Positions 1 through 64,000 of a DNA stretch of 64,000 nt are shown piece by piece. Positions within the stretch are counted from its first letter, which is position 1; every line of letters begins with the position of its first letter. Source of the stretch: Chrysophaeum taylorii (Eukaryota; Sar; Pelagophyceae; Pelagomonadales; Pelagomonadaceae); assembly GCA_029834535.1 (NCBI GenBank), contig JAQMWT010000096.1, positions 1 to 64,000 on the forward strand. The letters run 5' to 3'. The notes beneath the pieces were generated by a model that was not told the DNA's origin, ran no database searches, and saw only the letters and a list, made by a program, of their open reading frames with translations. A program made the translations under genes and the position numbers.

Positions 1-2002
1 GCGTGTGAATCCGATTTACGGGCCCCGTGCAGCCAATGACGCCCAAAGGAATGGACCCGCCGCTGCTACGCTCGATGCTATGAGTCTACCTCCGGACATT
101 CAGGTGGATGACACTTCGTCTCCACGATCGACGGACGATGCGTCGCAGAGGATTATCTCGAGTGATAAGCGCGCACCTGTTTACACTCCCATCGAACGTC
201 ACGTGCCCTGTATTGCTGACGGGTAGATATTGTTGGGACGACGTACGTCGGGGACGACGCCTTCTTCTTTTTGCAGGCTCCCCGACGAACCGATTACAGA
301 CGTTTGCAGACGTTTGTGCAGATGTTTTATTCCTTTGACGATGGCAGACGTTTCTGTGTGCCGACATTTTTAGTGACGGGGCGATTGCCGATATTCTGAG
401 GGATGGAGTGGATGATAGGCCGAGGAAACGGCCGAGAAAATGAATACGAAAGCGGAAGAGACGAAGAATCTTATAACGCATGAACTGCCTTTGGAGCTCA
501 GTGAAAGCCCTGGCGTATTGCTCACGAACGAAGAGTTCAAAACATTTTCAGCCTGCGTATGATGATGGCTGTGGATAAAGAAAGATCCCGAACATACCAT
601 GAGGATGAGTATAGCTGCCGCCGGAATCGAATTTGGATGGGACGATCAGCATGCTGATACGAGGAAGATGAGCACGACGGTATGGATGAGTCACTGTTTC
701 TGAAAGAAACCGCCAGAGCGGGAAGTGCGATTCCGACCCCGAGGCATGGATTTATTCGCCAACGGCACGATTTACGTTTTTGGTCGGCAGTTTTGGCAAG
801 AAGACGACGCATGTGTCGATGTTTCGATAGACGAGACGATTGAGACAGTTCGATAGGCTTGGGAGCACCAGTCGCCTACAGGGACGATCCAGCAGGGTAA
901 TGGACCGCCGAACTGACGCCAGAGAGAGACAAAGATACAAGTGCCCCAGTCGAAGTTCGCGCCGGCACAGACGACGCCGATCGCGCGACGACGAATACGA
1001 CGGAGGCCGACACCAATATAATTTGGGTTGCGCTACGCTCGCGTTTACGACCCTTGCGGTCAACAGTTACCATTGGAGTGATGTGTACCCGAACACGGAC
1101 ACCCGCACCGACGACGCAGCCGACGCTCTGCTGCGGCCGCATTCGAAGATCTTGTCGCCCGCCGATGGACGAGCCACCCAACGACGTGCTGACCGATCGT
1201 CGGTCTTTGGCTTTACAGATTTATGAGGAGATGTTCGAGCGATGAACTCGAAGATTCGCGATGACCTGAAGCTCCACGGTACGGAGCGCGATTCAGATTC
1301 GGAAGATGAAGAAGCTACACCTTGCGAACCAGTGTCCGCGATAACGTTACTGACGAGTCGTCCACGGACGACCCACCGTTTGTTTTTGAGGAAGCCCTTC
1401 CTATCGGCTTATCTTTGGACCCTCCAGGGACGACCTTTGGCGACCAAACTGGCTGTGAGCCAGACAAGGATTTCTGCAGTGATAGCTCGTGTGATCGTTC
1501 GACGTATGAGCACGAGACCATCGCGAGTGACGCAGACGACGATCTTACGATAAAGTTGACGTCGGGGACGACGCCATCTTTTCCTGCGGACCCCGAAACG
1601 GTTTCGGCCACGACGGATCGAGCCACGGACACGCCGCCGGAAGAAAAGGATAGACTTAAGAAGAGATTAGCAGCGTTCTGGATCGGGACGAAGACGAGCC
1701 AACGTGGAACCTGCAGGATTGGTGGTGGACAGAACTCGGAACTTCTGCTAAAGAAGCCACCAGAACAACCGCTCAGCCACGGACTCGAAGCCGCAGCCGA
1801 CACGGAACCGATCGCCGATGATGGCGATGATCAACCAACGACGAACGAATCTACGGATGCGTTCTGAAAACGAAATGAATGAGTTATGGGAGGTCCTTTG
1901 CTTCCAAGAATAGCGAAGATCGGATCCCCACCAGCACTGATTCCTTGAGATTGTCTTGAGGAAGAGCGAAAGCCGCCAGATAAAGAGGCTGCCGCGAGCG
2001 TT
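1..2002 (+). other. Degenerate acidic gag-like 5' part of the element
   Basis: There is no long clean gene here, only short overlapping open stretches. The longest, 1322-1867, is a very acidic, Ser/Thr/Asp/Glu-rich, probably disordered protein. An adjoining frame (1242-1553) starts with an equally acidic segment and appears to be the same protein upstream of a frameshift. No zinc knuckle is visible. From its position before the protease it is probably the gag-like part of the retroelement, but no gag family is recognisable. Confidence 0.45.
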
Positions 2003-2560
2003 ATGTCGATGACGCCAACAACAGATGATACGAAAGCTCAAGCCGCGGTATCGATGCCCAACCCCGGAGATGAGCGAGTCAGAGCCCGATGTGCTCACAC
2101 TTCGTTGACGCCGCGAGATGGCAAGACGATCGAAGATGATTTGATTACCCTCCGTTGTTTAGATACGGGTACTCTTACGTTTATGGCCTGTCACATCTAC
2201 AGGAATCGGGACGGACCGAAATTCTCGACGACCATCGGTGTCGATGGAATGGCAGATGTTTCTTATATTTGCCGAGAAATGGTCAGAAAGTTGGCCAAAG
2301 ATCAGTTGATTTTCGATGAAGGCGAACTTCCGATTAAGCGCAAGCTGCACGGATCAGGGTTGAATACGACGACAATCTTTCGTTGGATCGCGATTCGGGT
2401 CGCCCTCGCCGACAACATCGCCGCCCCCCATTGTCGCTATTGTGGCCGATGCGAACTATCTGTTCCTGTTGGGAGGGCGCGATATACGAGTTTTAGGAGC
2501 CGTCGTGGACTACCCCCACGATCGAATTTGTTTATATCGAACCCAAGTCGTCTACGGGCG
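2003..2560 (+). pseudogene. Retroelement aspartic protease, split by a frameshift
   Basis: Around 2230-2260 the sequence encodes Val-Asp-Gly-Met-Ala-Asp-Val-Ser-Tyr-Ile, which lines up with the Asp-Ser/Thr-Gly-Ala-x-x-Ser-x-Ile active site of retroviral-type proteases but with Gly-Met where Ser/Thr-Gly is expected. The second half of the domain (Gly-Arg-Asp-Ile-Arg-Val-Leu-Gly, then a Val-Asp strand) is in another frame, at the start of the methyltransferase ORF near 2470-2530. The shift coincides with a C6 run at 2424-2429. The altered active site could mean the protease is dead or divergent. Confidence 0.55.
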
Positions 2561-4562
2561 CAAGAAGATTAAGTTCAAGGATGAACGAATCGATGCACCC
2601 ATCGTGACCTTTCGATCTATTTACGATCGAGGCCCGATAACAGTGCCGATTTACAATCATCAACACGATGCATTTCGGAAGAGTCTCGACCTAGTCAAGA
2701 CTCGAGTTTACGCTCGCTTGAGCACGATTAAAGATCTCCGAAGCCCGCCGCCGGAACGGACGGTAGCCTTGGCTACGCGGGGACATGCTACGACCAAATT
2801 CTCCCCAGCTCCGGGAGAAGACGCGCGAGGAGCAGTGGCTTACGCTGCGCGCGCGCTTCAAATCGAGCCCGGTCGAACTTACAATCTACGGGTTATTTTG
2901 TCGAAGCCTATGGAAATGGGACAGGTTTTCATCGCTACGTTTGCTGAGAACGAGCAGTTTGGAGTTGTCGAAGGAATGTGTTCTTCTTGCGAAGAGCACG
3001 ACCGATCCGCTGCTCGGGTTGCGGTTACTGCCGCGGAAGAAGTGCCGACGGTCGTCACTCAAGGCGAAGTCCTTGCAATTGGCGATATCGTTAGGTACAA
3101 AGATGAGTTGAACGTCTCTACGATCAACGAACTTACGAAAGAATGTGAAGAAGGATACGACAAGGGGAACCTTTCTTTCACCGTTTCCGTCGCTAGTCAT
3201 TTGACGCATTGCGACGCGTCTCCCCCGCCGATGTTGCTGAGCACGGCGCAGAAGGACGCTGCGACCGCTATGGCGGACAAGTCCTCCCTCAAACGACCCG
3301 AAGGCGACGACGATTTTGCTCGAAGCTCGGAAGAAGATGAAAAGAAGTGCCGCGAGATCACCGAAGCGGAGATCCGTCGCCGATACGAAAAGGTTCAATG
3401 GCTTCCAATCACTTATCGCAAGGTGGTGATGCTGTTCAGTGGAGCCGGAGGCAGTACTTTAGGTCTCCAACGAGCCAACGAATTGTGTGGGACGTCGTTT
3501 CGAGTCGTGCTAGCACTCGATGCGTCGGACACCGCCAACCAGATCCACCATAAGAATTTTCCGAACATTCCTGTGGTGCAGCACACACTGTGTGTTTGCT
3601 ATGTTACAACCTTACGGTTGATTGAATCTTATTTACCCAACGCGGAATGGTCGTCGTCGATGTGTATCGCGTCGCCACCCTGCGTACACTCCGCTCTGTG
3701 CAACTTGACTTCCAGTGATGTTGAGAAGGGAGTCACCGCTACCCACTGGACGATGAAATTATGCAAGATGGCTGGTTTCTTCATCTGGTTGATAGAGCAG
3801 GAGGCCTCGATTATTTCTTACGTTGCACGTTTGCACCCTTACGTGTACGTCGTCAATTTTTATGACATAACGCCCAGTTTGATGAGCTGTCGCGTGCGAT
3901 TGTTGGTTTCCAGCCACCCGCTCCATTTGCGGGCAGTTCCAAAGACTCGCAAGAATATGCAGCAAGGGTTCGCCGCCGCACTTGGCTACGCCGACGAACG
4001 ACATTTACTTCAGATGAACAATTTAGGATCATCGCGAGCCGCGACAGACGCAGCTTACACCGTTACGCGATTCCCGCTTCGTGTAGGACCGCACCGTTCC
4101 GATTACAGATCTTTGAATCTGAAAATGACTTCGGAGTTGCTGACAATGCCCCTTGATTTTGATTGGGCCGGCTTCTCCAGGACGACCTCGTTGAAACACT
4201 TGGCGTCCGTCGTGCCACCAGACACGATGACCTTATTAGTACTCGATCTGCACAACTCTGTGACCAAGGATTTTCACTTGAGCGGCGAAGCTTTGCCGTC
4301 GGCGTTGAGTCCTGCAGACCGACCGTTTGATTATTATTTGCAAATTGATGAAACCACCCTTCGTCACGTACAAGCTCCGCTGTTAAACACGCGCACATGT
4401 GTCGTAAGATGGGTATCGACTGATGATCTCCAAGATCGCACCAAATGGAAACCTCCAGAGGTACCGTTGATTCCGCCTGCAACAGATGAGCCGGGGACGT
4501 CTCATGCTTCTTCTGCTGCCCCCCCCTCGACAACCAAATTTGGACGTTCCGCCAGATCCTGA
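2442..4562 (+). CDS. C5-cytosine DNA methyltransferase domain of the retroelement polyprotein
   Basis: This 706-codon frame begins with the end of the protease and then carries a Dcm/DNMT-type methyltransferase, which would transfer methyl from SAM to carbon 5 of cytosine. Visible motifs: I, Phe-Ser-Gly-Ala-Gly-Gly-Ser-Thr-Leu-Gly-Leu (about 3433-3465), the SAM-binding loop; II, Leu-Ala-Leu-Asp-Ala-Ser followed by Asn-Phe-Pro; IV, Ala-Ser-Pro-Pro-Cys with the catalytic Cys codon at 3681-3683; a VI-like Ile-Glu-Gln in place of Glu-Asn-Val; a VIII-like Ser-Cys-Arg-Val-Arg-Leu-Leu. Near the end, His-Leu-Ala-Ser-Val-Val-Pro-Pro could be motif X with the usual Gly-Asn lost. The ORF ends just after a C8 run (4519-4526), beyond which RT continues in the +1 frame. 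Target specificity and activity cannot be read from the sequence. Confidence 0.85.
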   Translation: MADANYLFLLGGRDIRVLGAVVDYPHDRICLYRTQVVYGRKKIKFKDERIDAPIVTFRSIYDRGPITVPIYNHQHDAFRKSLDLVKTRVYARLSTIKDLRSPPPERTVALATRGHATTKFSPAPGEDARGAVAYAARALQIEPGRTYNLRVILSKPMEMGQVFIATFAENEQFGVVEGMCSSCEEHDRSAARVAVTAAEEVPTVVTQGEVLAIGDIVRYKDELNVSTINELTKECEEGYDKGNLSFTVSVASHLTHCDASPPPMLLSTAQKDAATAMADKSSLKRPEGDDDFARSSEEDEKKCREITEAEIRRRYEKVQWLPITYRKVVMLFSGAGGSTLGLQRANELCGTSFRVVLALDASDTANQIHHKNFPNIPVVQHTLCVCYVTTLRLIESYLPNAEWSSSMCIASPPCVHSALCNLTSSDVEKGVTATHWTMKLCKMAGFFIWLIEQEASIISYVARLHPYVYVVNFYDITPSLMSCRVRLLVSSHPLHLRAVPKTRKNMQQGFAAALGYADERHLLQMNNLGSSRAATDAAYTVTRFPLRVGPHRSDYRSLNLKMTSELLTMPLDFDWAGFSRTTSLKHLASVVPPDTMTLLVLDLHNSVTKDFHLSGEALPSALSPADRPFDYYLQIDETTLRHVQAPLLNTRTCVVRWVSTDDLQDRTKWKPPEVPLIPPATDEPGTSHASSAAPPSTTKFGRSARS

Positions 4563-5952
4563 GCGAGATCGGGAACCGAAGATTAAGAGCGAGCCGAAGG
4601 TTCGTGTCGAGAGGATCAACAAAAGCCACCCGGAAGTGAGACTAAAATATGATAAAACGTTTGATGTGCCATGGAAAGATGCGCGCGATGCTGAGGGTGC
4701 ACCGCTGCCGCAAACTCCTGAGCATGTCAAGGATAATAAAGCCATGAAAGTCCAAGTTCCTACGAACAAAGAAGTTGATAAGGTTGTTCAGGAGCTGGGA
4801 ATTCCTGACAATCCGCACTTAGATGACGAGGCGAAACTGATGCTCCGTCACTGTGTGCAATATTCTTGGGCCTTTTTCGACCCGATCATGAGACCTGTGG
4901 ACTCACCTCCTGTGTCTCAACGATTCAAAGACGCGAATCCGCGACCGATTAAGATGACGCCCTACCGATTGACGCCTGCGAAGCTCGATTGTCTCCGCAA
5001 GCAGATCAGCGAGTGGTGCCGGGATGGAGTCATTCGCCCGGCCAACTCACCTTGGGGCTTTCCTGTGTTGATGCTTCCGAAGAAAAGAGCTGAGATTGGA
5101 ACGTCCAACGCGTTCCGTGCTGCAGTTGACTTACGTCAGCTCAACGATCAACTGGTCAATGACAGTTGGCCGAACATTCGACAAGATGATGCTTTAGCTT
5201 TTCTCGCTATGCGACGATGGCGGACATGCATTGATATTAGATGGGGATACCACAACCTTCGTCTGGATCCGGCAGCGCAAGATGCTGTCACGACGGTTAG
5301 CCCACTTGGCGCTCATAGTTTCTTGCGATTACCTCTAGGTGTGAAGACGGCCGGAGCTCTGTTCTGCAAGCAAATGGCGAGCGACCTTTCGAAATGGATG
5401 TATCGAGACTTGGTTGCGTTTGTTGACGATATTATGATGGGGTCCGACGATCTTCATAGACATTTACAAGTTTTGATCGAAGTGATGTGTCATTTGGCAC
5501 AGAGAGGGTACAGCGGTCGAACCGCGAAGTTCCACCTCAAGGATGATATAGAATTTCTGGGACACATTTCGACCCCAGAAGGCTTGAAGCCGAATTCGAA
5601 GACGCTGGAAGCACTGCAGAAGATGCCGATTCCAGGTACTTTACCGAATACTTCCTCGAAGACCCAGATACGCTCTTTTATCGGCATGAGTAATTATTGC
5701 CGGCGATATGTGAAGGGCTATTCGAAGATCGTGGAACCGCTAAGACGATTATGCCTCGAAGGTGTAAAGTTCGAGTGGACGCCCGAGTGTCAGAAAGCTT
5801 GGGATACGATTATTGAAGCTTTGGTTGATTCCCGTGGAGTCTACCACCCCGATTACGATCTGCCTTTCAGATCTGATCAGATGCTTCCAAGGATGGACTT
5901 GGAGCGTGTCTCTTCAGGATTGTCGAAGTCAAGGACGATGCCGGAAGAGTGA
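4486..5952 (+). pseudogene. Ty3/gypsy reverse transcriptase
   Basis: The real protein probably joins this frame at the C8 run at 4519-4526. A hydrophilic linker leads into a typical gypsy RT: a Pro-Tyr-Arg-Leu-Thr-Pro segment, a Val-Ile-Arg-Pro-Ala-Asn-Ser-Pro-Trp-Gly motif, Ala-Val-Asp-Leu-Arg-Gln-Leu-Asn, the Leu-Pro-Leu-Gly-Val-Lys-Thr-Ala block and the polymerase active site Phe-Val-Asp-Asp (5419-5430). The connection domain follows (Arg-Ser-Phe-Ile-Gly-Met-Ser-Asn-Tyr). Near 5870-5880 a tandem CAGAT repeat shifts the frame, so the first RNase H segment is read out of frame and the ORF ends at a false stop. Confidence 0.9.
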
Positions 5953-6722
5953 CTCGAGAAGAACGAGTGATTGAATATTGGAGCAGAGCTGTGCCGAAGG
6001 AGATGCGCAATTATGAGCCCCGTCGGTTAGAGCTACTGGCAGTAATACTTTCTCTAGAGCACTTTCGAGCCTACATAGAAGGGCACCGGACTGTTTTGGA
6101 GACCGATCACCGAAATTTGACGTTTTTACGTAAGGCGGCGCACTCGTCTGGACAGCTTGCTCGTTGGGCGATGTGCCTCGCCAATCTTGACCCTGAACTT
6201 GGTTACAAGCCGGGAAAGTCACCGGGAATGAGTATCCCTGACTGTCTCTCCCGCAATCCGATAGACCAAGTCATCGAGACTGACGAGTTTGGAGAACCTT
6301 TGAACCACGCTTATCTGGTGTTCCAAGAGCTTCCCCGACCTGTTGATGACCGAGGAGTTCCCGTCTCCGGCTGCCACTTCATAATGTCGTTTGTTACGAC
6401 CGAACTGCCGGAAGACGAAGACGAAGACCCTGAAAAGGATCCGATAAAATTGGCTACGTCTCACGCTACAAGACAACGTCGGAAGAACCGTGCGCGCGAT
6501 GAGCCGGAGATCTTCAAGGGCGCAGCCGCTTACAAAGATTATATCGATAAAATACCCGATAATATGACGCTCGCTGAGATCGCACGTGAGCAAGAATCTG
6601 ATGCTACTTGCGAGGATATTCGCTACCGAATGGTCAGACGCCGCGACGTTCCCGAGCGTACGAACGATTCGAAGTTGTTAAAGACGTTCTTTACCGCATT
6701 TCTGCTGATTTGCACCCGATGA
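5874..6722 (+). pseudogene. Ty3/gypsy RNase H domain
   Basis: Directly after the CAGAT-associated frameshift this frame reads Ser-Asp-Ala-Ser-Lys-Asp-Gly-Leu-Gly-Ala (first catalytic Asp), then Tyr-Trp-Ser-Arg-Ala, Tyr-Glu-Pro-Arg-Arg-Leu-Glu-Leu-Leu-Ala (catalytic Glu) and Glu-Thr-Asp-His-Arg-Asn-Leu (Asp codon 6105-6107). This is the gypsy RNase H that removes RNA from the RNA/DNA hybrid. A conserved Asp-Cys-Leu-Ser-Arg closes the domain. Beyond about 6400 comes a charged linker to the integrase. Homology leaves this frame near 6660 and continues in the frame of 6608-6817, a second frameshift. Confidence 0.88.
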
Positions 6723-8065
6723 TTGTTGCACCTGCTACGTTGCGCAAGCGCATTATTCGACTCTACCATGACGCTCCGGTTAACGGTGGTCATATGGGAC
6801 GTCACAGTACCGTCTAGGCTATCCAAGAACGATTTTGGTGGCCCCACATGTCGAACGAAGTTGGAGTCTTCATTGCTGAATGTTTAGTTTGCCAGAAAGC
6901 TCGTACGCCTGAGCCGAAACGAGCTGGACTCTTGCAGCAGCCCGTCTACGATGGTGATGGTGCTGTTCTTTGCATGGATTTATTTGGACCTTTGCCCAGC
7001 GCTGGTCCCGAGACGTATCTTCTAGTATTTTTTGATCCGTTCTCGCATTTCTTGATTCTGGATGTTTTGAACGATAAGACTGCCGAGTCTGTCCTCGAGT
7101 CTTTTGTCATTAACATCCTCCTCAAGGGCTACTTGCCCCAGATGATTCGTACCGACAACGGTAAAGAGTTCGTGAACAAGTTGATGCGCGAGTTTTGCCA
7201 TCTCTTTAACACGCGATACCAAACTACGATTCCTTATCATGCCCAGTCGAACCCGGCTGAGCGTGTTAACCGATTTATCAAGGCCTTCCTCCGTGCTTGC
7301 CTTCAGGGCCGGAACATTACGGATTGGCCCGACTTTGCCCATTATATTGCGTTTTATTACAACCGCAAGTTTATTCCAGGCACGCAGATTTCTCCCTTTA
7401 TGCTGTGCCTGAACCGTCAGCCGATGTTGCCGACTGACTACACGCTTATGGACTTTGATACGCGATTATTGCCGAAGACTCGCTCTGATGCAGTCGCCGA
7501 AACTCGTGAACGATTGAAGTATTATACGAAGATCGTCCGCGAGGCTCGTGATAAAGCTTTGAAGAAACAACGATTGGCCTACAATGCCGATCATGTTGAT
7601 GTTGAATACAAGGAAGGATCGCACGTTTTGCTCTACATTCCTTTCCTCCAGAACAAACTTCGACCGGAATGGCGCGGACCGTTTATTATCAAGGAACGCC
7701 TTTCCCCGGTCACCTATAGGATTGAGTCTCTCGACTCTCCGCCCGAAGAGCGACGTGTTCATGTTAGTCAGATCACGCCTGTGATGGTACCTCCGATCGT
7801 TGATCAAACCATCCGCAAACCCGAAGAAACCTACCGTGATGATTATCAGCACGGTAAGTTTGTTGTTTTCCGGATTCCTGACCGGAAGCGCTCTGATTGG
7901 CGCAAGAAGATTTATGTTGCTGAAGTTTGCGAGCCTTACGATTACCAAAATGATCGTGTTGCTCTACATTTCTACTCCGATTTTTGTCCGAACGATGATG
8001 TCGCTTATTTCAAGCCGACCTCACCTTTCGCACCGCACGCTCAAGCCCGAGTTCAAGGACGTTGA
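6608..8065 (+). pseudogene. Ty3/gypsy integrase with GPF module, interrupted by a TAG
   Basis: The frame starts with a typical gypsy lead-in (Val-Leu-Tyr-Arg). The HHCC zinc-binding region has His-Met-Gly-Arg-His before, and Cys-Leu-Val-Cys after, an in-frame TAG at 6815-6817. The catalytic core is complete: Asp in Cys-Met-Asp-Leu-Phe-Gly (codon 6977-6979), Asp in Arg-Thr-Asp-Asn-Gly (7154-7156) and Glu in Asn-Pro-Ala-Glu-Arg (7259-7261). A GPY/F-type module (Trp-Arg-Gly-Pro-Phe) follows near 7670, then a further basic/aromatic segment that is not a recognisable chromodomain. The single stop would need readthrough, or it marks a dead copy. Confidence 0.9.
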
Positions 8066-8267
8066 AGGTCGAAGTTTCACCGACAAGTCCAGAATTTCCT
8101 CCAACACAACTCCTTGTGTCACGGATTTCGCTCCGCACGAGATTGATGTGTTGATCCCCAAGTTTACTTTACGCAGTGGCCGAGTTCCTGAACCGGTCAT
8201 CACCCGCGTTTACCAGAAGATTCGTTCACGAGATGCTCGTAAGGCGAAGCCGCGCTCCTCGCGCTAG
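8043..8267 (+). pseudogene. C-terminal tail of the retroelement polyprotein
   Basis: The integrase frame ends at 8065, but protein-like sequence continues in the next frame from about 8043 to the stop at 8265-8267. It contains Leu-Arg-Ser-Gly-Arg-Val-Pro-Glu-Pro, resembling the Ser-Gly-Arg-x-x-x-Pro tail of many gypsy polyproteins, and ends in a Lys/Arg-rich stretch. I read it as the true C-terminus displaced by a one-step frameshift near 8045. No catalytic function is assigned. Confidence 0.5.
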
Positions 8268-8384
8268 CATCTCGCTGGGGCAGCTCGAATTCTTACCAGA
8301 GGAGTCCTGTGCCGGCAACTCCCGCCACGTAAGGCTTACCCCTCTTCTAGGCCCCCCCTTATCAGGGGCACCGTACTCCGTTCT

Positions 8385-8414
8385 GATGATGTCAGTTTTC
8401 TCTATGACATCATC
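8385..8414. repeat. 10-bp perfect inverted repeat with bZIP-like half sites
   Basis: GATGATGTCA (8385-8394) and TGACATCATC (8405-8414) are exact reverse complements separated by 10 nt. The arms contain TGATGTCA and TGACATCA, which resemble CRE/bZIP binding sites. It lies shortly after the retroelement coding end, inside its likely 3' LTR. It could be a promoter element of the LTR or an RNA hairpin. Confidence 0.6.
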
Positions 8415-9018
8415 TTCCCTGATTTCTGTGATTCAACTGTTTTTAATCATAATTTGACATAAAGCAACAGCCGATCCTCAAGTAGTGAGGACCAGGCACG
8501 GAAGTTGTTTGTGGTTGCGTGGCGGGAGAACGGCCATCCTCGTCCAGTGACTCCATCAAGGGCACGGACGCGAGCGGCGAGCCAGGATTCGAAGGCACGC
8601 CAGGTAGGCCTAAATTCTCCTTACGCCACACTGTTGTTCTGCGAGCTGTTGTCGCGCTAAAACGCCAAGCACCTTGGGCCTGAAGTAAAGTGATTACGGG
8701 GGCTGCATTGAGTCCTTGCGCCGAAGTCGATGTCAGAGCGCATTTGATTAACTTACTAACTAGCTTCTAACTTCTGTCATCTCCGTTCTTTGCCTGCCTG
8801 CCCCTTTGCTCTTTTCTTGCTTATTGCTTCATCGTTATCCGAAGTCCCCTTAGTCTTTCTTTGAAATCCTCAATTTTGACTAAGTTCAAAATTGACTCGT
8901 CGAGCCTGCCTGCCTGCCCGCCTGATTAAATTGTGAAGCGTCGCTCTTCGAGTCGTTCTGCGAGCGTGGCTTAACCCCATATTAGTCCCAGTTCTTTTCT
9001 TTTCCCTTGACATCTTCC

Positions 9019-9057
9019 GCACACACCCCCCTCTTAGCAGTCGACATTTAAAGACAT
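9019..9057 (+). repeat. 39-bp dispersed motif, copy 1
   Basis: Contains CAGTCGACATTTAAAGACAT preceded by an ACACACCCCCCTCTTAG-type segment. The same motif occurs at 25091-25129 (same strand, one substitution plus slightly different edges) and twice inverted at 28749-28790 and 28809-28845. All copies are outside recognised coding domains. Function unknown. Confidence 0.85.
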
Positions 9058-9335
9058 CTTCTACAGCTCCTTGCGTCACTCCTTTTTGCCCTGCTCACAA
9101 CTTCCTACTTCTACCCGCACCTACATTCGTTCCTGCTTCATTTTTGTATTCATCCTTGTTTCCCTCTGCGCTCGTCCATTCTTGCTCTTGATTTCATTGT
9201 TGACTCTACTAAGAATTGCCAAAATACATCCTTGTATGCTGTATTGTTTTAGTCGAATTTGAACTTTGAGGAAGTTTTCGAAAAGTTGCTAGCTCACCAG
9301 CTGAAGTTGCCGCTTCTTCTCCATAAGACTTAGTT

Positions 9336-9826
9336 ATGCGCGATGATGAGGAAGTGCGTGGGCTCAGGGAAGACCTCGCTCGTTGTAAGGCGAACTGCAG
9401 CAAGCTAGGCGCCAAGGCCGAGAAATCAGAGCGCCAGCTCAAGATGTCACGCGCCTCTACCCAAGGTTTTGCGGGCGGAGCTCTTGCCGAACCCAACGAG
9501 AAGCTCGAGAATGTAAGGCGGGAACTGCACGACATTCGGCGCGAGGCACTACCAAGAAAAGTTCCTTGACGCCGTCAATCGCTAGAAGCACCTCGAAGAA
9601 GCCTCGCGGGTATTGGTTCTCCACCGCCAGAACGCGCTGGATCGCGAGAAGCGCGCGCACAACGGCGAGGTTAGCGCGAGGGGTGAGAAGGCGCGCTCCA
9701 ATTCAAGACCGAAGGGCTCTTGGCAAAGCAAAAGGCCGTCAACGTCCGACTCCACTCACTATAAGATCGCGAGCCTTGTTCGCGACCAGAAAGGGCTGTG
9801 AAAAGACGGCTTCCAGGGGGCGATGA
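9336..9826 (+). pseudogene. Decayed coiled-coil ORF fragments
   Basis: 9336-9569 encodes 77 residues rich in Glu, Arg, Lys and Leu with coiled-coil-like spacing. In a shifted frame (9613-9801) a further basic, helical stretch follows. They look like pieces of one charged helical protein broken by frameshifts, but I recognise no family. The location between a retroelement and hairpin repeats suggests a dead mobile-element ORF. A host pseudogene is equally possible. Confidence 0.3.
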
Positions 9827-9859
9827 CACGACGGTCCCCCCTACCCTCCGCACGAAAAT

Positions 9860-10510
9860 TTGGCGCTGGGGGATCCGCGACCCCCTTCCCGGAGCTTGTC
9901 AATAGCGCCATTGGGTCTCGGACCCCTCCCCCGGGACGACGACTGGCATTGCTGCAGTAGACAGACTCTACTCGTCAAGTTACAGATCAGCCAGGCATTT
10001 GGGGCTGGAAGGAGGGTTGTGGCATGCAACGGTAACCACGAGGAAGCCACACGGGTGCACCTCGAGTGCTCAGGGCACACCGAAGTCCCCCTTGGACCCT
10101 GGGGATGCCTCTCATGCATCGCGGCAGATCTTCGCATCCCTGAAACTGAAGAAAGTAAGCGGTCCGAGCCGAAAACAGGTCGCATTCAGTACCTCGTCAC
10201 GTACTACGGCTCGGAGTCGCGCGTTTGGTTACGGCACAATGATCTCTCTTCAACAGAGCCCACTCTGATCCGAGCCTTCAACGCCCGCGCCCGAGAAGAG
10301 CGCGAGGCTCGCAGAGGCGCTCCCCCCGACAGAGCCGCCGAGCCCCAGTTAGCGGCGGTCCGTAGAATGGTAGCGCAAAAGACCGCCTGGCAAGCAGTTG
10401 ACTCTCGGGTAAGTGGCCTCTTCGGGGCTGGTGAGGGCTACAGACAGGCGCGTAGGCGTAGGTGCGCTCTCCTAGTGTGTGCGCGCGGCCAGGATCCCCC
10501 GCCAGCTTGA
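9860..10510 (+). pseudogene. Unrecognised 216-codon ORF between hairpin repeats
   Basis: An open frame lying between the hairpin repeats at 9863 and 10517. Its middle (about residues 105-135) reads like a small barrel: a Tyr-Leu-Val-Thr-Tyr-Tyr-Gly-Ser core followed by Val-Trp-Leu-Arg-His-Asn-Asp-Leu, which recalls PWWP/Tudor/chromo-type modules. The rest is Arg/Ala/Glu-rich. Composition and context suggest a fragment of a mobile element rather than a host gene. Coding status is doubtful. Confidence 0.25.
9863..9885. repeat. G-run/C-run hairpin repeat, copy 1
   Basis: A GCGCT-G5 segment is followed after a short GATCC-containing loop by C5. Related units occur at 10517-10540 and 10561-10584, each introduced by GCGCT. 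They look like repeated hairpins belonging to one decayed element. Confidence 0.55.
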
Positions 10511-10516
10511 AATTTT

Positions 10517-10584
10517 AGCGCTCGGGGGTCGCAGACCTCCATCCCAGCAAACGAACTGAAGCGCTGGGGGGTCGCGAACCCCCC
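10517..10584. repeat. G-run/C-run hairpin repeats, copies 2 and 3
   Basis: Copy 2 (10517-10540) and copy 3 (10561-10584) are 20 bp apart. In copy 3, GGGGGGT (10566-10572) and ACCCCCC (10578-10584) are perfect reverse complements around a 5-nt loop CGCGA. Both start with GCGCT, like copy 1 at 9863-9885. Confidence 0.65.
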
Positions 10585-11701
10585 GCCCAGCATCTCGCTG
10601 TCCTCGCGCGCCCCACCCACCCCCTGGAAGCGGTCTTCGAACAGCCAAGAGGTCGCGGCAGCGAGACTCGAGTTGAAGAAGCAGGGGCACTACATGCGCA
10701 GCAAAAAGCTCATTCTCGACGATATTTATGCGGCCTTTTACGCCGCTGACCAACGCGCGGCCAAGCGCCAAGCCTGCACGTGCCTGCAGCCCTTCCGGGA
10801 AAAGGCTGTGCCTCAGTGCGACGACTTTTCGTGCGGCACTGTCGAAACCTCACAAGACGACGACGAAAACGACAACGACGACTCGAACTAGTTCGTCTTC
10901 GCCGTTCCCCAACTACCCATCAGAGGGACCAACGCCCCAAGAGCGCATGATCAAGGATCGCCGAGCATATTATTAAACCCTGAGAGTGCTCCCCGAGAGG
11001 CCCGCGCCGCGTGTGCTCTCGACTCAGATAATGAAAGTTCCACAAGCCCCAGACTTCTTCAACAACACATGACCCGCGCACGGCCATGAGACGTCGTCGT
11101 GGAAGTGTATCGAAGCGGCCAAACTGCAGTGAGTCCGCCGGTACTGTTCTTGCGAGTACAGCTTCTTCGCCGGACTGGGTGGTTTTCCGCCTCTCTCTTC
11201 ACCAGGCTCCAATCGTGCTCGACTTGCGTGCGCATTGCTCAACTGCCCATTTATTCTCTTGCTGATGGCGCTAGCACCGCTCTGTAGGTTCGTCCACGGT
11301 CGGTGGCCTCTTGTCACCGCGCATCGAGCGTGTTGCGATGGCGACCAACTGTCAGGAGCCCGAATAGTGGTGGATTGCGAATAGAGAAGTAATAGAAGCA
11401 CTCTAGTAGGCACTCATCAAGAATGGCGGCGACTCCGCCTAAGGAGGCATCTCGGGTGCCAGACTCTGACGCCCTGGGGTGAGCGCCTCTTGTACCCCCC
11501 CCGCTCCGTGATACTAGTCTGCGCTTCCGCGCTCACATCCCACATCTCACAGTCGGCTATTAAGAAAATCCCACAGCAGGTAATCACACGCACGTTAGTA
11601 CGGCCTGGTTGGTGGCTTCGGCGGAAACAGAGGTTGGAGACATAGTTTGATGGCGTCGTTCATCAACCTTGCAGCACCCCGAGGAAGGACCTGCAGGGCT
11701 T
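10585..11701. other. Repeat-derived or intergenic sequence without a convincing gene
   Basis: Short open stretches occur (for example 10673-10891, which ends in an Asp-rich tail, and an Arg/Ser-rich one at 11024-11413 on the minus strand), but none shows a domain, sensible composition or a good context. I see no gene here. Confidence 0.5.
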
Positions 11702-12805
11702 TCATAGCACGGTGCCGTTTGCATACACATCGACGTCGATGGCGCGGATAGCGCGCTGGAAGTCGGAATAGTAGTCGTTGGCTCCTAAAGTTGTGTTCCT
11801 TTCGCGCAGTTGGTCGAACCAGTCCGCGCAGCAAATAAAGGTTTGGCCTTCCTCGTGGAGTCTAGAAAATTTCGCCTCGCCCGTCCGCTTGCCGCCGTTG
11901 ACGCAGTGGACGACGGTGGCCTCGGGATGCGCGACCTCGCAGTGGTCGCGCGAGTAGTCGTACGTGGGAAGGAGGGCGACGCTTAAGTTGAACTTTTTTC
12001 TGAGGCCGACGTGAGCTCTTCCCGACGTTTCGAAACCATCCCGGAGCCACTCTATCTGGGAATCGTTGAGGAGAGAGTTGATGGCGAACTGGTCGTCAAA
12101 TTCGCCGAGCTTCTTGGCGTAGCGGACAGTATCGGAGATCTTGGTCTTGTGAACGAGTTGTGCGAGAAAGACTTCGGTCGCGATCGAACGTTTGAAAGCG
12201 ATAAATCCCATGCACAATGCTCCGGTGCGCCATTCGTGGGCAAACTCGCTGGGGAAATGTCCCTGGCTCGCGAGGACGTCAAACGTGCCGAGGCGGTCGA
12301 TGAGATCGGGTCGCGGGTCCCTCTGCCAAATCGCGTCGCTGTCGGTGAGGAGGACGTCGAGCTTGGCGTCGTTGACGAGGACCTCGAGGACGCGCACGCG
12401 AAACGCCCAAAGTCCGCCGAAGTTCTCCTGCCACCCCGTCATGCCGTCGTAGCACGGCGGTGCTCCCATTGCCTTGAGCGTTGCGGGGAGCTCGTCGTCG
12501 AGGCAGACGAGGTTGAGCTTTGAGGGCATCGAGTTATCGAGCCTCGACATGGCCACCATCGCGTTGATCACCACCTCCAAATATCCCGTGTCGGAAAACG
12601 TCACCGTGAAGAGGTCCTCGTCTTGCGCCGCCGCTCGCTCCTGGGCCCAGTCTACGAGGCTCGGACGTCGTTCCTCGAACCACGTGGCGTGAGTCATGCG
12701 AACCGATCCGCCGACGTTCAACGCTGCCGTCGATGTTCGCGAAAACGCCGCCAAACCCACCAACCACATCGCCATTTCGAAACCAAAGTATCGGTTTTGC
12801 GGCAA
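11702..12805 (-). CDS. Nucleotide-diphospho-sugar transferase family protein (GT77-like)
   Basis: A 367-codon intronless gene. Residues about 11-30 form a hydrophobic segment ending in small residues, a signal peptide or anchor, so the protein should enter the ER/Golgi. The body matches the nucleotid_trans fold (GT-A): a Leu-Asn-Leu-Val-Cys-Leu-Asp-Asp strand, then Asp-Val-Leu-Leu-Thr-Asp-Ser-Asp-Ala-Ile-Trp-Gln-Arg-Asp-Pro, corresponding to the metal- and sugar-nucleotide-binding Asp-x-Asp block of this family, then Gly-Phe-Ile-Ala-Phe-Lys and a Phe-Asp-Asp-Gln segment. Likely a secretory-pathway glycosyltransferase; donor and acceptor are unknown. The start could also be the internal Met-Ala-Met at codon 11. 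Confidence 0.75.
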   Translation of the reverse strand: MPQNRYFGFEMAMWLVGLAAFSRTSTAALNVGGSVRMTHATWFEERRPSLVDWAQERAAAQDEDLFTVTFSDTGYLEVVINAMVAMSRLDNSMPSKLNLVCLDDELPATLKAMGAPPCYDGMTGWQENFGGLWAFRVRVLEVLVNDAKLDVLLTDSDAIWQRDPRPDLIDRLGTFDVLASQGHFPSEFAHEWRTGALCMGFIAFKRSIATEVFLAQLVHKTKISDTVRYAKKLGEFDDQFAINSLLNDSQIEWLRDGFETSGRAHVGLRKKFNLSVALLPTYDYSRDHCEVAHPEATVVHCVNGGKRTGEAKFSRLHEEGQTFICCADWFDQLRERNTTLGANDYYSDFQRAIRAIDVDVYANGTVL

Positions 12806-13836
12806 AGTTAAGCGACGGGGCGCTGCGAAGAAGCAACGCGAAGCGAACGAAGCGAACTAATTTAATACAGCGGACGTCGAAAACAAAAAAAAACTGCTGA
12901 CTACTAAAACCTAAACAAAATTACGGGAATGAAGGAAGGCGAGGAGGAAGTTTCCTGAACTTCCGGCGACCGTTAATTATGAAGCGGCGAAGCAGGGATC
13001 GTTCCTGTTCACTGCGATCAACGAACGAGAAGTCGCGATAGCCGGCGATACTAAGGCATGCTTGTGTTTGGCGTCGGCGGATCGACGGCGCGCGTATCGT
13101 GTAAACACGGCGAGATTCAACAACGAAGCATATTGTCTCCCGGCTGGCTGTCGAATCAGAGAGAGACGGCGTACGTGACTTGTGGTATCATCATCACCTG
13201 CAAAGGACTCGTGCGTTGCCAAGCAGAAACAAACGTGACTCGTCGCGACAAAATTAGTCCTGCGGCAATGTTTGCGTCTGCAGCCCGTCCGCGACTCTAG
13301 GTGCGCGGCAGTGCGGACACCAGACAGACGACGTGGATATGCCCGTCATTCTCGTGAGCAGCCGCCGCCTTTCACTGTCTTGCTACATTCACCGCGCGAC
13401 ACTGTCGCTGTAAGATTGTACGCGCACGTAGCAGCCGTCAACGAGCGCACCACTGCTCAAGACGCGCCGGTTGGTGCTCGCGATGGAGGCACCTGCCGCC
13501 AAAAAAATGTGAAAAGGGACGACGCAGATGCGCGTGTGACACTACACAACGCTGAGGAGCTTCTCACCCGGACCTTTTCTTCTGATCATGCCAAGGTTCG
13601 AGCCAAAAGTGCTTTTTGGAAATCAAAATTGATAACGCCAATAACCCTGCTCTCGAACATCCGGCCTCGCGGGGAATTTTCCCGACTACCGTCTCGTTCT
13701 GTAATGGCGTGTTTCGTGCGCACCCGAAATGAATGCACGCTGGTCGACGCACACCTCGACGGACGGACGCACGCAGAGAGCTCTAACGATTTATACATAG
13801 ACAACAAGACCGGAGACTTTCTTTGAGGTGAGATAT
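12806..13836. other. Intergenic; no supported gene
   Basis: A plus-strand open stretch at 13272-13826 has arginine-rich, random-looking composition and no domain. The segment next to the glycosyltransferase start has GAAGCGAACG-type repeats. Nothing else is recognised. Confidence 0.5.
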
Positions 13837-14910
13837 TCAGGATGATGATGATGGTGTCAATTTCGGCTTGGGAAAGCTGATAGTGCCAGGTCGTTGCACG
13901 GTGATGACGCCGGGTATGCTTCGGCGGGGCTGGGTGGTGCGGGGTCGATGGTCGTCGTGGAGCTTGGTCCGAATGCTAGGGGGCGATTTCATTGCGGGGT
14001 CGACGACGGAAACGCGACGGTGGGGGAGCTCTCCGCCGGACTTTGATCTCGCGAGAAGGACGTCGGTCGGCGGGACGGTGATCTTGCGTTTCTCGATTTC
14101 GATGAAGTCTTTTATTCTTGCGTCGGCCATAAGGGAATACTTACGGATGTTAAAGTTGTTGCGCGGGAGCGAAGTGCGCGGGGCGACGACGCCAGACTTG
14201 GCAGAGCGCGGGAGCGAAGTGCGCGGGGCGACGACGCCAGACTTGGCAGCGCGCGAGTCGTCGTGCCTCTTCTCCAAAATTAGGGGCTCGATCGTCGGGA
14301 GTGGCGGGAGTGGCGTCTCGGCGCCGACCCCCGGGGATCCGCCGCCCGAGCTCCAGATGGCGTTTTTCAACGCGCGGTCGGCGTCGCGAATCTCCTGCCG
14401 CAGCTTGTGGACCTTGTGATCCAACGCCGTCAGCTTTTGGCTCTTTATATCGTCGTTTTGAGCGCGCATGCTCTCGAGGGCCTTGAGGTTGTTCTCGCGC
14501 TCCTCGCGTACCGCTGCGATCTCGGCCTTGACTTGCTTCGCGTGGCGCTCGACCCCCGCGTTGTCGACGTCGACGGCCGCGAGCCGATCCTTGGTCTCCG
14601 CGAGCTTCCGAGCGACTTTGGCGATCTTCTCCGAGATGACGTCCCGCTGCTCGAAGGCGAGGTCCTGCTGTGCCTCGAGGGCCTGCATCGCCTTGACGAT
14701 CGCCGCCTGCTGGTCCTGGGAAATCCTCTCGCCGTTCTCGTCGCGCATGGCGCTCGCCAATCTCTTTTGCTGGGAGAGACTTTTGGCTGCTTGAGCCTTT
14801 TCCCGAAGCCTCGCCCCCGCATCGTCGGCGTTCCCGAGGTTCGAGATGTACTGGAGTTCGTCGGATGACCGCACCTGCGCCCGCAGCGGGTGCGGCAAGG
14901 CTTTGGGCAT
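13837..14910 (-). CDS. Coiled-coil protein of unknown function
   Basis: A 357-codon intronless ORF. Residues about 30-185 are a long charged alpha-helical coiled coil (Lys/Glu/Ala/Leu-rich). Residues about 190-357 are proline, serine and arginine-rich and probably disordered. The linker holds a perfect 15-residue duplication beginning Ser-Ala-Lys-Ser-Gly-Val-Val, coded by the 45-bp tandem repeat at 14161-14250. Plausible roles are cytoskeletal or scaffold, but no family is recognised. Confidence 0.65.
   Translation of the reverse strand: MPKALPHPLRAQVRSSDELQYISNLGNADDAGARLREKAQAAKSLSQQKRLASAMRDENGERISQDQQAAIVKAMQALEAQQDLAFEQRDVISEKIAKVARKLAETKDRLAAVDVDNAGVERHAKQVKAEIAAVREERENNLKALESMRAQNDDIKSQKLTALDHKVHKLRQEIRDADRALKNAIWSSGGGSPGVGAETPLPPLPTIEPLILEKRHDDSRAAKSGVVAPRTSLPRSAKSGVVAPRTSLPRNNFNIRKYSLMADARIKDFIEIEKRKITVPPTDVLLARSKSGGELPHRRVSVVDPAMKSPPSIRTKLHDDHRPRTTQPRRSIPGVITVQRPGTISFPKPKLTPSSSS
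14161..14250 (-). repeat. 45-bp tandem duplication inside the coiled-coil gene
   Basis: Units 14161-14205 and 14206-14250 are the same except for the last base. The 45-bp length keeps the reading frame and duplicates 15 residues. Confidence 0.95.
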
Positions 14911-15855
14911 AGCGCGCGCAAAGATCCTATGACGTCATAATTCCAGGAATGTTTACACGACCCTGTCGTGGGGGCGGCGTCGCCTTTTCGGGGAGCGTCT
15001 TCGTCCCGCGCGTGCGCGCCAGCAGCTCCTCAAATGAGCGGCCTACGACGTCGCGAACAACCGGGCGCACGTGACTGATTCCACAGCGCCAAGCTCCTTT
15101 TCGTGACTCACGGCATCGCGCAGCGCCTCGACCTCGCCGACGACGTTTAAGATGGTGCAAGGAAGGCGCTATTCGCGGATCCCATGTGGCACTGGCGCAT
15201 CCATGCAGCGTGGACGTAGGTTCGGCCATAAGTACGGGTGGTGGCTTCTCGGCGAAGGTTTCCTGGTCTAGGAATGAGTAGTGGACACAATCATCACCTA
15301 CAGGCCGCCCTGGCACGTACCAGCTATCGAGACTCCCCCCCTTGGGCACACGCTCTCATGCAAGAGGCGCCTTTGCTGTGTGCAGACACTCAAAGCGCAT
15401 TTTTTTTTGGATACTAAAGTAGTGAATTGGGCGGTGTCAGTGCCAGAAGAAATAAGACTGTCGTCTACGGCAACGTAGGGAAGGAATGGCCCATTGTGGT
15501 GATATGGGGTCGCGGAAATTATAAAAGCACGTGTCGGTCTGCGAGAGCGCGCGAACTGCAGAGTGCGAACGAAGGGCGTATCTAAAATTGATGACCCATA
15601 GGATCTCCAAGCCTGAGGCCATAGAGGTAAAAACAAGTGCAGGCCAATAAGTTCACCTCGTCCCAATATCTCTAACCCTAGTAAGTTCGCCTGGTCCCAG
15701 TAAGTTCACCTGGTAGTTAGTTCACTTAGTCCCAATCTCTAACCCGGCGTAAACCCACTCGTAGAGGTAAACCCCAATAAGAGGGTAAGTAATGGTCAGG
15801 GTCGTGATGGCCGATGGAATGAGTACGTCTCCGCTGGGCTCGCAGTCGTTTCACG
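14911..15855. other. Intergenic with a degenerate TAAGTTCACCTGGTCCCA repeat
   Basis: A minus-strand open stretch at 14927-15349 has no domain and no convincing composition. Between 15646 and 15748 there are several imperfect copies of a TAAGTTCACCTGGTCCCA unit mixed with CTCTAACCC segments. GAGGGTAAGT at 15781-15790, 66 bp before the ICMT start, matches a motif seen at other gene starts. Confidence 0.5.
15646..15748. repeat. Degenerate short tandem repeat with telomere-like CTAACCC
   Basis: Imperfect copies of AAGTTCACCTGGTCCCA alternate with CTAACCCTAG and CTCTAACCC. GTTAGTTCACTTA (15716-15728) recurs exactly at 60504-60516, there beside CTAGGGTTAG. Confidence 0.6.
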
Positions 15856-16560
15856 ATGAGCGATAACGGGCGGCAAGATCCATTTGGCGACAAGCACGGC
15901 CTCGGTCGCGTCGCTGTGACCGCGTTGTGCTTAGGCCTCGTTTGTGGCGCCCATCTCGTAATCCTCGTCGAGAGCTCGAGTCGCAGGACTACGGCATGGG
16001 CGTTGTACGTCGTGGTTGTGTGTTCGTTCCACTTTTTGGAATTCCTGAGCACAGCGCTCTACAAGTGGCGAGATTTGAGCTTCGATTCGTTCTTGGTGAA
16101 TCACTCGACCGCGTACTCGGCGGCGCTCGCCGCAGGCGTTGGTGAGTTTTGGGTTGAAGTACCCTTCTTTTCGCCGTCGATCCCCGCCATTGTCGCGGGC
16201 CTGGCCATTGTCCTCGCCGGCCAGACCCTCCGCTTCGTCGCGATGGCGACGGCCCGCGAACATTTCGCGCATCGCATCATGACGCGCCGCGACGCCTCCC
16301 ACCGGCTCGTCACCCACGGCGTCTACGCTTTCCTCAGGCACCCCGCCTACACCGGCTGGTTCTGGTGGTCCATCGGCACCCAGATCCTCCTCGCCAATCC
16401 CGTTTGCACCCTCGCCTATGCCTGGGCCTCCTGGGCCTTTTTCAACGACCGCATCCCTTTCGAAGAAGCAACGCTCGCCTCCTTCTATCCCGACGAATAC
16501 CCCGCCTACGCCAGGGCCACCTGGGTCGCCATCCCCTTTATCGCATCGGAATACTCCTAA
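15856..16560 (+). CDS. ICMT: Protein-S-isoprenylcysteine O-methyltransferase
   Basis: A 234-residue multi-pass membrane protein that methylates the C-terminal prenylcysteine of processed CaaX proteins in the ER membrane using SAM. The C-terminal half carries the family signature: Val-Thr-His-Gly-Val-Tyr-Ala-Phe-Leu-Arg-His-Pro-Ala-Tyr-Thr-Gly, a Trp-Phe-Trp-Trp helix, then Arg-Ile-Pro-Phe-Glu-Glu-Ala-Thr-Leu and Tyr-Pro-Asp-Glu-Tyr leading to Ile-Pro-Phe-Ile. Several hydrophobic segments precede it (about residues 18-35, 48-65, 100-125). Length fits Ste14. The ATG at 15856 gives a full-length protein without introns. It works in the same prenylation route that uses FPP, whose synthase is encoded at 31098-32354. 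Confidence 0.93.
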   Translation: MSDNGRQDPFGDKHGLGRVAVTALCLGLVCGAHLVILVESSSRRTTAWALYVVVVCSFHFLEFLSTALYKWRDLSFDSFLVNHSTAYSAALAAGVGEFWVEVPFFSPSIPAIVAGLAIVLAGQTLRFVAMATAREHFAHRIMTRRDASHRLVTHGVYAFLRHPAYTGWFWWSIGTQILLANPVCTLAYAWASWAFFNDRIPFEEATLASFYPDEYPAYARATWVAIPFIASEYS

Positions 16561-17370
16561 CGGACGTAGAATTTCTGACCGACCACCGAATTGTAATTGG
16601 AAATTTTCTGACCGACAAATATTTATTAAATAAAAGAAAAGAAAAACCACGTGGTTTGGCGTGGCCCCCGATCTTTAGAGAGCGACGAGCAAGGTGGAAG
16701 GAATCGCTCCTCGTGCGCGAGGAGCTCATTCATGACAGACAGACTGACTGACTGACTGACAGACAGACAGACAACCTCTCGTCGAGCGAGAAACGCAGCC
16801 CGCGGCTCCAGGGGCACGAAGGAATGCTTCGACGTCACCCGGAGTCTCATTTTTCCGCGGTGCAACGAACCTATATGCTCGCAATGCTTCGACCCTGCGC
16901 CGGCGTCATCAACTCGCTACACATTTTTAGCGTCAATACGCCACGACTACCCAGCGGCAGCGGCGAAACCGGCTCGAGGCAATCCTGATAGTTAGAAGAA
17001 AAGTATACGAAGAAGAAGAAGAAGAAGAAGAAGAAGACAGGGCCACCTCGCCGCCAAAAAGCTGTCCGCCCGGAGATGCTGCCCTCCGCACGTGGTCATC
17101 CAACCACGCTTTTCTTGCCACCGCATTAGCCTTAGCCCCCAAGAGGCTTATTTCTTGGTGGGTCAACACTCAACAAGCGAACTATAGCACCACACCATGA
17201 CATCATGATGCTGTCCGCGTAGTGAGTCGGCCACTTCGATGCAAGTAATAATAATAATAATAATATAACCACAATACGAGCGCCCGCCCGAGGGCCAGGA
17301 TGGTGGGCAGCAGCGCAAATATTACATTATAAATGACAGCACAAGTGTCGAGGCGAACACAGAATTGGGG
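16561..17370. other. Intergenic with simple repeats
   Basis: No gene is recognised. It includes a GACA/GACT tetranucleotide tract at about 16735-16773, a GAA tract near 17011-17036 and a short ATA tract near 17246-17264. ICMT and the gene at 17371 converge here, so it probably holds both 3' ends. Confidence 0.55.
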
Positions 17371-18114
17371 TCATGCGGCGACCATGGTCGTCACCGCGGG
17401 TGCTGGAAGGCAGGCATGCGCAACATTACGAAGGGGAGGTGAGCGCGTGCTAACGTCAACGACAATTCGGCGCTTCTTGACAGCTCGCGACAGTTCAGCG
17501 GCTCGGGAGGATTTTTTGCTCATGGTGGCGACCGCGACCACAGTAACATCATGAACGATGTGGTCGTGGTGGCGCGTCCAGACGTCGACGAAGTAGAAGA
17601 GGAGCTCGGTACTGTAACCCGACTGCACCACGATCGCGAGAGCATTCAGGTGGCTCTCGAGGAACTTGTGGCCAAGGACGTCCGCCGTCGAGCGAAGCCA
17701 GTCGATGTGGGTGAGGGTGGCGTGGGTCGCGATCTGGGAGGCGAGGCGCGCGTCCCGCGACGCCTGGCGCTCGACGTCTTGGCGCATCTTGCACGAGTGC
17801 CAACGGTGCGTGTCGACGATGGCAGAGCGTGCCTTGTTGGCGTCCGTCACGCGCTCGATGCAGGCCGGCGTCGGCGGCGAGCCCTGTGCCCACCATTCGA
17901 TCATGCGCTGGAAGCGGCCGAGGTCGCGTTCCACAGTAGCCAGCGCTGCCTGGTGGCGCTCGTAGTTGGCGAGAAGCTCTGCGAGGCGTCGTTTTGCCTG
18001 TGCCTCGAACCGCGCGTACTCTTCGGTGAACGCGACGAGACTGCGCCGTAGGCGCACGCCCTGGGCCCCTTTGGCACAACGGAGCTTGTAGACGAGGGAC
18101 TCGATGGCCTCCAT
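17371..18114 (-). CDS. Helical protein of unknown function
   Basis: A 247-codon ORF starting with Met at 18114. Residues about 5-185 are predicted helical, rich in Ala, Arg, Glu and Leu with regularly spaced hydrophobics, resembling a small antiparallel helical bundle. The C-terminal 60 residues are Lys/Arg-rich and less ordered. No catalytic motif or family is recognised. The coding case rests on an uninterrupted frame with host-like GC-rich codon use; the exact 3' end is uncertain. Confidence 0.5.
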   Translation of the reverse strand: MEAIESLVYKLRCAKGAQGVRLRRSLVAFTEEYARFEAQAKRRLAELLANYERHQAALATVERDLGRFQRMIEWWAQGSPPTPACIERVTDANKARSAIVDTHRWHSCKMRQDVERQASRDARLASQIATHATLTHIDWLRSTADVLGHKFLESHLNALAIVVQSGYSTELLFYFVDVWTRHHDHIVHDVTVVAVATMSKKSSRAAELSRAVKKRRIVVDVSTRSPPLRNVAHACLPAPAVTTMVAA

Positions 18115-18369
18115 GCAAGAAAAGACGATGGCCTACTTTAATGGCGGTGCCTGTTTTTCTCGATGAATTTGCCCGGCACACCGGGAACCAGTTATTTTAC
18201 GTGTTCTCACGACCCTATCCCGGCCCTAAAACTTCCCCATTTCAACTTTTTTTGGTGTATTCTTTTTTTTCCTAAAATCCTATACCCTGAAAGATTTAAC
18301 GCCTCCTTAGAGATTTATTTCCTAACCCCTCGAGATATTTTCATCATCATCATCATCAGGCAGGATTTT

Positions 18370-18370
<1 letters not shown>

Positions 18371-18433
<63 letters not shown>

Positions 18434-18434
18434 A
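18371..18434. repeat. GAC trinucleotide tract (about 21 copies)
   Basis: An uninterrupted GAC microsatellite directly upstream of the small gene at 18454. A similar tract follows the kinase gene at 22500-22547. Confidence 0.97.
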
Positions 18435-18453
18435 TCGTGACATTATTACAATT

Positions 18454-18705
18454 ATGATGAACAAGAAGAAGAAGAACTGGTGGGAGAGGACCGTCAGCTT
18501 AGACAAGGCGGACCCCGATCCAAAGACTTTCCAGACGTTGATCAAGAAGAAGGGAAAATTGTCGCAGCTCGAAGATACTGAAAGCCGCCAAGCGCCGCAG
18601 GTCAAGCGGCTCGAGAAGGAAATTCATCAGCTAGAAGCGTATCTAAAGGTGGAGGCCAACGAATCCTCGGACGACGACGACGAAGATGACGGCGGCGGCT
18701 TTTGA
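18454..18705 (+). CDS. Small coiled-coil protein with acidic tail
   Basis: An 83-codon ORF from ATG 18454 (second ATG at 18457). A Lys-rich start with Asn-Trp-Trp-Glu-Arg is followed by a helical segment (Gln-Val-Lys-Arg-Leu-Glu-Lys-Glu-Ile-His-Gln-Leu-Glu) and an Asp-rich, Gly-rich tail. Composition is protein-like, but no family is recognised and the short length leaves doubt. Confidence 0.45.
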   Translation: MMNKKKKNWWERTVSLDKADPDPKTFQTLIKKKGKLSQLEDTESRQAPQVKRLEKEIHQLEAYLKVEANESSDDDDEDDGGGF

Positions 18706-18926
18706 TCATCATCATCATCATCAGATGATGATGATGAAATGCGCGCGTCGCGGTCCCTTTTTGCCAGCCAGTACATAATAATATGCTCGGCGCACGCTCT
18801 TTCTCTCTATCTCTTTCGAGTGATATACGACATGTCATAATCTCGGTCGAACAACAAGAAGATGCGTGGAGGCGGGTAGAATCAATCATATATTGGATAG
18901 GAAAGAGACCAGGGTTTTCATAAGTC

Positions 18927-20309
18927 TCAGGAGGCTGCGGGTTTTACAATGGACTTCGGGACGGAGAACTGGCGCCAGCCGTCGGGGCCGCTGTGGTAGC
19001 CAAAGCCCGACTCGAGGTGGCCGATCCACGGGCACTCGAGGGGGGCCTGGGCGAGAGGCCAAGTATTAACGCCGACCTGACCAGCCTTGAGTTTCTTGGC
19101 GACGTCGAGCGCTTTCGGCTCGGCGCCGTAGACGCAGGCGGTGAGTCCGTACTTTGAGTCGTTGGCCATTTTGAGGGCATCGCCAAGGTCGGCGTAGGGC
19201 GTGATGGCGACCGTTGGCCCGAACGTTTCGTCGCGGTTCGCGTCGTGCGGGACGTCGGCTAAGACGGTAACGGGATAGAAGGACGAACCCGGAGGGGTCT
19301 TCGCCTCCACGTCTGCCGCTACTTGGGGTCCGCCCAAGAGGAGCCTCGCACCCGCATCCAGGGCATAGGTGACGTGCGCAGCCACCACGTCCCTTTGGAC
19401 CTTGGAGACGAGGGGCGCGAGCGTACCGTCGAGCGGATCGTACGCTTTGGCCTCGTCGACGACGAGTTTCTCGAATTCTTTCGCCTTGGTCTCCGGCACG
19501 TAGATGCGTTCGATCGCGCAGCATACCTGGCCGCAATTGAGAACCGAAAAAGAAACCGCGTCCTTTGCGGCGGTTTCGAGGTTTGCGGATTCGAGAACGA
19601 GCATCGGATCCTTACCGCCGCACTCCAGAACGCAGGGCTTGAGGGACTTGCTCGCCCTCTCGAGGATCTTCTTGCCGGTCGCCGAGCTGCCCGTCATCCC
19701 CACCATGTCCACCCGATCGACGAGGATTTGACCGACGGCGCCGTCGCCCTGGACGATGCCGAGAAGGCCGCGGGGCAGAGTTTTGTTGAGACCGTCGACG
19801 ACTGCCCCGCCGCAGAGAGGAGCGACTTCCGAGGGCTTGACGACGACGGCGTTTCCCGCGGCGAGGGCCGGAAGGGCCAGGAGGAGGATCTCGTCCATGG
19901 GAAAATTCCAGGGGGCCACGATCCCCACCGTTCCGTGGGGTTCGCGATAAACGATCGCGTTCGCGACGACGACTTCCCCGTTCGCATCTTCGACGAGCTC
20001 CAGAAACTTGTCCTTGTCGGCAATGCCTTCGACCTCCTCAAAGGACTCGTGAATAAGCTTGCCCATCTCGCGCGTCATGAGCGCGGCGAGCTCTTGTGTT
20101 TCGTCCTTGAACACCTTGACGGCCGCCTTGAGCATCGCGACGCGCTCCTCGAGCGGCCGCGCGGCCCACGCCGGCTGCGCGGCGCGCGCTCGTGCGACCG
20201 TGGACTCGACCTCCTCGACCGTCGCGCACGCCACCTCGGCGATGAGCTCGCCCGTCTGAGGGGACAGGTCCTGTATCTTGTTCGCCTTGATTTCCACACC
20301 CTGAACCAT
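18927..20309 (-). CDS. NAD(P)-dependent aldehyde dehydrogenase
   Basis: An ALDH superfamily enzyme oxidising an aldehyde to the acid with NAD(P). I start it at the ATG at 20309, giving 460 residues, normal for succinate-semialdehyde-type or non-specific ALDHs. The frame stays open further upstream only across the promoter shared with the LHC gene. Key features: Ile-Val-Ala-Pro-Trp-Asn-Phe-Pro (about 130), Lys-Pro-Ser-Glu in the cofactor site, Met-Thr-Gly-Ser-Ser-Ala-Thr-Gly in the Rossmann loop, Leu-Glu-Cys-Gly-Gly-Lys (catalytic Glu) and Asn-Cys-Gly-Gln-Val-Cys-Cys with the nucleophilic Cys, then Glu-Thr-Phe-Gly-Pro. No targeting sequence is evident from this start. The substrate cannot be deduced. 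Confidence 0.92.
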   Translation of the reverse strand: MVQGVEIKANKIQDLSPQTGELIAEVACATVEEVESTVARARAAQPAWAARPLEERVAMLKAAVKVFKDETQELAALMTREMGKLIHESFEEVEGIADKDKFLELVEDANGEVVVANAIVYREPHGTVGIVAPWNFPMDEILLLALPALAAGNAVVVKPSEVAPLCGGAVVDGLNKTLPRGLLGIVQGDGAVGQILVDRVDMVGMTGSSATGKKILERASKSLKPCVLECGGKDPMLVLESANLETAAKDAVSFSVLNCGQVCCAIERIYVPETKAKEFEKLVVDEAKAYDPLDGTLAPLVSKVQRDVVAAHVTYALDAGARLLLGGPQVAADVEAKTPPGSSFYPVTVLADVPHDANRDETFGPTVAITPYADLGDALKMANDSKYGLTACVYGAEPKALDVAKKLKAGQVGVNTWPLAQAPLECPWIGHLESGFGYHSGPDGWRQFSVPKSIVKPAAS

Positions 20310-20376
20310 CTTCCTTAGGGTAAAGGTAAGCGTCGCGTGTTGAAGCACAAATCCTGCTGCTGCTGCTGCTGCTGCT
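20310..20376. promoter_or_regulatory. 67-bp bidirectional promoter region (ALDH/LHC)
   Basis: The start codons of the divergent ALDH and LHC genes are only 67 bp apart. The spacer holds TTAGGGTAAAGGTAAG (20315-20330), related to GGGTAAG motifs at other head-to-head gene pairs, and a CTG repeat next to the LHC ATG. Both promoters and 5' UTRs must share or overlap this space. Confidence 0.6.
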
Positions 20377-21020
20377 ATGGCCCTCTTCCTCCTCTTCTCG
20401 GCGGCGGCAACGGCCTTTGTCCACCAGACCGCGCACGTCGGCAGCACCAAGACCTACTCTGCCCCGGTCGACGAAACGGTACGGATTTCGCAGTGACTTA
20501 ACTTGACTTCCTCACAAAGGTGATCGGCGTTCAAGCACCTGTCGGTTTCTGGGATCCTCTGGGGTTTAGCACGACGCAGCCCGAGGGGTTCGAGCGGCGC
20601 CGGGCCGTCGAGCGCAAGCACGGCCGGATCGCGATGATGGCGATGCTCGGGTGCCTCGTCCACAACGCCGACATCGAATTCCCCGGCTACCTCTCGCTCT
20701 CGCAGCAGCTCAAGTTCTCCGACATCCCCAATGGCATTTACGGCATCACCAAGGTCCCCGCCGCGGGCATCGCACAGATCCTCCTCTTCACCGGCCTCAT
20801 CGAGATGGCGTGGTGGCCCGCGAGCAAGTACGACGGCGATTACGACGTCGGCTTCTTCGGCGCCAAGTTCGACGGAGAGAAGAAGACCATAAAGCTCAAC
20901 GCCGAGATGGCCAACGGCCGCCTCGCGATGCTCGGCATTATCGGCAACATGTACGCCGAGGTCCAGACTGGCCAGACCCTCCAGGAGCAGCTCGCCGCCG
21001 GCAACATGATCGCCTTCTAA
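20377..21020 (+). CDS. Fucoxanthin-chlorophyll a/c-type light-harvesting protein
   Basis: Two exons, 20377-20478 and 20520-21020, with a 41-bp GT-AG intron (20479-20519, phase 0). The N-terminus is a bipartite plastid signal: a hydrophobic leader from Met-Ala-Leu-Phe-Leu-Leu, then Ala-Thr-Ala-Phe, the conserved Phe junction of secondary red plastids. The mature part starts near Gly-Val-Gln-Ala-Pro-Val-Gly-Phe-Trp-Asp-Pro. Helix 1 contains Glu-Arg-Lys-His-Gly-Arg-Ile-Ala-Met and helix 3 Glu-Met-Ala-Asn-Gly-Arg-Leu-Ala-Met, the chlorophyll-binding Glu/Arg pairs; helix 2 contains Leu-Phe-Thr-Gly-Leu-Ile-Glu. It binds chlorophyll and xanthophyll in the thylakoid antenna. It shares its short promoter with ALDH. 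Confidence 0.95.
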
Positions 21021-21422
21021 AAAAAAGAGAGAGACCTACCGACGATCTCGCTCATCATATGGGTAGGAGGCGAGCGGGCGGGCCGAGGGGACCGCGGTTA
21101 AAGCTCCAGCTCTTATTCTAGAGTAGAGAAGAGCTGCAAGCACACACCTGCCGCCGCATAAGCCGCCGCCTGTACAACGTTTCTCTCAAATTTATCGTCG
21201 GACGGGCGGGTGTTCGTTCGTTCGTTCGTTCGTTCGTTCGTTCGTTCGTTCGTGTCGCCGTCACCGCAGTAGATCGCAGAGTGCGTGACTTGCATCGGAA
21301 TCGTAGAAAGTGCGGAAGGTGTAGTGCAAGATTAGCGGCAAAAAAAAGTGTGCGGAAGGCCGAAAAAGGCGAGGCTCCGATTCGTCGAGCACAAATTTGG
21401 ACGCCGATAAGGAGTCTTGTCG
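21021..21422. other. Intergenic with GTTC tetranucleotide tract
   Basis: Contains an uninterrupted GTTC repeat at about 21212-21253. The rest is the LHC 3' region and the upstream region of the kinase. No gene is seen. Confidence 0.7.
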
Positions 21423-22498
21423 ATGCCTATCGAGGAGTGCGAGTGGTTTCGACACCTAACGTATAGAAGCGGCACTGGCGTCAAGAGCGCCCCCGACGTG
21501 AGGGTCGAGATTATGAACTGCCGGAACCTCGACAAGCCTGTCGGTCACGGCTGGCAAGCGACGGTCTACAAGACTGGCGAGTTCGCGGTGAAGGTGCTTC
21601 GGCGAAGCGGCGGGGCCAAGCTTCTCTTGAGCTTCCGGAAGGAAGCGCAGATCCTCGCGCGGCTCAACCACCCGCACGCGTGCCGCCTAATCGCGGTCGG
21701 CGTCGCCGCGGGGAGCCCGTGCGTCGTTCTCGAGTGGATCGAGACCGACCTCGCGCGCGCGATGAACCTCCACGGCCCGCACCGGGCGTCGGTCGAGAAG
21801 CGGTGGCCCAACGCGGAACGTCTCAGGCTCGCCGTCGAGCTCGCGTCGGCGCTCGCGTATTTGCACTCTGGCAATTCCATCGACGAGGACTTGGTCGTGA
21901 TACACCGAGACGTCAAGCCCGAAAATGTCGGGATCACGGCTTCGGGCCAGGTCAAGCTCATCGATTTCGGCCTCGCGACCGTCGTGGAGCGGCTCGGGGA
22001 GCCACACGCCAAGTGGCAGCTCACGGGCGGCGCGGGTTCTGCCCGGTATATGGCTCCCGAGGTCGCGCGCCATATCAAATACGGCACGGCGGTCGATGTC
22101 TATTCGTTTGCCATGACGGCCTGGGAGTTTCTCGCCTTGCGAGGGGCGCCCTTTCCCCACTTCTCCGCGGCGGACCATCGCGCCTACGTCATAGACAAAG
22201 GTCAACGTCCAAATATACCCCGACGCTGGCATCCGAGGTTGGCCGCTCTGGTCCAAGCGGCCTGGGCTCCGAGCCCCCGCGCCAGACCCACCGCAGCGGA
22301 GGTTGCCACCGCACTCACCGACCTGCTCGGAGATTCAAGGTCCGGCGACCCCCTCGCGCGCGCCCTTCACACCCCCTCCATTTTTAAGGCCGCTGGCTGC
22401 GCCGGCTTCGTCTGCTGTCCTCGGAGATCCGGTGGTGGAACCCGTCTCTTACCACCTCCACGCCGTGGCGCCGCCATAGGCCGAACCGCGATCGCCTA

Positions 22499-22499
<1 letters not shown>
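21423..22499 (+). CDS. Protein kinase (TKL-like serine/threonine kinase)
   Basis: 358 codons from ATG 21423. The kinase domain spans about residues 35-310: glycine loop Gly-His-Gly-Trp-Gln-Ala-Thr-Val-Tyr, Val-Ala-Val-type lysine (Phe-Ala-Val-Lys-Val-Leu), catalytic loop His-Arg-Asp-Val-Lys-Pro-Glu-Asn, Asp-Phe-Gly-Leu-Ala, and Met-Ala-Pro-Glu. All catalytic residues are intact, so an active enzyme is expected. Asp-Val-Tyr-Ser-Phe after the APE motif is typical of the TKL/receptor-like group. The C-terminal 45 residues are Gly/Pro/Arg-rich with a Cys-Cys pair and no domain. There is no signal peptide or TM segment, so it is probably cytosolic. No intron is apparent. Confidence 0.9.

Positions 22500-22547
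<48 letters not shown>
22500..22547. repeat. ACG trinucleotide tract (16 copies)
   Basis: A perfect trinucleotide repeat beginning at the base after the kinase stop codon, so it would lie in its 3' UTR. Confidence 0.97.
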
Positions 22548-22935
22548 TTTTAGTGAATTAACTACACTCTAGGCGACGACCCTTCTGTCTCAAGGCTTTT
22601 ACTACCTTTTGTGGCGATCAGTTGATGGTAGTGTTCGCCAAGTCAGCAAAAAAAGTCCGCAAGCTCTGTGGCGGGTTGGGAAAAGGTAACAACAACACGC
22701 AGGTTCAAGTTGTAGTCCGCAAAAAGTAAAGTTCTAACTATAACTAACTAACTTCAGACCTCTCCCGAGCATGGGAGCCAGGCCGGACCGACAGGAGCCA
22801 GTCCGGAATCACGGGCCTGTAGACGAGGAGCGCCAAAAGGTCGGTCGGCGGAGAAAGACCATCAAGCTTGTCGCAAAAAGTAAAGTTCTTCGAATTATTA
22901 TTATTTCGTCATCACGATAGAGGCAATTAATTTAT
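22548..22935. other. Intergenic; no gene seen
   Basis: Contains repeated short words: GTCCGCAA-type words near 22656 and 22715, CGCAAAAAGTAAAGTTCT twice (near 22719 and 22872), GCCAGGCCGGAC and GCCAGTCCGGAA. CTAACTATAACTAACTAACT occurs near 22733. No coding potential is apparent. Confidence 0.55.
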
Positions 22936-23475
22936 TTATAACCGAGTAGGGGGCGACGCCCCCGCTGTTGTAATCAGAGCCGGCGGTCGGTCCGAAGGTG
23001 GCTCTTCGTCGTCGTCGAAGCTGCTGCTGGAGCGCGGCGCGGCAACATCCCAGGTGCCCCCCGGGGCGCAGGTGAGGCACTCCTGGTCTTGGCAGGTAGC
23101 GAAGCATCCGTACCAGGGAGTCGCGACCTCCGAGGCCGGTGACCTCCTTTTCGCCGTCGTCGTCGTCGTCGTCCTCCTCCTCGAGGAAACCAAAAAGACC
23201 TCGGTGGCGGGCTCGTCGGGGTCCGCCACTTGGAGCGTGACGCGCGCCGGCGGCGTCCACCCCAGCGCCCGCAGCGCCTGTGCGACATAGCCAGCCTCGT
23301 ATGACTCTCGCCGCTGGGCGACGTCGACCCCTTCTGTCGCCGCGCGGCGCTCCAGCAGCTTGCGCAGGCGGCTGTTCTCGCGGCGAATGCAGTGTAAGTC
23401 CGCCTCGAGGTGCCGGACGTGCTCAAACATCGCGGAGACGCTGTCGTCGGTGCTCCCCGCCACAACATCCTGCAT
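22936..23475 (-). CDS. Small protein with leucine-zipper-like coil, unknown function
   Basis: From Met at 23475 the ORF encodes about 179 residues. Residues 12-50 form a short coiled coil (Met-Phe-Glu-His-Val-Arg-His-Leu-Glu-Ala-Asp-Leu, then Leu-Arg-Lys-Leu-Leu-Glu). The middle holds Ala-Leu-Gly-Trp-Thr-Pro-Pro and a beta-rich stretch. The tail has several Cys (Cys-Phe-Ala-Thr-Cys and Cys-Leu-Thr-Cys), then Ser/Asp-rich sequence. The longer frame upstream overlaps coatomer zeta on the other strand and is probably not used. It is head-to-head with coatomer zeta, 57 bp apart. No family is recognised. Confidence 0.5.
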   Translation of the reverse strand: MQDVVAGSTDDSVSAMFEHVRHLEADLHCIRRENSRLRKLLERRAATEGVDVAQRRESYEAGYVAQALRALGWTPPARVTLQVADPDEPATEVFLVSSRRRTTTTTTAKRRSPASEVATPWYGCFATCQDQECLTCAPGGTWDVAAPRSSSSFDDDEEPPSDRPPALITTAGASPPTRL

Positions 23476-23532
23476 TTTGCCGTTATGAATGAAAAAGGCG
23501 TTTACGTCCGTTGAGGTCCGTCCGTTGCAGCG

Positions 23533-24111
23533 ATGAACAACAAGCTCGACGCGTCGCTGGCCCCGACGGTGCTGGGGGTGCTGATCTTGGACTCGGAGGG
23601 AAACCGGATCATCGCGAAATACTACAAGGGCTTCATGTCCGGGGCGGCGGACCAAGCCAAGTTCGAGCAGAAGCTGTTCAAAAAGACGAAGAACAATACA
23701 TCCACGCGGAGCGACGCTGACGTTATACTGCTCGACAACATGATCGTCATCTTCCGGTGCGGGTCGGACACGCGATTTTACGTCATCGGGAGCCAAGACG
23801 AGAACGAGATCATTTTGGATACGGTGCTAAGTGGCTTGTTTACGGCACTCAACACGTTGCTGCGCGGTCAGATGGAGGGTCGCAATATGCTCGACAACCT
23901 TGAGACCGTGATGCTCGCGGTCGACGAGCTGGTAGATGGGGGTATCATCCTGGAGATCGATCCCCAGTCGATCGTCAACCGTGTTCTGATGCGCTCCGAT
24001 GACACCTCTCAGCCCCTCGCCGACATGTCTATGTCCCAGGCCATCGCCACAGCCAAAGACCAGCTCTTCAAGAGCATGGGCACGCGCGACTCCGACTCCA
24101 CCTGGGGCTAA
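23533..24111 (+). CDS. COPZ: Coatomer subunit zeta
   Basis: A 192-residue intronless gene for the small zeta chain of the COPI coat, which partners gamma-COP in Golgi-to-ER vesicle formation. It shows the longin-like fold of the family: Val-Leu-Gly-Val-Leu-Ile-Leu-Asp-Ser-Glu-Gly-Asn-Arg-Ile-Ile-Ala-Lys-Tyr-Tyr (about 14-32), then Phe-Glu-Gln-Lys-Leu-Phe-Lys-Lys-Thr, Val-Ile-Gly-Ser, and Val-Met-Leu-Ala-Val-Asp-Glu-Leu-Val-Asp-Gly-Gly-Ile-Ile-Leu-Glu. Length is normal for the family. With syntaxin-5 (27181) it is one of two Golgi trafficking genes within 5 kb. Confidence 0.96.
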   Translation: MNNKLDASLAPTVLGVLILDSEGNRIIAKYYKGFMSGAADQAKFEQKLFKKTKNNTSTRSDADVILLDNMIVIFRCGSDTRFYVIGSQDENEIILDTVLSGLFTALNTLLRGQMEGRNMLDNLETVMLAVDELVDGGIILEIDPQSIVNRVLMRSDDTSQPLADMSMSQAIATAKDQLFKSMGTRDSDSTWG

Positions 24112-24232
24112 TTTGGTGTGTGGCGCGGGGCACGCTTTAATTTGTTCCTCGCGGGAAGTAGGATATTGTCGAAGCCACTCCCTCCTTCTTTACGTTGTTC
24201 CCTACTATACGTCCGCCGCCCCGTCGTTCGGT

Positions 24233-25027
24233 CTATTTATACCCATCTTCACGGCGGCGGGGGTATCGTGGTTGTTGTTGCGAGGAGAAGCGAGGGGTTT
24301 TGTATGGCGGGCGCGGCAGCGGCTGCGGCGCCGCGTAGTAGGGATTGTAGGTAAACGGAAGCGGCGCCGCCGCCGGCGCCGCCGCGTGCTGATAAAAGAG
24401 AGCCTCCGGGGGTGGCCGCCGCGGGGGGCGCCCTCCCGAAAAAGAACGAGGGGGGTGCGGCCTTCGCGGCGCGGCGTTGCACGATCGTGCCGATCGTGGC
24501 GGCCTAGGAAATGTTGGCAACGATCTTGGGATCCAGGGGGGCGAGAGCCGGTCGGCGAGGTCATCGATCGACATCTCTAACGGCACCGGAATCCGGTGCA
24601 CGGCGGTGAGGCCGGGTTCCGCGATGGTCGGGGGCTCGAAGATGGAGGCGAAGCGGCGCACGACGTCCTCGGACTTGGGTTCGGCGGCGAGCGTCGGATG
24701 CCCTGCTCGGCCCAAAACGCGCGCGACGCAGAGTTCGACGTCGGCGTCGAGCCACACGGCAACGGCGGGCGCCAGCCGCGTCCAGTGTGCGCGCTGCGTG
24801 GGGTCGTGGTTGCACCGGTCGACGACCACCCTCGCGCCCCGCTCCAGGGCGAGCCGCGCGTTCTGCTCGCACGCGCGACGGTGCCCCAGAGAGTCTTGGT
24901 TAACCACGACCCAGTCGCGCGCCGCAAGGCTCCGCGCCAGCGTTGACTTCCCCGAGCCCGGCATACCACACAGGATCAGCATGCCCACGTCCTCGCCCAC
25001 CAGCAACCCCGCGACTTGATGCTGCAT
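24233..25027 (-). CDS. P-loop polynucleotide-kinase-like protein
   Basis: The kinase domain follows Met-Leu-Ile-Leu-Cys-Gly: Walker A Gly-Met-Pro-Gly-Ser-Gly-Lys-Ser-Thr, Val-Asn-Gln-Asp-Ser-Leu-Gly, then Val-Val-Val-Asp-Arg-Cys-Asn-His-Asp-Pro-Thr-Gln-Arg. This is the arrangement in the kinase domain of PNKP and of the P-loop domain fused to plant aprataxins, so a 5'-OH DNA or RNA kinase role is plausible. No phosphatase or HIT domain is present. The last 90 residues are Pro/Arg/Tyr-rich and disordered. The start is uncertain: Met at 25027 or 24982 is likely. The frame is open to 25129, but that part comes from a dispersed repeat. It converges with COPZ and lies 312 bp downstream of BRCC36 on the same strand. 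Confidence 0.75.
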   Translation of the reverse strand: MQHQVAGLLVGEDVGMLILCGMPGSGKSTLARSLAARDWVVVNQDSLGHRRACEQNARLALERGARVVVDRCNHDPTQRAHWTRLAPAVAVWLDADVELCVARVLGRAGHPTLAAEPKSEDVVRRFASIFEPPTIAEPGLTAVHRIPVPLEMSIDDLADRLSPPWIPRSLPTFPRPPRSARSCNAAPRRPHPPRSFSGGRPPRRPPPEALFYQHAAAPAAAPLPFTYNPYYAAPQPLPRPPYKTPRFSSQQQPRYPRRREDGYK

Positions 25028-25339
25028 CAGCCACAACCAAATGGCAACACACTTTCCTGTCAAACCAGACATGTGCCGAACACACTCCCGACACACACCC
25101 CCCTCGTAGCAGTCGACATTTAAAGACATGTGTCGAACACGCGAGCTCCTCGAGAGGAGGGTATGAATTATTGCTTCAGGTGTGTTGTTTTTTTCTGGAG
25201 GTTCTGATGACCACCACGGAGGAGAAGGAAGGAAAGAAAGTGGGGCTACCTCGCACTCGCCTATGGTGGTGTCTATAATTACAAAATAAATCCATCCATA
25301 TGATGACGATGATGCATGATCCCCGACACAAAGAGTTAA
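25028..25339. other. Intergenic region between PNK-like gene and BRCC36
   Basis: Contains dispersed motif copy 2 (25091-25129), flanked by two ACATGTG(C/T)CGAACAC direct repeats near 25069 and 25127. The remainder holds the BRCC36 3' end and no gene. Confidence 0.6.
25091..25129 (+). repeat. 39-bp dispersed motif, copy 2
   Basis: Shares CAGTCGACATTTAAAGACAT and the preceding C-run with the copy at 9019-9057, differing at one central base (GTAG instead of TTAG). Read on the minus strand it supplies an open frame that merges with the PNK-like gene. Confidence 0.85.
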
Positions 25340-26149
25340 CTAGAGATCGTCGTAGTTGGGGGGCCGGAGGAGGGCGAGCTTGGCTTTGGCGGCTGCGCAG
25401 CGCGCGTGCTGGGCCGCGAGCTTGGAGGCGACGACGTGGATGAGGGGGTGGAGGGAGTCGGTTGCGAGGAGAGCGACGCCCTTGCGGAAGACGGCATCAG
25501 CGAAGAAAGCATCGGCGTGCTTGCGCCTCGCTGCCCTTTCCTCCTCGAAAAGGGCGTCCTGGAGGTTGGCAAGTGCGCGGAGGTGGGGAACCGAGCTCCC
25601 CTGGCGCGTGACGTCGACGGGGATCTCTCTCGGGCGCCAAAGGGGTTTCTTGGACACGACGTCGTCGTACGCCGGCGGCGAACCGTCCGCGAAGCCGCCC
25701 GGCTCGTTGGCAACATCCTCGGACTGGAAGGCCACGACGCGGACCGACCCCATCGCCGAGTCGCCCTCCTGGAAAACGGCGCAGATCAAGCCGACGAAGC
25801 CGTCGTCGAGGGTTTGGTACTGCCCTTGCGTTCTCGCGTCGACGTGAGAGGGTGCCACCGTAATGTGCGGGTGCGAGTGGTACCATCCGATCACCTTGTG
25901 GCCCTTGGCCTCGGCGACATCCGAGGCCTGCGCGAGCTGCGCGCCACTCACTTCGACGCGATCCGGCCGCCGGTCCGACCTTTGCAACGTCACGACCTCC
26001 GCAATATCGGCGCGCTTGGCAACGCCCAACTCGTCGTAAAACCACGACCCCAGCAGAAGCCCCATCACCTCCTGCTGCTCGGTCGACAGCGCGTGGGCCA
26101 TCATGCTCAAGAGCGCCCCGCGGCTTAAAGAGACGCTCTCAAGAGACAT
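25340..26149 (-). CDS. BRCC36: BRCC36-type K63-specific deubiquitinase (JAMM metalloprotease)
   Basis: A 269-residue MPN+ domain enzyme that cleaves Lys63-linked ubiquitin chains in BRCA1-A and BRISC complexes. The zinc site is complete: Glu in Glu-Val-Met-Gly-Leu-Leu-Leu-Gly (about residue 27) and Trp-Tyr-His-Ser-His-Pro-His-Ile-Thr-Val-Ala-Pro-Ser-His-Val-Asp, which fits His-x-His-x7-Ser-x2-Asp. The surrounding sequence is specifically BRCC36-like rather than CSN5 or Rpn11. A C-terminal helical segment follows, as in the family. The N-terminus is complete from this ATG. The start codon lies 2 bp after the stop of the WWE/UBA-like gene on the same strand, an exceptionally tight arrangement for a nuclear gene. 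Confidence 0.95.
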   Translation of the reverse strand: MSLESVSLSRGALLSMMAHALSTEQQEVMGLLLGSWFYDELGVAKRADIAEVVTLQRSDRRPDRVEVSGAQLAQASDVAEAKGHKVIGWYHSHPHITVAPSHVDARTQGQYQTLDDGFVGLICAVFQEGDSAMGSVRVVAFQSEDVANEPGGFADGSPPAYDDVVSKKPLWRPREIPVDVTRQGSSVPHLRALANLQDALFEEERAARRKHADAFFADAVFRKGVALLATDSLHPLIHVVASKLAAQHARCAAAKAKLALLRPPNYDDL

Positions 26150-26151
26150 TA

Positions 26152-27087
26152 TTAGCTATTTTCGAGGAGGGCTGTGGTCGCAGCTTGGAGGGTTGTTGCG
26201 TCGCGTAGGGCTGCTTCCGCGCGACCCCACTCGAACCCCATCTCTACGAGCGTCTCGACCTGCTCCTGGAAGCGCCGCCGCGGATTGCAATCCTTGCCCG
26301 CTCCCTCCTCTTCCTCATCATCTGAGGAGACCGGCGCGGCGTCATCGCCGCGCTTCACCCGGCCCTCGAAGGCAGCATCGTCGTCGTCGTAGCCCAACGC
26401 CCAGAGGCAGTCGGACCACTGCATGGTGTGGAGATCCACCACAACCGCGCGCGGGGCACCGTACAAAACCACGCACGGACGGCCCGCTTGGACTGCCAAA
26501 CTGAGGAGCTCGCTGTCGGAGTCGTCGAAGTGTCTCCAGTCGTCGTCGTCGTCGTCTTTTTCTGGGGAAGAGGACTCGAGCGCGCGAGTGTAACTCCAGC
26601 GTGTCACGGTCCGCGGCTCCGAGATTCGCACAACGGGGAGCGAGGGGGGCAGCGCACAGGTCGCCGTGGCGAAATCAGGGAGCTCGGGGTCGAGCAGCAG
26701 CATGCGGTCGAGGTCGACCCACGCGACGCCTCGAAGAAGATCGCGTCCGCTCGACAATTTGGCCAACTTGTGGTCCGTGCTGACGAACGTCGCCTCTAAA
26801 GCATCAGCTTGGTCCTCGCTAAAGGCGATCCAGCCGGCGCCCGACAGGAAACTCCACCCCACCTCGCACGGCTCCTCCACTGGACGATCGCGAAACCAAA
26901 CGTACGCCTCGACCGAACGTTGAAGCGACGGAGGCAGATTGTCGTTGTTCACGGCGTTTATGTCGAACGCGGCGCGCGTTCGCGCGGACAGGCACCCAAA
27001 GAAGCACGACTCTTCCTCCGGCACGGACGCCTTCTTCTTCTTCTTCTTCTTCTTCTTCTTCTGCTTGAGAAACACGATCTTGGTCAT
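26152..27087 (-). CDS. WWE-like and UBA domain protein
   Basis: 311 codons from Met at 27087; the frame is open further upstream but overlaps syntaxin-5. A poly-Lys run (residues 9-19, from a TTC/GAA tract) is followed by a WWE-like region about residues 55-160: Ala-Tyr-Val-Trp-Phe-Arg, Gly-Trp-Ile-Ala-Phe-Ser, Ala-Leu-Glu-Ala-Thr-Phe, Val-Asp-Leu-Asp-Arg-Met, then Arg-Thr-Val-Thr-Arg-Trp. WWE modules bind ADP-ribose or occur in DDHD phospholipases. A second Val-Val-Val-Asp-Leu-His-Thr-Met segment follows near 220. The last 40 residues are a UBA domain (Gln-Val-Glu-Thr-Leu-Val-Glu-Met-Gly-Phe), which binds ubiquitin. The stop is 2 bp from BRCC36, so the product may act in the same ubiquitin pathway. 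The WWE call is tentative; UBA is firm. Confidence 0.75.
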   Translation of the reverse strand: MTKIVFLKQKKKKKKKKKKASVPEEESCFFGCLSARTRAAFDINAVNNDNLPPSLQRSVEAYVWFRDRPVEEPCEVGWSFLSGAGWIAFSEDQADALEATFVSTDHKLAKLSSGRDLLRGVAWVDLDRMLLLDPELPDFATATCALPPSLPVVRISEPRTVTRWSYTRALESSSPEKDDDDDDWRHFDDSDSELLSLAVQAGRPCVVLYGAPRAVVVDLHTMQWSDCLWALGYDDDDAAFEGRVKRGDDAAPVSSDDEEEEGAGKDCNPRRRFQEQVETLVEMGFEWGRAEAALRDATTLQAATTALLENS

Positions 27088-27180
27088 GGCGTTAGTTCTC
27101 GAGAGAGGGTAAGGGTTTACAGACTGACTCATCCGCGATGATGCCCGACGACGCCTTGACGTGAGACGACAACCGACGAC
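27088..27180. promoter_or_regulatory. 93-bp bidirectional promoter region (WWE-UBA/syntaxin-5)
   Basis: The spacer between divergent ATGs carries GAGAGAGGGTAAGGGTTTAC (27101-27120), with the GGGTAAG motif shared by other close divergent pairs. Confidence 0.5.
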
Positions 27181-28038
27181 ATGGCCGATCGCACGCGCGA
27201 GTTCTTTGAACTCCTCCACAAGATGCCCGTCGTCGAAGCCGTTGATGAAGCCCGGGCAACAACAACAACGACGACGCCTGGGTACGTGGGCCAGTTTCAC
27301 GCGGCGAGCACGGGGGTTGTTGTGGGTGCGAGAGTGGCGATGGCAAGAGTGAAACACTTGTCGATCCTCGTGCGCCGGTCGTCGATCTTCGAAGACCCCG
27401 CCGAGGAAATCGCGGCGCTTATCCACGCGATCAACGACGACCTGACGGCCTCGGGCACCGAGCTGAACGCGGCGCGTCGACGGTGGCTCGAACCCAACAA
27501 GCGCTCGGGCGCCGAATGTGCGAGGCATTGCGTCGCGATGGATGCGCAGGCTGCCCGAGAGGTTGAGGAGACGACCGAGGCCTTCAAACACGTCTTGAAA
27601 CTCCGATCCGAGTCCGTTAAAGCTCAAACAGACAGAAAGGAAATGTTCGCGCGCTCGAGCAAACAGGAAAAAAAAGTCAGGGCGCGCGTTCCTGTCTTCG
27701 ACGACGGCCTGCCGAGGCCACAACACCAGACACAGGACCAGATGCTCATTCCCGACACGACGTATCTCGACGCCCGCGCCGACGCCGCTCAGGATATCGA
27801 GGCCCAGGTCCAGGAGATTGGCGATATCTTCGGCAAGCTGTCTAGTCTTGTAAAGCAACAGGACGAGCAAGTGGAACGCATCGAAACCAACATCGAACAG
27901 ACCGTGGCCGACGTCGATCGCGCCCAGTCCGTCCTCCTCCACCGCCTCAACAACATGAATGCCACCACTCGCACCGTCCTCAAGTGCGTCGGCATTGTCA
28001 CGGCGACCTTCGTCTTCTATACTGTTGTCATCGCCTAG
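27181..28038 (+). CDS. SYP5/SED5-like: Syntaxin-5 (Sed5)-type Qa-SNARE
   Basis: A 285-residue tail-anchored Qa-SNARE of the early Golgi. It has the Sed5-like start Met-Ala-Asp-Arg-Thr-Arg-Glu-Phe-Phe, an Habc region with Ser-Ser-Ile-Phe-Glu-Asp-Pro-Ala-Glu-Glu-Ile, then a SNARE helix at about residues 200-262 (Glu-Ile-Gly-Asp-Ile-Phe-Gly-Lys-Leu). The ionic zero-layer Gln lies in Val-Lys-Gln-Gln-Asp-Glu-Gln. A hydrophobic anchor (about 266-285) ends the protein. A Thr6 tract near residue 27 comes from ACA/ACG repeats. Intronless, 93 bp from the divergent WWE-UBA gene. Together with COPZ it marks the ER-Golgi trafficking apparatus. Confidence 0.92.
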   Translation: MADRTREFFELLHKMPVVEAVDEARATTTTTTPGYVGQFHAASTGVVVGARVAMARVKHLSILVRRSSIFEDPAEEIAALIHAINDDLTASGTELNAARRRWLEPNKRSGAECARHCVAMDAQAAREVEETTEAFKHVLKLRSESVKAQTDRKEMFARSSKQEKKVRARVPVFDDGLPRPQHQTQDQMLIPDTTYLDARADAAQDIEAQVQEIGDIFGKLSSLVKQQDEQVERIETNIEQTVADVDRAQSVLLHRLNNMNATTRTVLKCVGIVTATFVFYTVVIA

Positions 28039-28748
28039 TCCGCTTACTATTGTGGCCTCGCCCTTCGAAAGGGATGGGTAGGGTCGTGCGTCGTCGATCG
28101 AAGCCCCTCCCTCCGACCTGCACTGCACTGCACTGCACCACCGCTGAAAGGCGGTGCACCGAAGCAACCGACGCACGGCAAGGGAGGGGGGCACCGACAC
28201 CTGCCCGTTCTTCCGAGGACTTGGATGTGACCTACCCGCGTTGCCTTTAGAAGCTTTCGCGGGACTTGGTGCACATACTGCTGGATACTCGCGCAGGCAT
28301 GGTTGCAGCGAGACTGCGCTCTTCCACCGGATCGCACTCGCGAATTATTAACCGGAGAGTTCGCTTGTGCGGAGGAACCGGGGGCGGATACGCGGCAGCA
28401 TACGCAGCAATTGACCGCCGGTGATCGAGAAGTATTAAAACGCCCTTGGGCGCGTCCGCCATATTGCGATCGCAAAATACATTCATGGCGGACACTCCCC
28501 GCCAGCTCTGTGATGAGTGAACCTGCTTGTCAGCGTGCAAAGCGACTCTAAGGCGCATCTGCGGTGGCGCCTTCATATCTTGACAAACTGCCCCGCTTTC
28601 GAACGTTCAAATTTCACTCATCGTCGTTCCTTTTTGTACCAAGAGTGCAGCAGCAGCCTAATCAAAGCGCAGCTACTCGTTTGCGCATTCATCAATTCCC
28701 ACAAGTCTAAAAATCTCCAGTCCTGCATGCGTGCGTTACCAGTCGCAG

Positions 28749-28845
28749 TGTCTTTAAATGTCGATTGCTAAGAGGGGGGGGGGGGGGTGTGGGGAGCATG
28801 ATGAAGGATGTGTTTAAATGTCGACTGCTAAGGGGGGTGTGTGTG
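28749..28845 (-). repeat. 39-bp dispersed motif, copies 3 and 4 (inverted)
   Basis: Copy 3 (28749-28790) and copy 4 (28809-28845) both contain TTTAAATGTCGA(T/C)TGCTAAG followed by G-runs, the reverse complement of copies 1 and 2. The G-run in copy 3 is expanded. They are followed by GAGCATGATGAAGGATGTG and GAGCATGAAGGATGTG, so the repeat unit is larger than 39 bp here. Confidence 0.85.
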
Positions 28846-28922
28846 GGGGGAGCATGAAGGATGTGGGTGGGTTTGTGGGGTATGAGGGATGTGCCTGACG
28901 GGCGGAGATAAGTACGCGGGAC

Positions 28923-29414
28923 CTAGTCGGGGTCATCGCCGAGGCGTGGGGCAGGCGAAGAGAGGACGGGCCCCGCCCGTAGGTCGTACGCATGCTGCCG
29001 CCGGACGTATGTGCGACGAAGGGTGACGTCCTGCTGGGATCGGGCGGCCTGGGTGGGGTTCCCCGAGGCGGCGACACGGGTGAGGGCGGTGAGGGCACAG
29101 CGAGCCCGGCCAAATGCGTTGGCGATCCCCCACTCACGGTAGATGCGGCGAGTTTTTTTTGGGCCGCCTTTGCCTCTGTGAAGTTGGCGCAGCCGCTTCA
29201 AGCGGCTTGCCACCCAGGTTCGCGGAGCGATGCGCTCTGCGCATGTTTGGGCCAGAGCGTGGCACGCCGCGCTGGCCTCACCGAAGGCACCAAAGACGAG
29301 GCCGGCGACGGTGCCGTAGCTACGTAGCCGCTGTTCGACAGGGCCCAAGAAGCCAGGCGGTGGTGCTGTGCCCGGCTGGGGGATGATGGCACATGAAGGA
29401 TGTGGGTGTGTCAC
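28923..29414 (-). pseudogene. Possible mobile-element ORF fragment
   Basis: A 163-codon open frame with Gly-Leu-Val-Phe-Gly-Ala-Phe-Gly-Glu-Ala-Ser and Arg/Ala-rich sequence after it. It reminds me of C-terminal regions of retroelement-like proteins in protist genomes, but I cannot name a family. It sits among dispersed repeats and lacks any host-gene features. Confidence 0.25.
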
Positions 29415-29599
29415 AGTCTGGTACTACTACGAGTTCAAAAAGGCATTTGTTTGTTCGGTGAGGGATGACCTGTACTATTTTGATAACGGTTATTTCTTGT
29501 GGTTGCGGCGGAAAACACTTGAGGGGCAATTTCACGGCAAGCACGTAGTTATGCGAAGCAGTTTGTGAATATTGGGAACATACGAAAAGATTCCTGGGA

Positions 29600-30853
29600 A
29601 TGTTGCAGCTCGGCTTGGTTGCGGGCGTCGCACTCGCCCAGGACGTCGGGGGTCTCCCCGCCAAGTTCGTCCGCGAGAACCTGCGCGAGTCCTTTGACGC
29701 CGCGAGCCTCCAGCGGATAGTGAACAATCTTCCGACGGACCTCGAGGTCGCGTCGTGGTCGGCACGAGATGACCATTACCATGTTGTGTTTTCCGATGGG
29801 TCCTCGGGCGAATTTTACATGCCGGGCGATGAGATCGAAGAGCTCGAAGACGAGGCGCGCGTGCTCTGGGAGGATCCCGCGGTCGTCGAAGGGTTGATGG
29901 GCCGCGATTGGAAAGAAGGCGGGATTAGCGTCGATTGGGCCGAGCTCGGGGTCGAAGTTACCGAGGCCGCGGGCGGCGTCACGGAGACCCTGAACCAAGG
30001 CCGCGCGCGGATCCCGATGGCAGTGGTCAAGGCGCGCGCGGCGCTGCTGCGCGCGGTCCACGTTTACGGGATTGCGAAGGTGCGAAACGGACCGGCGTCG
30101 CCCGACGCTTGCGTTCGCTTGGTCGATGCCGTCGTCGGCGCCGTCCAGACAAGCGTCTTCGGCTACAAATTTGTCATCAAGGCTGTGGAGAACCCCGTGA
30201 ATCTCGCCTTTGACAACGTCGGCCTCAAGCAACATACCGATAATCCGTACCAGGCGAAGACGCCAGACGTGGGAGTTTTCCATTGTATCTCCCCCGCGCC
30301 CCGCGGCGGGGAATCCCTATGGCTCGACGGGTTTGCGGCGGCCGAGGCCCTCGACGAAAAGGACAAGCAGGTGCTCGCGGACACGCCGGTGATGCACCTC
30401 GAGATCTCTGATAAGTGGGATCTCCGAGCGACCCACCCGACTCTCGAGTACCGCGACGGGAAACTCGAGCACGTCTATTTCAACGAGCGCACGCGCGATT
30501 CGTGGCGTCAGTACTCGCGCACCAAGGAGCCACCCTCGCCTGCTTTCTACAAGGCCCTTCGCACCTTCGAATCCCTCGTCGACGACCGCGCTCGCATGCT
30601 CGTCACGCCCCTCCGCGCCGGAGATATCGCTCTTTTCGACAACAGCCGCGTCATGCACTCACGCCAAGCCTTTCAGGGGGGTCGCCACATGGAGGGCACC
30701 TACATGGAGTGGCACAGCATCTATGCGACCTACCGCTCCCTCTACGCCCGCATTGTCGGCAACAACCCGATGACCTACTGCGGCAACAACATCACCCTGC
30801 CCGTCGACGACAACGATTCGGAGGAGTTTCCGTACCACCCGAGAGAACTCTAG
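29600..30853 (+). CDS. Gamma-butyrobetaine/trimethyllysine dioxygenase-like 2OG-Fe(II) oxygenase
   Basis: 417 residues. The C-terminal 260 residues match the BBOX1/TMLHE (TauD-like) family of carnitine synthesis: Val-Phe-Gly-Tyr, Leu-Ala-Phe, then Gln-His-Thr-Asp-Asn-Pro-Tyr (the iron-binding His-x-Asp, about 210), Gly-Gly-Glu-Ser-Leu-Trp-Leu-Asp-Gly-Phe, and near the end Gly-Asp-Ile-Ala-Leu-Phe-Asp-Asn-Ser-Arg-Val-Met-His-Ser-Arg (third iron ligand), with Arg-His-Met-Glu-Gly-Thr-Tyr holding the 2-oxoglutarate Arg. The N-terminal domain matches the family DUF971-like region only loosely. A short hydrophobic leader (Leu-Gly-Leu-Val-Ala-Gly-Val-Ala-Leu) may be a signal or mitochondrial sequence. 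The exact substrate is not determined. Confidence 0.88.
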   Translation: MLQLGLVAGVALAQDVGGLPAKFVRENLRESFDAASLQRIVNNLPTDLEVASWSARDDHYHVVFSDGSSGEFYMPGDEIEELEDEARVLWEDPAVVEGLMGRDWKEGGISVDWAELGVEVTEAAGGVTETLNQGRARIPMAVVKARAALLRAVHVYGIAKVRNGPASPDACVRLVDAVVGAVQTSVFGYKFVIKAVENPVNLAFDNVGLKQHTDNPYQAKTPDVGVFHCISPAPRGGESLWLDGFAAAEALDEKDKQVLADTPVMHLEISDKWDLRATHPTLEYRDGKLEHVYFNERTRDSWRQYSRTKEPPSPAFYKALRTFESLVDDRARMLVTPLRAGDIALFDNSRVMHSRQAFQGGRHMEGTYMEWHSIYATYRSLYARIVGNNPMTYCGNNITLPVDDNDSEEFPYHPREL

Positions 30854-31097
30854 AAGTGGTAGTAGCAGCAGAAGAAGAAGAAGACGACGACGACGAGTGT
30901 CACGCGTATAAATATTATTTAAGTTGGTGAAGAGAACGAACTCGCGCGTGGCTGGAGCACGCTGCTGTTGTATTTTGTTCGCCGCGATCGATTCGATTAT
31001 AGGTAGTGGCGGTGAAAGTATCGGCGCACATAACAATAAGAAGGACTCGCCGACTGTGCGTCGGCGGCGGCGGCGGCGGTTAAGTTAATAAAACTCA

Positions 31098-32354
31098 TTA
31101 TTTGCTGCGCTTGTAAATTTTTTTGAGAAAGGCCTCGAAGACAGACCAGGGAACGATCTTCACGGCGTGCTTGAGCGACACTATTTTGTCGTAGGACGCC
31201 TGCTCGTAGTCGGCGTAAAGCTTCGGAAGGCCGACGTCAGCGTATATTTTCTTAATGTTCTGTTCTTCGCGCGACCCGACCGAACAATTCCCGTAATGTT
31301 TATCGAGGTAGGCCTTTTGCTTTGGATCGCAAAGCGAATGGTACGCGTGGACGAAGAGCCATCCGCACTTTTTGTCTTGAATGTCGGTGCCGATCTTGCC
31401 GATTTGCTCCGGGGTCCCAAAGGCATCCAAAAAGTCATCCTGCGCCTGGAAATAGATGCCCATGACGACGAGGATGTTGCGAGCGGCGTCGAACTCTCGA
31501 GAATCAGTTATCCCCGCCAAGGTCATGCCCATCGCCACGGGGAGATAAAAGGAATAGAAGGCTGTTTTGTACTTGACAATCAAGGTCCAGCGGTCCAGGG
31601 TAAAATCGTTCAACCCGACGTGCTCGCAGCGCAAGTCCAGCAGTTGTCCTAACTCGGTTTGGAGCGTGGTTTCCATCACGAGGTCGACGAGCTGCGCGTA
31701 ACACGAGAGGTGGCCGAAGTGTCGCTTGATTGCCTTGAACATGAGCATTTCGATCAAAAAGGCGTCGTTGATAGCAATCTTGTCGACGCCCTCGACGCGG
31801 TACCAGCAGGGCTGACCGCGGCGCGTGACGCTCGAGTCCATAAAGTCGTCGGCGACCAGCAACCAGCCCTGAAGCCACTCGATGCAGCAGCCCAACACCG
31901 CAAACCGACACAAGTCGTCGTTGGTGATGGGAATGTTCCGGTCTTGAAATATCAATCGCCCGGCCTCGACGACCATGAGGCCTCGGTTCATCTTTCCGCC
32001 CAGGACGTTGTACGCGAGCATCTTCCGTATCCACTCGCGCTCAGATACGCGCGTTTCGTACGCCGCGAGATCGTCCACGGCCTCGTCGATCAGGATCTCG
32101 CAAATCTTCACGAACGATTCCTTGGTGAGCTCGTATTTCGGGTATGCGCGCGGCGGCGGCGTTGGCACCGTGGCGGGGTATTCGGCGGTCTTCTTCGCCG
32201 ACTTTTTGAGTGCGAAGATCGCGACGCCCACGGTGAGAATCACCACGCAACACTTCGCGACCTCGGTGGGGTCGGGCGGGCCCGCGACCGCGGCGACGGC
32301 GGCGTACGCGACACCGCCGACGCCACCAACAATCCCGGCCTCGTACAGCCACAT
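31098..32354 (-). CDS. FPS: Farnesyl diphosphate synthase
   Basis: 418 residues; condenses IPP with DMAPP and GPP to FPP for sterols, prenylation and other isoprenoids. Both Asp-rich motifs are present: Asp-Asp-Phe-Met-Asp (about 170) and Asp-Asp-Phe-Leu-Asp (about 285), with Gly-Gly-Lys-Met-Asn-Arg-Gly for IPP binding and the eukaryotic C-terminal Tyr-Lys-Arg-Ser-Lys. Unusually, about 60 residues precede the catalytic domain and contain one or two hydrophobic helices (residues 8-25, 32-48), so the enzyme is probably membrane-anchored or targeted. It lies 44 bp downstream of EMC7 on the same strand, so co-transcription is possible. It supplies the pathway in which ICMT (15856) acts later. Confidence 0.95.
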   Translation of the reverse strand: MWLYEAGIVGGVGGVAYAAVAAVAGPPDPTEVAKCCVVILTVGVAIFALKKSAKKTAEYPATVPTPPPRAYPKYELTKESFVKICEILIDEAVDDLAAYETRVSEREWIRKMLAYNVLGGKMNRGLMVVEAGRLIFQDRNIPITNDDLCRFAVLGCCIEWLQGWLLVADDFMDSSVTRRGQPCWYRVEGVDKIAINDAFLIEMLMFKAIKRHFGHLSCYAQLVDLVMETTLQTELGQLLDLRCEHVGLNDFTLDRWTLIVKYKTAFYSFYLPVAMGMTLAGITDSREFDAARNILVVMGIYFQAQDDFLDAFGTPEQIGKIGTDIQDKKCGWLFVHAYHSLCDPKQKAYLDKHYGNCSVGSREEQNIKKIYADVGLPKLYADYEQASYDKIVSLKHAVKIVPWSVFEAFLKKIYKRSK

Positions 32355-32398
32355 ATCTAGTCACAACTAGTCCGTTGGATTACGAGAGGGATGATTAG

Positions 32399-33063
32399 TC
32401 AGTCGCCGATTTGCTTGTCGTCGGCGGTGTCGTCGCCGCCGCCGCCGAAGAGGTTTTTGAGCATTTGGGCGGGATCGTTCGTCGCACCCATCTGCTCTTG
32501 CATCTTCTTCATTTCCTCCTGCGCCGCGGGAATTTGAAGAATACTATTGCGATTATCAGCACACTTACGGGGTCCATGTTCTCCATCAACTTGGGCATGA
32601 CGACGACGATGCCCGCAGTCAATATAAGCATGAACATCATGGGGTTGCGGAGGATGGTGTGGAGGCCCATCTGTTCTCGCTGTTCGAAGTACTGTTTTTT
32701 GCCCGGCGCGACGAGCTCGAGAGGGTATTGGATCGTCTGCTTGGGCGCCCCCGGGAACCTGTACTCGAGACACTGGATCGTCTGGTCGAGGCCCTTGGGG
32801 AGATTGAGCTTGACCTGGCTGAAGAAGTAGTCGACCGAGAGGACGTCGAGGAGGTAGACACCCGGCTTGACGTCGTGGAAGACAAAGGTGCCGTCGGCGC
32901 GCGTCATCGTCCGATATTCGCCCGCGTTCAGGACGAGCTCGGTGGGAGGAAGGCTACTCCGGTCCTTCAACGACAAGACGCCCTCCACGGGGTAGTGGAG
33001 CAGTTCCTCGCAGGACGACAGGGTCGCCGCCGCCGCCCATAGAAGAATGACCAGACGCCTCAT
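32399..33063 (-). CDS. EMC7: ER membrane protein complex subunit 7
   Basis: Two exons, 32570-33063 and 32399-32518, with a 51-bp GT-AG intron (32519-32569, phase 0). Splicing joins Met-Glu-Asn-Met-Asp-Pro to Glu-Glu-Met-Lys-Lys, the family's conserved cytosolic segment. A signal peptide starts Met-Arg-Arg-Leu-Val-Ile-Leu-Leu-Trp. The lumenal beta-sandwich has Leu-Asn-Ala-Gly-Glu-Tyr-Arg-Thr and Asp-Gly-Thr-Phe-Val-Phe-His-Asp-Val-Lys-Pro-Gly-Val-Tyr. One TM helix (Met-Phe-Met-Leu-Ile-Leu-Thr-Ala-Gly-Ile-Val-Val) follows, then Met-Pro-Lys-Leu-Met. The product is part of the EMC insertase. The start ATG sits in the first of three tandem repeats (33041-33149); the ATGs of the other two are out of frame. 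Confidence 0.93.
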
Positions 33064-33149
33064 CCTTACCCACACATAGAAGAATGACCACTCGCCTCAT
33101 CCTTACCCGCCGCACATTGAAGAATGACCACTCGCCTCATCCTTTACCC
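33041..33149. repeat. Triplicated 31-bp block across the EMC7 start and shared promoter
   Basis: Units at 33041-33071, 33078-33108 and 33118-33149 share a GAAGAATGACCA...CGCCTCATCC core ending in TTACCC; units 2 and 3 are nearly identical. Unit 1 codes the first EMC7 residues. Units 2 and 3 lie in the 97-bp gap to DUF3007. Each holds an ATG on the minus strand and a CCTTACCC (GGGTAAGG) motif. Confidence 0.95.
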
Positions 33150-33160
33150 CCAGAGAAAAG

Positions 33161-33238
33161 ATGTTGCTTCTCCTTGCGCTGACGAGGAGCTTCGCGCCGC
33201 CGGTTCAGCACGTCCGGTACGCGCCGGTGCTGCTGCGG

Positions 33239-33277
<39 letters not shown>

Positions 33278-33682
33278 CCGGTCGTCGTCGTCGTGCGCGC
33301 GACGCCCCCCCCCGACGCCGACGACAACGAGGCGCCGCGGACCCTGCCCTGGTTCGTCGACCCCGGCACCTACGGCGGCGTCATCGTCCTCACAACCTTG
33401 GGCCTCACCGTGCCCTTCGCTTTCTATTCGGGACTTCTCGCCCTCGGCCTCGAGCCCGAGAGCACGGGGACCTTTCTGTCGGGGGTCCTCGTCGTCGGCT
33501 CCATCATTATATGGACCTTAAGCTACGTCTTCCGCGTTTTTACAAAAAACATGACCTACTCCACCCAGCTCAAAAAGTACGAGGACGCCGTCATCAAGAA
33601 GCGGTTCGAGGAACTCCAAGAAGACGAGGTCGCCGCTCTCATGAGCGAGATCGATCGCGAGGACCAGGTCCCGATCAACTAA
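33161..33682 (+). CDS. Plastid DUF3007 family membrane protein
   Basis: 173 residues. A short hydrophobic leader ends in Arg-Ser-Phe-Ala-Pro-Pro, the Phe junction of secondary red plastid targeting. A Gln12 run (CAA repeat, about 33241-33277) lies in the transit region. The mature part has Trp-Phe-Val-Asp-Pro-Gly-Thr-Tyr-Gly-Gly, two TM helices (about residues 72-92 and 103-123) and the family signature Met-Thr-Tyr-Ser-Thr-Gln-Leu-Lys-Lys-Tyr-Glu-Asp-Ala-Val. The family is shared by cyanobacteria and plastids; its role is unknown. The last 8 bp overlap the 3' end of the convergent UVRAG-like gene. Confidence 0.88.
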
Positions 33683-34421
33683 GTCCCCCAGCGACAACAC
33701 TCGGCGGACGACGCTGCTCCTCGTCCTTGGCGTCGTCAAAGCCCTCCTCCACCACCTCCGCCGATTCGTCCTCCCGGCGCAGGAAGAACTTGCGGAGGTT
33801 GTAGAGCAGGGGCCGGTTGTAGTCGTAGGAAATGTCGTTCGCTCTCAAGACGAGGTCGACGTTGGCGACGAGGAGCCGCACGGCCTTGTCGTAGTGGCGG
33901 CGGTCCGAGTCCTTGGGGTAGAGCGGGATGGTGCTCTCAGCGCCCTCGACCAAAATGTCCTCCCGCGCGAGGGAGCGCGAGGCGTGATAACACAACGGGT
34001 ACCTCAGCGAAACGTGCGTGTACTTAGACACCAAGATGAGCACGTGAGACACGTACCCTAGCGCCGTCGACGCGTGATCGTCGTATCTACTCCCATTTGG
34101 GGGCAACTCGACTCCGTTGATCGAGTAGGCCCCGTTCGCGAGACACTCGATCGGATACGCCGCCTCGAGCCGCCGGCACAAGTACGACCTCACTGCCGTG
34201 AGTTCACACTCGGCACGCCGCATCTGCTGTCGTTGGGCTTCGACGTTCCGCTCGTGCTTCCCGCATTCCGCGGCGACCTCCTTGTACGCTCCATACTCAT
34301 CCTTGACCTGCGTTAGCTCCTCCTCGAGGAGCTTTTCTTCCTTCTCGACGGCGCCGCGCTCGCGCTCGAGCTGACGCCGCAACCACTCGACTTGGTGCTG
34401 CGCCTTCATCATCATCATCAT
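33675..34421 (-). CDS. UVRAG/Vps38-like autophagy and endosomal PI3K-complex subunit
   Basis: 248 codons starting in an ATG repeat (Met x5). Residues 5-85 are a coiled coil. The C-terminal domain matches UVRAG/Vps38: a Tyr-Pro-Ile-Glu segment, Gly-Val-Glu-Leu-Pro, Thr-Ala-Leu-Gly-Tyr-Val-Ser-His, Val-Ser-Leu-Arg-Tyr-Pro-Leu, Ser-Arg-Ser and Ile-Pro-Leu-Tyr-Pro-Lys, ending Leu-Tyr-Asn-Leu-Arg-Lys-Phe. Such proteins form the Vps34-Vps15-Beclin class III PI3-kinase complex II. The usual N-terminal C2 domain is absent, so this is a short form or lacks upstream exons; the neighbour 33 bp upstream on the same strand carries a different domain. Its TGA at 33675-33677 lies inside the last DUF3007 codons. 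Confidence 0.8.
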   Translation of the reverse strand: MMMMMKAQHQVEWLRRQLERERGAVEKEEKLLEEELTQVKDEYGAYKEVAAECGKHERNVEAQRQQMRRAECELTAVRSYLCRRLEAAYPIECLANGAYSINGVELPPNGSRYDDHASTALGYVSHVLILVSKYTHVSLRYPLCYHASRSLAREDILVEGAESTIPLYPKDSDRRHYDKAVRLLVANVDLVLRANDISYDYNRPLLYNLRKFFLRREDESAEVVEEGFDDAKDEEQRRPPSVVAGGLS

Positions 34422-34454
34422 CGCTAAACTAAACCCTCGTCCTTATTGTTACTA

Positions 34455-34958
34455 TTACGAGTCGAGGTGGACCCCGCACATGACGTTGTAGTACGAGCAG
34501 GCCGAGGCGCAGTCGTCGACGGACTCGATGGGCTCGGGAATTTTATCCCCCCCCGACGACGATTCGTATGTCAGCACCGACCGCATTCGGACTTTGAGGG
34601 GGTTTGGAGCACGGCCCGAGTCGCGGGCGTACTGGCTGACGACCTCACTCACGGGAGTCCCCTTGAGCACGGCGTACTCCCGGACACTCCCCGTCCTCTT
34701 GTCGCGCGCGCGAACCGTCACGTAATCGGGTGTTTGATGCGCCGGGAGGTCGTCCTCCATGTCGTCGGAACAAGCTTCGGATTCTTGCCTCGCCGTCGCC
34801 GTATCGTCGTCGACGCTCGCGACTCGTTCGCGCTCCGTCAGAGGGACCAGATCCTCGTCATCTTCAGAAACCTCGTCGGCCGGCTCGAGGAGAATAGTCC
34901 TGCTGAGCGCGGGCCGCGTGCCCTTCGGCATTCGCATCACTTCCTCGTACGTCGTCAT
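34455..34958 (-). CDS. SUMO-like (Rad60-SLD-type) domain protein, tentative
   Basis: 167 codons from the first ATG at 34958. The N-terminal half is acidic and disordered (Glu-Asp-Asp-Glu-Asp, Ser-Asp-Asp-Met-Glu-Asp-Asp). Residues about 85-160 look like a ubiquitin fold: Val-Thr-Val-Arg-Ala-Arg-Asp-Lys, a Tyr-Ala-Val-Leu-Lys strand, the Thr-Pro-Val-Ser-Glu-Val-Val helix, and an Asp-Cys-Ala end. A disordered acidic region before a SUMO-like domain is the layout of Rad60/NIP45-type proteins, but similarity is weak. It ends 33 bp before the UVRAG-like start on the same strand. Confidence 0.5.
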   Translation of the reverse strand: MTTYEEVMRMPKGTRPALSRTILLEPADEVSEDDEDLVPLTERERVASVDDDTATARQESEACSDDMEDDLPAHQTPDYVTVRARDKRTGSVREYAVLKGTPVSEVVSQYARDSGRAPNPLKVRMRSVLTYESSSGGDKIPEPIESVDDCASACSYYNVMCGVHLDS

Positions 34959-36187
34959 TCGAGACGCGGACCAGAGACTGACAAGCGGACTGTTTGAGTG
35001 AACCACCACTACGACCTGCGTATTCTCCCTCTTTTTCTTCTTCTTCTGCTGCTTCTTCTTCTTCAAGGCGCCGAGCAGCCTCGGCTCTCAATCTCGTGTT
35101 ACGGTTAACGCGATAGATTTTTTAAGATCCAAAGTACAAAACTGTACTACGTGGTATATATCGACTCTGGCTCTTTTATTTCGAATTTATTTCTCCTGAG
35201 AACTAAAGACATTAAAAACCCTTTCTGATGGGATCCCAAGTGTTTGCAAACGTCAGCCCCGCCGCTATTATTGAAGTCGTGCTCATTTTTAGCTCATGAT
35301 ACTTAATTCTGGATGATCGAAGAGGAAGAGAAGGCAAGAAGAAAAGACTGCAGACAACAACCAAAGCAGCGGACGGCGAAGAAGAAAGCACGAAAGAAAC
35401 TGCTAAGCCACGTCCACGGAAGCAGGGAGAAACAGGTCAAAGAAATGCAGAGAGAAGAAGGGCGGGCACAGCAAAGAAAGGGCGAGCGCAGCTCCGAACG
35501 AAGCAGGAAAAGAGAAAGTCGCGCAAAAAAGAGCAAGAGGCAGGAGGCGAAGCAAAAGTACGGCCGAGATGCAAGAAGGGTGCATACATCGTGAGGGTGA
35601 TTGGTCAGCAGGAAGAGAGAAGAAGGGGAGGATAGCTCGAGAAAGGAGCAAATGACGAAGCAAAGAGTGGGCGGGACTTGCTTGAGAGAAAGAGCGGACT
35701 TGGTCTTCAGAGGCAGGGCAGCCACAATCGCCCACCATCGCCGCCGCTGCCAGCAAGGGAGGAGAGGGGGGAATCCACGCCCGTTGCTTGCAATGATATG
35801 GCGGGTGAGTAATAAAATCCCGCTCAATATTATTATGGCAATCACCTCCTCCGAAGCAAGATTGGATAAGCGCAGAGGAAGGTGAAAAGGACCACATCTG
35901 CCAGGTTGGAATTGGCGGTTGAAGGAGGAAGCACGGAAGGGAGGGGGAGTGGCGTCGAGACAGGCCAAGCTGGCGAGAGCACGGAGGAAGCAAGCAGGCC
36001 GCCTGGTGAGAGCGATGGCGTAACACACGCTGGATACAATGTGCGAGGCTCAACCACGCACGTCAGCTCTGGGAGGAGGCAAGGCGAACAACTCCCGGGA
36101 TTTGTTTTTAGCTGTAAGAATAACATGCCCACGCCTCGAGCGACAACGGAGTTGCTGCTGCTTTGCACACTACGACCACGGTGGCGC
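34959..36187. repeat. Purine-rich dispersed repeat, copy 1, with flanking intergenic sequence
   Basis: 34959-35300 has AT-rich intergenic sequence and a GAAGAA/TTCTTC tract. From about 35303 to 36160 the plus strand is strongly A/G-rich, giving long but meaningless open frames on both strands. Its start (CTGGATGATCGAAGAGG, then GGAAGAGAA) resembles the start of the repeat at 40306 and, inverted, the one ending at 60390. I read these as copies of the same retroelement 3' region. No gene is supported. Confidence 0.55.
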
Positions 36188-37447
36188 CTAGGGGGGAGGC
36201 TGTTGTTGACGACGACGACGACGACGAGCGTGGAGTTGGTTGCTGGGAAGTGGATATTTATTTTTCGGGGCAACAGCGGCGACAGCGGCGGCGCCGTCTG
36301 AAGAAAAGTCGGGGACCTGGGCGTGGCAGAGGTCGCGGGCTTGGGTGGATATTTTGCACGCGCGGAACTCCTGGCGCAGGAAATTTCCCTCGCCTGCGAC
36401 GAGGGCAAAGGAGTTCTGGTTTGAATTGTCCTCGGGGCGGGCGACGAGCTGGAAGAGGTGAAGGTGGGGATGGGCGAAAGTCATCCAGTGAGGCCTGCGG
36501 TTGCTGCAGGGTGCGCGGTCGAAGCAGCAAGACGCGGTCCGGAGGTCGGTGAGGCGGTGGAGCGGCTTGGCGCCGTTCCGGCCGAATTCTCTGAGCGCGG
36601 CGGGGCCTAAGTCGGCGTCGTCGCGCATCGGACCGAGGTCCTGACGCAGGGGGGCTGGCATGACGCGGTGGGGAAGAAGAAAGTTTTTGACAGGGTCGGC
36701 CGCGATCGCGAGGAGCGTACCAAAGTGCCGCGCGTGAAATATCTGGTCGGACTCGGTGTAGAAGACGTACCGTATACCTCGCCAGCGCGGATCCGACAGA
36801 AGCTTCTGCTGCGCGAGGCGCACCGTCGCGAGGCCGAGGCGCGAGGGCCGGAACACGGGGTATTGCAACACATCGAAAAAGTCCAGACCCGAGGCGTTGG
36901 AGACGTAGGCCCGATCAGAATCAGTCGCGACGCAGACGACGATTCTTCCGAAAAAAGGGGCTAGGCTCTCGCGCGTCATGTTGAGGTAGACGCGCCTCGA
37001 CTCGAGCGCCGAGTGCCCCGAGTCCCCACCAATCGTCGCGTAAAAGGGCATCACCGCCAGACAGTCGTGGCGGGGCGTCGCTTTGGGGACGTGCCGTCGG
37101 TGGACGACTTGTCCGCGGAGACGTCGAAGAACGGCGTAACGGACGTTGTCCGCGTCGCGCCCGAGGCGCCGCTCGTACCACGACAAGTGTACGATGAAAA
37201 AGTCCATCAAATCAACCGTCTTTTGGAGCCTGTTTCTCCGGAACATCGCATGACTCGCGCCTTCCATATTCCCCTGTCCCCCTTGGAGACGGTGTTCGGG
37301 GACAAGCTCCGCGAGAAACGTCTCGCGCGTCCCGAGGTACGCCGCGCTGTAGGCCTCGCCCTGGTCGGGGCACTCGTACAGCCCCGCGAACGTCGTCAGG
37401 TTCGCAACAAAAGCGGCGGCGAATGGCACAAAAATCACTGGCCACAT
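36188..37447 (-). CDS. Secretory GT-A-like glycosyltransferase candidate
   Basis: 419 codons, intronless. The N-terminal hydrophobic segment (residues 3-22) is a signal peptide or anchor. A Val-Met-Pro-Phe-Tyr-Ala-Thr-Ile strand (about 131), Arg-Ile-Val-Val-Cys-Val-Ala-Thr-Asp (about 167) and Tyr-Val-Phe-Tyr-Thr-Glu-Ser-Asp-Gln-Ile (about 226) give a nucleotide-fold pattern with a possible Glu-Ser-Asp metal motif. Cys-containing loops follow (Cys-Cys-Phe-Asp-Arg-Ala-Pro-Cys), and the C-terminus is a low-complexity Arg/Gln/Pro tail. I cannot name the family. It is head-to-head with the GT29-like gene, 61 bp apart, suggesting a shared glycosylation role. Confidence 0.6.
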   Translation of the reverse strand: MWPVIFVPFAAAFVANLTTFAGLYECPDQGEAYSAAYLGTRETFLAELVPEHRLQGGQGNMEGASHAMFRRNRLQKTVDLMDFFIVHLSWYERRLGRDADNVRYAVLRRLRGQVVHRRHVPKATPRHDCLAVMPFYATIGGDSGHSALESRRVYLNMTRESLAPFFGRIVVCVATDSDRAYVSNASGLDFFDVLQYPVFRPSRLGLATVRLAQQKLLSDPRWRGIRYVFYTESDQIFHARHFGTLLAIAADPVKNFLLPHRVMPAPLRQDLGPMRDDADLGPAALREFGRNGAKPLHRLTDLRTASCCFDRAPCSNRRPHWMTFAHPHLHLFQLVARPEDNSNQNSFALVAGEGNFLRQEFRACKISTQARDLCHAQVPDFSSDGAAAVAAVAPKNKYPLPSNQLHARRRRRRQQQPPP

Positions 37448-37508
37448 CAGGAAGCGACCCTATCTCAACCCTTACTGGGCCCACACCGAAACAAAACATT
37501 GAAATAAA
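37448..37508. promoter_or_regulatory. 61-bp bidirectional promoter region
   Basis: Between the divergent ATGs at 37447 and 37509. It contains CAACCCTTACTGGGC (37466-37480), another CCCTTAC/GTAAGGG motif. Confidence 0.5.
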
Positions 37509-38267
37509 ATGTTGTTCGTCGTCGTCGGCTTGATGTTCGTGTTGTCTTGGGCCGTCCCGTTGGACGAAATGGTCGAGTGGTTCTACAAGAACAAGACCTA
37601 CGGAGGAAGTCTGAGGTCGTGCGCTCTGGTGGGGGGGTCGGTGGTCGCTCGTGGGTCCAGCCGAGGCAACGACATCGACGCGCACGACACCGTGATCCGA
37701 GTTAACCGGATGCCGACGTCAAAATACGCGGCGGATTTTGGTCGACGCACCGACATTCTCTTCGCCAACCTCGAAACTGCCAACACCGCTAGAACTTTCG
37801 AGATGGGGGGTGCGAAGACTTATTGTAAGACCACAAAAGCAACCGCCGTCGTCTTCAAAGGTACCTGCAACCCAAAAAGGCTGTGGGCGCCCGTGGCCCG
37901 CAAGTGGCGCTCCTGCGGCCTACCGGTGGGCCACCAGAAGGACGACATCGCGAGAGGCGTCTGCGGCTTGACTTTGTACAAAAACTCTGGAGGATCCAGG
38001 CAGGTCACCTCCGGGTTCCTCGCTTTCGTCACCTTCGCGCCCGTCTGCGAAACATTGACGCTCTACGCCTTCGGCGGACCCCCCGAAGCGGCCGACGGCC
38101 ACAAGCAATTGCACCACCACGACACGCCCGCCGAGAACGACCTCGTGGACGCAATCATCGAAACTAACGAGCTCAGAGACGACGACGCCAACCACGACCG
38201 CAATTTCAGACGCCTCCAATCCTATCTCGCAAACCTCAAACCCAAGGTCAGAGTCGTCCGCGACTGA
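37509..38267 (+). CDS. Sialyltransferase-like glycosyltransferase (GT29)
   Basis: 252 residues with a type II anchor (about residues 2-18). Sialylmotif L is clear: Ser-Cys-Ala-Leu-Val-Gly-Gly-Ser, then Ile-Asp-Ala-His-Asp-Thr-Val-Ile-Arg-Val-Asn-Arg-Met-Pro and Asp-Phe-Gly-Arg-Arg-Thr-Asp. Motif S is Ser-Gly-Phe-Leu-Ala-Phe...Cys-Glu-Thr-Leu-Thr-Leu-Tyr-Ala-Phe, and a His-His-His-Asp-x5-Glu segment corresponds to motifs III/VS with the catalytic His. The L and S cysteines that form the family disulfide are present. GT29 proteins in algae may use KDO or a related acid instead of sialic acid. Probably Golgi. It is shorter than animal enzymes, with almost no stem. Confidence 0.85.
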   Translation: MLFVVVGLMFVLSWAVPLDEMVEWFYKNKTYGGSLRSCALVGGSVVARGSSRGNDIDAHDTVIRVNRMPTSKYAADFGRRTDILFANLETANTARTFEMGGAKTYCKTTKATAVVFKGTCNPKRLWAPVARKWRSCGLPVGHQKDDIARGVCGLTLYKNSGGSRQVTSGFLAFVTFAPVCETLTLYAFGGPPEAADGHKQLHHHDTPAENDLVDAIIETNELRDDDANHDRNFRRLQSYLANLKPKVRVVRD

Positions 38268-38500
38268 CCAAAGTTTTTTCTGTATTCTGTGATCGGGCCT
38301 GCCTTTTGTGGACACCACCACCACCACGATTTTTTTTTGTGCCATCGATATGTATGATGCGCGGCGATTCTTTTTTTAAAAGTATATTGCTGCGGCGGCC
38401 TTCGAAACCGTAGTAGGGCTTCTTCTTGTTTGCCGTTCGTTGGGCGACGCCCACACACACTCGGGACTGCGAGTCTCGCTCTGCGAATCCCGTCATAATG

Positions 38501-38544
38501 GTGAGGTGAGGTGAGCTGAGGTGAGGTGAGCTGAGGTGAGGTGA
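38501..38544. repeat. GGTGAGGTGAGCTGA minisatellite
   Basis: Three imperfect units of GAGGTGAGGTGAGCT occur just before a GTTCCGTTCC run. Confidence 0.9.
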
Positions 38545-38773
38545 CGTTCCGTTCCGTTCTGTTCTCCCCCCAAAAAAAGGGCTGTTCGTCCACCACAAAA
38601 AATCTATCTCGTTTTCAGCCGCAGGCGACTTCTCATCACGAACGCATGACGGCTTGGCGCAAGGAGGAATGGTCATTTTTATTAAACCACTACTTCGGTT
38701 GTCAATTGGGATTTTTAAGACACGAATTTTTACAGACGCGTCGGGTGAACAATTGAATCATACTCCGGCTGGT

Positions 38774-38827
38774 TGACTGACTGACTGACTGACTGACTGA
38801 CTGACTGACTGACTGACTGACTGACTG
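38774..38827. repeat. CTGA tetranucleotide tract
   Basis: About 13 uninterrupted copies of CTGA/GACT. A related GACA/GACT tract lies at 16735-16773. Confidence 0.97.
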
Positions 38828-40045
38828 CCAGCAGCAAGAATCTTGAGTTCGAGACCCTCATTTGGATACGATATTGGGGTCCGCTCCCTTGAACCGAACA
38901 TCCTGCTGAGACGCGCCAAAAGGGATCCTGCTTTCGTTGACGGAATCAGCATCTTCTTCATCAACGTTGGGTCTTAATGGCCAAAACCATCCCAAAGTTG
39001 CAATTTAACAAATGCGAGCGCATCCTTAATATTCTATGTCACGCGACAAACCCATCGGGAAAATGGTATTTACCACAGCAGACGGCGACGAACATCAAGA
39101 GAAGCATAGGGGCGGGGCCGATTTCTCTCGGAACAACATCACAATATCAACGGCGAGAAGCACGCACAGGCACACAACGAACGTCTCCGGGTATCTATCT
39201 ATCTATGCGGCTGGGTGGAAGCATCGGAAGAAGCGGGTAGCCCGGAGTGAAGGGCCAACAATCTAATGCAGAGAAGAGAGAAATTTCGAGAGCGTATTTC
39301 GAAGAAACGCGAGGCGCATCGTCGTCGTCGATAACTCGTCGACCCACCATATAAACGTCGTCCGAACCCTCCAAACCTCTCGATAGCACGACAAGAGATC
39401 GGCGCCGTCGCCCACCTTCCATGAGCGACAAGTGGCTACCTGGCTTGGTTGCTGGCGGGCTTATGGTCCGCCATTGGGTTGTCCATCAACGTGGGCATGG
39501 GTTCCTTTGCTTGGTCGGATGGGCCTCCGTCGGCGTGGTTGACTTAGTTAGGTCGAGTTGGCTGGCATGGATCGGTAGAAGGCCAGTCGACTTGGCTTCG
39601 TCTGATTGGCTTTTTTGGCTTGGCTTTGTAGACAAGCGCTGGCGCATGCGTCGGTGTCTTATTTGGCTTGGCTTGCTCAGCGCCTGGCCTGGTCGGCTTG
39701 GTCGGTTTGGGTGGATTAGGTAACGGGGTCGGGTCGCGCGGACAAGGTGCCAGGACGGTCGACTGTCAAGAACCCTCGCAAGAGAAACGGATCCTGCGCG
39801 GGATAATCCGAAGTCTACTTCCCCGCGCGCTTGCCTGGGCAGAGAGTGAGAGAAAAAATGAATCTGGCGAAAGCTATGAATTATAATTAGAGGAATTGTG
39901 ATTGTGGTTTGCAACTCCCAGGCTCTTTATTACAATTGGATGGTGTGCAACTCACAGGATCAAAGAGCCAGAATGAATGGGCGCAGAGGCAAAAGGAATA
40001 ATCATTATTATTATGGTTAGCAACTCCAACCGTCCCCGCGAGTCC

Positions 40046-40275
40046 CCATAGTTCACGTATGGCCGTAGTCTCAACTAGGTTACTACTCCGCCAGTTCTAT
40101 ATTCCTGGTACTCCCTCGCTCAAAACCGTGACAACGGGGGGGGCAACAAATCAACTCGTCCTCAATCCCCCTTTCTATCTCTCCCGTCTTATCGCCCGGT
40201 GTCCCTACTCCCGCGCGGCGCCATGGCGCTGGTAGTAGCCTACGCCCCATGTACTGGGCTGGCCTCTAGTTATTA
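40046..40275 (+). repeat. Solo-LTR-like repeat, copy A
   Basis: Diverged direct repeat of 43770-44005. Shared anchors are GCG(A/G)GTCCCCA(T/C)AGTTCAC, then (G/A)TA(T/C)GGCCG, a CTCGTCTTA-like middle, and an end GCCTAC...ACTGGG(C/A)TGGCCTCTAGTTA. The two copies flank the septin gene. Confidence 0.75.
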
Positions 40276-40289
40276 GTTAGCTCGTTAGT

Positions 40290-41093
40290 TTAACTCCCAG
40301 TCTTAAAGATCCAGAATGGATTTGAGCGCTTAAAGGAAGAGAAACACAAAAGGAGAGAATACCAAAGACGACCGCATAAGAGAACGGCGATGGAAAAAAA
40401 AGCAAAAAAGGCAAAGCAGACGGGAGAAGGTAGGGAGAAGCGGAAACGCTGAGAGGCGCATCTAGGGATTACTATAGTTGGCTCAAACTTGAGTCCAAGA
40501 GTAAGAATTGATGAGCGCTGGAGAATAGATAGCAAAGCACGGCGTAGGTAGAAGCAAGGAAGCACGGGCAGCAGAAGCAGGGACTTAATGGAGGTGAAGA
40601 AAGAAAGAAAGTGTGGGGAGAGCAATGCAAAGGAAGCAGGAGCAAATGGAAAGAAGAGACAGGAAAGAAATGCGACGAAGAAAAGGTGCGAGCAAAGGCG
40701 ACTCGAGAGAAACAGGAAGGTCATCGAAGCGGCAGAAGAACGACGAAGTATGAGAGAAGAGAGCCTTTGAAGAAAGTGGAGCATAGCGAGAGAGCGGAAT
40801 TCGATGCTGAGTAAGACGTGTGCATTGGCAGTAGGAGGAAAGAGCCGGTTCTCCAGGGAGGTGATTGAAGCAATGGCAGCCTGTAGATCAGTGCGCAGAG
40901 ATAGATTTTCAGCGCTGAGGGTGTTGATTTTGCGGATATATAGGCGAAGAGTTTCCTGGAGTTGCTCGACTTGCTGATGTAAGGCATCGACATCAACCGA
41001 GGCAGAAGAGGCAGGGTGAGTCGATGGCGAGATTCTTTCCAGGGTAGGTTCTGATGTAGGGAGTGAGGGGTTTAACGACGTCTCGGTCAACAC
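40290..41093 (-). pseudogene. Retroelement fragment with gag-like coiled coil
   Basis: On the minus strand the first 85 codons encode a Ser/Pro-rich start and a well-formed coiled coil (Gln-Gln-Val-Glu-Gln-Leu-Gln-Glu-Thr-Leu, then Ala-Glu-Asn-Leu-Ser-Leu-Arg). The remainder of the frame is hydrophobic and low-complexity, a product of the pyrimidine-rich repeat. No ATG starts the frame. It looks like a gag N-terminus joined to the 3' repeat of the family seen at 35303 and 60170. Confidence 0.4.
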
Positions 41094-41644
41094 ATGCTGT
41101 GTAAGTAGGGGGTATTTCGCGTTTTTAGAAAGCGCAGAAAGTCTTTTGATGTTCTGCCGGAGTATAAGTGGGGCCGAACATTACATCCAGGAGTTATGGC
41201 GGTTTTGTATCATCTGAGGATGATACGTAGTGGTCAAGATGATGTACCCACGATTGGGCAACAGTATTAATCACATGGTGGGATTTGGAAGAGGCTTGAA
41301 CATAGTCTGGGCTTTGCGACTCTGTGTTCGAACAAGAGTTACAAGAAAGTTAAGATGCTCAAGGCAGTGGTATGACGAGCGACACAGGAAGATGAAAACG
41401 CTAGAAGGCGGTCGCAGCACGGTGTCCCAAACAACGGGCCGCGCCATTATTAGTGCCCTGCGATGCCTGGGAGATGGTTTTTATCCATCCAGGCGAGCAC
41501 TATTTATTCTACCAATCTGGTCGCCCTCGACGAAAAGGATGCCGCCAGTATTGCGTCGCCACAATGAACATGTCCGCCGCGGACACTCATCGCCCAAATT
41601 TGGACGCAACACCCCTCCATTTTATTATAATCAAAGTGCGCTCC

Positions 41645-42668
41645 TTAAAAGTTGAGGGGGAGCTGGAGCCGGAGTTTGAGGGGATTGTAGAGGAGGGCGA
41701 GGATGGCGATCGTCTTCAAGGCCGAGCGAGCCTTTTGTCTCCCAAGGCGACGACGCTTGAAGCGGAGGAAGTGGGAACGGGCTTTGGTGATGAGGTCCTC
41801 GGTGTCGTCGGAGAAGAGGCGTCGTTTCAGGTCGTTAAAGTCGGAGTGCCGAATGCGGCTGCGGCCCCAGCGGTAGTCGCCGTCCCTCGAGATGATGGCG
41901 AGGGGGCGCTCGATTTTCAGTTTCGCGAATTCTTTTTCGAGCCGCGACCGATACGCGGCGAGCTCGGCGTCGGTCAGGGTATCTGCCTTGGCGATAACCG
42001 GAATCACGGTCACTTCTCTTCGGATTCTCCGCAAGTTCTTCCGGTCCGCGTCGAGGAGCCCGTGCGGACTCAAGAAGTACACGCACACCTAATTTGGCTG
42101 CGTGACGCGACTATAAAACGAGCTCCATGACAGTTGACACGACGGACAACTGCAGCGAGCTGTGCGACGCGACTGACGGCCGCATGCCAGGCGACACGAC
42201 TGACAACTGCAGACAGCAGCAGCACGACCAAATCACATACGGCAGCAGACACGACTGACAACTGCATATGCACACGACTGACAGCTGCAGTCAGCGACAC
42301 GACACGACTGACCACTACGCGGCTGGACGGGATACACGACTGACACTCGGCCCACTCACATGGATGAGGCAGTCGTCGGGGGAATCGGTGTTCTTTAGAT
42401 TTTGGTGGCGGCGTTTTGCGACGAAATTTGCGAAGTCGAGGTCCAGGTCGCTATCGACGATTGAGACGGTCAGGACAGCGGTCGCGAAGTCCAATGTCGC
42501 CGTGCTCGCGTTCGTCCCCAACAACGCGCGGCACGCCGTCGTCTTCCCGAGTCCCTTCAGACCGGCAACGAGCACGTTGAATCGCAGGTCCCGCGGCTTG
42601 AGTTTGAGCGTCGGCGCCCGCAACGGCGGCAGCTCAATCGCGCTCGCGACCACGAGCAACCACAGCAT
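41645..42668 (-). CDS. Septin-like GTPase, short and divergent
   Basis: Two exons, 42360-42668 and 41645-42088, with a 271-bp GT-AG intron (42089-42359, phase 0). Exon 1 has a hydrophobic N-terminus (Met-Leu-Trp-Leu-Leu-Val-Val-Ala) and the P-loop Val-Ala-Gly-Leu-Lys-Gly-Leu-Gly-Lys-Thr-Thr. Exon 2 has Tyr-Phe-Leu-Ser-Pro-His-Gly, the septin G4 motif Val-Ile-Ala-Lys-Ala-Asp-Thr-Leu-Thr, Tyr-Arg-Trp-Gly and His-Ser-Asp-Phe-Asn-Asp-Leu. The product is about 250 residues, shorter than usual. The switch II/G3 Asp-Thr-Pro-Gly is replaced by a Val-Asp-Ser-Asp segment and roughly 25 residues between G3 and the Tyr-Phe-x-Ser-Pro block are missing. The C-terminus is hydrophobic, with no coiled coil. 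It could be membrane-associated and hydrolysis-deficient. Confidence 0.75.
42089..42359 (-). repeat. Septin intron built of CGACACGACTGACAACTGCA repeats
   Basis: About seven exact or imperfect copies of a 20-bp unit (plus-strand CGACACGACTGACAACTGCA) begin near 42138, 42158, 42187, 42249, 42271, 42301 and 42333. They fill most of the intron between the donor GTGAGT and the acceptor TTAG. Confidence 0.8.
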
Positions 42669-43769
42669 TCCAACGGATAAACCAACGGATCAATATCCTC
42701 GTGGGCCATCCATCTGATGTCCTTCGGCGTTTGCGTCTGAAGACGGATCCTTGGACAGGCCGCTCTTGAGACGGACAATCCAATGACGAGCAGCCCTCAG
42801 AGGAGCAAGCGACGCGCGGCACTCGAGGGTGGGTGTCTTCGCGACAGGCCTGCGCGCAAGCGTATTATGAGGGTCGGAGTCATTGAGGAACTAAATAATC
42901 GCACCACTTCGTGATGAACTCAAGAAGAAATCACTCATGCCGTCCGACAGTACAGCCTTTCAGCCGCTGGAGTAGAGGACGTAAGTATGGCGGCCGCTCG
43001 CTGGTTATCAGCTCATCACAACAATTGTTTTCTCGCGTTCGATAAATGGAAAGAAAGACTCGGATGCATCGCTTTACCAGAAAGAAGTGAACCAGAAAGC
43101 GGATCGTGACGCTCAAAGAAGCACACAAGTCTGGCATCATACGCTCTCCGTGTCATTTCCGCCGAGCTCGACCCACACTATTCTGAACGTGACCTTTGAT
43201 TTGGCACCGAAGTAGCGCCGCAGCTTTCGTGTATGCTTTCTTTCGACAGAGTCCCGCGGTATGACAAGTGCTCTTCAGCGTTCCACCATATATACGCGTG
43301 CGCCTCATTCAAGCATGTGCGCTAACTTTTCTGTTTCGATCGTCTCAATAAACGGCGAGGAATCTCCCGTTTTTTTTCGTTTGTAAACGGTGACTATTAT
43401 GTCACAGCGACAACGCGTGATACATCCCAAGCCAACCTGCGTTTTCAACACGATACAGGATTATGTACTCACTGGACGTCGCTACAACGGCAACTCTGAG
43501 GATGTCGCATTCGAAGAGTGAGCGCATGCCGTGGAGCTTCCGTTACCGCAACGACGCTCCGCGAGTGAGGAGACGCCATGTCTCATCAAGCATGCTCTTG
43601 CCAGATGGAAATGCACACGGGTGACCGACTGACAAGCCGGGAAAGAGTTGAAATAATCCGCAGTGTCCCATGGAGCAGTCGACTTTGTCGCGAGATGAGA
43701 TGAGATGCGATGCGATGAGATGCGATGCGATACTCTCCTCTTGGCGGGCCCGCCCCTGGACAAACGCCC
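42669..43769. other. Intergenic; no gene seen
   Basis: Short frames only. A GATGAGATGC-type pentanucleotide tract lies at about 43691-43731. The rest is unique-looking sequence upstream of the septin. Confidence 0.6.
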
Positions 43770-44005
43770 CAGCGGGTCCCCACAGTTCACATACGGCCGG
43801 GTCTCTTCAACCAAGGTGCGCCGTAAATTCTAGATTCCAACGAAGATAGATACTCCTGACGAATGGCGACAGGCTATCAAGTCTTCATCGACTCTTCTCT
43901 CTGCTCCCCTCGTCTTAAAAAAGAAACCTGTGATTCTTGTCCCGCGCGCTACGCGTTGGGATTTATTCGCCTACACGCCCTATGCACTGGGATGGCCTCT
44001 AGTTA
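43770..44005 (+). repeat. Solo-LTR-like repeat, copy B
   Basis: Counterpart of copy A at 40046-40275, with the same order of conserved blocks: GCGGGTCCCCACAGTTCAC at the start, CACTGGGATGGCCTCTAGTT at the end. 44006-44143 after it holds the dynein 3' flank and no gene. Confidence 0.75.
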
Positions 44006-44143
44006 GCCACCTTTACACGAGACGTTTGCACGCGTGTCGAGTGCGCTTATTGTAAGCGACAACGACGAGGAGGACGACGGCAATGTCAAGTATATAACAT
44101 CCGAGCGTCGATCGTCCTGCCCAGAAGCGATCGAGCGAGCGTG

Positions 44144-47100
44144 CTATGCTGTAAAGCAGAGAAGAGCCACCCCTCGGAGGATCCAGTGGTCGGGTGGATG
44201 GTGTAAGGAGGGGAGTTTGACGGAGAAGACGTAGTATTTGTCTGTCCGTCGGGCGTATCGATAGACAGGGCAGTCGAAGCCGCCGTAGGGGCCGAGGTCT
44301 CCGTGCTGCTGAGAAGAAGAAGACGCAGTGGCTGGCCTGGTCCCGGCGGGGACTACTCTAGCGGCAGGAATGGTGGTCGCGCTGCTACCAGCACCACCAC
44401 CGGAAGACGAGGTAGCGACATTGAACGGGGGAGATGCGGCCGCAAGAGGGAGGGCGGTGACAAAGAGGACGGGCATGGGGTCGAAGAGGTGCTTTGGCTG
44501 GGCTTCGGCGAGGGTGGCGTTCGCGCTCGTGCGGTCCCAAGCCGCGCCGTCGAGCGAAAGGCCGTGGACGTAGACGCCCTCTGGAGGGGATGTTTTTATC
44601 TGGTCGGCGCTTTCAAAGTCGGTGACTTCGGCGTGGATTTTGACGGCGTCGAGCACCCAAGAAGTGGAGGCTTTTGATGATGTTTCGTTTGCATGCGCGC
44701 GCGTGACCTCCTGCTGCACGGCGGTCAAGAAACCCGCGGGGTTGAAGAAACCGGGAAGCCAGAAACTCTTGGGTCTCGCGGCGCTGGCGACGAGGTTGTC
44801 GAGCCAGGCGCGGAGCTGGGCGTCGCGGTCGGCGAGACCCGAGAGCCATCGCCCAAAGGTCGGTGCGAGCCACGAGATTTCGTCGCCTCCGGGCGAGCGA
44901 ACCCAGGGTAGAGGAACTTTGGCGTCGTATATGTTATCGATGCTTTGTAGGAGTTGGGCCGTGACGACAATTTCGCCGCGGATTGCCTGGAGCATGGCGC
45001 GCAGCTCGCCACGCACGAGCACGATGACGCGCTGGAGCCTTAGGAGCTCCTGCGCGAGCACGGCGTTGAGCGGGACGGTGCGATCGAGCGCGGCGCGGTC
45101 GTCGTCAGAGTAGTCGCGGGGGAGCGCCTCGAGGGTCTCGACACACTTCTGGGCGACGACCTCTTCGCGGCTCTTTCCGGCGCCTGCGGGCACGTCGCGC
45201 GGTCTTGTTTCGAGAATTGTCGCGAGCAAGTTGTCGACTTCGGCGCGCCGAAAGGCGAGGTCAGCGTTAGGGTGCAACCCAAACACTTCCGGGCTGTCGA
45301 CGTCGGGGAAACTCTTGATGAGCGTCACGTAGTCGTCGAACCCGTCGCCCGCGGGAAGCCCATACATAAAGTCGTCGCGGATTCGCTGCAGCGTCTCCTT
45401 GGGCCGGAACGTGAACCCGGGGTCGCACGTTTCCGGCGCGAGCCACGTTTCGCAGTACGTTCGAAAAAGCCGTCGGTCCGAGTTGTCGGTGATCTTGCCG
45501 CCGTATTGCACCTCGGCAACCATGTACTGGAGCGTCGGCCAGGATAACGGCCCTTGGAACAGGTGTCTCTCGAGGAACGCGAGGCAGGCGTTGAGGTCGC
45601 CGTCGTTGAACTCGTACGGCACGCAAAAGCCCATTGGCCCGAATTTCCGTCGCTCCTGCGCGATCGAATGAAGAAAGCACAACGCGTACACGAGACTCCG
45701 CCATTGGAGCGTCTCGATGCGGTCGAGGCGATCGTTGTCCACGAGCACGGTGTACGATCGTCGCAGGCCCGCGCGTAGGCCCGACGGCGGCTCGTTTGTC
45801 ACTTTGACGGAAATTTGGAGCAGCCCAATCGGGAACGACGGGTGCGGCTCGGTCGTCAACCACAGCCGAAAGTCGGGCATCGACGAAAAGGCCGCCGCGG
45901 TTGCGGTCCCCTCTGCGGGCGGCGACGACGACGACGGCGACGACGCCGCGGGCGTCTGCTGTTGTTGCTCGTGGGTCGCGACGAGGTTCGCGAGGAGATC
46001 CTCGAGCCCCTGGATGAAGGGGAGACCGAGGTGCGCGTTTTGAAGAAGTGCCCATTCGTTGTTGGCTGTGGCCGTCGTGATAGCCGCGAGGGCGACGGGC
46101 TCCTGGCCCTCGCCCATCGACACGCACGCGGCGGTCTGTTTGCGGCGTCGCGCGAACGTCTCGATCGCGTCGGTCGGATCAGCGCCGGCGGACAGCAAAT
46201 AGATGACCGGCGTCAACGGCGAACTCGCGTCGAACACAGTCTCGATCGTTTCGGCGACGGGCTCGACGTACTTTGGCCCGAGCGCCGGGATTTTGTAGCC
46301 TTGGTGAGGGTGCTCGAGCGCGTCGATCGCACGGATGAACGCGAGCACGCTCGGGATGGTGCGGTCCTCGCGTAGCGCTCGCACGAGCAAGAGGCGGCAA
46401 AACGCGCCTTTTTGAGTATCGGCGGCGGCGGCGAAGTGCGTCTCGTACGAGCCCGGGACGGGCTTGGTCTCGGGTTCGTTCTCGCCAACCCACGCGCGCC
46501 ACTCGGCTTGGTCTCGCGCGATGTCATCGGGCAACGTCCGGAAGACGACGTTGTCGTTGGAAAGCTGGACCACGTTGAGCCACGCGGTGTCGGGCAGCCA
46601 CGCGACCGTCTTCTTGGCGGCGACGCTCTCGTCGAGGCCCGCGCCGCCCTTGAGGAATAAGGTCACATCGCTCGGTTTGAGACGGTCGGCGTTGATCATG
46701 ATTCGAAACAGCATCAGCAGCTTGAAGCTCAGCCTGTCCTGCTCGTAGAGCCCTCTCGAGATGGCGCGGTACACGGTGTAGGTCATCGTCTCGACGACGT
46801 TGGCGACGCGCTTCGACGCCAGGGGTGCTCTTTCGGCGTGGTCCATCGACGCGCCAAAGAGCGCCTGGAACTGCGCCAACGAGGTCTGGTACATGTGTTT
46901 GACGTGCGTCATGTCGACGATGGCAAAATATAAGGTGGATCCGCGCGTCGCGGCGGGCCGGTACTGTTCTCTCTTGTCCTTGATCGACTCGCGTGTTTTG
47001 GCGGCAGCCGTCAACTTGTCCTTGACTTCGAGGGCCTTAGCCTTGGTCTCGGCGAGCACCGAAATCAGTTCCTCGTCGTCCAACAAATTCCCGGCGTTGT

Positions 47101-50100
47101 TTGCCGAGAGCCGTTCGAGCAGCAACTCGTCGAGTCGCAGGAGCGCCTTCGTGTTTGTCGCAACTTGCTCGAGGACTGCCGTGAGCTGCTCCTCGAGCGT
47201 CCTTTGTTCCTTTTGGATGACGCGACCCAAGAGCTGTTCCTCGAGACCCTTCATCGTCACGGTAAAATCCACAACCGTCGTCTTGGCCTGATCCTCGGGC
47301 GTGAGCTGGGGGTTGGGCAGTCGAGTCGCCAGGTACAACGCAAATTCTGCCTCGTTGAACTCGCACAGCTTGTCGGTAACGGTGATGTATTTTGACCTTC
47401 CCTTGACGACGACGCGTTTCTGCAGCACGGGGTCCAGCATCGGGTCAAGAGTCTCGCCAACCCCAACAACAACGAGCGCCTTGCCTTCGCCCATGCAGAA
47501 TTCCAGCTGGTCGCGGAGTCGCGGGTTGTCGAGCGTCGTCGCGCCGAACGCCGGAAGTCTCGACGCCTCGTGGTGCTTGATCCAGTTCAACGCCTGGCCC
47601 TGGGGATCGATCAAAAGCGGATATCGGGATGCTCTGGTCACCAAAATTCCATTTTGGATCGACAGCGGATCGGTAGGCAACCCCTCGAGGTTCCAGTCGC
47701 CGCGCTCCGCGACGGACGCGAGCAACGGGACGACGTCCAGCCCGGCCGTGTAGGGTATCTTGCGCGCTTTGAGATCAGGCATCAACTTATTTTGCACGAT
47801 GAGTGCACGGTACTCTTGGTTGAAGGGCCCGCAGTAAGACACGAACGCCGACGCGACGGCGACGTCGCCGACGAGCGCGTTCCGCATCGTCTCGAACTTG
47901 GACGAGTCCTCGGTCCATCGCTCTCGCTCGCCCGCGAGGCCCCCGATCAACGCGGTCGCCTGCTCCATCTTTTTGCGGGTCGCCGTCGCGCCGGCTTCGA
48001 TCTCTTCCTTGGTTTTCATCTGCGTTTCAAAGTCTTTTTGGAGCGTCGCCAGGACGTCCGTGCATCCCTGCAACTTGGCCTCCGCCTTGTCCAATTCCCT
48101 TTGCGCGTCGGCAAGGCGCGATTCGGCTATGCGTAGCGCCTCCAACTTGGGTTTGACGATTTTCGACGCTTCGTGGTACGAGACCATGGCGCGCGACCAC
48201 GCGCACAGCCCCTCGGCCGCCTTTGAGGCGTTGCGCGCGACGAGCGCGTTGTATTCGTCGAGCTCAATGTATGGTAGCATGAGCTCGATCGTCTCGTCGT
48301 TGATAAAGTCCTTCTCGTGCTTTGAAAACGAAAAAATGTTCTGGAGAAACCGGGCGTCCGAGAGAAGTCCCTGTTGCATGAGTTTGTACGAGTCTTTGAA
48401 GAAAAAAAACGTCTTCTTTTCCTTTCCGATCCCGAGTGTCACCTCGGCCGGCTCGATTTTGTTCAATTTTTCCATTTTCAACAACCCGACGACGTCAAAG
48501 ATCAACTTGATGATGTCCGATGGCTTTTGGAGCTTTTTTAGTTCGTTCAAGTCGTTGGGTTTGATCGAGTTCACGGCCCTCTCGGCCTCCTCGACGAACG
48601 GCTGGGCTCTCGCGAGATCCGTTTCGGCCTGGGCCTTCTCGCCCGCGATTCGTTTCGCGTCGGCCTCGCACGCCTCTTTGATCTTTCCAACGGCGTCGGC
48701 CTCCTTTTTCGCTTCGAGGCTCGACGTCTGCAGCTTGCCCAGCATCGCCGTCGTCCTCTCGTCGGCTCTGCGCAGCTTCACCTCCTCGTCGGCGAGCAGC
48801 ACTTTCATACGCTCGACGTCCTGACCGCCCTTGTCGAGTTTCTCGAGCCCCACGCGCACGCGCGCGCTCTTTTGCTCGATCTCTCGCAGCTTGAGCAAAT
48901 ATACCTTCTCGTAGTCGCGAAGGAAGGAGAGGTAGCTCGTCGGGGTCTGGTAGACGCGCCGCCTCGTCGCTCTCGCGTACTCGTCGCACGCCCCGACAAT
49001 CGTCTGGTGCGCGAACGCCATGTGCTGCAATATGGCGTTCTTGGTGGGTTCGTCGCACTCGATCGCCGTCGAGGACCCCAGCACGCCCCGCGAGACGGCC
49101 ACCAACGCCTCCGCGGGCCACGGCAAGAACCAATCCACCGCGCAGCCGTTGACGAGCCCCGGAAATTTTCGGGCTCGCTCGGCGAACTTCCGGTTGACGG
49201 GGGAAAAGCACAACACAACGTGAAGATTTGATCGCACGGTATCGTAAAAGTGGCGGACGAGAAAATCCAGCGTGTCGACATAGTCCGATCGCCTCGAAGC
49301 GTCTGCGCGAAGCTCGGCTGCCATCATTTGGAGCTCGTCCTTGGCGAAAAGCCCCGTCACCTCGCCCGTCAACAACAGCGAGTTCAGCACTTCCAAAAAG
49401 TTTTCGTCCTTGATTTGGGCGTCGGTGAAGAGAAACGTGGCAACCTTGCGCTGCTGCCCGCACGTCTTGTACATCAAACGAAGATCATCGAGAAATGAGG
49501 TCATGTTGTAGGCTTTGGTCAGCGTAATTTGAAAGAGCTCGTGCCCCGCGACGAACGCCGCGAGCTGCGCGAGCGACTGCTTCCCCGAGCCCCCTACGCC
49601 CACCAACATCATGTTGCCGCGGCGCATCCCGAGCGCTCGCGAGATCCGTACGAGGTGCGCTACGGCGTCGTCGAACATGATCAAGTTAAGTTTGGTCCGC
49701 GTTCGCTCCTCGCCGTATTTGGCGAGGAATTCCACAGTCCGGCTTCGGACGGCCTCTAGAGATTCTGCAAGCTCGAACACTTTCGGCGCCTCCTCGAGGA
49801 GCAACCCGTCCTCGTCGTACTTGTCGTCCCGAAGAAAGTCCACAAAGTACGAGGGCCGACTGCACAACCGCATCATTTCGGGGTCTGCCCACACCACATC
49901 CTTTGACGACGACGACGACGACAGCTGGCTCGCCGAATCTGTATGCTTGCTGGTCCCTTGGAGTGGCGAAAAGTTCGTTCGACTCACGTTGTTGCTGTTG
50001 TTGTTGTTTTTGGGCGGCGGCGACCCCGACTTGGTGTTCGGTCGCGACGACGCCGACGATGGCGGTTTGCCGCCACGAGACGGCGGCGCCCCACGCGACG

Positions 50101-53100
50101 GCGACTGCGGCGAGCCGCCAGTGTCGACGAGGAGGATCTGCGTGCTCGCGTCGAGCTGCGCCGCGAACGCCGCCTTGTCCTCGAGGTTCGTCAGTTTGTC
50201 GGCGAACACGCGCTCTGCCTCGTGCCGCCATAGCAAGACGACGACGTGGGTTTCCACTTCCGAAAATGTCGAGTCGGGCGTGCGCAAGATGCCCTGGTAG
50301 AGTCGACTCAGGTCTCGCAGCGTGAACGTGTAGTGGAACTTGCTCGGCGACGGCAGCATCTTCTCTCGAGCCCACTTGAACAGCGTCATTGTCGCCGCCG
50401 GAATGCGCCCCACGTACCCAAAGACGCTTTCTGGCTTGCTATGGTGATGGTGCTGCTGCTGTGCCCTGTTCGGCGAGGTTACACCCTTGGTGCTGCTGCT
50501 GCTACTCTTGGTTGCTGTCGTCGTTGCTGCGTGGTGGTGCTGGTAGGCGCTGAAGCGTGCAGCGAGCAGCTGGCCGTAGATCGACGCCACGGTGTGTTCG
50601 GTGGGAGTGACGACGTGGTATGGGAAGAAGTGACGCTTGAGTCTGTTGGGGATGTCGTTCTTGCCGGCGCCCGGGACGTCCATCGCTGCGACGTACGTCA
50701 CGCGCTCGATGTGCTTGAAGTCGCCGCGCTTGTCTTTGTCGAGAAAGCAAAAGCCACCAGTCTCGACGAGCTGGCGCACGAGCTCGCACGTCGGCTGGTC
50801 GCCCCACCGGTTGACAGCAGGCATCGAGACGTCGTCGAGGAAGAACGTCAAAGTCTTCCCGCCCGGGGGCCCAAAGTTCTTGCCGCCCTGCTTGTCGAGC
50901 TCGGCCTCGACAGCGACTTGGAACATACCGGGCGTCGTCGCCGACGAAAAGTTCATCTTTTTGACCAGCGCCAAATCCTGGTCGAGACACGTCTCGAAGT
51001 AGACGAGCGCCATCGTCGTCTTGGCCGTGCCCGATTCACCCACGATCAACACGGGCGCGGCGCGCTGCTTGAGCGCCGTTGCGTTGACGAGCCCCATGAG
51101 GTGCGTGCCCCGGCACATCTCGACTGTCGGGACGCGCACCGTCGTCCAGTCCACCGAGCTATTATTAGTCGGTGCGTCGAAACAAAAGTCGGAGGGCTGC
51201 CAACGTTCCCATTCCATAGTTTCGAAGTTGACGCGAAAGTCGAAGATCGTCTCCTTGCCGGTCGCTTCTCGCGGCATGTTGCCGTGCGCCGGAGACTCGC
51301 GCATCCACGCGTCCCACCGCTGTCGGTCCTCGGCGTCTAGGATGCCCGCGACACCCCACGTCACGGCGAACGCCACGAGTCGCTCGAGCTCACCGACGAC
51401 GTCGTCCTTCGACTGGGACAACTCGGCGGCCTCGAGCAACGCTAGTAACAATCGAAGCGTCGCCTCTACGGCGCCGACGCGTGTCACGGCAAGCGCCGGC
51501 CTTTTTTGTGCGTCCTTTGCGATGAACTCAAAGGCGGCGCCGCCCGCATCGCCTGGATGGGAAGCGCGCGGTGTGCCGAGATACCGATCGAGATGAGCCT
51601 TGACGACGTCGCGTCGCGTCGGGTCGCCATCGGCAAATTCCTTCGCGAGCCACGCGTCGAGCACCGGCCGCCAGTCGAGATCGCTCGAGCTTACAAAAAT
51701 GATGCCGGCGCGCGACACGGTTGCCGGAGACGCGTTCCGCAAATCCTCCACCTCGAAGACGAGCTTGACATTGTCGGTCATTGGCACGCGGTCGCCATTC
51801 GCGAGGGTCAATATCCTGTTGTCGTCTAGTACCGTGTTGAGGTTCTCGATCCACACGGCGTCGACGGGACCGTCGCACACGATCCAGCTCGTGTCCTTGC
51901 GGCTCCGGTCGTTAAACTTGGACCAGATGGCCGCGAACACGCCGTTCAGCCACTCGCCGCTCAACCGGTCCGTCTCTCCGAACATTTCCTCGGCTCGAAT
52001 CGCCTTGGGATTCATGCGGACTCGCTTGTGCGGCGACGGCGTTGTCGCCGTCAGAGCGTCCTGCAACACTGCGATTGTCGACGATTTGCCGGCACCCGGA
52101 GGCCCGACCAGCATGATTCCGTGTCTCACGAGCGTCGTCTCATAAAGTTGGAGCACCTTCACGACCCACGACGGGTGGTCCACTAACGCCCGCGCGTGTA
52201 TTGCGTTTTCGATCGCCGCCGTGAGTTTGGGGTTCGCGTCGTAAAACCCGTCGCGTGCCGCCGCCGCGCGCGGGAAGAGGTCGTTCAGCAGCGACAAGAA
52301 CAGCGGCACATCCTCCGCCACAAACTTGGACAAATTCATGTCGCGCAATGTTCGCATAATAAGCACCTCCTCGTCGGCCTCCTGGTTGTCGCGCTTGGTC
52401 TGCCCGGCAGTTCGCAGCACGCTCAAGATGTTCCGCAAGCCAAAGTCGTAATGCTTCTGCTTGGAGAGCTGTTGCTCGCAGAGGCGGTACAAGACGTTGA
52501 ACTTGCGCGCGAGCTCGGTAAACTCCTTGTAGCCGACTGAGCACAGCTTGACCTTCATGATGATCTCGCGGTCGGGCACCATCATCGCGACTGACCGAAA
52601 CAGCGTCTTGAGGTTCTGCGGTAACTCCTGCCGACCCGCGTACCCCGGATTCATCGTGATGAAGTACCCCACATTTTGGTCCAGCTCGATCGGCTGAGCG
52701 TCTCCGGGGAACGTAAAGCTCCGGGCGCCGATCCGCTTGGCGTTCGTGATCGCCAACACCTGCTGCGCCACCACGCTCAGCACGGGAAGCTCGATCCGGT
52801 TGAACCTACAGTCGTTGTTTGGTTTATAACGGCAATACACATCATCATCATCATCATCATCATCATAACAGTGCATTTCTTACTCGTCAAAGCAACCTGC
52901 GCCACCAGGGAGAGGTCATGATGGTTACCCAATGACGCACCCCAGAGTCCACCCTGGCAGAGGCCCTTGAAGATCTTGGCCATGTCGGTGAAGCGCTGCT
53001 GGTCCGTACTGCGGGCGTTGGTCTTGTTTCGTCGAATAAGGGCTTTGTTACCAGTTGGTGACGACGACGAAGACGCCCAGAGCGCGGCCGAGGTCTTTTA

Positions 53101-55932
53101 CCTATAATAGCAGCAGCGGAATTGTTTCTCGCACGCGAGAGGAAGGTTTTTCTCACGGTTTCGGTTTTGCCGGTGCCCGCCGGACCAGCTGGGCTGCCGC
53201 CGAGGTGCATGCCCAGCGCCTGGCTAAGGGTGATGTAGCATCTGTCAGTAAGCGGCGTGACGACAAGGCGCTCCTTGCAGCCGAGGTATTCGAAGTTGTA
53301 GGTGAAATCGACATCGCAAATGGAGACGACGCACGCGCCCGATCCGTGCGCGTCGTCGAGGTTGGGTCTCCAATAGAAGCGCGCTTGCTTGAGCCATTCA
53401 AAGTCGACCGGGTCGATCGGGGCCTTGCGCTCTTTGTGGAGCTTGGCAAGGTCGGCGAAGACATCGCGCTGGTGGACGTGGATAGTCACGAGCGTTTCGA
53501 TCTTGCGGCGATTCATCTTGGTTTTGAGGTCCGTGAGACACCACGAGCTCAGCTCGTCGAGGACGGCGAGCTGCTGCTTGTTAGTCTCGGGGATGATAGT
53601 TTTGGATGTCTTTGACTTGTCGAGGGCTTCCTGACATTGGGCCGTCCAATTGAATTGGATGCCCAGGAGCGCGAACTGCGCGCACGTTGAATTGACGAAC
53701 TCGGCCAGCGGAAGCTCGGAGCATTTTGCGGCCGCCTGCTCGCAGAGCGCTTTGAGCGACTGTTGCATTTCTTTCACGAGCGCGTTGAGCCACAGCTCGA
53801 TGCTCCCTTCGGCCTTGACCGGCGCGGAGAGCTGGATGACCTCCTGGTCTGGGCCTTCGATACTGCAGACGTCGACGATCTTCGACTTGTCCGACTTGTC
53901 GTGCGAGACTTGGTTCACGGCGTCAAAGATTTTTTCGTAGAACGGTTGCATTCGCATCGGGTCAGAGCCCTGGCTGAGGATGAGGAGGAGGACGGGATTG
54001 GAGACAAAGTAGAAGCGTGGGAATAGCGATCGCTTTTGCGACAAGTAGCCCTCGAGGCTCTTTTGGCACTTTTCTAGTTCGTCGTACAGCACGGGGAGAG
54101 TGTTCCGGAGGAGTTCGTTGCCGCAACACGCGACGACAACCTGCGTCTCCGAAGCCTTGAGCATGATCTTGACGAAATCGCGATCGATCTTGGCAAACTT
54201 TTTTGCCTCAAGAGGCATTTGCTTGGCGATGTCCCCACCCATAAACACGGATTCTGCGCGAGCACACGCATGAGAAGAGAAACATTATCCAAAACAACAA
54301 CAACGATGCGAGATGATAATATTCTGACCGAGCGAGGTCCAGAGGAGCTGCACTTTGATCCAGAGTTCGAGGGTGTCGGCGGTGTCGGAGAGCGTTGTGA
54401 GTTGGGAGGCGACGGCTTCGCGGAATGGTCCGACGTGTCGCATCGAGAGCAACGACTGGAGGTTTAGCTGAGCCTCCTCCAGATCGTCGATGACCTGGCC
54501 GAACGCCAAGAGGATCGGGACGTCGCGCTCCTTCCATTTGGTGAGGGTGAACGCGGCATGGTCCCACTGCTCCTTGACGTCGGCGAGTTTTGTTTCTATG
54601 CCAAGCTGCTTGTCGGCCCCCTCGCAGATTTCCTCGACCTGGCCCTTGAACTGCAGCAGCGGCGATTTGAAGATGTGTTTGAGCTGAAACGATTCCTTGT
54701 CGAAAGGGAGCGGCGTCTTTATCAGGTCAATGACCTCGCGCCAGTGTCTGGGCTTGATGGACGGTTTGGAGAGGTCGGCGATAAGGGGGAGCAAGTCCTG
54801 GAGGTCGGTGACCTTGGCCCGCATCTCGGTGTACGCCTCCCACTCGCGGAGCTTTTTCGGGAGCTTTTTGCATCGCGCGTCGAACGCCGTCGTCTCGTCG
54901 ACCATCGCCTGAAATCGTACGGTCACGTCCGACCAGTGGACGGATCGGTAGTTGTCCAACGCGTGCTGGATGTCCAAATACAACACGTACAACTGGTCCA
55001 GCAATCCCACCTCCTTCCTCGTCTTCACGAGCTCGGGGTATTTTGTTGTCCGCAACGCGAACAGTTCCTCGCCAGCCACGTACATCTCCACCTTGCGCTC
55101 GCGCATCTGGAGCTCATCTTTGTACCGTCGCAATCGCTCGACAGCTTCCGTGGGAGTAATTCCAGGTTGTTGGGGCCCGTTTGTTTCGAAATCCGCTCTA
55201 AACTGCTTCGCGTCCGCCGCAAAGTCGCGCACGTCAAGAATGAGCTGCCTTTTGTACTGCCCCTGAATCTTGGAGAGCTGGTCGGCGATAGTCTCGGCGA
55301 GGTCGACCAGTTTTCGCCACGAAGGTCGCATGATGGACTTTTGGTCCATCTCGTCTTTATCAACCAGTCCCCCGGGCAAATAATGCTCGAGCATATGATA
55401 CATGTCGGCGATGGGCGTCAGTTCCATCTCGATCGACGATTCCCTCTCTCTGATTTCCTTCAGGACAGTCATCACGAACCTCAACGAGTCGAGGTCTTTG
55501 ACTTCGACGTGCAATTTGTTCGTCGTGACGCGGATGTATTCTAAGAGGGAATACATCGCGTCCCGAGCTTGCTGGTGGACTTTGGTCGAATACTGGATTT
55601 TCCACTGGCGGGATTCGTTTCGGAGCTGCAACTTGAGGTTGGCCGTGTTGAGCGTCAGCGCGCCGATGTTATGCATTGGCGGTATTCTCTCGATTTCCCT
55701 CTCGACATTCATGAATCGCCGAAGTTCGTTTTCGTAGTCGCCAATCGTCGGGTTCCCGGCGGCGAATTTGCGATACTGCAGATCCTTGTCGTCCTTCCAG
55801 AGCCAGTCGTACTTTTTGAACGCGACGAGATAGTCGTGGACCTGGTTCTTCGTCGCGAACAACGCCCCCGTGAGCAACAACGCGACCTTGATAATTTCGG
55901 TGTCGCGGCCGAGGCGGTCGAAGAAGCTCGGC

Positions 55933-55966
<34 letters not shown>

Positions 55967-58817
55967 CACATTGAGGTCCCTCGAATAGTTGACCCCAGTC
56001 CATGGTCGCCTTGGCGCATCCGAGCACGGCGACGGCGCTCCTGTTGATCGCTCGCTGGACGTCGTCAAGCGACGGCGACAATCGGACCGAGGGGACCGAG
56101 AGCTGGACGTCGACTTCAAAAAACGGGCGTTCTACGAATAAGTACCCGCTGGCAACTCGCGAGCAGACCCTCTTTTTGATTTGGTTGAGCGAGTTGCGGG
56201 CGCACGACAACAACGCCTGGTATGTGAGTTTGTTGTAGTGCGTCTTGATTTTCGCGAGTTGGGCGTTGTCGCTCTTGACCGACGGATCCAAAGGAAATTG
56301 GTTCAGCATGATGACCAAATCTTCGACCGCCGTTTCGACTTCGACATTTTTGGCAACTAATATTTGCGTCCTGCCGTGCACGGCGCATTCTTGCATCGAG
56401 ACGAAGTCGTCCAACGTAACCGACTTGTCCTCGGGAAGGTCGACCAACATCGTTCGGGCGATAATTTTCAGATTTTTTTCGATCCGGTTTTCGACGAGAT
56501 CGTTGATCTTGACGATCAAATCCTCGAGTTGCCTCAACGCGCTGCGCACTTGGACTTTGTAGGCGTCGATGTTCATCGACGTCCACGTCAGCGTGATCAT
56601 CCCCGGCCGCAGCTTGCAATCCAACGTTCGGAGGTGGGGCTCGAGCACCTTCTCGGTGACTCGTTGAATCCTCGAACAGATTCGATCGTATTCCTGGAGC
56701 AAGTACCGCAGTTCGTTGTAGTCGCGCTTGAAGTGCTCCTCTTGCGCGAGGACCATCCGCGCGTCGTCCGGGATTTCCACGCCCATTCTCGTAAGGCACT
56801 TGGATTCTCGGATGAGCTGGAGGACCTGCGGGTCGAAATTCACGTACAACTTGCCCTCGTGTCGAATGACGAGCGTCGCTTCCAACCCGGCCCGCGCCGC
56901 GGAGACCGACTTGCACCACGCGTCGTACCACAGGTATTCGAACGCGAGGAGCGTTTTGGCGATTTTGTTGTAGGAGCGGACGATGCGTTTTGATTCCTTT
57001 GATGCCAACACGTGGGCGGCGTTGAATTTGGTCATGGGGTCTTCGATCCTCCGAAGCAAATGCCTCGCCCACGTGATGTTGCCCGCGACGGGCGGCATAT
57101 TCCTCGCGACGGGCGGCGCGTGCTTGTGAGCTTCGTACATTTCCGAGATGTGCTCGAGCTCGAGCCCATAGTTGTGGAAAATGATCATAAATTTGCTGTC
57201 GAGGTCCGACCTCAAGTTTTCGCGATGCAAGATGGACTGGTATTTGTGGAGCAGCTTGAGCGACTGTTCGATGGACGATATCGACTCGAAGCTTCGATTG
57301 ATAAAATGTTGCAACGAGGTCTCCAACTCGCCGATTCTCACGTTGAACTCGACATAATCCCGGTCGAATTTGTTCGAGTGGTAATCCAACAGGTCGTGCC
57401 TCTTGTCCTTAAATTGCGCGAGGATCTGCTCGAACACCGACAGCAGCGGATCCATGCCCTCCAAATTATGTTCGCCGAGCGCGTGGAACTGTTTGATAGT
57501 CGAAAACATGTCGATGAGCTTGATGAGCCGACGACAAAAGAGGTCGAATTTCCCAAATATCTGCGGCTCGGCGAAATCGAATTGCTTGCCGCGAGGCATC
57601 GTCATCAACTTGTCCTTGGTCACACGATATTGCTCCTGGTAAAACTCGTTCAATTTCAAGCAACTCTCGAGCCGCTCCAGCAGCGGGCCCGTCGGTTGAT
57701 CCCAGAGCGGGATCCGCCCGATCGCCGCCTTGCACGATTGGATCATCTGATTCGTAATTTTCATAAGCAATTTGGTCGTCCTCTCGGTCGTGTTAAAAAA
57801 TCGCGAAATCGTGTGGACCATCTTGAGCGCGTTCATGAGCGCCGGAATGGTGTCGATGATCGTTTCGGGGGTCCCCGACGACAGCGGCTCGAGGAATCGT
57901 TCCAACGTGGCCAGAAATTTTGAGTTATCCTTCGCTTCCGTCGCGGCCTTGGTGATACAGACGTCGATTTGGCGCCATCGCTTCATCAAAGCAAAAATCT
58001 GTTGATTATCGACCAACTTTGTCACCGACGTGAGCATCGTGATGACCGACTTGCAGCGTTTGGTCTTGAGTTGGTCGGTAATCGTCGTGAGGCGCTGCGT
58101 TCGTCTTCGCCAATAGTCGATCTCTGAGCCCGGGCCACTCTCGGGCGTCTCGAAGCGTCCGCGGTCCGTGTCGGACAAGTACGTTTCGATCGAGGTGCAC
58201 CATTCTTCCAGCACCTCGATAAAGTGCGCGACGATCTCTGGCGATGCCGCGGCGACGTGCGGGTCAACCGCCACCGCTTCGTGATCCGGTTCTCGCAGCT
58301 CGAGTCCGCCGCCGAGGCTCTTTACGTTATCCTGGACGTTCTTCGCGAACCCCTCGAGCGACACCAGGAACTCCTTGATGTGGTCGTCGCTCGCGAGGCC
58401 CCACGACTTGTTCTTGCTAAAGGCGGGGCCGTACAGCGTCCGCAGCATCGTCTCGAGCGACTCGAGCGGCGCGCAGATCGTTCCGAACCACACGAGGCCG
58501 TCCATCGCGCGCAAAGGATCGAGGGCTGCGCTGGTCCGTTTCAAAAAGTACACCGTCTTGCGGCACATGGCGGGCTGCTCGCTGCACACGAGCTCCTCCT
58601 CCTCCTCCTCCTCCTCCTCCTCCTCCTTCTTTGAAGAAGAAGAAGAAGAAGAAACGTAGAAGAACAAGCACGCGTTCGCTTCGCCGCTCCTGAAGAACCG
58701 ATTGAGGCGCGCGAGGGTTGCGTCCCGTCGGACGACCTCCTCGGCGACCTCCTCCTTGATTCGGAGGCCCTCGCTCACCCTCGCGACTATGTACCGGTGC
58801 CGCGCCTGGAGCGACAT
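44144..58817 (-). CDS. Axonemal outer-arm dynein heavy chain (gamma/DNAH5-DNAH8-like)
   Basis: Six exons: 54329-58817, 53157-54253, 53052-53101, 52941-53008, 52884-52896 and 44144-52805. They sum to 14379 nt (4792 codons plus stop), with phases matching at every GT-AG junction. Introns are 75, 55, 43, 44 and 78 bp. The tail and linker contain the gamma-type Phe-Phe-Asn-Thr-Thr-Glu-Arg and Ala-Arg-Asn-Met-Pro-Pro-Val-Ala-Gly segments. The ring has AAA1 Gly-Pro-Ala-Gly-Thr-Gly-Lys-Thr, AAA2 Gly-Pro-Pro-Gly-Ala-Gly-Lys-Ser-Ser, AAA3 Gly-Glu-Ser-Gly-Thr-Ala-Lys-Thr-Thr and AAA4 Gly-Val-Gly-Gly-Ser-Gly-Lys-Gln-Ser, then the stalk with microtubule-binding domain and AAA5/6, ending His-Trp-Ile-Leu-Arg-Gly-Val-Ala. 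It drives ciliary beating. Low-complexity insertions (Asn10, Ser and His runs) sit in surface loops. The start is Met at 58817; an extra upstream exon cannot be excluded. Confidence 0.95.
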
Positions 58818-58864
58818 CGAAGCACGCAAGAAGAGGCGTTGTCGTTCCGGTACACTTGTACCGG
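58818..58864. promoter_or_regulatory. 47-bp bidirectional promoter region with palindrome
   Basis: Only 47 bp separate the dynein and RluA start codons. CCGGTACACTTGTACCGG (58847-58864) is a perfect 8-bp inverted repeat with a 2-bp centre and ends at the base before the RluA ATG. It could be a transcription factor site or a hairpin in the RluA leader. Confidence 0.55.
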
Positions 58865-59881
58865 ATGATGTACTTTCTGTTGGTGATGACGACCACCACG
58901 ACACGCGTGAGGATCGAGCGCGTCACCGGGCTCCCCGTGCTCGCGATGTCGAGGTCCGTGGTGGTCGTCGACAAGCCCGCCGAGCTCCGGTCGGTGTCCG
59001 CGTTCGGGCCGACCAAGGCTCTGCTCGCCGAGCACGCGCGACGGGTTGCTGCCGGCGCTTCAGTCGAGAGCCTCGGTCGCGAGTTCGAGCGCGCGAGTCG
59101 GCGCGAGCGCTTCTGCGCCGTCGCAGCAGACACCGAGGGTCTGCCGGCCGTGGTGCGGCAGAAGGCCGCTCACCTTCCCCGCACTAAAGACCGATTCCTA
59201 AAGTTCTGCAAATCGTCCTTGTCGTACGAGGAAGCCGACGCGGCCTGGAACACGCTGCGCGAGGCCGTGCGAGCGGCCGAAGCTCGCGACGGCCTCGAGG
59301 AGTCGGACTCGGTCCTCGCGCGAATCAAGGCCCTGTTTCCCGAGGCGTGCCCCGTGCACCGTCTCGACAAGGCTACGAGCGGCGTCCTCGCCGTTGCACT
59401 CGAATCACGCGCGGCATCGCACCTTTCCAAACAGTGGGCGAATCGTGAGGTCGAAAAGCGCTACGACGCCCTCGTCGACGGCATCGTCGGCCCGGACGAG
59501 GGCGTCGTCGACTTGCCCCTCCTACGCGTCGACGCCCCCCGACGATCCGGCCTCGCCGCGCGCATGCTCGTCGACTACCACGACGACCCCCGCGCCAAGG
59601 CTTGCCACACGGAGTTCAAGGTCATCAGAAGACACAGACGCGACTCGACGACGCATCTTCACCTCGTCCCTCGCACGGGCCGCCTACATCAACTCCGCGC
59701 CCACCTCGCCGCGATTGGCCACCCCATTTTAGGGGACGACATGTACGGAATAAAAAAAACCGCCTCGCGTCTCTGCCTCCACGCTAAGAGTCTCGATTTC
59801 GTCGATCCGGACTCCGGCGACCGATGGCATATCGTCTCCCCTCCCGATTGGGGAAAGAACACCCGCCCCGCCCGAGACTAG
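58865..59881 (+). CDS. RluA-family RNA pseudouridine synthase
   Basis: About 338 codons from ATG 58865 (ATG 58868 follows). It isomerises uridine to pseudouridine in rRNA or tRNA. Motifs: Val-Val-Val-Asp-Lys-Pro-Ala-Glu (start of fold), Cys-Pro-Val-His-Arg-Leu-Asp-Lys-Ala-Thr-Ser-Gly with the catalytic Asp, and Thr-Gly-Arg-Leu-His-Gln-Leu-Arg-Ala-His-Leu-Ala-Ala-Ile-Gly-His-Pro-Ile-Leu-Gly-Asp near the end. Between the first two motifs lies a roughly 120-residue helical, charged insertion, longer than the usual 30-40 residues. The N-terminus is hydrophobic then Thr-rich and could target an organelle. Intronless; head-to-head with dynein. Confidence 0.9.
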   Translation: MMYFLLVMTTTTTRVRIERVTGLPVLAMSRSVVVVDKPAELRSVSAFGPTKALLAEHARRVAAGASVESLGREFERASRRERFCAVAADTEGLPAVVRQKAAHLPRTKDRFLKFCKSSLSYEEADAAWNTLREAVRAAEARDGLEESDSVLARIKALFPEACPVHRLDKATSGVLAVALESRAASHLSKQWANREVEKRYDALVDGIVGPDEGVVDLPLLRVDAPRRSGLAARMLVDYHDDPRAKACHTEFKVIRRHRRDSTTHLHLVPRTGRLHQLRAHLAAIGHPILGDDMYGIKKTASRLCLHAKSLDFVDPDSGDRWHIVSPPDWGKNTRPARD

Positions 59882-60396
59882 TGCACGAGAAGAAGACCTC
59901 GTATCACGGTTGTTTAGTCTTTTCTCCTAGTCACTTGGTACTGGCGTCGTGTTGTTACGAGCCCGTTTTTTTTATCAGGTATAATATGTGATCCCCCCTT
60001 TTGGCTCTAGAAGTTGGAAGGAAGGTGCGAGCCCATAACGCACGTACGTACGTGCGTACATACAAGCGGCAGCCCTGGATTACAAACCCCATCTCATTGG
60101 GTGGCAGCGGCGACGGTTGTGACGGGTCTGCCTCTTATTAGAGCCAAATCCCTACCTCTCTTTCTTTCGCGGAACCACCACCCTCTTCACCGAGCGCCCT
60201 CACCTCCTTCCTTGCTCGCTTGCTCTACCGCCTGCTTTTTTTTTGCATTGCCCGTGTCTTGCTTCTTCTTCCCCCTTTTGCTTCGCCGCCGCCGCCCATT
60301 GCGGTCGTCGGTGGCAGGCCTATTCTTCTTTCTTTCTCTTCCTTTCTCTGCGATCATCCATTCTGGTTCTTTGAGCCTGGGAGTTGCTTGCCATAG
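59882..60396. repeat. Intergenic followed by pyrimidine-rich retroelement repeat, copy 3 (inverted)
   Basis: From about 60170 the plus strand is C/T-rich. Its end (CCATTCTGGTTCTTTGAGCC then TGGGAGTTGC) is the reverse complement of the repeat start seen at 39909-39980 and 40289-40320. 60040-60064 holds an ACGTACGTACGTGCGTAC palindromic run. No host gene is recognised. Confidence 0.6.
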
Positions 60397-60557
60397 TATT
60401 AATTAATTTGCCGTCCTCTGCAAGCGGGCTGCGTCTCCGTCTTCTCGTCCTCGCTCACTAGAGATAAAAAATCTGAACTAGGGTTAGCACCCCCTATTCT
60501 AGGGTTAGTTCACTTAACTTTGCCACCTGTTGATTTTTAATTGAATTTAAGAAAACG

Positions 60558-60647
60558 CTGTGTTATTCACACCGGCTGTCCTCGATTAAGAGACAGATTC
60601 GAGGACAGACTACCACTGTTCTCACGCTCTGCTGAAGGATAACACAG
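60558..60647 (+). repeat. Nested inverted repeats upstream of the gag-like ORF
   Basis: Outer arms CTGTGTTAT (60558-60566) and ATAACACAG (60639-60647); inner arms CTGTCCTCGA (60576-60585) and TCGAGGACAG (60599-60608), around a 13-nt loop. All arms are exact complements. The arrangement predicts a bulged RNA hairpin in the element leader or LTR. Confidence 0.8.
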
Positions 60648-60683
60648 TTGTGATTACTGTTCTCTAGGTATTGGGCACCAGTC

Positions 60684-60700
60684 CCGGTATCAGCAGAGCC
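60684..60700 (+). other. Possible initiator-Met tRNA primer-binding site
   Basis: CGGTATCAGCAGAGCC resembles the TGGTATCAGAGC-type primer-binding site of many LTR elements, with two extra bases and C for the first T. Its position 50 bp before the gag-like ATG is right. The alternative TGGGCACCAGTCCC at 60672 would pair to another tRNA. Confidence 0.35.
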
Positions 60701-60751
60701 TCAGGATTTCCAGACAAGTCAAGCTCACTGACGTTCCTGAACCCAAGCAAA

Positions 60752-63135
60752 ATGCCGACGAACCAAGAACTACAAAAGGAGATAAAAGACCAAGAAGCTC
60801 GCATAGAGGCAAAGCATACTAGGGAGATGCAAGCTCAACAACAAATGATACAAGCACAAGCTGCTCAAGCGCTACAAGCACTCCAAGCACAACTCAATGC
60901 CATGCAGACACCACCTGCCGTCGCTGCTGCGGCTCCGCCTCCCACTCCGGCTCAACAAGATCCAAAGACTACAGTTAACACCTTTAGTGACCCCCCAAGT
61001 GCCGTTCTCAAGTCCATGGACTCGGCGCAATTCACACCCCAAATGCTTTCGTTTCGCGTCATGCAATTGTTCGTCGAACATCTGATGCCTGAAACAGGTA
61101 TAACTCAGTACTTCCTACAGGGCTTCTACACGTGGGAATCCGTCCTGCGCGGATCTAACGATCTCGCTGACGCAAGATCCAAAGACTACAGTTAACACCT
61201 TTAGTGACCCCCCAAGTGCCGTTCTCAAGTCCATGGACTCGGCGCAATTCACACCCCAAATGCTTTCGTTTCGCGTCATGCAATTGTTCGTCGAACATCT
61301 GATGTCTGAAACAGGTATAACTCAGTACTTCCTACAGGGCTTCTACACGTGGGAATCCGTCCTGCGCGGATCTAACGATCTCGCTGACGCTCTCCTAAGC
61401 CACTGTATCGACGAATACGACAAGGACCCCGACAACCACTCTACCGCCGGGAACACGCCAGATTTCCAAGACCGTTACGTCTACTACAAGGGTGTCTACC
61501 GCAAGTTTCGGCAAGCGCCTCCTGGACAACGTCTACGAGCCGAAACTCCACGAACTCAAAAACCAAGACAAGGACCCAACCGATATAACAAAAGGCAAGT
61601 TATATCCAATTACTCAACCTCATCTCCAAGGAAAAGAAGCCGACTTCATCGTATATCTCCGCGAGACTGTACACCCCCTATTTCGCCGTTTCCTACATGC
61701 CGGTAGCGACTCCGTCAAGCACCCAGCATACGACGAAATCGATGATGCACTCGGATCCTCCTGCCCGATAGGACTCGAATTTGTGCTTCAAGTTCGCCTC
61801 GCACTCGATAAGCACACGGGCCAGAACCACATCCACCATGCGCATTATGTTTACAATGCCTTTCTGGACACGCCGTTCAACCCTGAAATCCATGAGCCAG
61901 CTCACTACATCGACTACATGCGTCATGTCCAGCAACAACTGCGCCAGATCACCACGGACGCTTCTCTCCAACTTACCGACGACAAGATCCTCGAAGAAAT
62001 TCACCAAATTCTCCGCTTCAAGTACCCCCCAAGCTTGCTTGACTCCCGCGCCCCAACACACATCAAGGGCTTTGCACGTCTTGCTAACTGTCTGCGCAAT
62101 CACAACGACTCGCTGTTACTCGACGAAGACGAGGAAGCCATCCACCACCTTCCTAAGCTCATCGCTCACATCACCGTCATTTCAACGTTTGAGCGCAACT
62201 TTTGGGCTCACCTCAAGCCTCACCCCACTCTCAACTTCAGGCCTTTGCGCTTCGTTAAGGACTTTGGTCGTCTGCCAACAAAGTACAAAGACAACCCCAG
62301 CTTTCGCTCCCGCCGTCATGGTCTCCACCTCACCGAAGACGATGATGACACCTCTCCCTCTGAAGACGACACCCCACCGGACCCCGTTGAAGACACCGAC
62401 CCCGTCGCTGTTTTTCTCACGGAGGCCAATCTTGATCAAGAGGAAGACAATGACCTTATTCACCAACTACACGCATACCGCAAGAAGCAAATTTCGCGGC
62501 ACGTCAAAAGGCCCCCTCCAGGCAAAAAGCCTCCTAATCCTCGCTCCCTGTCTTACTACGACGTCAATGACAGTCCTAAGCCCAAGGCCACCCCTGTCAC
62601 CCCACCGAAGAACAAGCACCGTCCCCGCGCTCCTCCTGTCACCCCTGACAAACGCGAGCACCCACATCTTCGCAAGGTCACCTTCCCCACACAACCTCAT
62701 CCACCCAAACCATCCACTCCCGACCAACGCTTCAAGGTCCCCCTTCGTGAAGTCCGTCGCAAGCTCCAAACCATACGGAATCTTAGCCAAGCCGGTCGCC
62801 AACATACGTCCAGCTCCGAGCGTATGAACAAGCTAATCAACCTCATCACCACCATTTCCGATGAGATACTTCTTTCCGAAGCCGAAAACGACGCCGCCGA
62901 ATTCCTCCAGATGTTAACGTCCGATCCCCAAGACGATCAACCTGATGAGGGCGAAGCCGAAACCGATGAACAAGACGACAACGGACATCTCGGTTTCTAC
63001 GACGACAACGGTCAGATAAACCTCTACGACGATACCGTTCCCGAAACCACTGATGAAGATGACTCCGCCGAAGACTACGCCAAACGTCACAGTGACTACA
63101 TGCGTGCTCTCCACCAGAGTCGGCTTTTTCGCTGA
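60752..63135 (+). pseudogene. Gag-like ORF of the second retroelement, frame-broken
   Basis: From ATG 60752 the protein begins with a Gln/Ala-rich coiled coil (Met-Pro-Thr-Asn-Gln-Glu-Leu). A 217-bp tandem duplication (60956-61390) shifts the frame, and another 1-nt shift occurs near 61510. From 61492 the frame is open to 63135, with a capsid-like helical region (Tyr-Phe-Leu-Gln-Gly-Phe-Tyr, then Asp-Asn-Val-Tyr-Glu-Pro-Lys), followed by acidic and Lys/Pro-rich tracts. No zinc knuckle is seen. The TGA (63133-63135) overlaps the ATG of pol. The breaks make this copy unlikely to encode one intact Gag. Confidence 0.7.
60956..61390 (+). repeat. 217-bp tandem duplication inside gag
   Basis: 60956-61172 and 61173-61389 differ at only one base that I can find (GATGCCTG versus GATGTCTG). 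217 is not a multiple of three, so the duplication breaks the gag frame. Confidence 0.97.
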
Positions 63136-64000
63136 TGGTTGCCGACGACGCCTGTGCCGCCAACCACACCTTACTTCATCAGGCACCAAACCTCCAGATG
63201 ACGAATTTCCCGACCTCATCAACTATTTCCACAAGAGTCGCAGATTTTCTTTGTGCAGCTTACACCCCAGAAAAGACCTCAAAGAAGACTAGCTCACTGC
63301 ACGGATGCAATGGCCCCGGCACCGAAACCTCATTGATTGACGGTGGCGCATCTTTTTGCTTTACGCGCACAATTCAAAATTTTGTTCCCGAGACCATACG
63401 CCGAATTCCCGAACACACCATTCATATGGGACGAGGCACCCTCACCAGCCACTTCATCGGTGTTAAACCGTTGTATCTGCAGGCTGCAGGTCTCTCTTCA
63501 AAGGATACAAAAGACAAAACCGGTTACGCTTTATATCTCGTATTTATGGTCGTCCCGCAATTCAGGCAAGGTCTTCAAGTTATCGCAACATCTCAGCTCA
63601 AAGCTCTGCATGTACAAGCAACAGACCCGCCACTGCCCCACGAGCCCTACCTTTATGAGCTTCTAAAGTCCTCAACCTCAGACCCCCACAATTATGCAAC
63701 ACTTCTAGGAAAGACCGCCGTCGTACTTGCCACTCGCAAGCCTAACGGCCTGTTGTCCCTGCCATCCCACCCAAAGCAAACATTCGCCACTGTGGTCAGC
63801 TTTCACACAAGAAAACGAATGTCACTCAAGGATGAGATTGCACACATCACACAGCATGTCGCAAAGACACGCTCACAATCGCACACGCTTGACTTCGCGA
63901 AGTTACAAAATCATTCACTGTATCTCAACGAACTGCTCAACCTCCAATCTCCTGTCGTCCACTACGCCTTCAATGGCTCAGCAGACCTCTCTGCGCAGTC
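63135..64000 (+). CDS. Pol ORF of the second retroelement with aspartic protease motif (partial)
   Basis: Open in frame from ATG 63135 through the window end. Residues around 63330-63365 read Ser-Leu-Ile-Asp-Gly-Gly-Ala-Ser-Phe-Cys-Phe, equivalent to the Asp-Ser/Thr-Gly-Ala-x-x-x-Phe protease active site of retroelements, with Asp-Gly-Gly-Ala (63339-63350) as the catalytic box. After the protease the sequence is protein-like with no further motif before 64000. It starts at TGATG, so expression may occur by termination-reinitiation or by -1 frameshifting, since the frame is also open upstream of 63135. Confidence 0.7.
   Translation, partial: MVADDACAANHTLLHQAPNLQMTNFPTSSTISTRVADFLCAAYTPEKTSKKTSSLHGCNGPGTETSLIDGGASFCFTRTIQNFVPETIRRIPEHTIHMGRGTLTSHFIGVKPLYLQAAGLSSKDTKDKTGYALYLVFMVVPQFRQGLQVIATSQLKALHVQATDPPLPHEPYLYELLKSSTSDPHNYATLLGKTAVVLATRKPNGLLSLPSHPKQTFATVVSFHTRKRMSLKDEIAHITQHVAKTRSQSHTLDFAKLQNHSLYLNELLNLQSPVVHYAFNGSADLSAQ

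Follow-up and report, generated by a model that had tools for sequence, protein, structure and literature searches.

Introduction

Retrotransposons that carry their own DNA methyltransferase (MTase) are already known as a kind, with KnitGypsy-Dnmt3 and SymbioDIRS-Dnmt3 as described examples. Because DNA methylation usually silences retrotransposons, elements that keep a cytosine MTase of their own present a puzzle. KnitGypsy-Dnmt3, from Klebsormidium nitens, has a C5-MTase inside the Pol of a gypsy-type LTR element, is intronless, exists in many copies and is under purifying selection (PMC5890265). SymbioDIRS-Dnmt3 and SymbioLINE-Dnmt, from Symbiodinium, are retrotransposon-encoded C5-MTases of high copy number, so that more than one MTase-bearing element class occurs in a single genome, in a host with DNMT5 (PMC5890265). 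For related elements of other algae, CG methylation in yeast was shown and methylation of cDNA proposed (PMC5890265). All of these features of organization, copy number, selection and host are shared by the elements described here, which were found in a 64,000-nucleotide stretch of Chrysophaeum taylorii DNA (the window) and followed through the 70.8 Mb genome.

Results

The window opens with a Ty3/gypsy-type element at positions 1–8630 (all features are on the forward strand), 5′-truncated and running from the contig start to the end of its 3′ LTR. The sequence-only reading had bounded it at 2442–8065, which locates the element but is too narrow. Frameshifts and one stop interrupt the reading frames of this copy. 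The gag-like 5′ part of the polyprotein (1–2212), cut by the contig start and broken in frame, aligns over 3–985 with the upstream piece of the C5 copy (88% DNA identity) and over 347–2865 with the C524 copy (91.8%); in C5, the gag-like frame gave no Pfam match. It is followed by a protease-like stretch (2213–2560, bounds approximate), assigned by motif reading only, with VDGMAD at 2240–2257 in one frame and LLGGRDIRVLG at 2466–2498 in the next. VDGMAD recurs, again by motif reading, in 27 of 30 gypsy copies, placing Asp-Gly-Met where proteases usually have Asp-Thr/Ser-Gly, and the Pfam protease models did not match the stretch. A linker (2561–3383), which has no Pfam match and in C5 belongs to an unbroken frame, leads to the C5-cytosine MTase domain with motifs I to X (approximately 3384–4330), identified from PF00145, motif coordinates and a profile match.

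Downstream lie the reverse transcriptase (RT; RVT_1, 5107–5568, Pfam E = 4.8e-11, with FVDDIMMG at 5419–5442), RNase H (PF17917, RT_RNaseH, 5880–6182, E = 2.3e-22) and the zinc-binding (PF17921) and core (rve) domains of the integrase (6821–7240, rve E = 1.2e-12). The integrase triad is formed by D (CMDLFG, 6971–6988), D (RTDNGKEF, 7148–7171) and E (NPAERVNR, 7250–7273) with D-D-35-E spacing, and Pfam matches in the window frames and the C5 copy place RT, RNase H and integrase in Ty3/gypsy order. Motif coordinates, Pfam and the whole-domain profile confirm the sequence-only reading in placing MTase motifs I and IV upstream of these domains; its position for the MTase between protease and RT stands as an order kept across copies, the protease itself being a motif reading with no Pfam model. 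The 3′ LTR (8308–8630; the 5′ LTR is beyond the contig start, leaving the window copy with a 3′ LTR only) is 86–91% identical to both LTRs, or the 5′ LTRs, of the C5, C47 and C524 copies. Paired LTRs in three gypsy copies are 98.2, 95.3 and 95.2% identical, and exact 5-bp target-site duplications flank two of the three, being absent in the C5 copy. A candidate primer-binding site, the 20-mer after the 5′ LTR, occurs 128 times (reversed control, 0), and the sites listed on C5 and C47 are within element copies; the pattern search recovered the elements themselves and identified no tRNA gene.

The genome contains 87 RT copies of the gypsy element. MTase sequence precedes RT in all 20 that were examined, with the whole domain in 16; the sequence fetched for L046, L048 and L062 includes only a C-terminal part of the domain, and L049 has its N-terminal part in inverted orientation. 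Two copies have single uninterrupted frames of 3,063 and 3,067 aa that place MTase and RT in one polyprotein, the intact same-order copies for which the sequence-only reading had proposed a search. The same reading had named loss of the MTase from other copies, or independent insertion of MTase and RT, as signs of a chance fusion, and none of the 20 copies fits that description. A query with the MTase of the second subfamily matched 106 places in the same genome, and a third gypsy lineage was found in which the MTase is 39–41% and RT 61–64% identical; the MTase-before-RT order is common to the two subfamilies and both third-lineage copies read. Although the broken frames of the window copy might suggest chance juxtaposition or a nested insertion, the order in 20 of 20 copies and in a lineage so diverged in RT, together with uninterrupted frames of ~3,060 aa, shows that the fusion is not due to chance, and we rejected this explanation as having a negligible probability.

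The MTase domain of the gypsy element is under purifying selection. Within 30 copies dN/dS is 0.25 for the MTase and 0.19 for RT after removal of windows below 70% identity (50% for L063–L065), values that lean low because such masking favors conserved stretches; the linker gives 0.29, and between subfamilies the MTase gives 0.09–0.11. Unmasked, the MTase remains at 0.25 and RT rises to 0.50, owing to alignment tails past frameshifts. The comparisons show that a C5-MTase has been part of the gypsy polyprotein since before the three lineages split and has been kept there by selection.

Within the window domain, the motifs, to which we assign what we take to be their standard numbers, are motif I (RKVVMLFSGAGGSTLG, 3417–3464), motif IV (ASPPC, 3669–3683), the motif VI position (LIEQEASI, 3789–3812), motif VIII (SCRVRLLVSS, 3885–3914), motif IX (4113–4148) and motif X (4200–4226). 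Motifs I, IV, VIII, IX and X are present in C5-MTase order, and motif VI reads Glu-Gln-Glu rather than Glu-Asn-Val, with the Glu kept; LIEQEAS occurs in 44 of 50 gypsy loci (three unread) and EQE in both third-lineage copies. The catalytic Cys, the motif VI Glu and both motif VIII Arg are invariant in the 47–48 readable of these 50 loci. Against PF00145 the window frame scores 22.9 bits (curated cut-off 22) over motifs I–III only; other copies score 24.6 (L063), 27.9 (L065), 37.8 (L083), 35.6 (L084) and, below the cut-off, 19.8 (P0001). A 48-copy profile matched 14 other C5-MTases, three of which had been picked up through their likeness to the copia MTase described below, from motif I to X over 258 columns (E = 1.4e-8), a score reached by 0 of 200 column shuffles, and over 265 columns once the third lineage was added. 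As MTase references, 12 of 13 fetched phage loci were used, L072 being dropped as an unannotated record.

In scores from the three-lineage profile, the gypsy MTase is closer to four phage MTases (39.0–41.7) than to host DNMT2 (33.6) or host DNMT5 (13.6). Against solved structures, the two-subfamily profile found DNMT2 chains as its best, non-significant matches (E = 0.10) and the three-lineage profile found nothing at 0.1; DNMT3 chains were absent from these matches, among which no family was significant. Protein searches with the window MTase frame and with P0001 residues 815–1205, in each of which fewer than 8,000 candidates sharing words with the query were scored, returned no relative at their limit. 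Viral contigs contained no match to the gypsy or the copia MTase, and phage records none to the gypsy MTase. The predicted structure of the window MTase domain alone had a pLDDT of 30.6 and was set aside.

A second family (family B), of Ty1/copia type, enters the window at its far end. The first part of its 1,952-aa open frame (L045) occupies 63096–64000 and the frame continues past the window, as does its C5-MTase match, which starts at ~63963 (63963–65015 of contig C96). Pfam places RVT_2 (E = 1.6e-38) at residues 1686–1933 of the frame, with PF00145 at 32.1 bits and a weak rve match at 1016–1110 (17.2 bits, below the cut-off of 32.6); an integrase before an RVT_2-type RT is the Ty1/copia order. 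This MTase has 125 matches in the genome, matches the C5-MTase set by profile and has dN < dS in 21 of 21 pairs. Its motif IV is Leu-Pro-Cys, its motif I is degenerate and its motif VI is ENV in six of seven. A protein search with its alignment (A3), likewise over fewer than 8,000 such candidates, returned no relative at its limit; 30 phage records gave weak matches (best E = 1e-6). We are nearly certain of the anatomy: gypsy-order LTR retrotransposons with a C5-MTase in their polyprotein, and a copia-order family with another.

The gypsy and copia MTase profiles, which are thin, have no detectable similarity to each other (probability 0.4 or less), and two captures are therefore likely, their independence resting on this missing similarity. 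A single capture, passed between gypsy and copia elements and diverged beyond recognition, would fit the fact that, in elements of one genome, both MTases follow a protease-like stretch; we consider it quite improbable, as each MTase matches the C5-MTase set (three of its 14 members having come in through the copia MTase) yet not the other. The altered motifs (VI in the gypsy type, I and IV in the copia type) make DNA-methylating activity uncertain. They would also accord with a domain that no longer methylates and is retained in Pol for binding nucleic acid or a cofactor or for a structural role, a doubtful reading given the conservation of the catalytic Cys, the Glu and both Arg across copies and lineages.

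The host genome encodes DNMT2 and DNMT5, the latter a maintenance enzyme in fungi; a scan of a genome-contig collection with host DNMT2 gave no match elsewhere. The light-harvesting protein adjoining the DNMT2 gene has antenna chains of the chlorophyll a/c and violaxanthin types as its best matches, lending weak support to the earlier suggestion of a red-plastid alga. In the gypsy copies, observed/expected CpG is 1.32, in line with the remainder of the window, and C/T differences at CpG versus elsewhere amount to 6.3% versus 5.0% on one strand and 5.4% versus 5.8% on the other. No CpG or trinucleotide footprint is clear; with no depletion of CpG and no clear excess of transitions at it, the copies bear no mark of lasting CpG methylation. 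The self-marking and the manipulation of host silencing put forward in the sequence-only reading gain no support from these counts. C/T differences are raised, without explanation, in ACT (12.7% on one strand and 7.8% on the other) and in CCT (8.3% and 6.6%, respectively).

The missing CpG footprint bears on two further readings. The domain may methylate RNA in the manner of DNMT2, either the element RNA or a tRNA primer, and act in packaging, translation or priming. The footprint result agrees with this, as does the finding that the solved structures nearest to the first two subfamilies, though not significantly matched, are DNMT2 chains; as single enzymes, however, the four phage MTases outscore host DNMT2, and we regard RNA methylation as unlikely. 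MTase from old copies may also act in trans on other insertions or host genes, limiting the element itself or blunting host defence. Such a role has been suggested for relatives (PMC5890265), and the MTase-bearing gypsy and copia elements number several hundred copies in 70.8 Mb; the same lack of a footprint in the copies counts against it and leaves it rather improbable.

Discussion

We tentatively favor a mechanism, to which as a whole we give somewhat less than an even chance, in which the MTase methylates the element's own cDNA. Each MTase would have been captured once, independently, from a source probably not close to host DNMT2 or DNMT5. Made within Gag-Pol, it would enter the particle and methylate the new cDNA before or at integration, and the incoming copy, arriving marked, would escape host action on foreign DNA that lacks methylation. 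As the host has DNMT5, the mark might then be copied on. A far-reaching extension, that the retrotransposons form a de novo methylation arm in which gypsy and copia MTases seed 5mC and host DNMT5 copies it on as a joint methylome, we consider very unlikely.

One small genome holds two likely independent captures, in both main LTR superfamilies and both kept by selection. Its several hundred copies differ in age and its two element-borne enzymes are unrelated, which makes the role of such an MTase testable.

Among the closest known systems, KnitGypsy-Dnmt3 has a Dnmt3-family MTase and a DIRS-like arrangement of its repeats (PMC5890265), whereas the window family has plain LTRs. The window gypsy MTase also differs in its Glu-Gln-Glu motif VI and its host group, and comparison with solved structures, where no family reached significance, showed no DNMT3 likeness. 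Transposon-borne DNA MTases are shared with a brown alga, Ectocarpus, whose Sola transposons are DNA transposons with an enzyme of another class, N4/N6-type (PMC12477816). MTases in elements named Copia are likewise shared with the DNMT3 members of LTR Copia and DIRS elements, reported for streptophytes and dinoflagellates with citation of a 2018 paper (PMC12344493). The Symbiodinium elements are DIRS and LINE (PMC5890265), whereas those of C. taylorii are LTR elements, gypsy and copia.

The window copy and its full-length relatives

The genome searched comprises 70.8 Mb in 697 contigs, and position 1 of the window is also position 1 of contig C96. A single gypsy element occupies 1-8630 on the plus strand, its 5' end lost at the contig start; stop-free frames have Pfam matches, in order, to a C5 DNA methylase (2364-4562), a reverse transcriptase (RT, 4471-5952), an RNase H (5877-6722) and an integrase (6818-8065), followed by the 3' LTR (8308-8630). 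The sequence-only reading had placed the element at 2442-8065, where its gypsy domains do lie, but this falls short of its full extent. Interrupted by frameshifts and one stop, the window copy cannot count as a working element. A protease-like stretch lies 5' of the methyltransferase (MTase), with Asp-Gly-Met replacing Asp-Thr/Ser-Gly; 27 of 30 copies read VDGMAD here (window 2240-2257). None of the Pfam protease models matched it, and the 'protease' is therefore a motif reading; of the earlier claim that the MTase sits between protease and RT, the position upstream of RT stands and the protease side has the standing of that motif. Further along the window, a 384-aa minus-strand frame (11705-12856) carries a nucleotide-diphospho-sugar transferase domain (PF03407, E = 3.3e-7).

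In a genome search of the kind proposed with the sequence-only reading, for intact copies of the same order, two other copies proved to have unbroken frames here, 3,063 and 3,067 aa long. LTRs were defined by comparing with one another the flanking pieces of three copies (on contigs C5, C47 and C524): they measure roughly 310-340 bp, open with TGTGGCGG or a close variant of it, end in CCACA and are 98.2, 95.3 and 95.2% identical within pairs. Exact 5-bp target duplications (GTTTT, ACCAT) are present at two of these three copies, and the checked flanks of the C5 copy have none. By LTR coordinates, the C5 copy is about 10.3 kb long and the C47 copy about 10.5 kb. Close to the C5 copy, a 404-aa frame (L043:1-1212, plus strand) with a zinc-knuckle-like stretch and DTGAN resembles the gag-protease of a different element.

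Fusion of methyltransferase and reverse transcriptase

The window frame gave 64 genome matches, for the most part at 88-95% identity (61 of 1,500 candidates scored), and the RT frame 87 (87 scored of 1,632 candidates); these and all other match counts are lower bounds by search design, and are inflated in that some matches are pieces of a single copy and some contigs look duplicated. The same matches recur at near-identical places on C25/C521 and C10/C297, suggesting duplicated contigs or haplotypes.

For the 20 RT places that lacked an MTase match in the window-frame search, about 1.5 kb upstream was fetched. MTase sequence was found upstream of RT in 20/20, the whole domain being spanned in 16; at L046, L048 and L062 the fetched stretch holds only its C-terminal part, at L049 the N-terminal part is inverted, and at L056 and L060 the MTase is present though much of the protease-linker region is absent. 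Three of the places (L063, L064, L065), 67-73% identical, form a second subfamily, whose MTase as query found 106 places in both subfamilies (all scored ones of 1,131 candidates). A third lineage was reached via RVT_1 matches outside the known copies, and searching with its MTase returned 127 matches (118 of 931 candidates scored). Both third-lineage copies read (L083, L084) keep the same domain order, with identities to the first subfamily of 61-64% in RT, 39-41% in the MTase and 35-37% in the protease-like stretch, which in L083 likewise reads Asp-Gly-Met (residues 76-80). The observation made from the sequence is thus right: MTase and RT are fused in one gypsy element. On contig C696 (G000:C696), eight RVT_1 matches, including the genome's four best, are perhaps intron-encoded RTs.

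Assignment and conservation of the gypsy domain

Pfam recognition of the first two subfamilies is confined to motifs I-III, at 19.8 to 27.9 bits (cut-off 22); profile-profile comparison was therefore used. A profile of 48 gypsy copies was compared with one of 14 C5-MTases, comprising host DNMT2, host DNMT5 and 12 phage enzymes found via similarity to DNMT2 (3), DNMT5 (6) or the copia-type family B described below (3); resemblance to the gypsy MTase was not a ground for choosing any of the 14. Motifs I to X are covered by the match, which spans 258 columns with a score of 63.7 (probability 95.5, E = 1.4e-8); the controls scored at most 26.7 (200 column-shuffled profiles), 10.3 (reversed profile) and 12.7-19.4 (four other polyprotein segments). 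Without the first 70 columns, the score was 35.4, and shuffled profiles then reached 23.0 at most. Including the third lineage raised the probability to 97.7 (E = 1.4e-12, 265 columns), and a single third-lineage copy is matched by Pfam at E = 1.9e-9, most strongly at motifs IX-X. Counting against the C5-MTase assignment, searches of solved structures gave nothing significant for the first two subfamilies (best DNMT2, E = 0.10) and no match at 0.1 with the third lineage. At every readable locus (47-48 of 50), the catalytic Cys, motif VI Glu and the two motif VIII Arg are kept. Across the three lineages, most copies have Glu-Gln-Glu at motif VI, a reading not known to us from any other MTase.

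Mean dN over mean dS, from masked alignments of 435 pairs of 30 copies (RT: 405 pairs), was 0.25 in the MTase, 0.27 in the protease-like stretch, 0.29 in the linker, 0.19 in RT and 0.53 in the 5' part. When the subfamilies are compared (L063 and L065 versus three copies), the MTase gave dN of 0.13-0.15 and dS of 1.3-1.5 (ratio 0.09-0.11), and RT on the same two contigs dN of 0.03-0.06 and dS of 1.4-1.7; the L064 MTase ratio was 0.10. Selection therefore keeps the domain, less tightly than RT. A stop lies inside the MTase in 8 of 30 first-subfamily copies. The function of the MTase is something that we infer.

Long-lasting germ-line CpG methylation of the copies would be expected to cause CpG loss. 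CpG observed/expected is 1.32 in the gypsy copies versus 1.15-1.43 across the remaining window, taken in 5-kb pieces, and C/T differences between copies at CpG versus elsewhere are 6.3% versus 5.0% on one strand and 5.4% versus 5.8% on the other. These figures argue against strong lasting CpG methylation of the copies; alternatively, they argue for efficient repair, a different target sequence or an RNA target. In Symbiodinium, the available text of PMC5890265 gives CpG loss in the LINE type only. Among gypsy copies L009-L038, both strands show an excess of C/T differences where the context is ACT or CCT.

Host enzymes and a second element family

The host DNMT inventory rests on a PF00145 genome search, which gave 57 places (123 scored of 474 candidates): one DNMT2, one DNMT5 and 55 others. 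The DNMT2 (L001, C634:7324-11301) matches 1g55_A at E = 3.9e-39; the adjoining light-harvesting gene has violaxanthin, fucoxanthin and peridinin antenna chains as its best matches, which would suit an ochrophyte or related alga. The DNMT5 (L002, C621:15462-18998), a 2,086-aa open frame, matches 7r76_A at E = 3e-143, deposited as DNA repair protein Rad8 and which we take to be the Cryptococcus Dnmt5 structure. In Cryptococcus, where de novo activity is lacking, DNMT5 maintains methylation, according to the available part of PMC10538959.

Forty-eight of the 55 other places overlap MTase matches of family B (71 of 125 matches compared), two more (C64, C490:57866) belong to it, and five lie outside this assignment. 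Its 1,952-aa frame (L045; window 63096-64000, on to C96:68951) has the domain order of Ty1/copia, with PF00145 (E = 1.1e-7), a weak rve and RVT_2 (E = 1.6e-38); its MTase query gave 125 genome matches (116 candidates scored). Glu-Asn-Val is kept in 6 of 7 copies, motif IV is Leu-Pro-Cys, motif I is degenerate, and dN is below dS in 21/21 pairs. Against the C5-MTase set the probability is 97.3, partly owed to how the set was chosen; profile comparison of the gypsy and family B MTases found no similarity (probability 0.4 or less). In both, the MTase lies some 200-280 residues downstream of a protease-like stretch, which in the L045 frame reads, by eye, SLIDGGASF, with Asp-Gly-Gly replacing Asp-Thr/Ser-Gly. 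To judge from these comparisons, the copia family likely represents a second, independent MTase capture in the same genome.

Comparison with known elements

De Mendoza et al. 2018 (PMC5890265), in its available text, describes DNMTs in Symbiodinium LINE and DIRS elements and a Klebsormidium Gypsy element, reports purifying selection on them and puts forward cDNA methylation; in its yeast tests, the DIRS type was CG-active and the Gypsy and LINE types inconclusive. From the accessible parts of other sources, a review, treating elements with adenine and with cytosine methylases together, names stramenopiles as hosts among others (PMC6338049), PMC12344493 has a single sentence on Copia, Sola transposons of brown algae bear an N4/N6-type MTase (PMC12477816), and PMC9998398 and PMC3145265, on microalgal DNMTs, name no such element. 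A search of openly available literature, by title and abstract, listed no paper on a genome of this sort in which both gypsy and copia elements carry C5-MTases. Retrotransposon C5-MTases are thus known; new here are the retention through three lineages of an MTase whose motif VI is altered, and a second, likely independent, capture in a copia family of the same genome.
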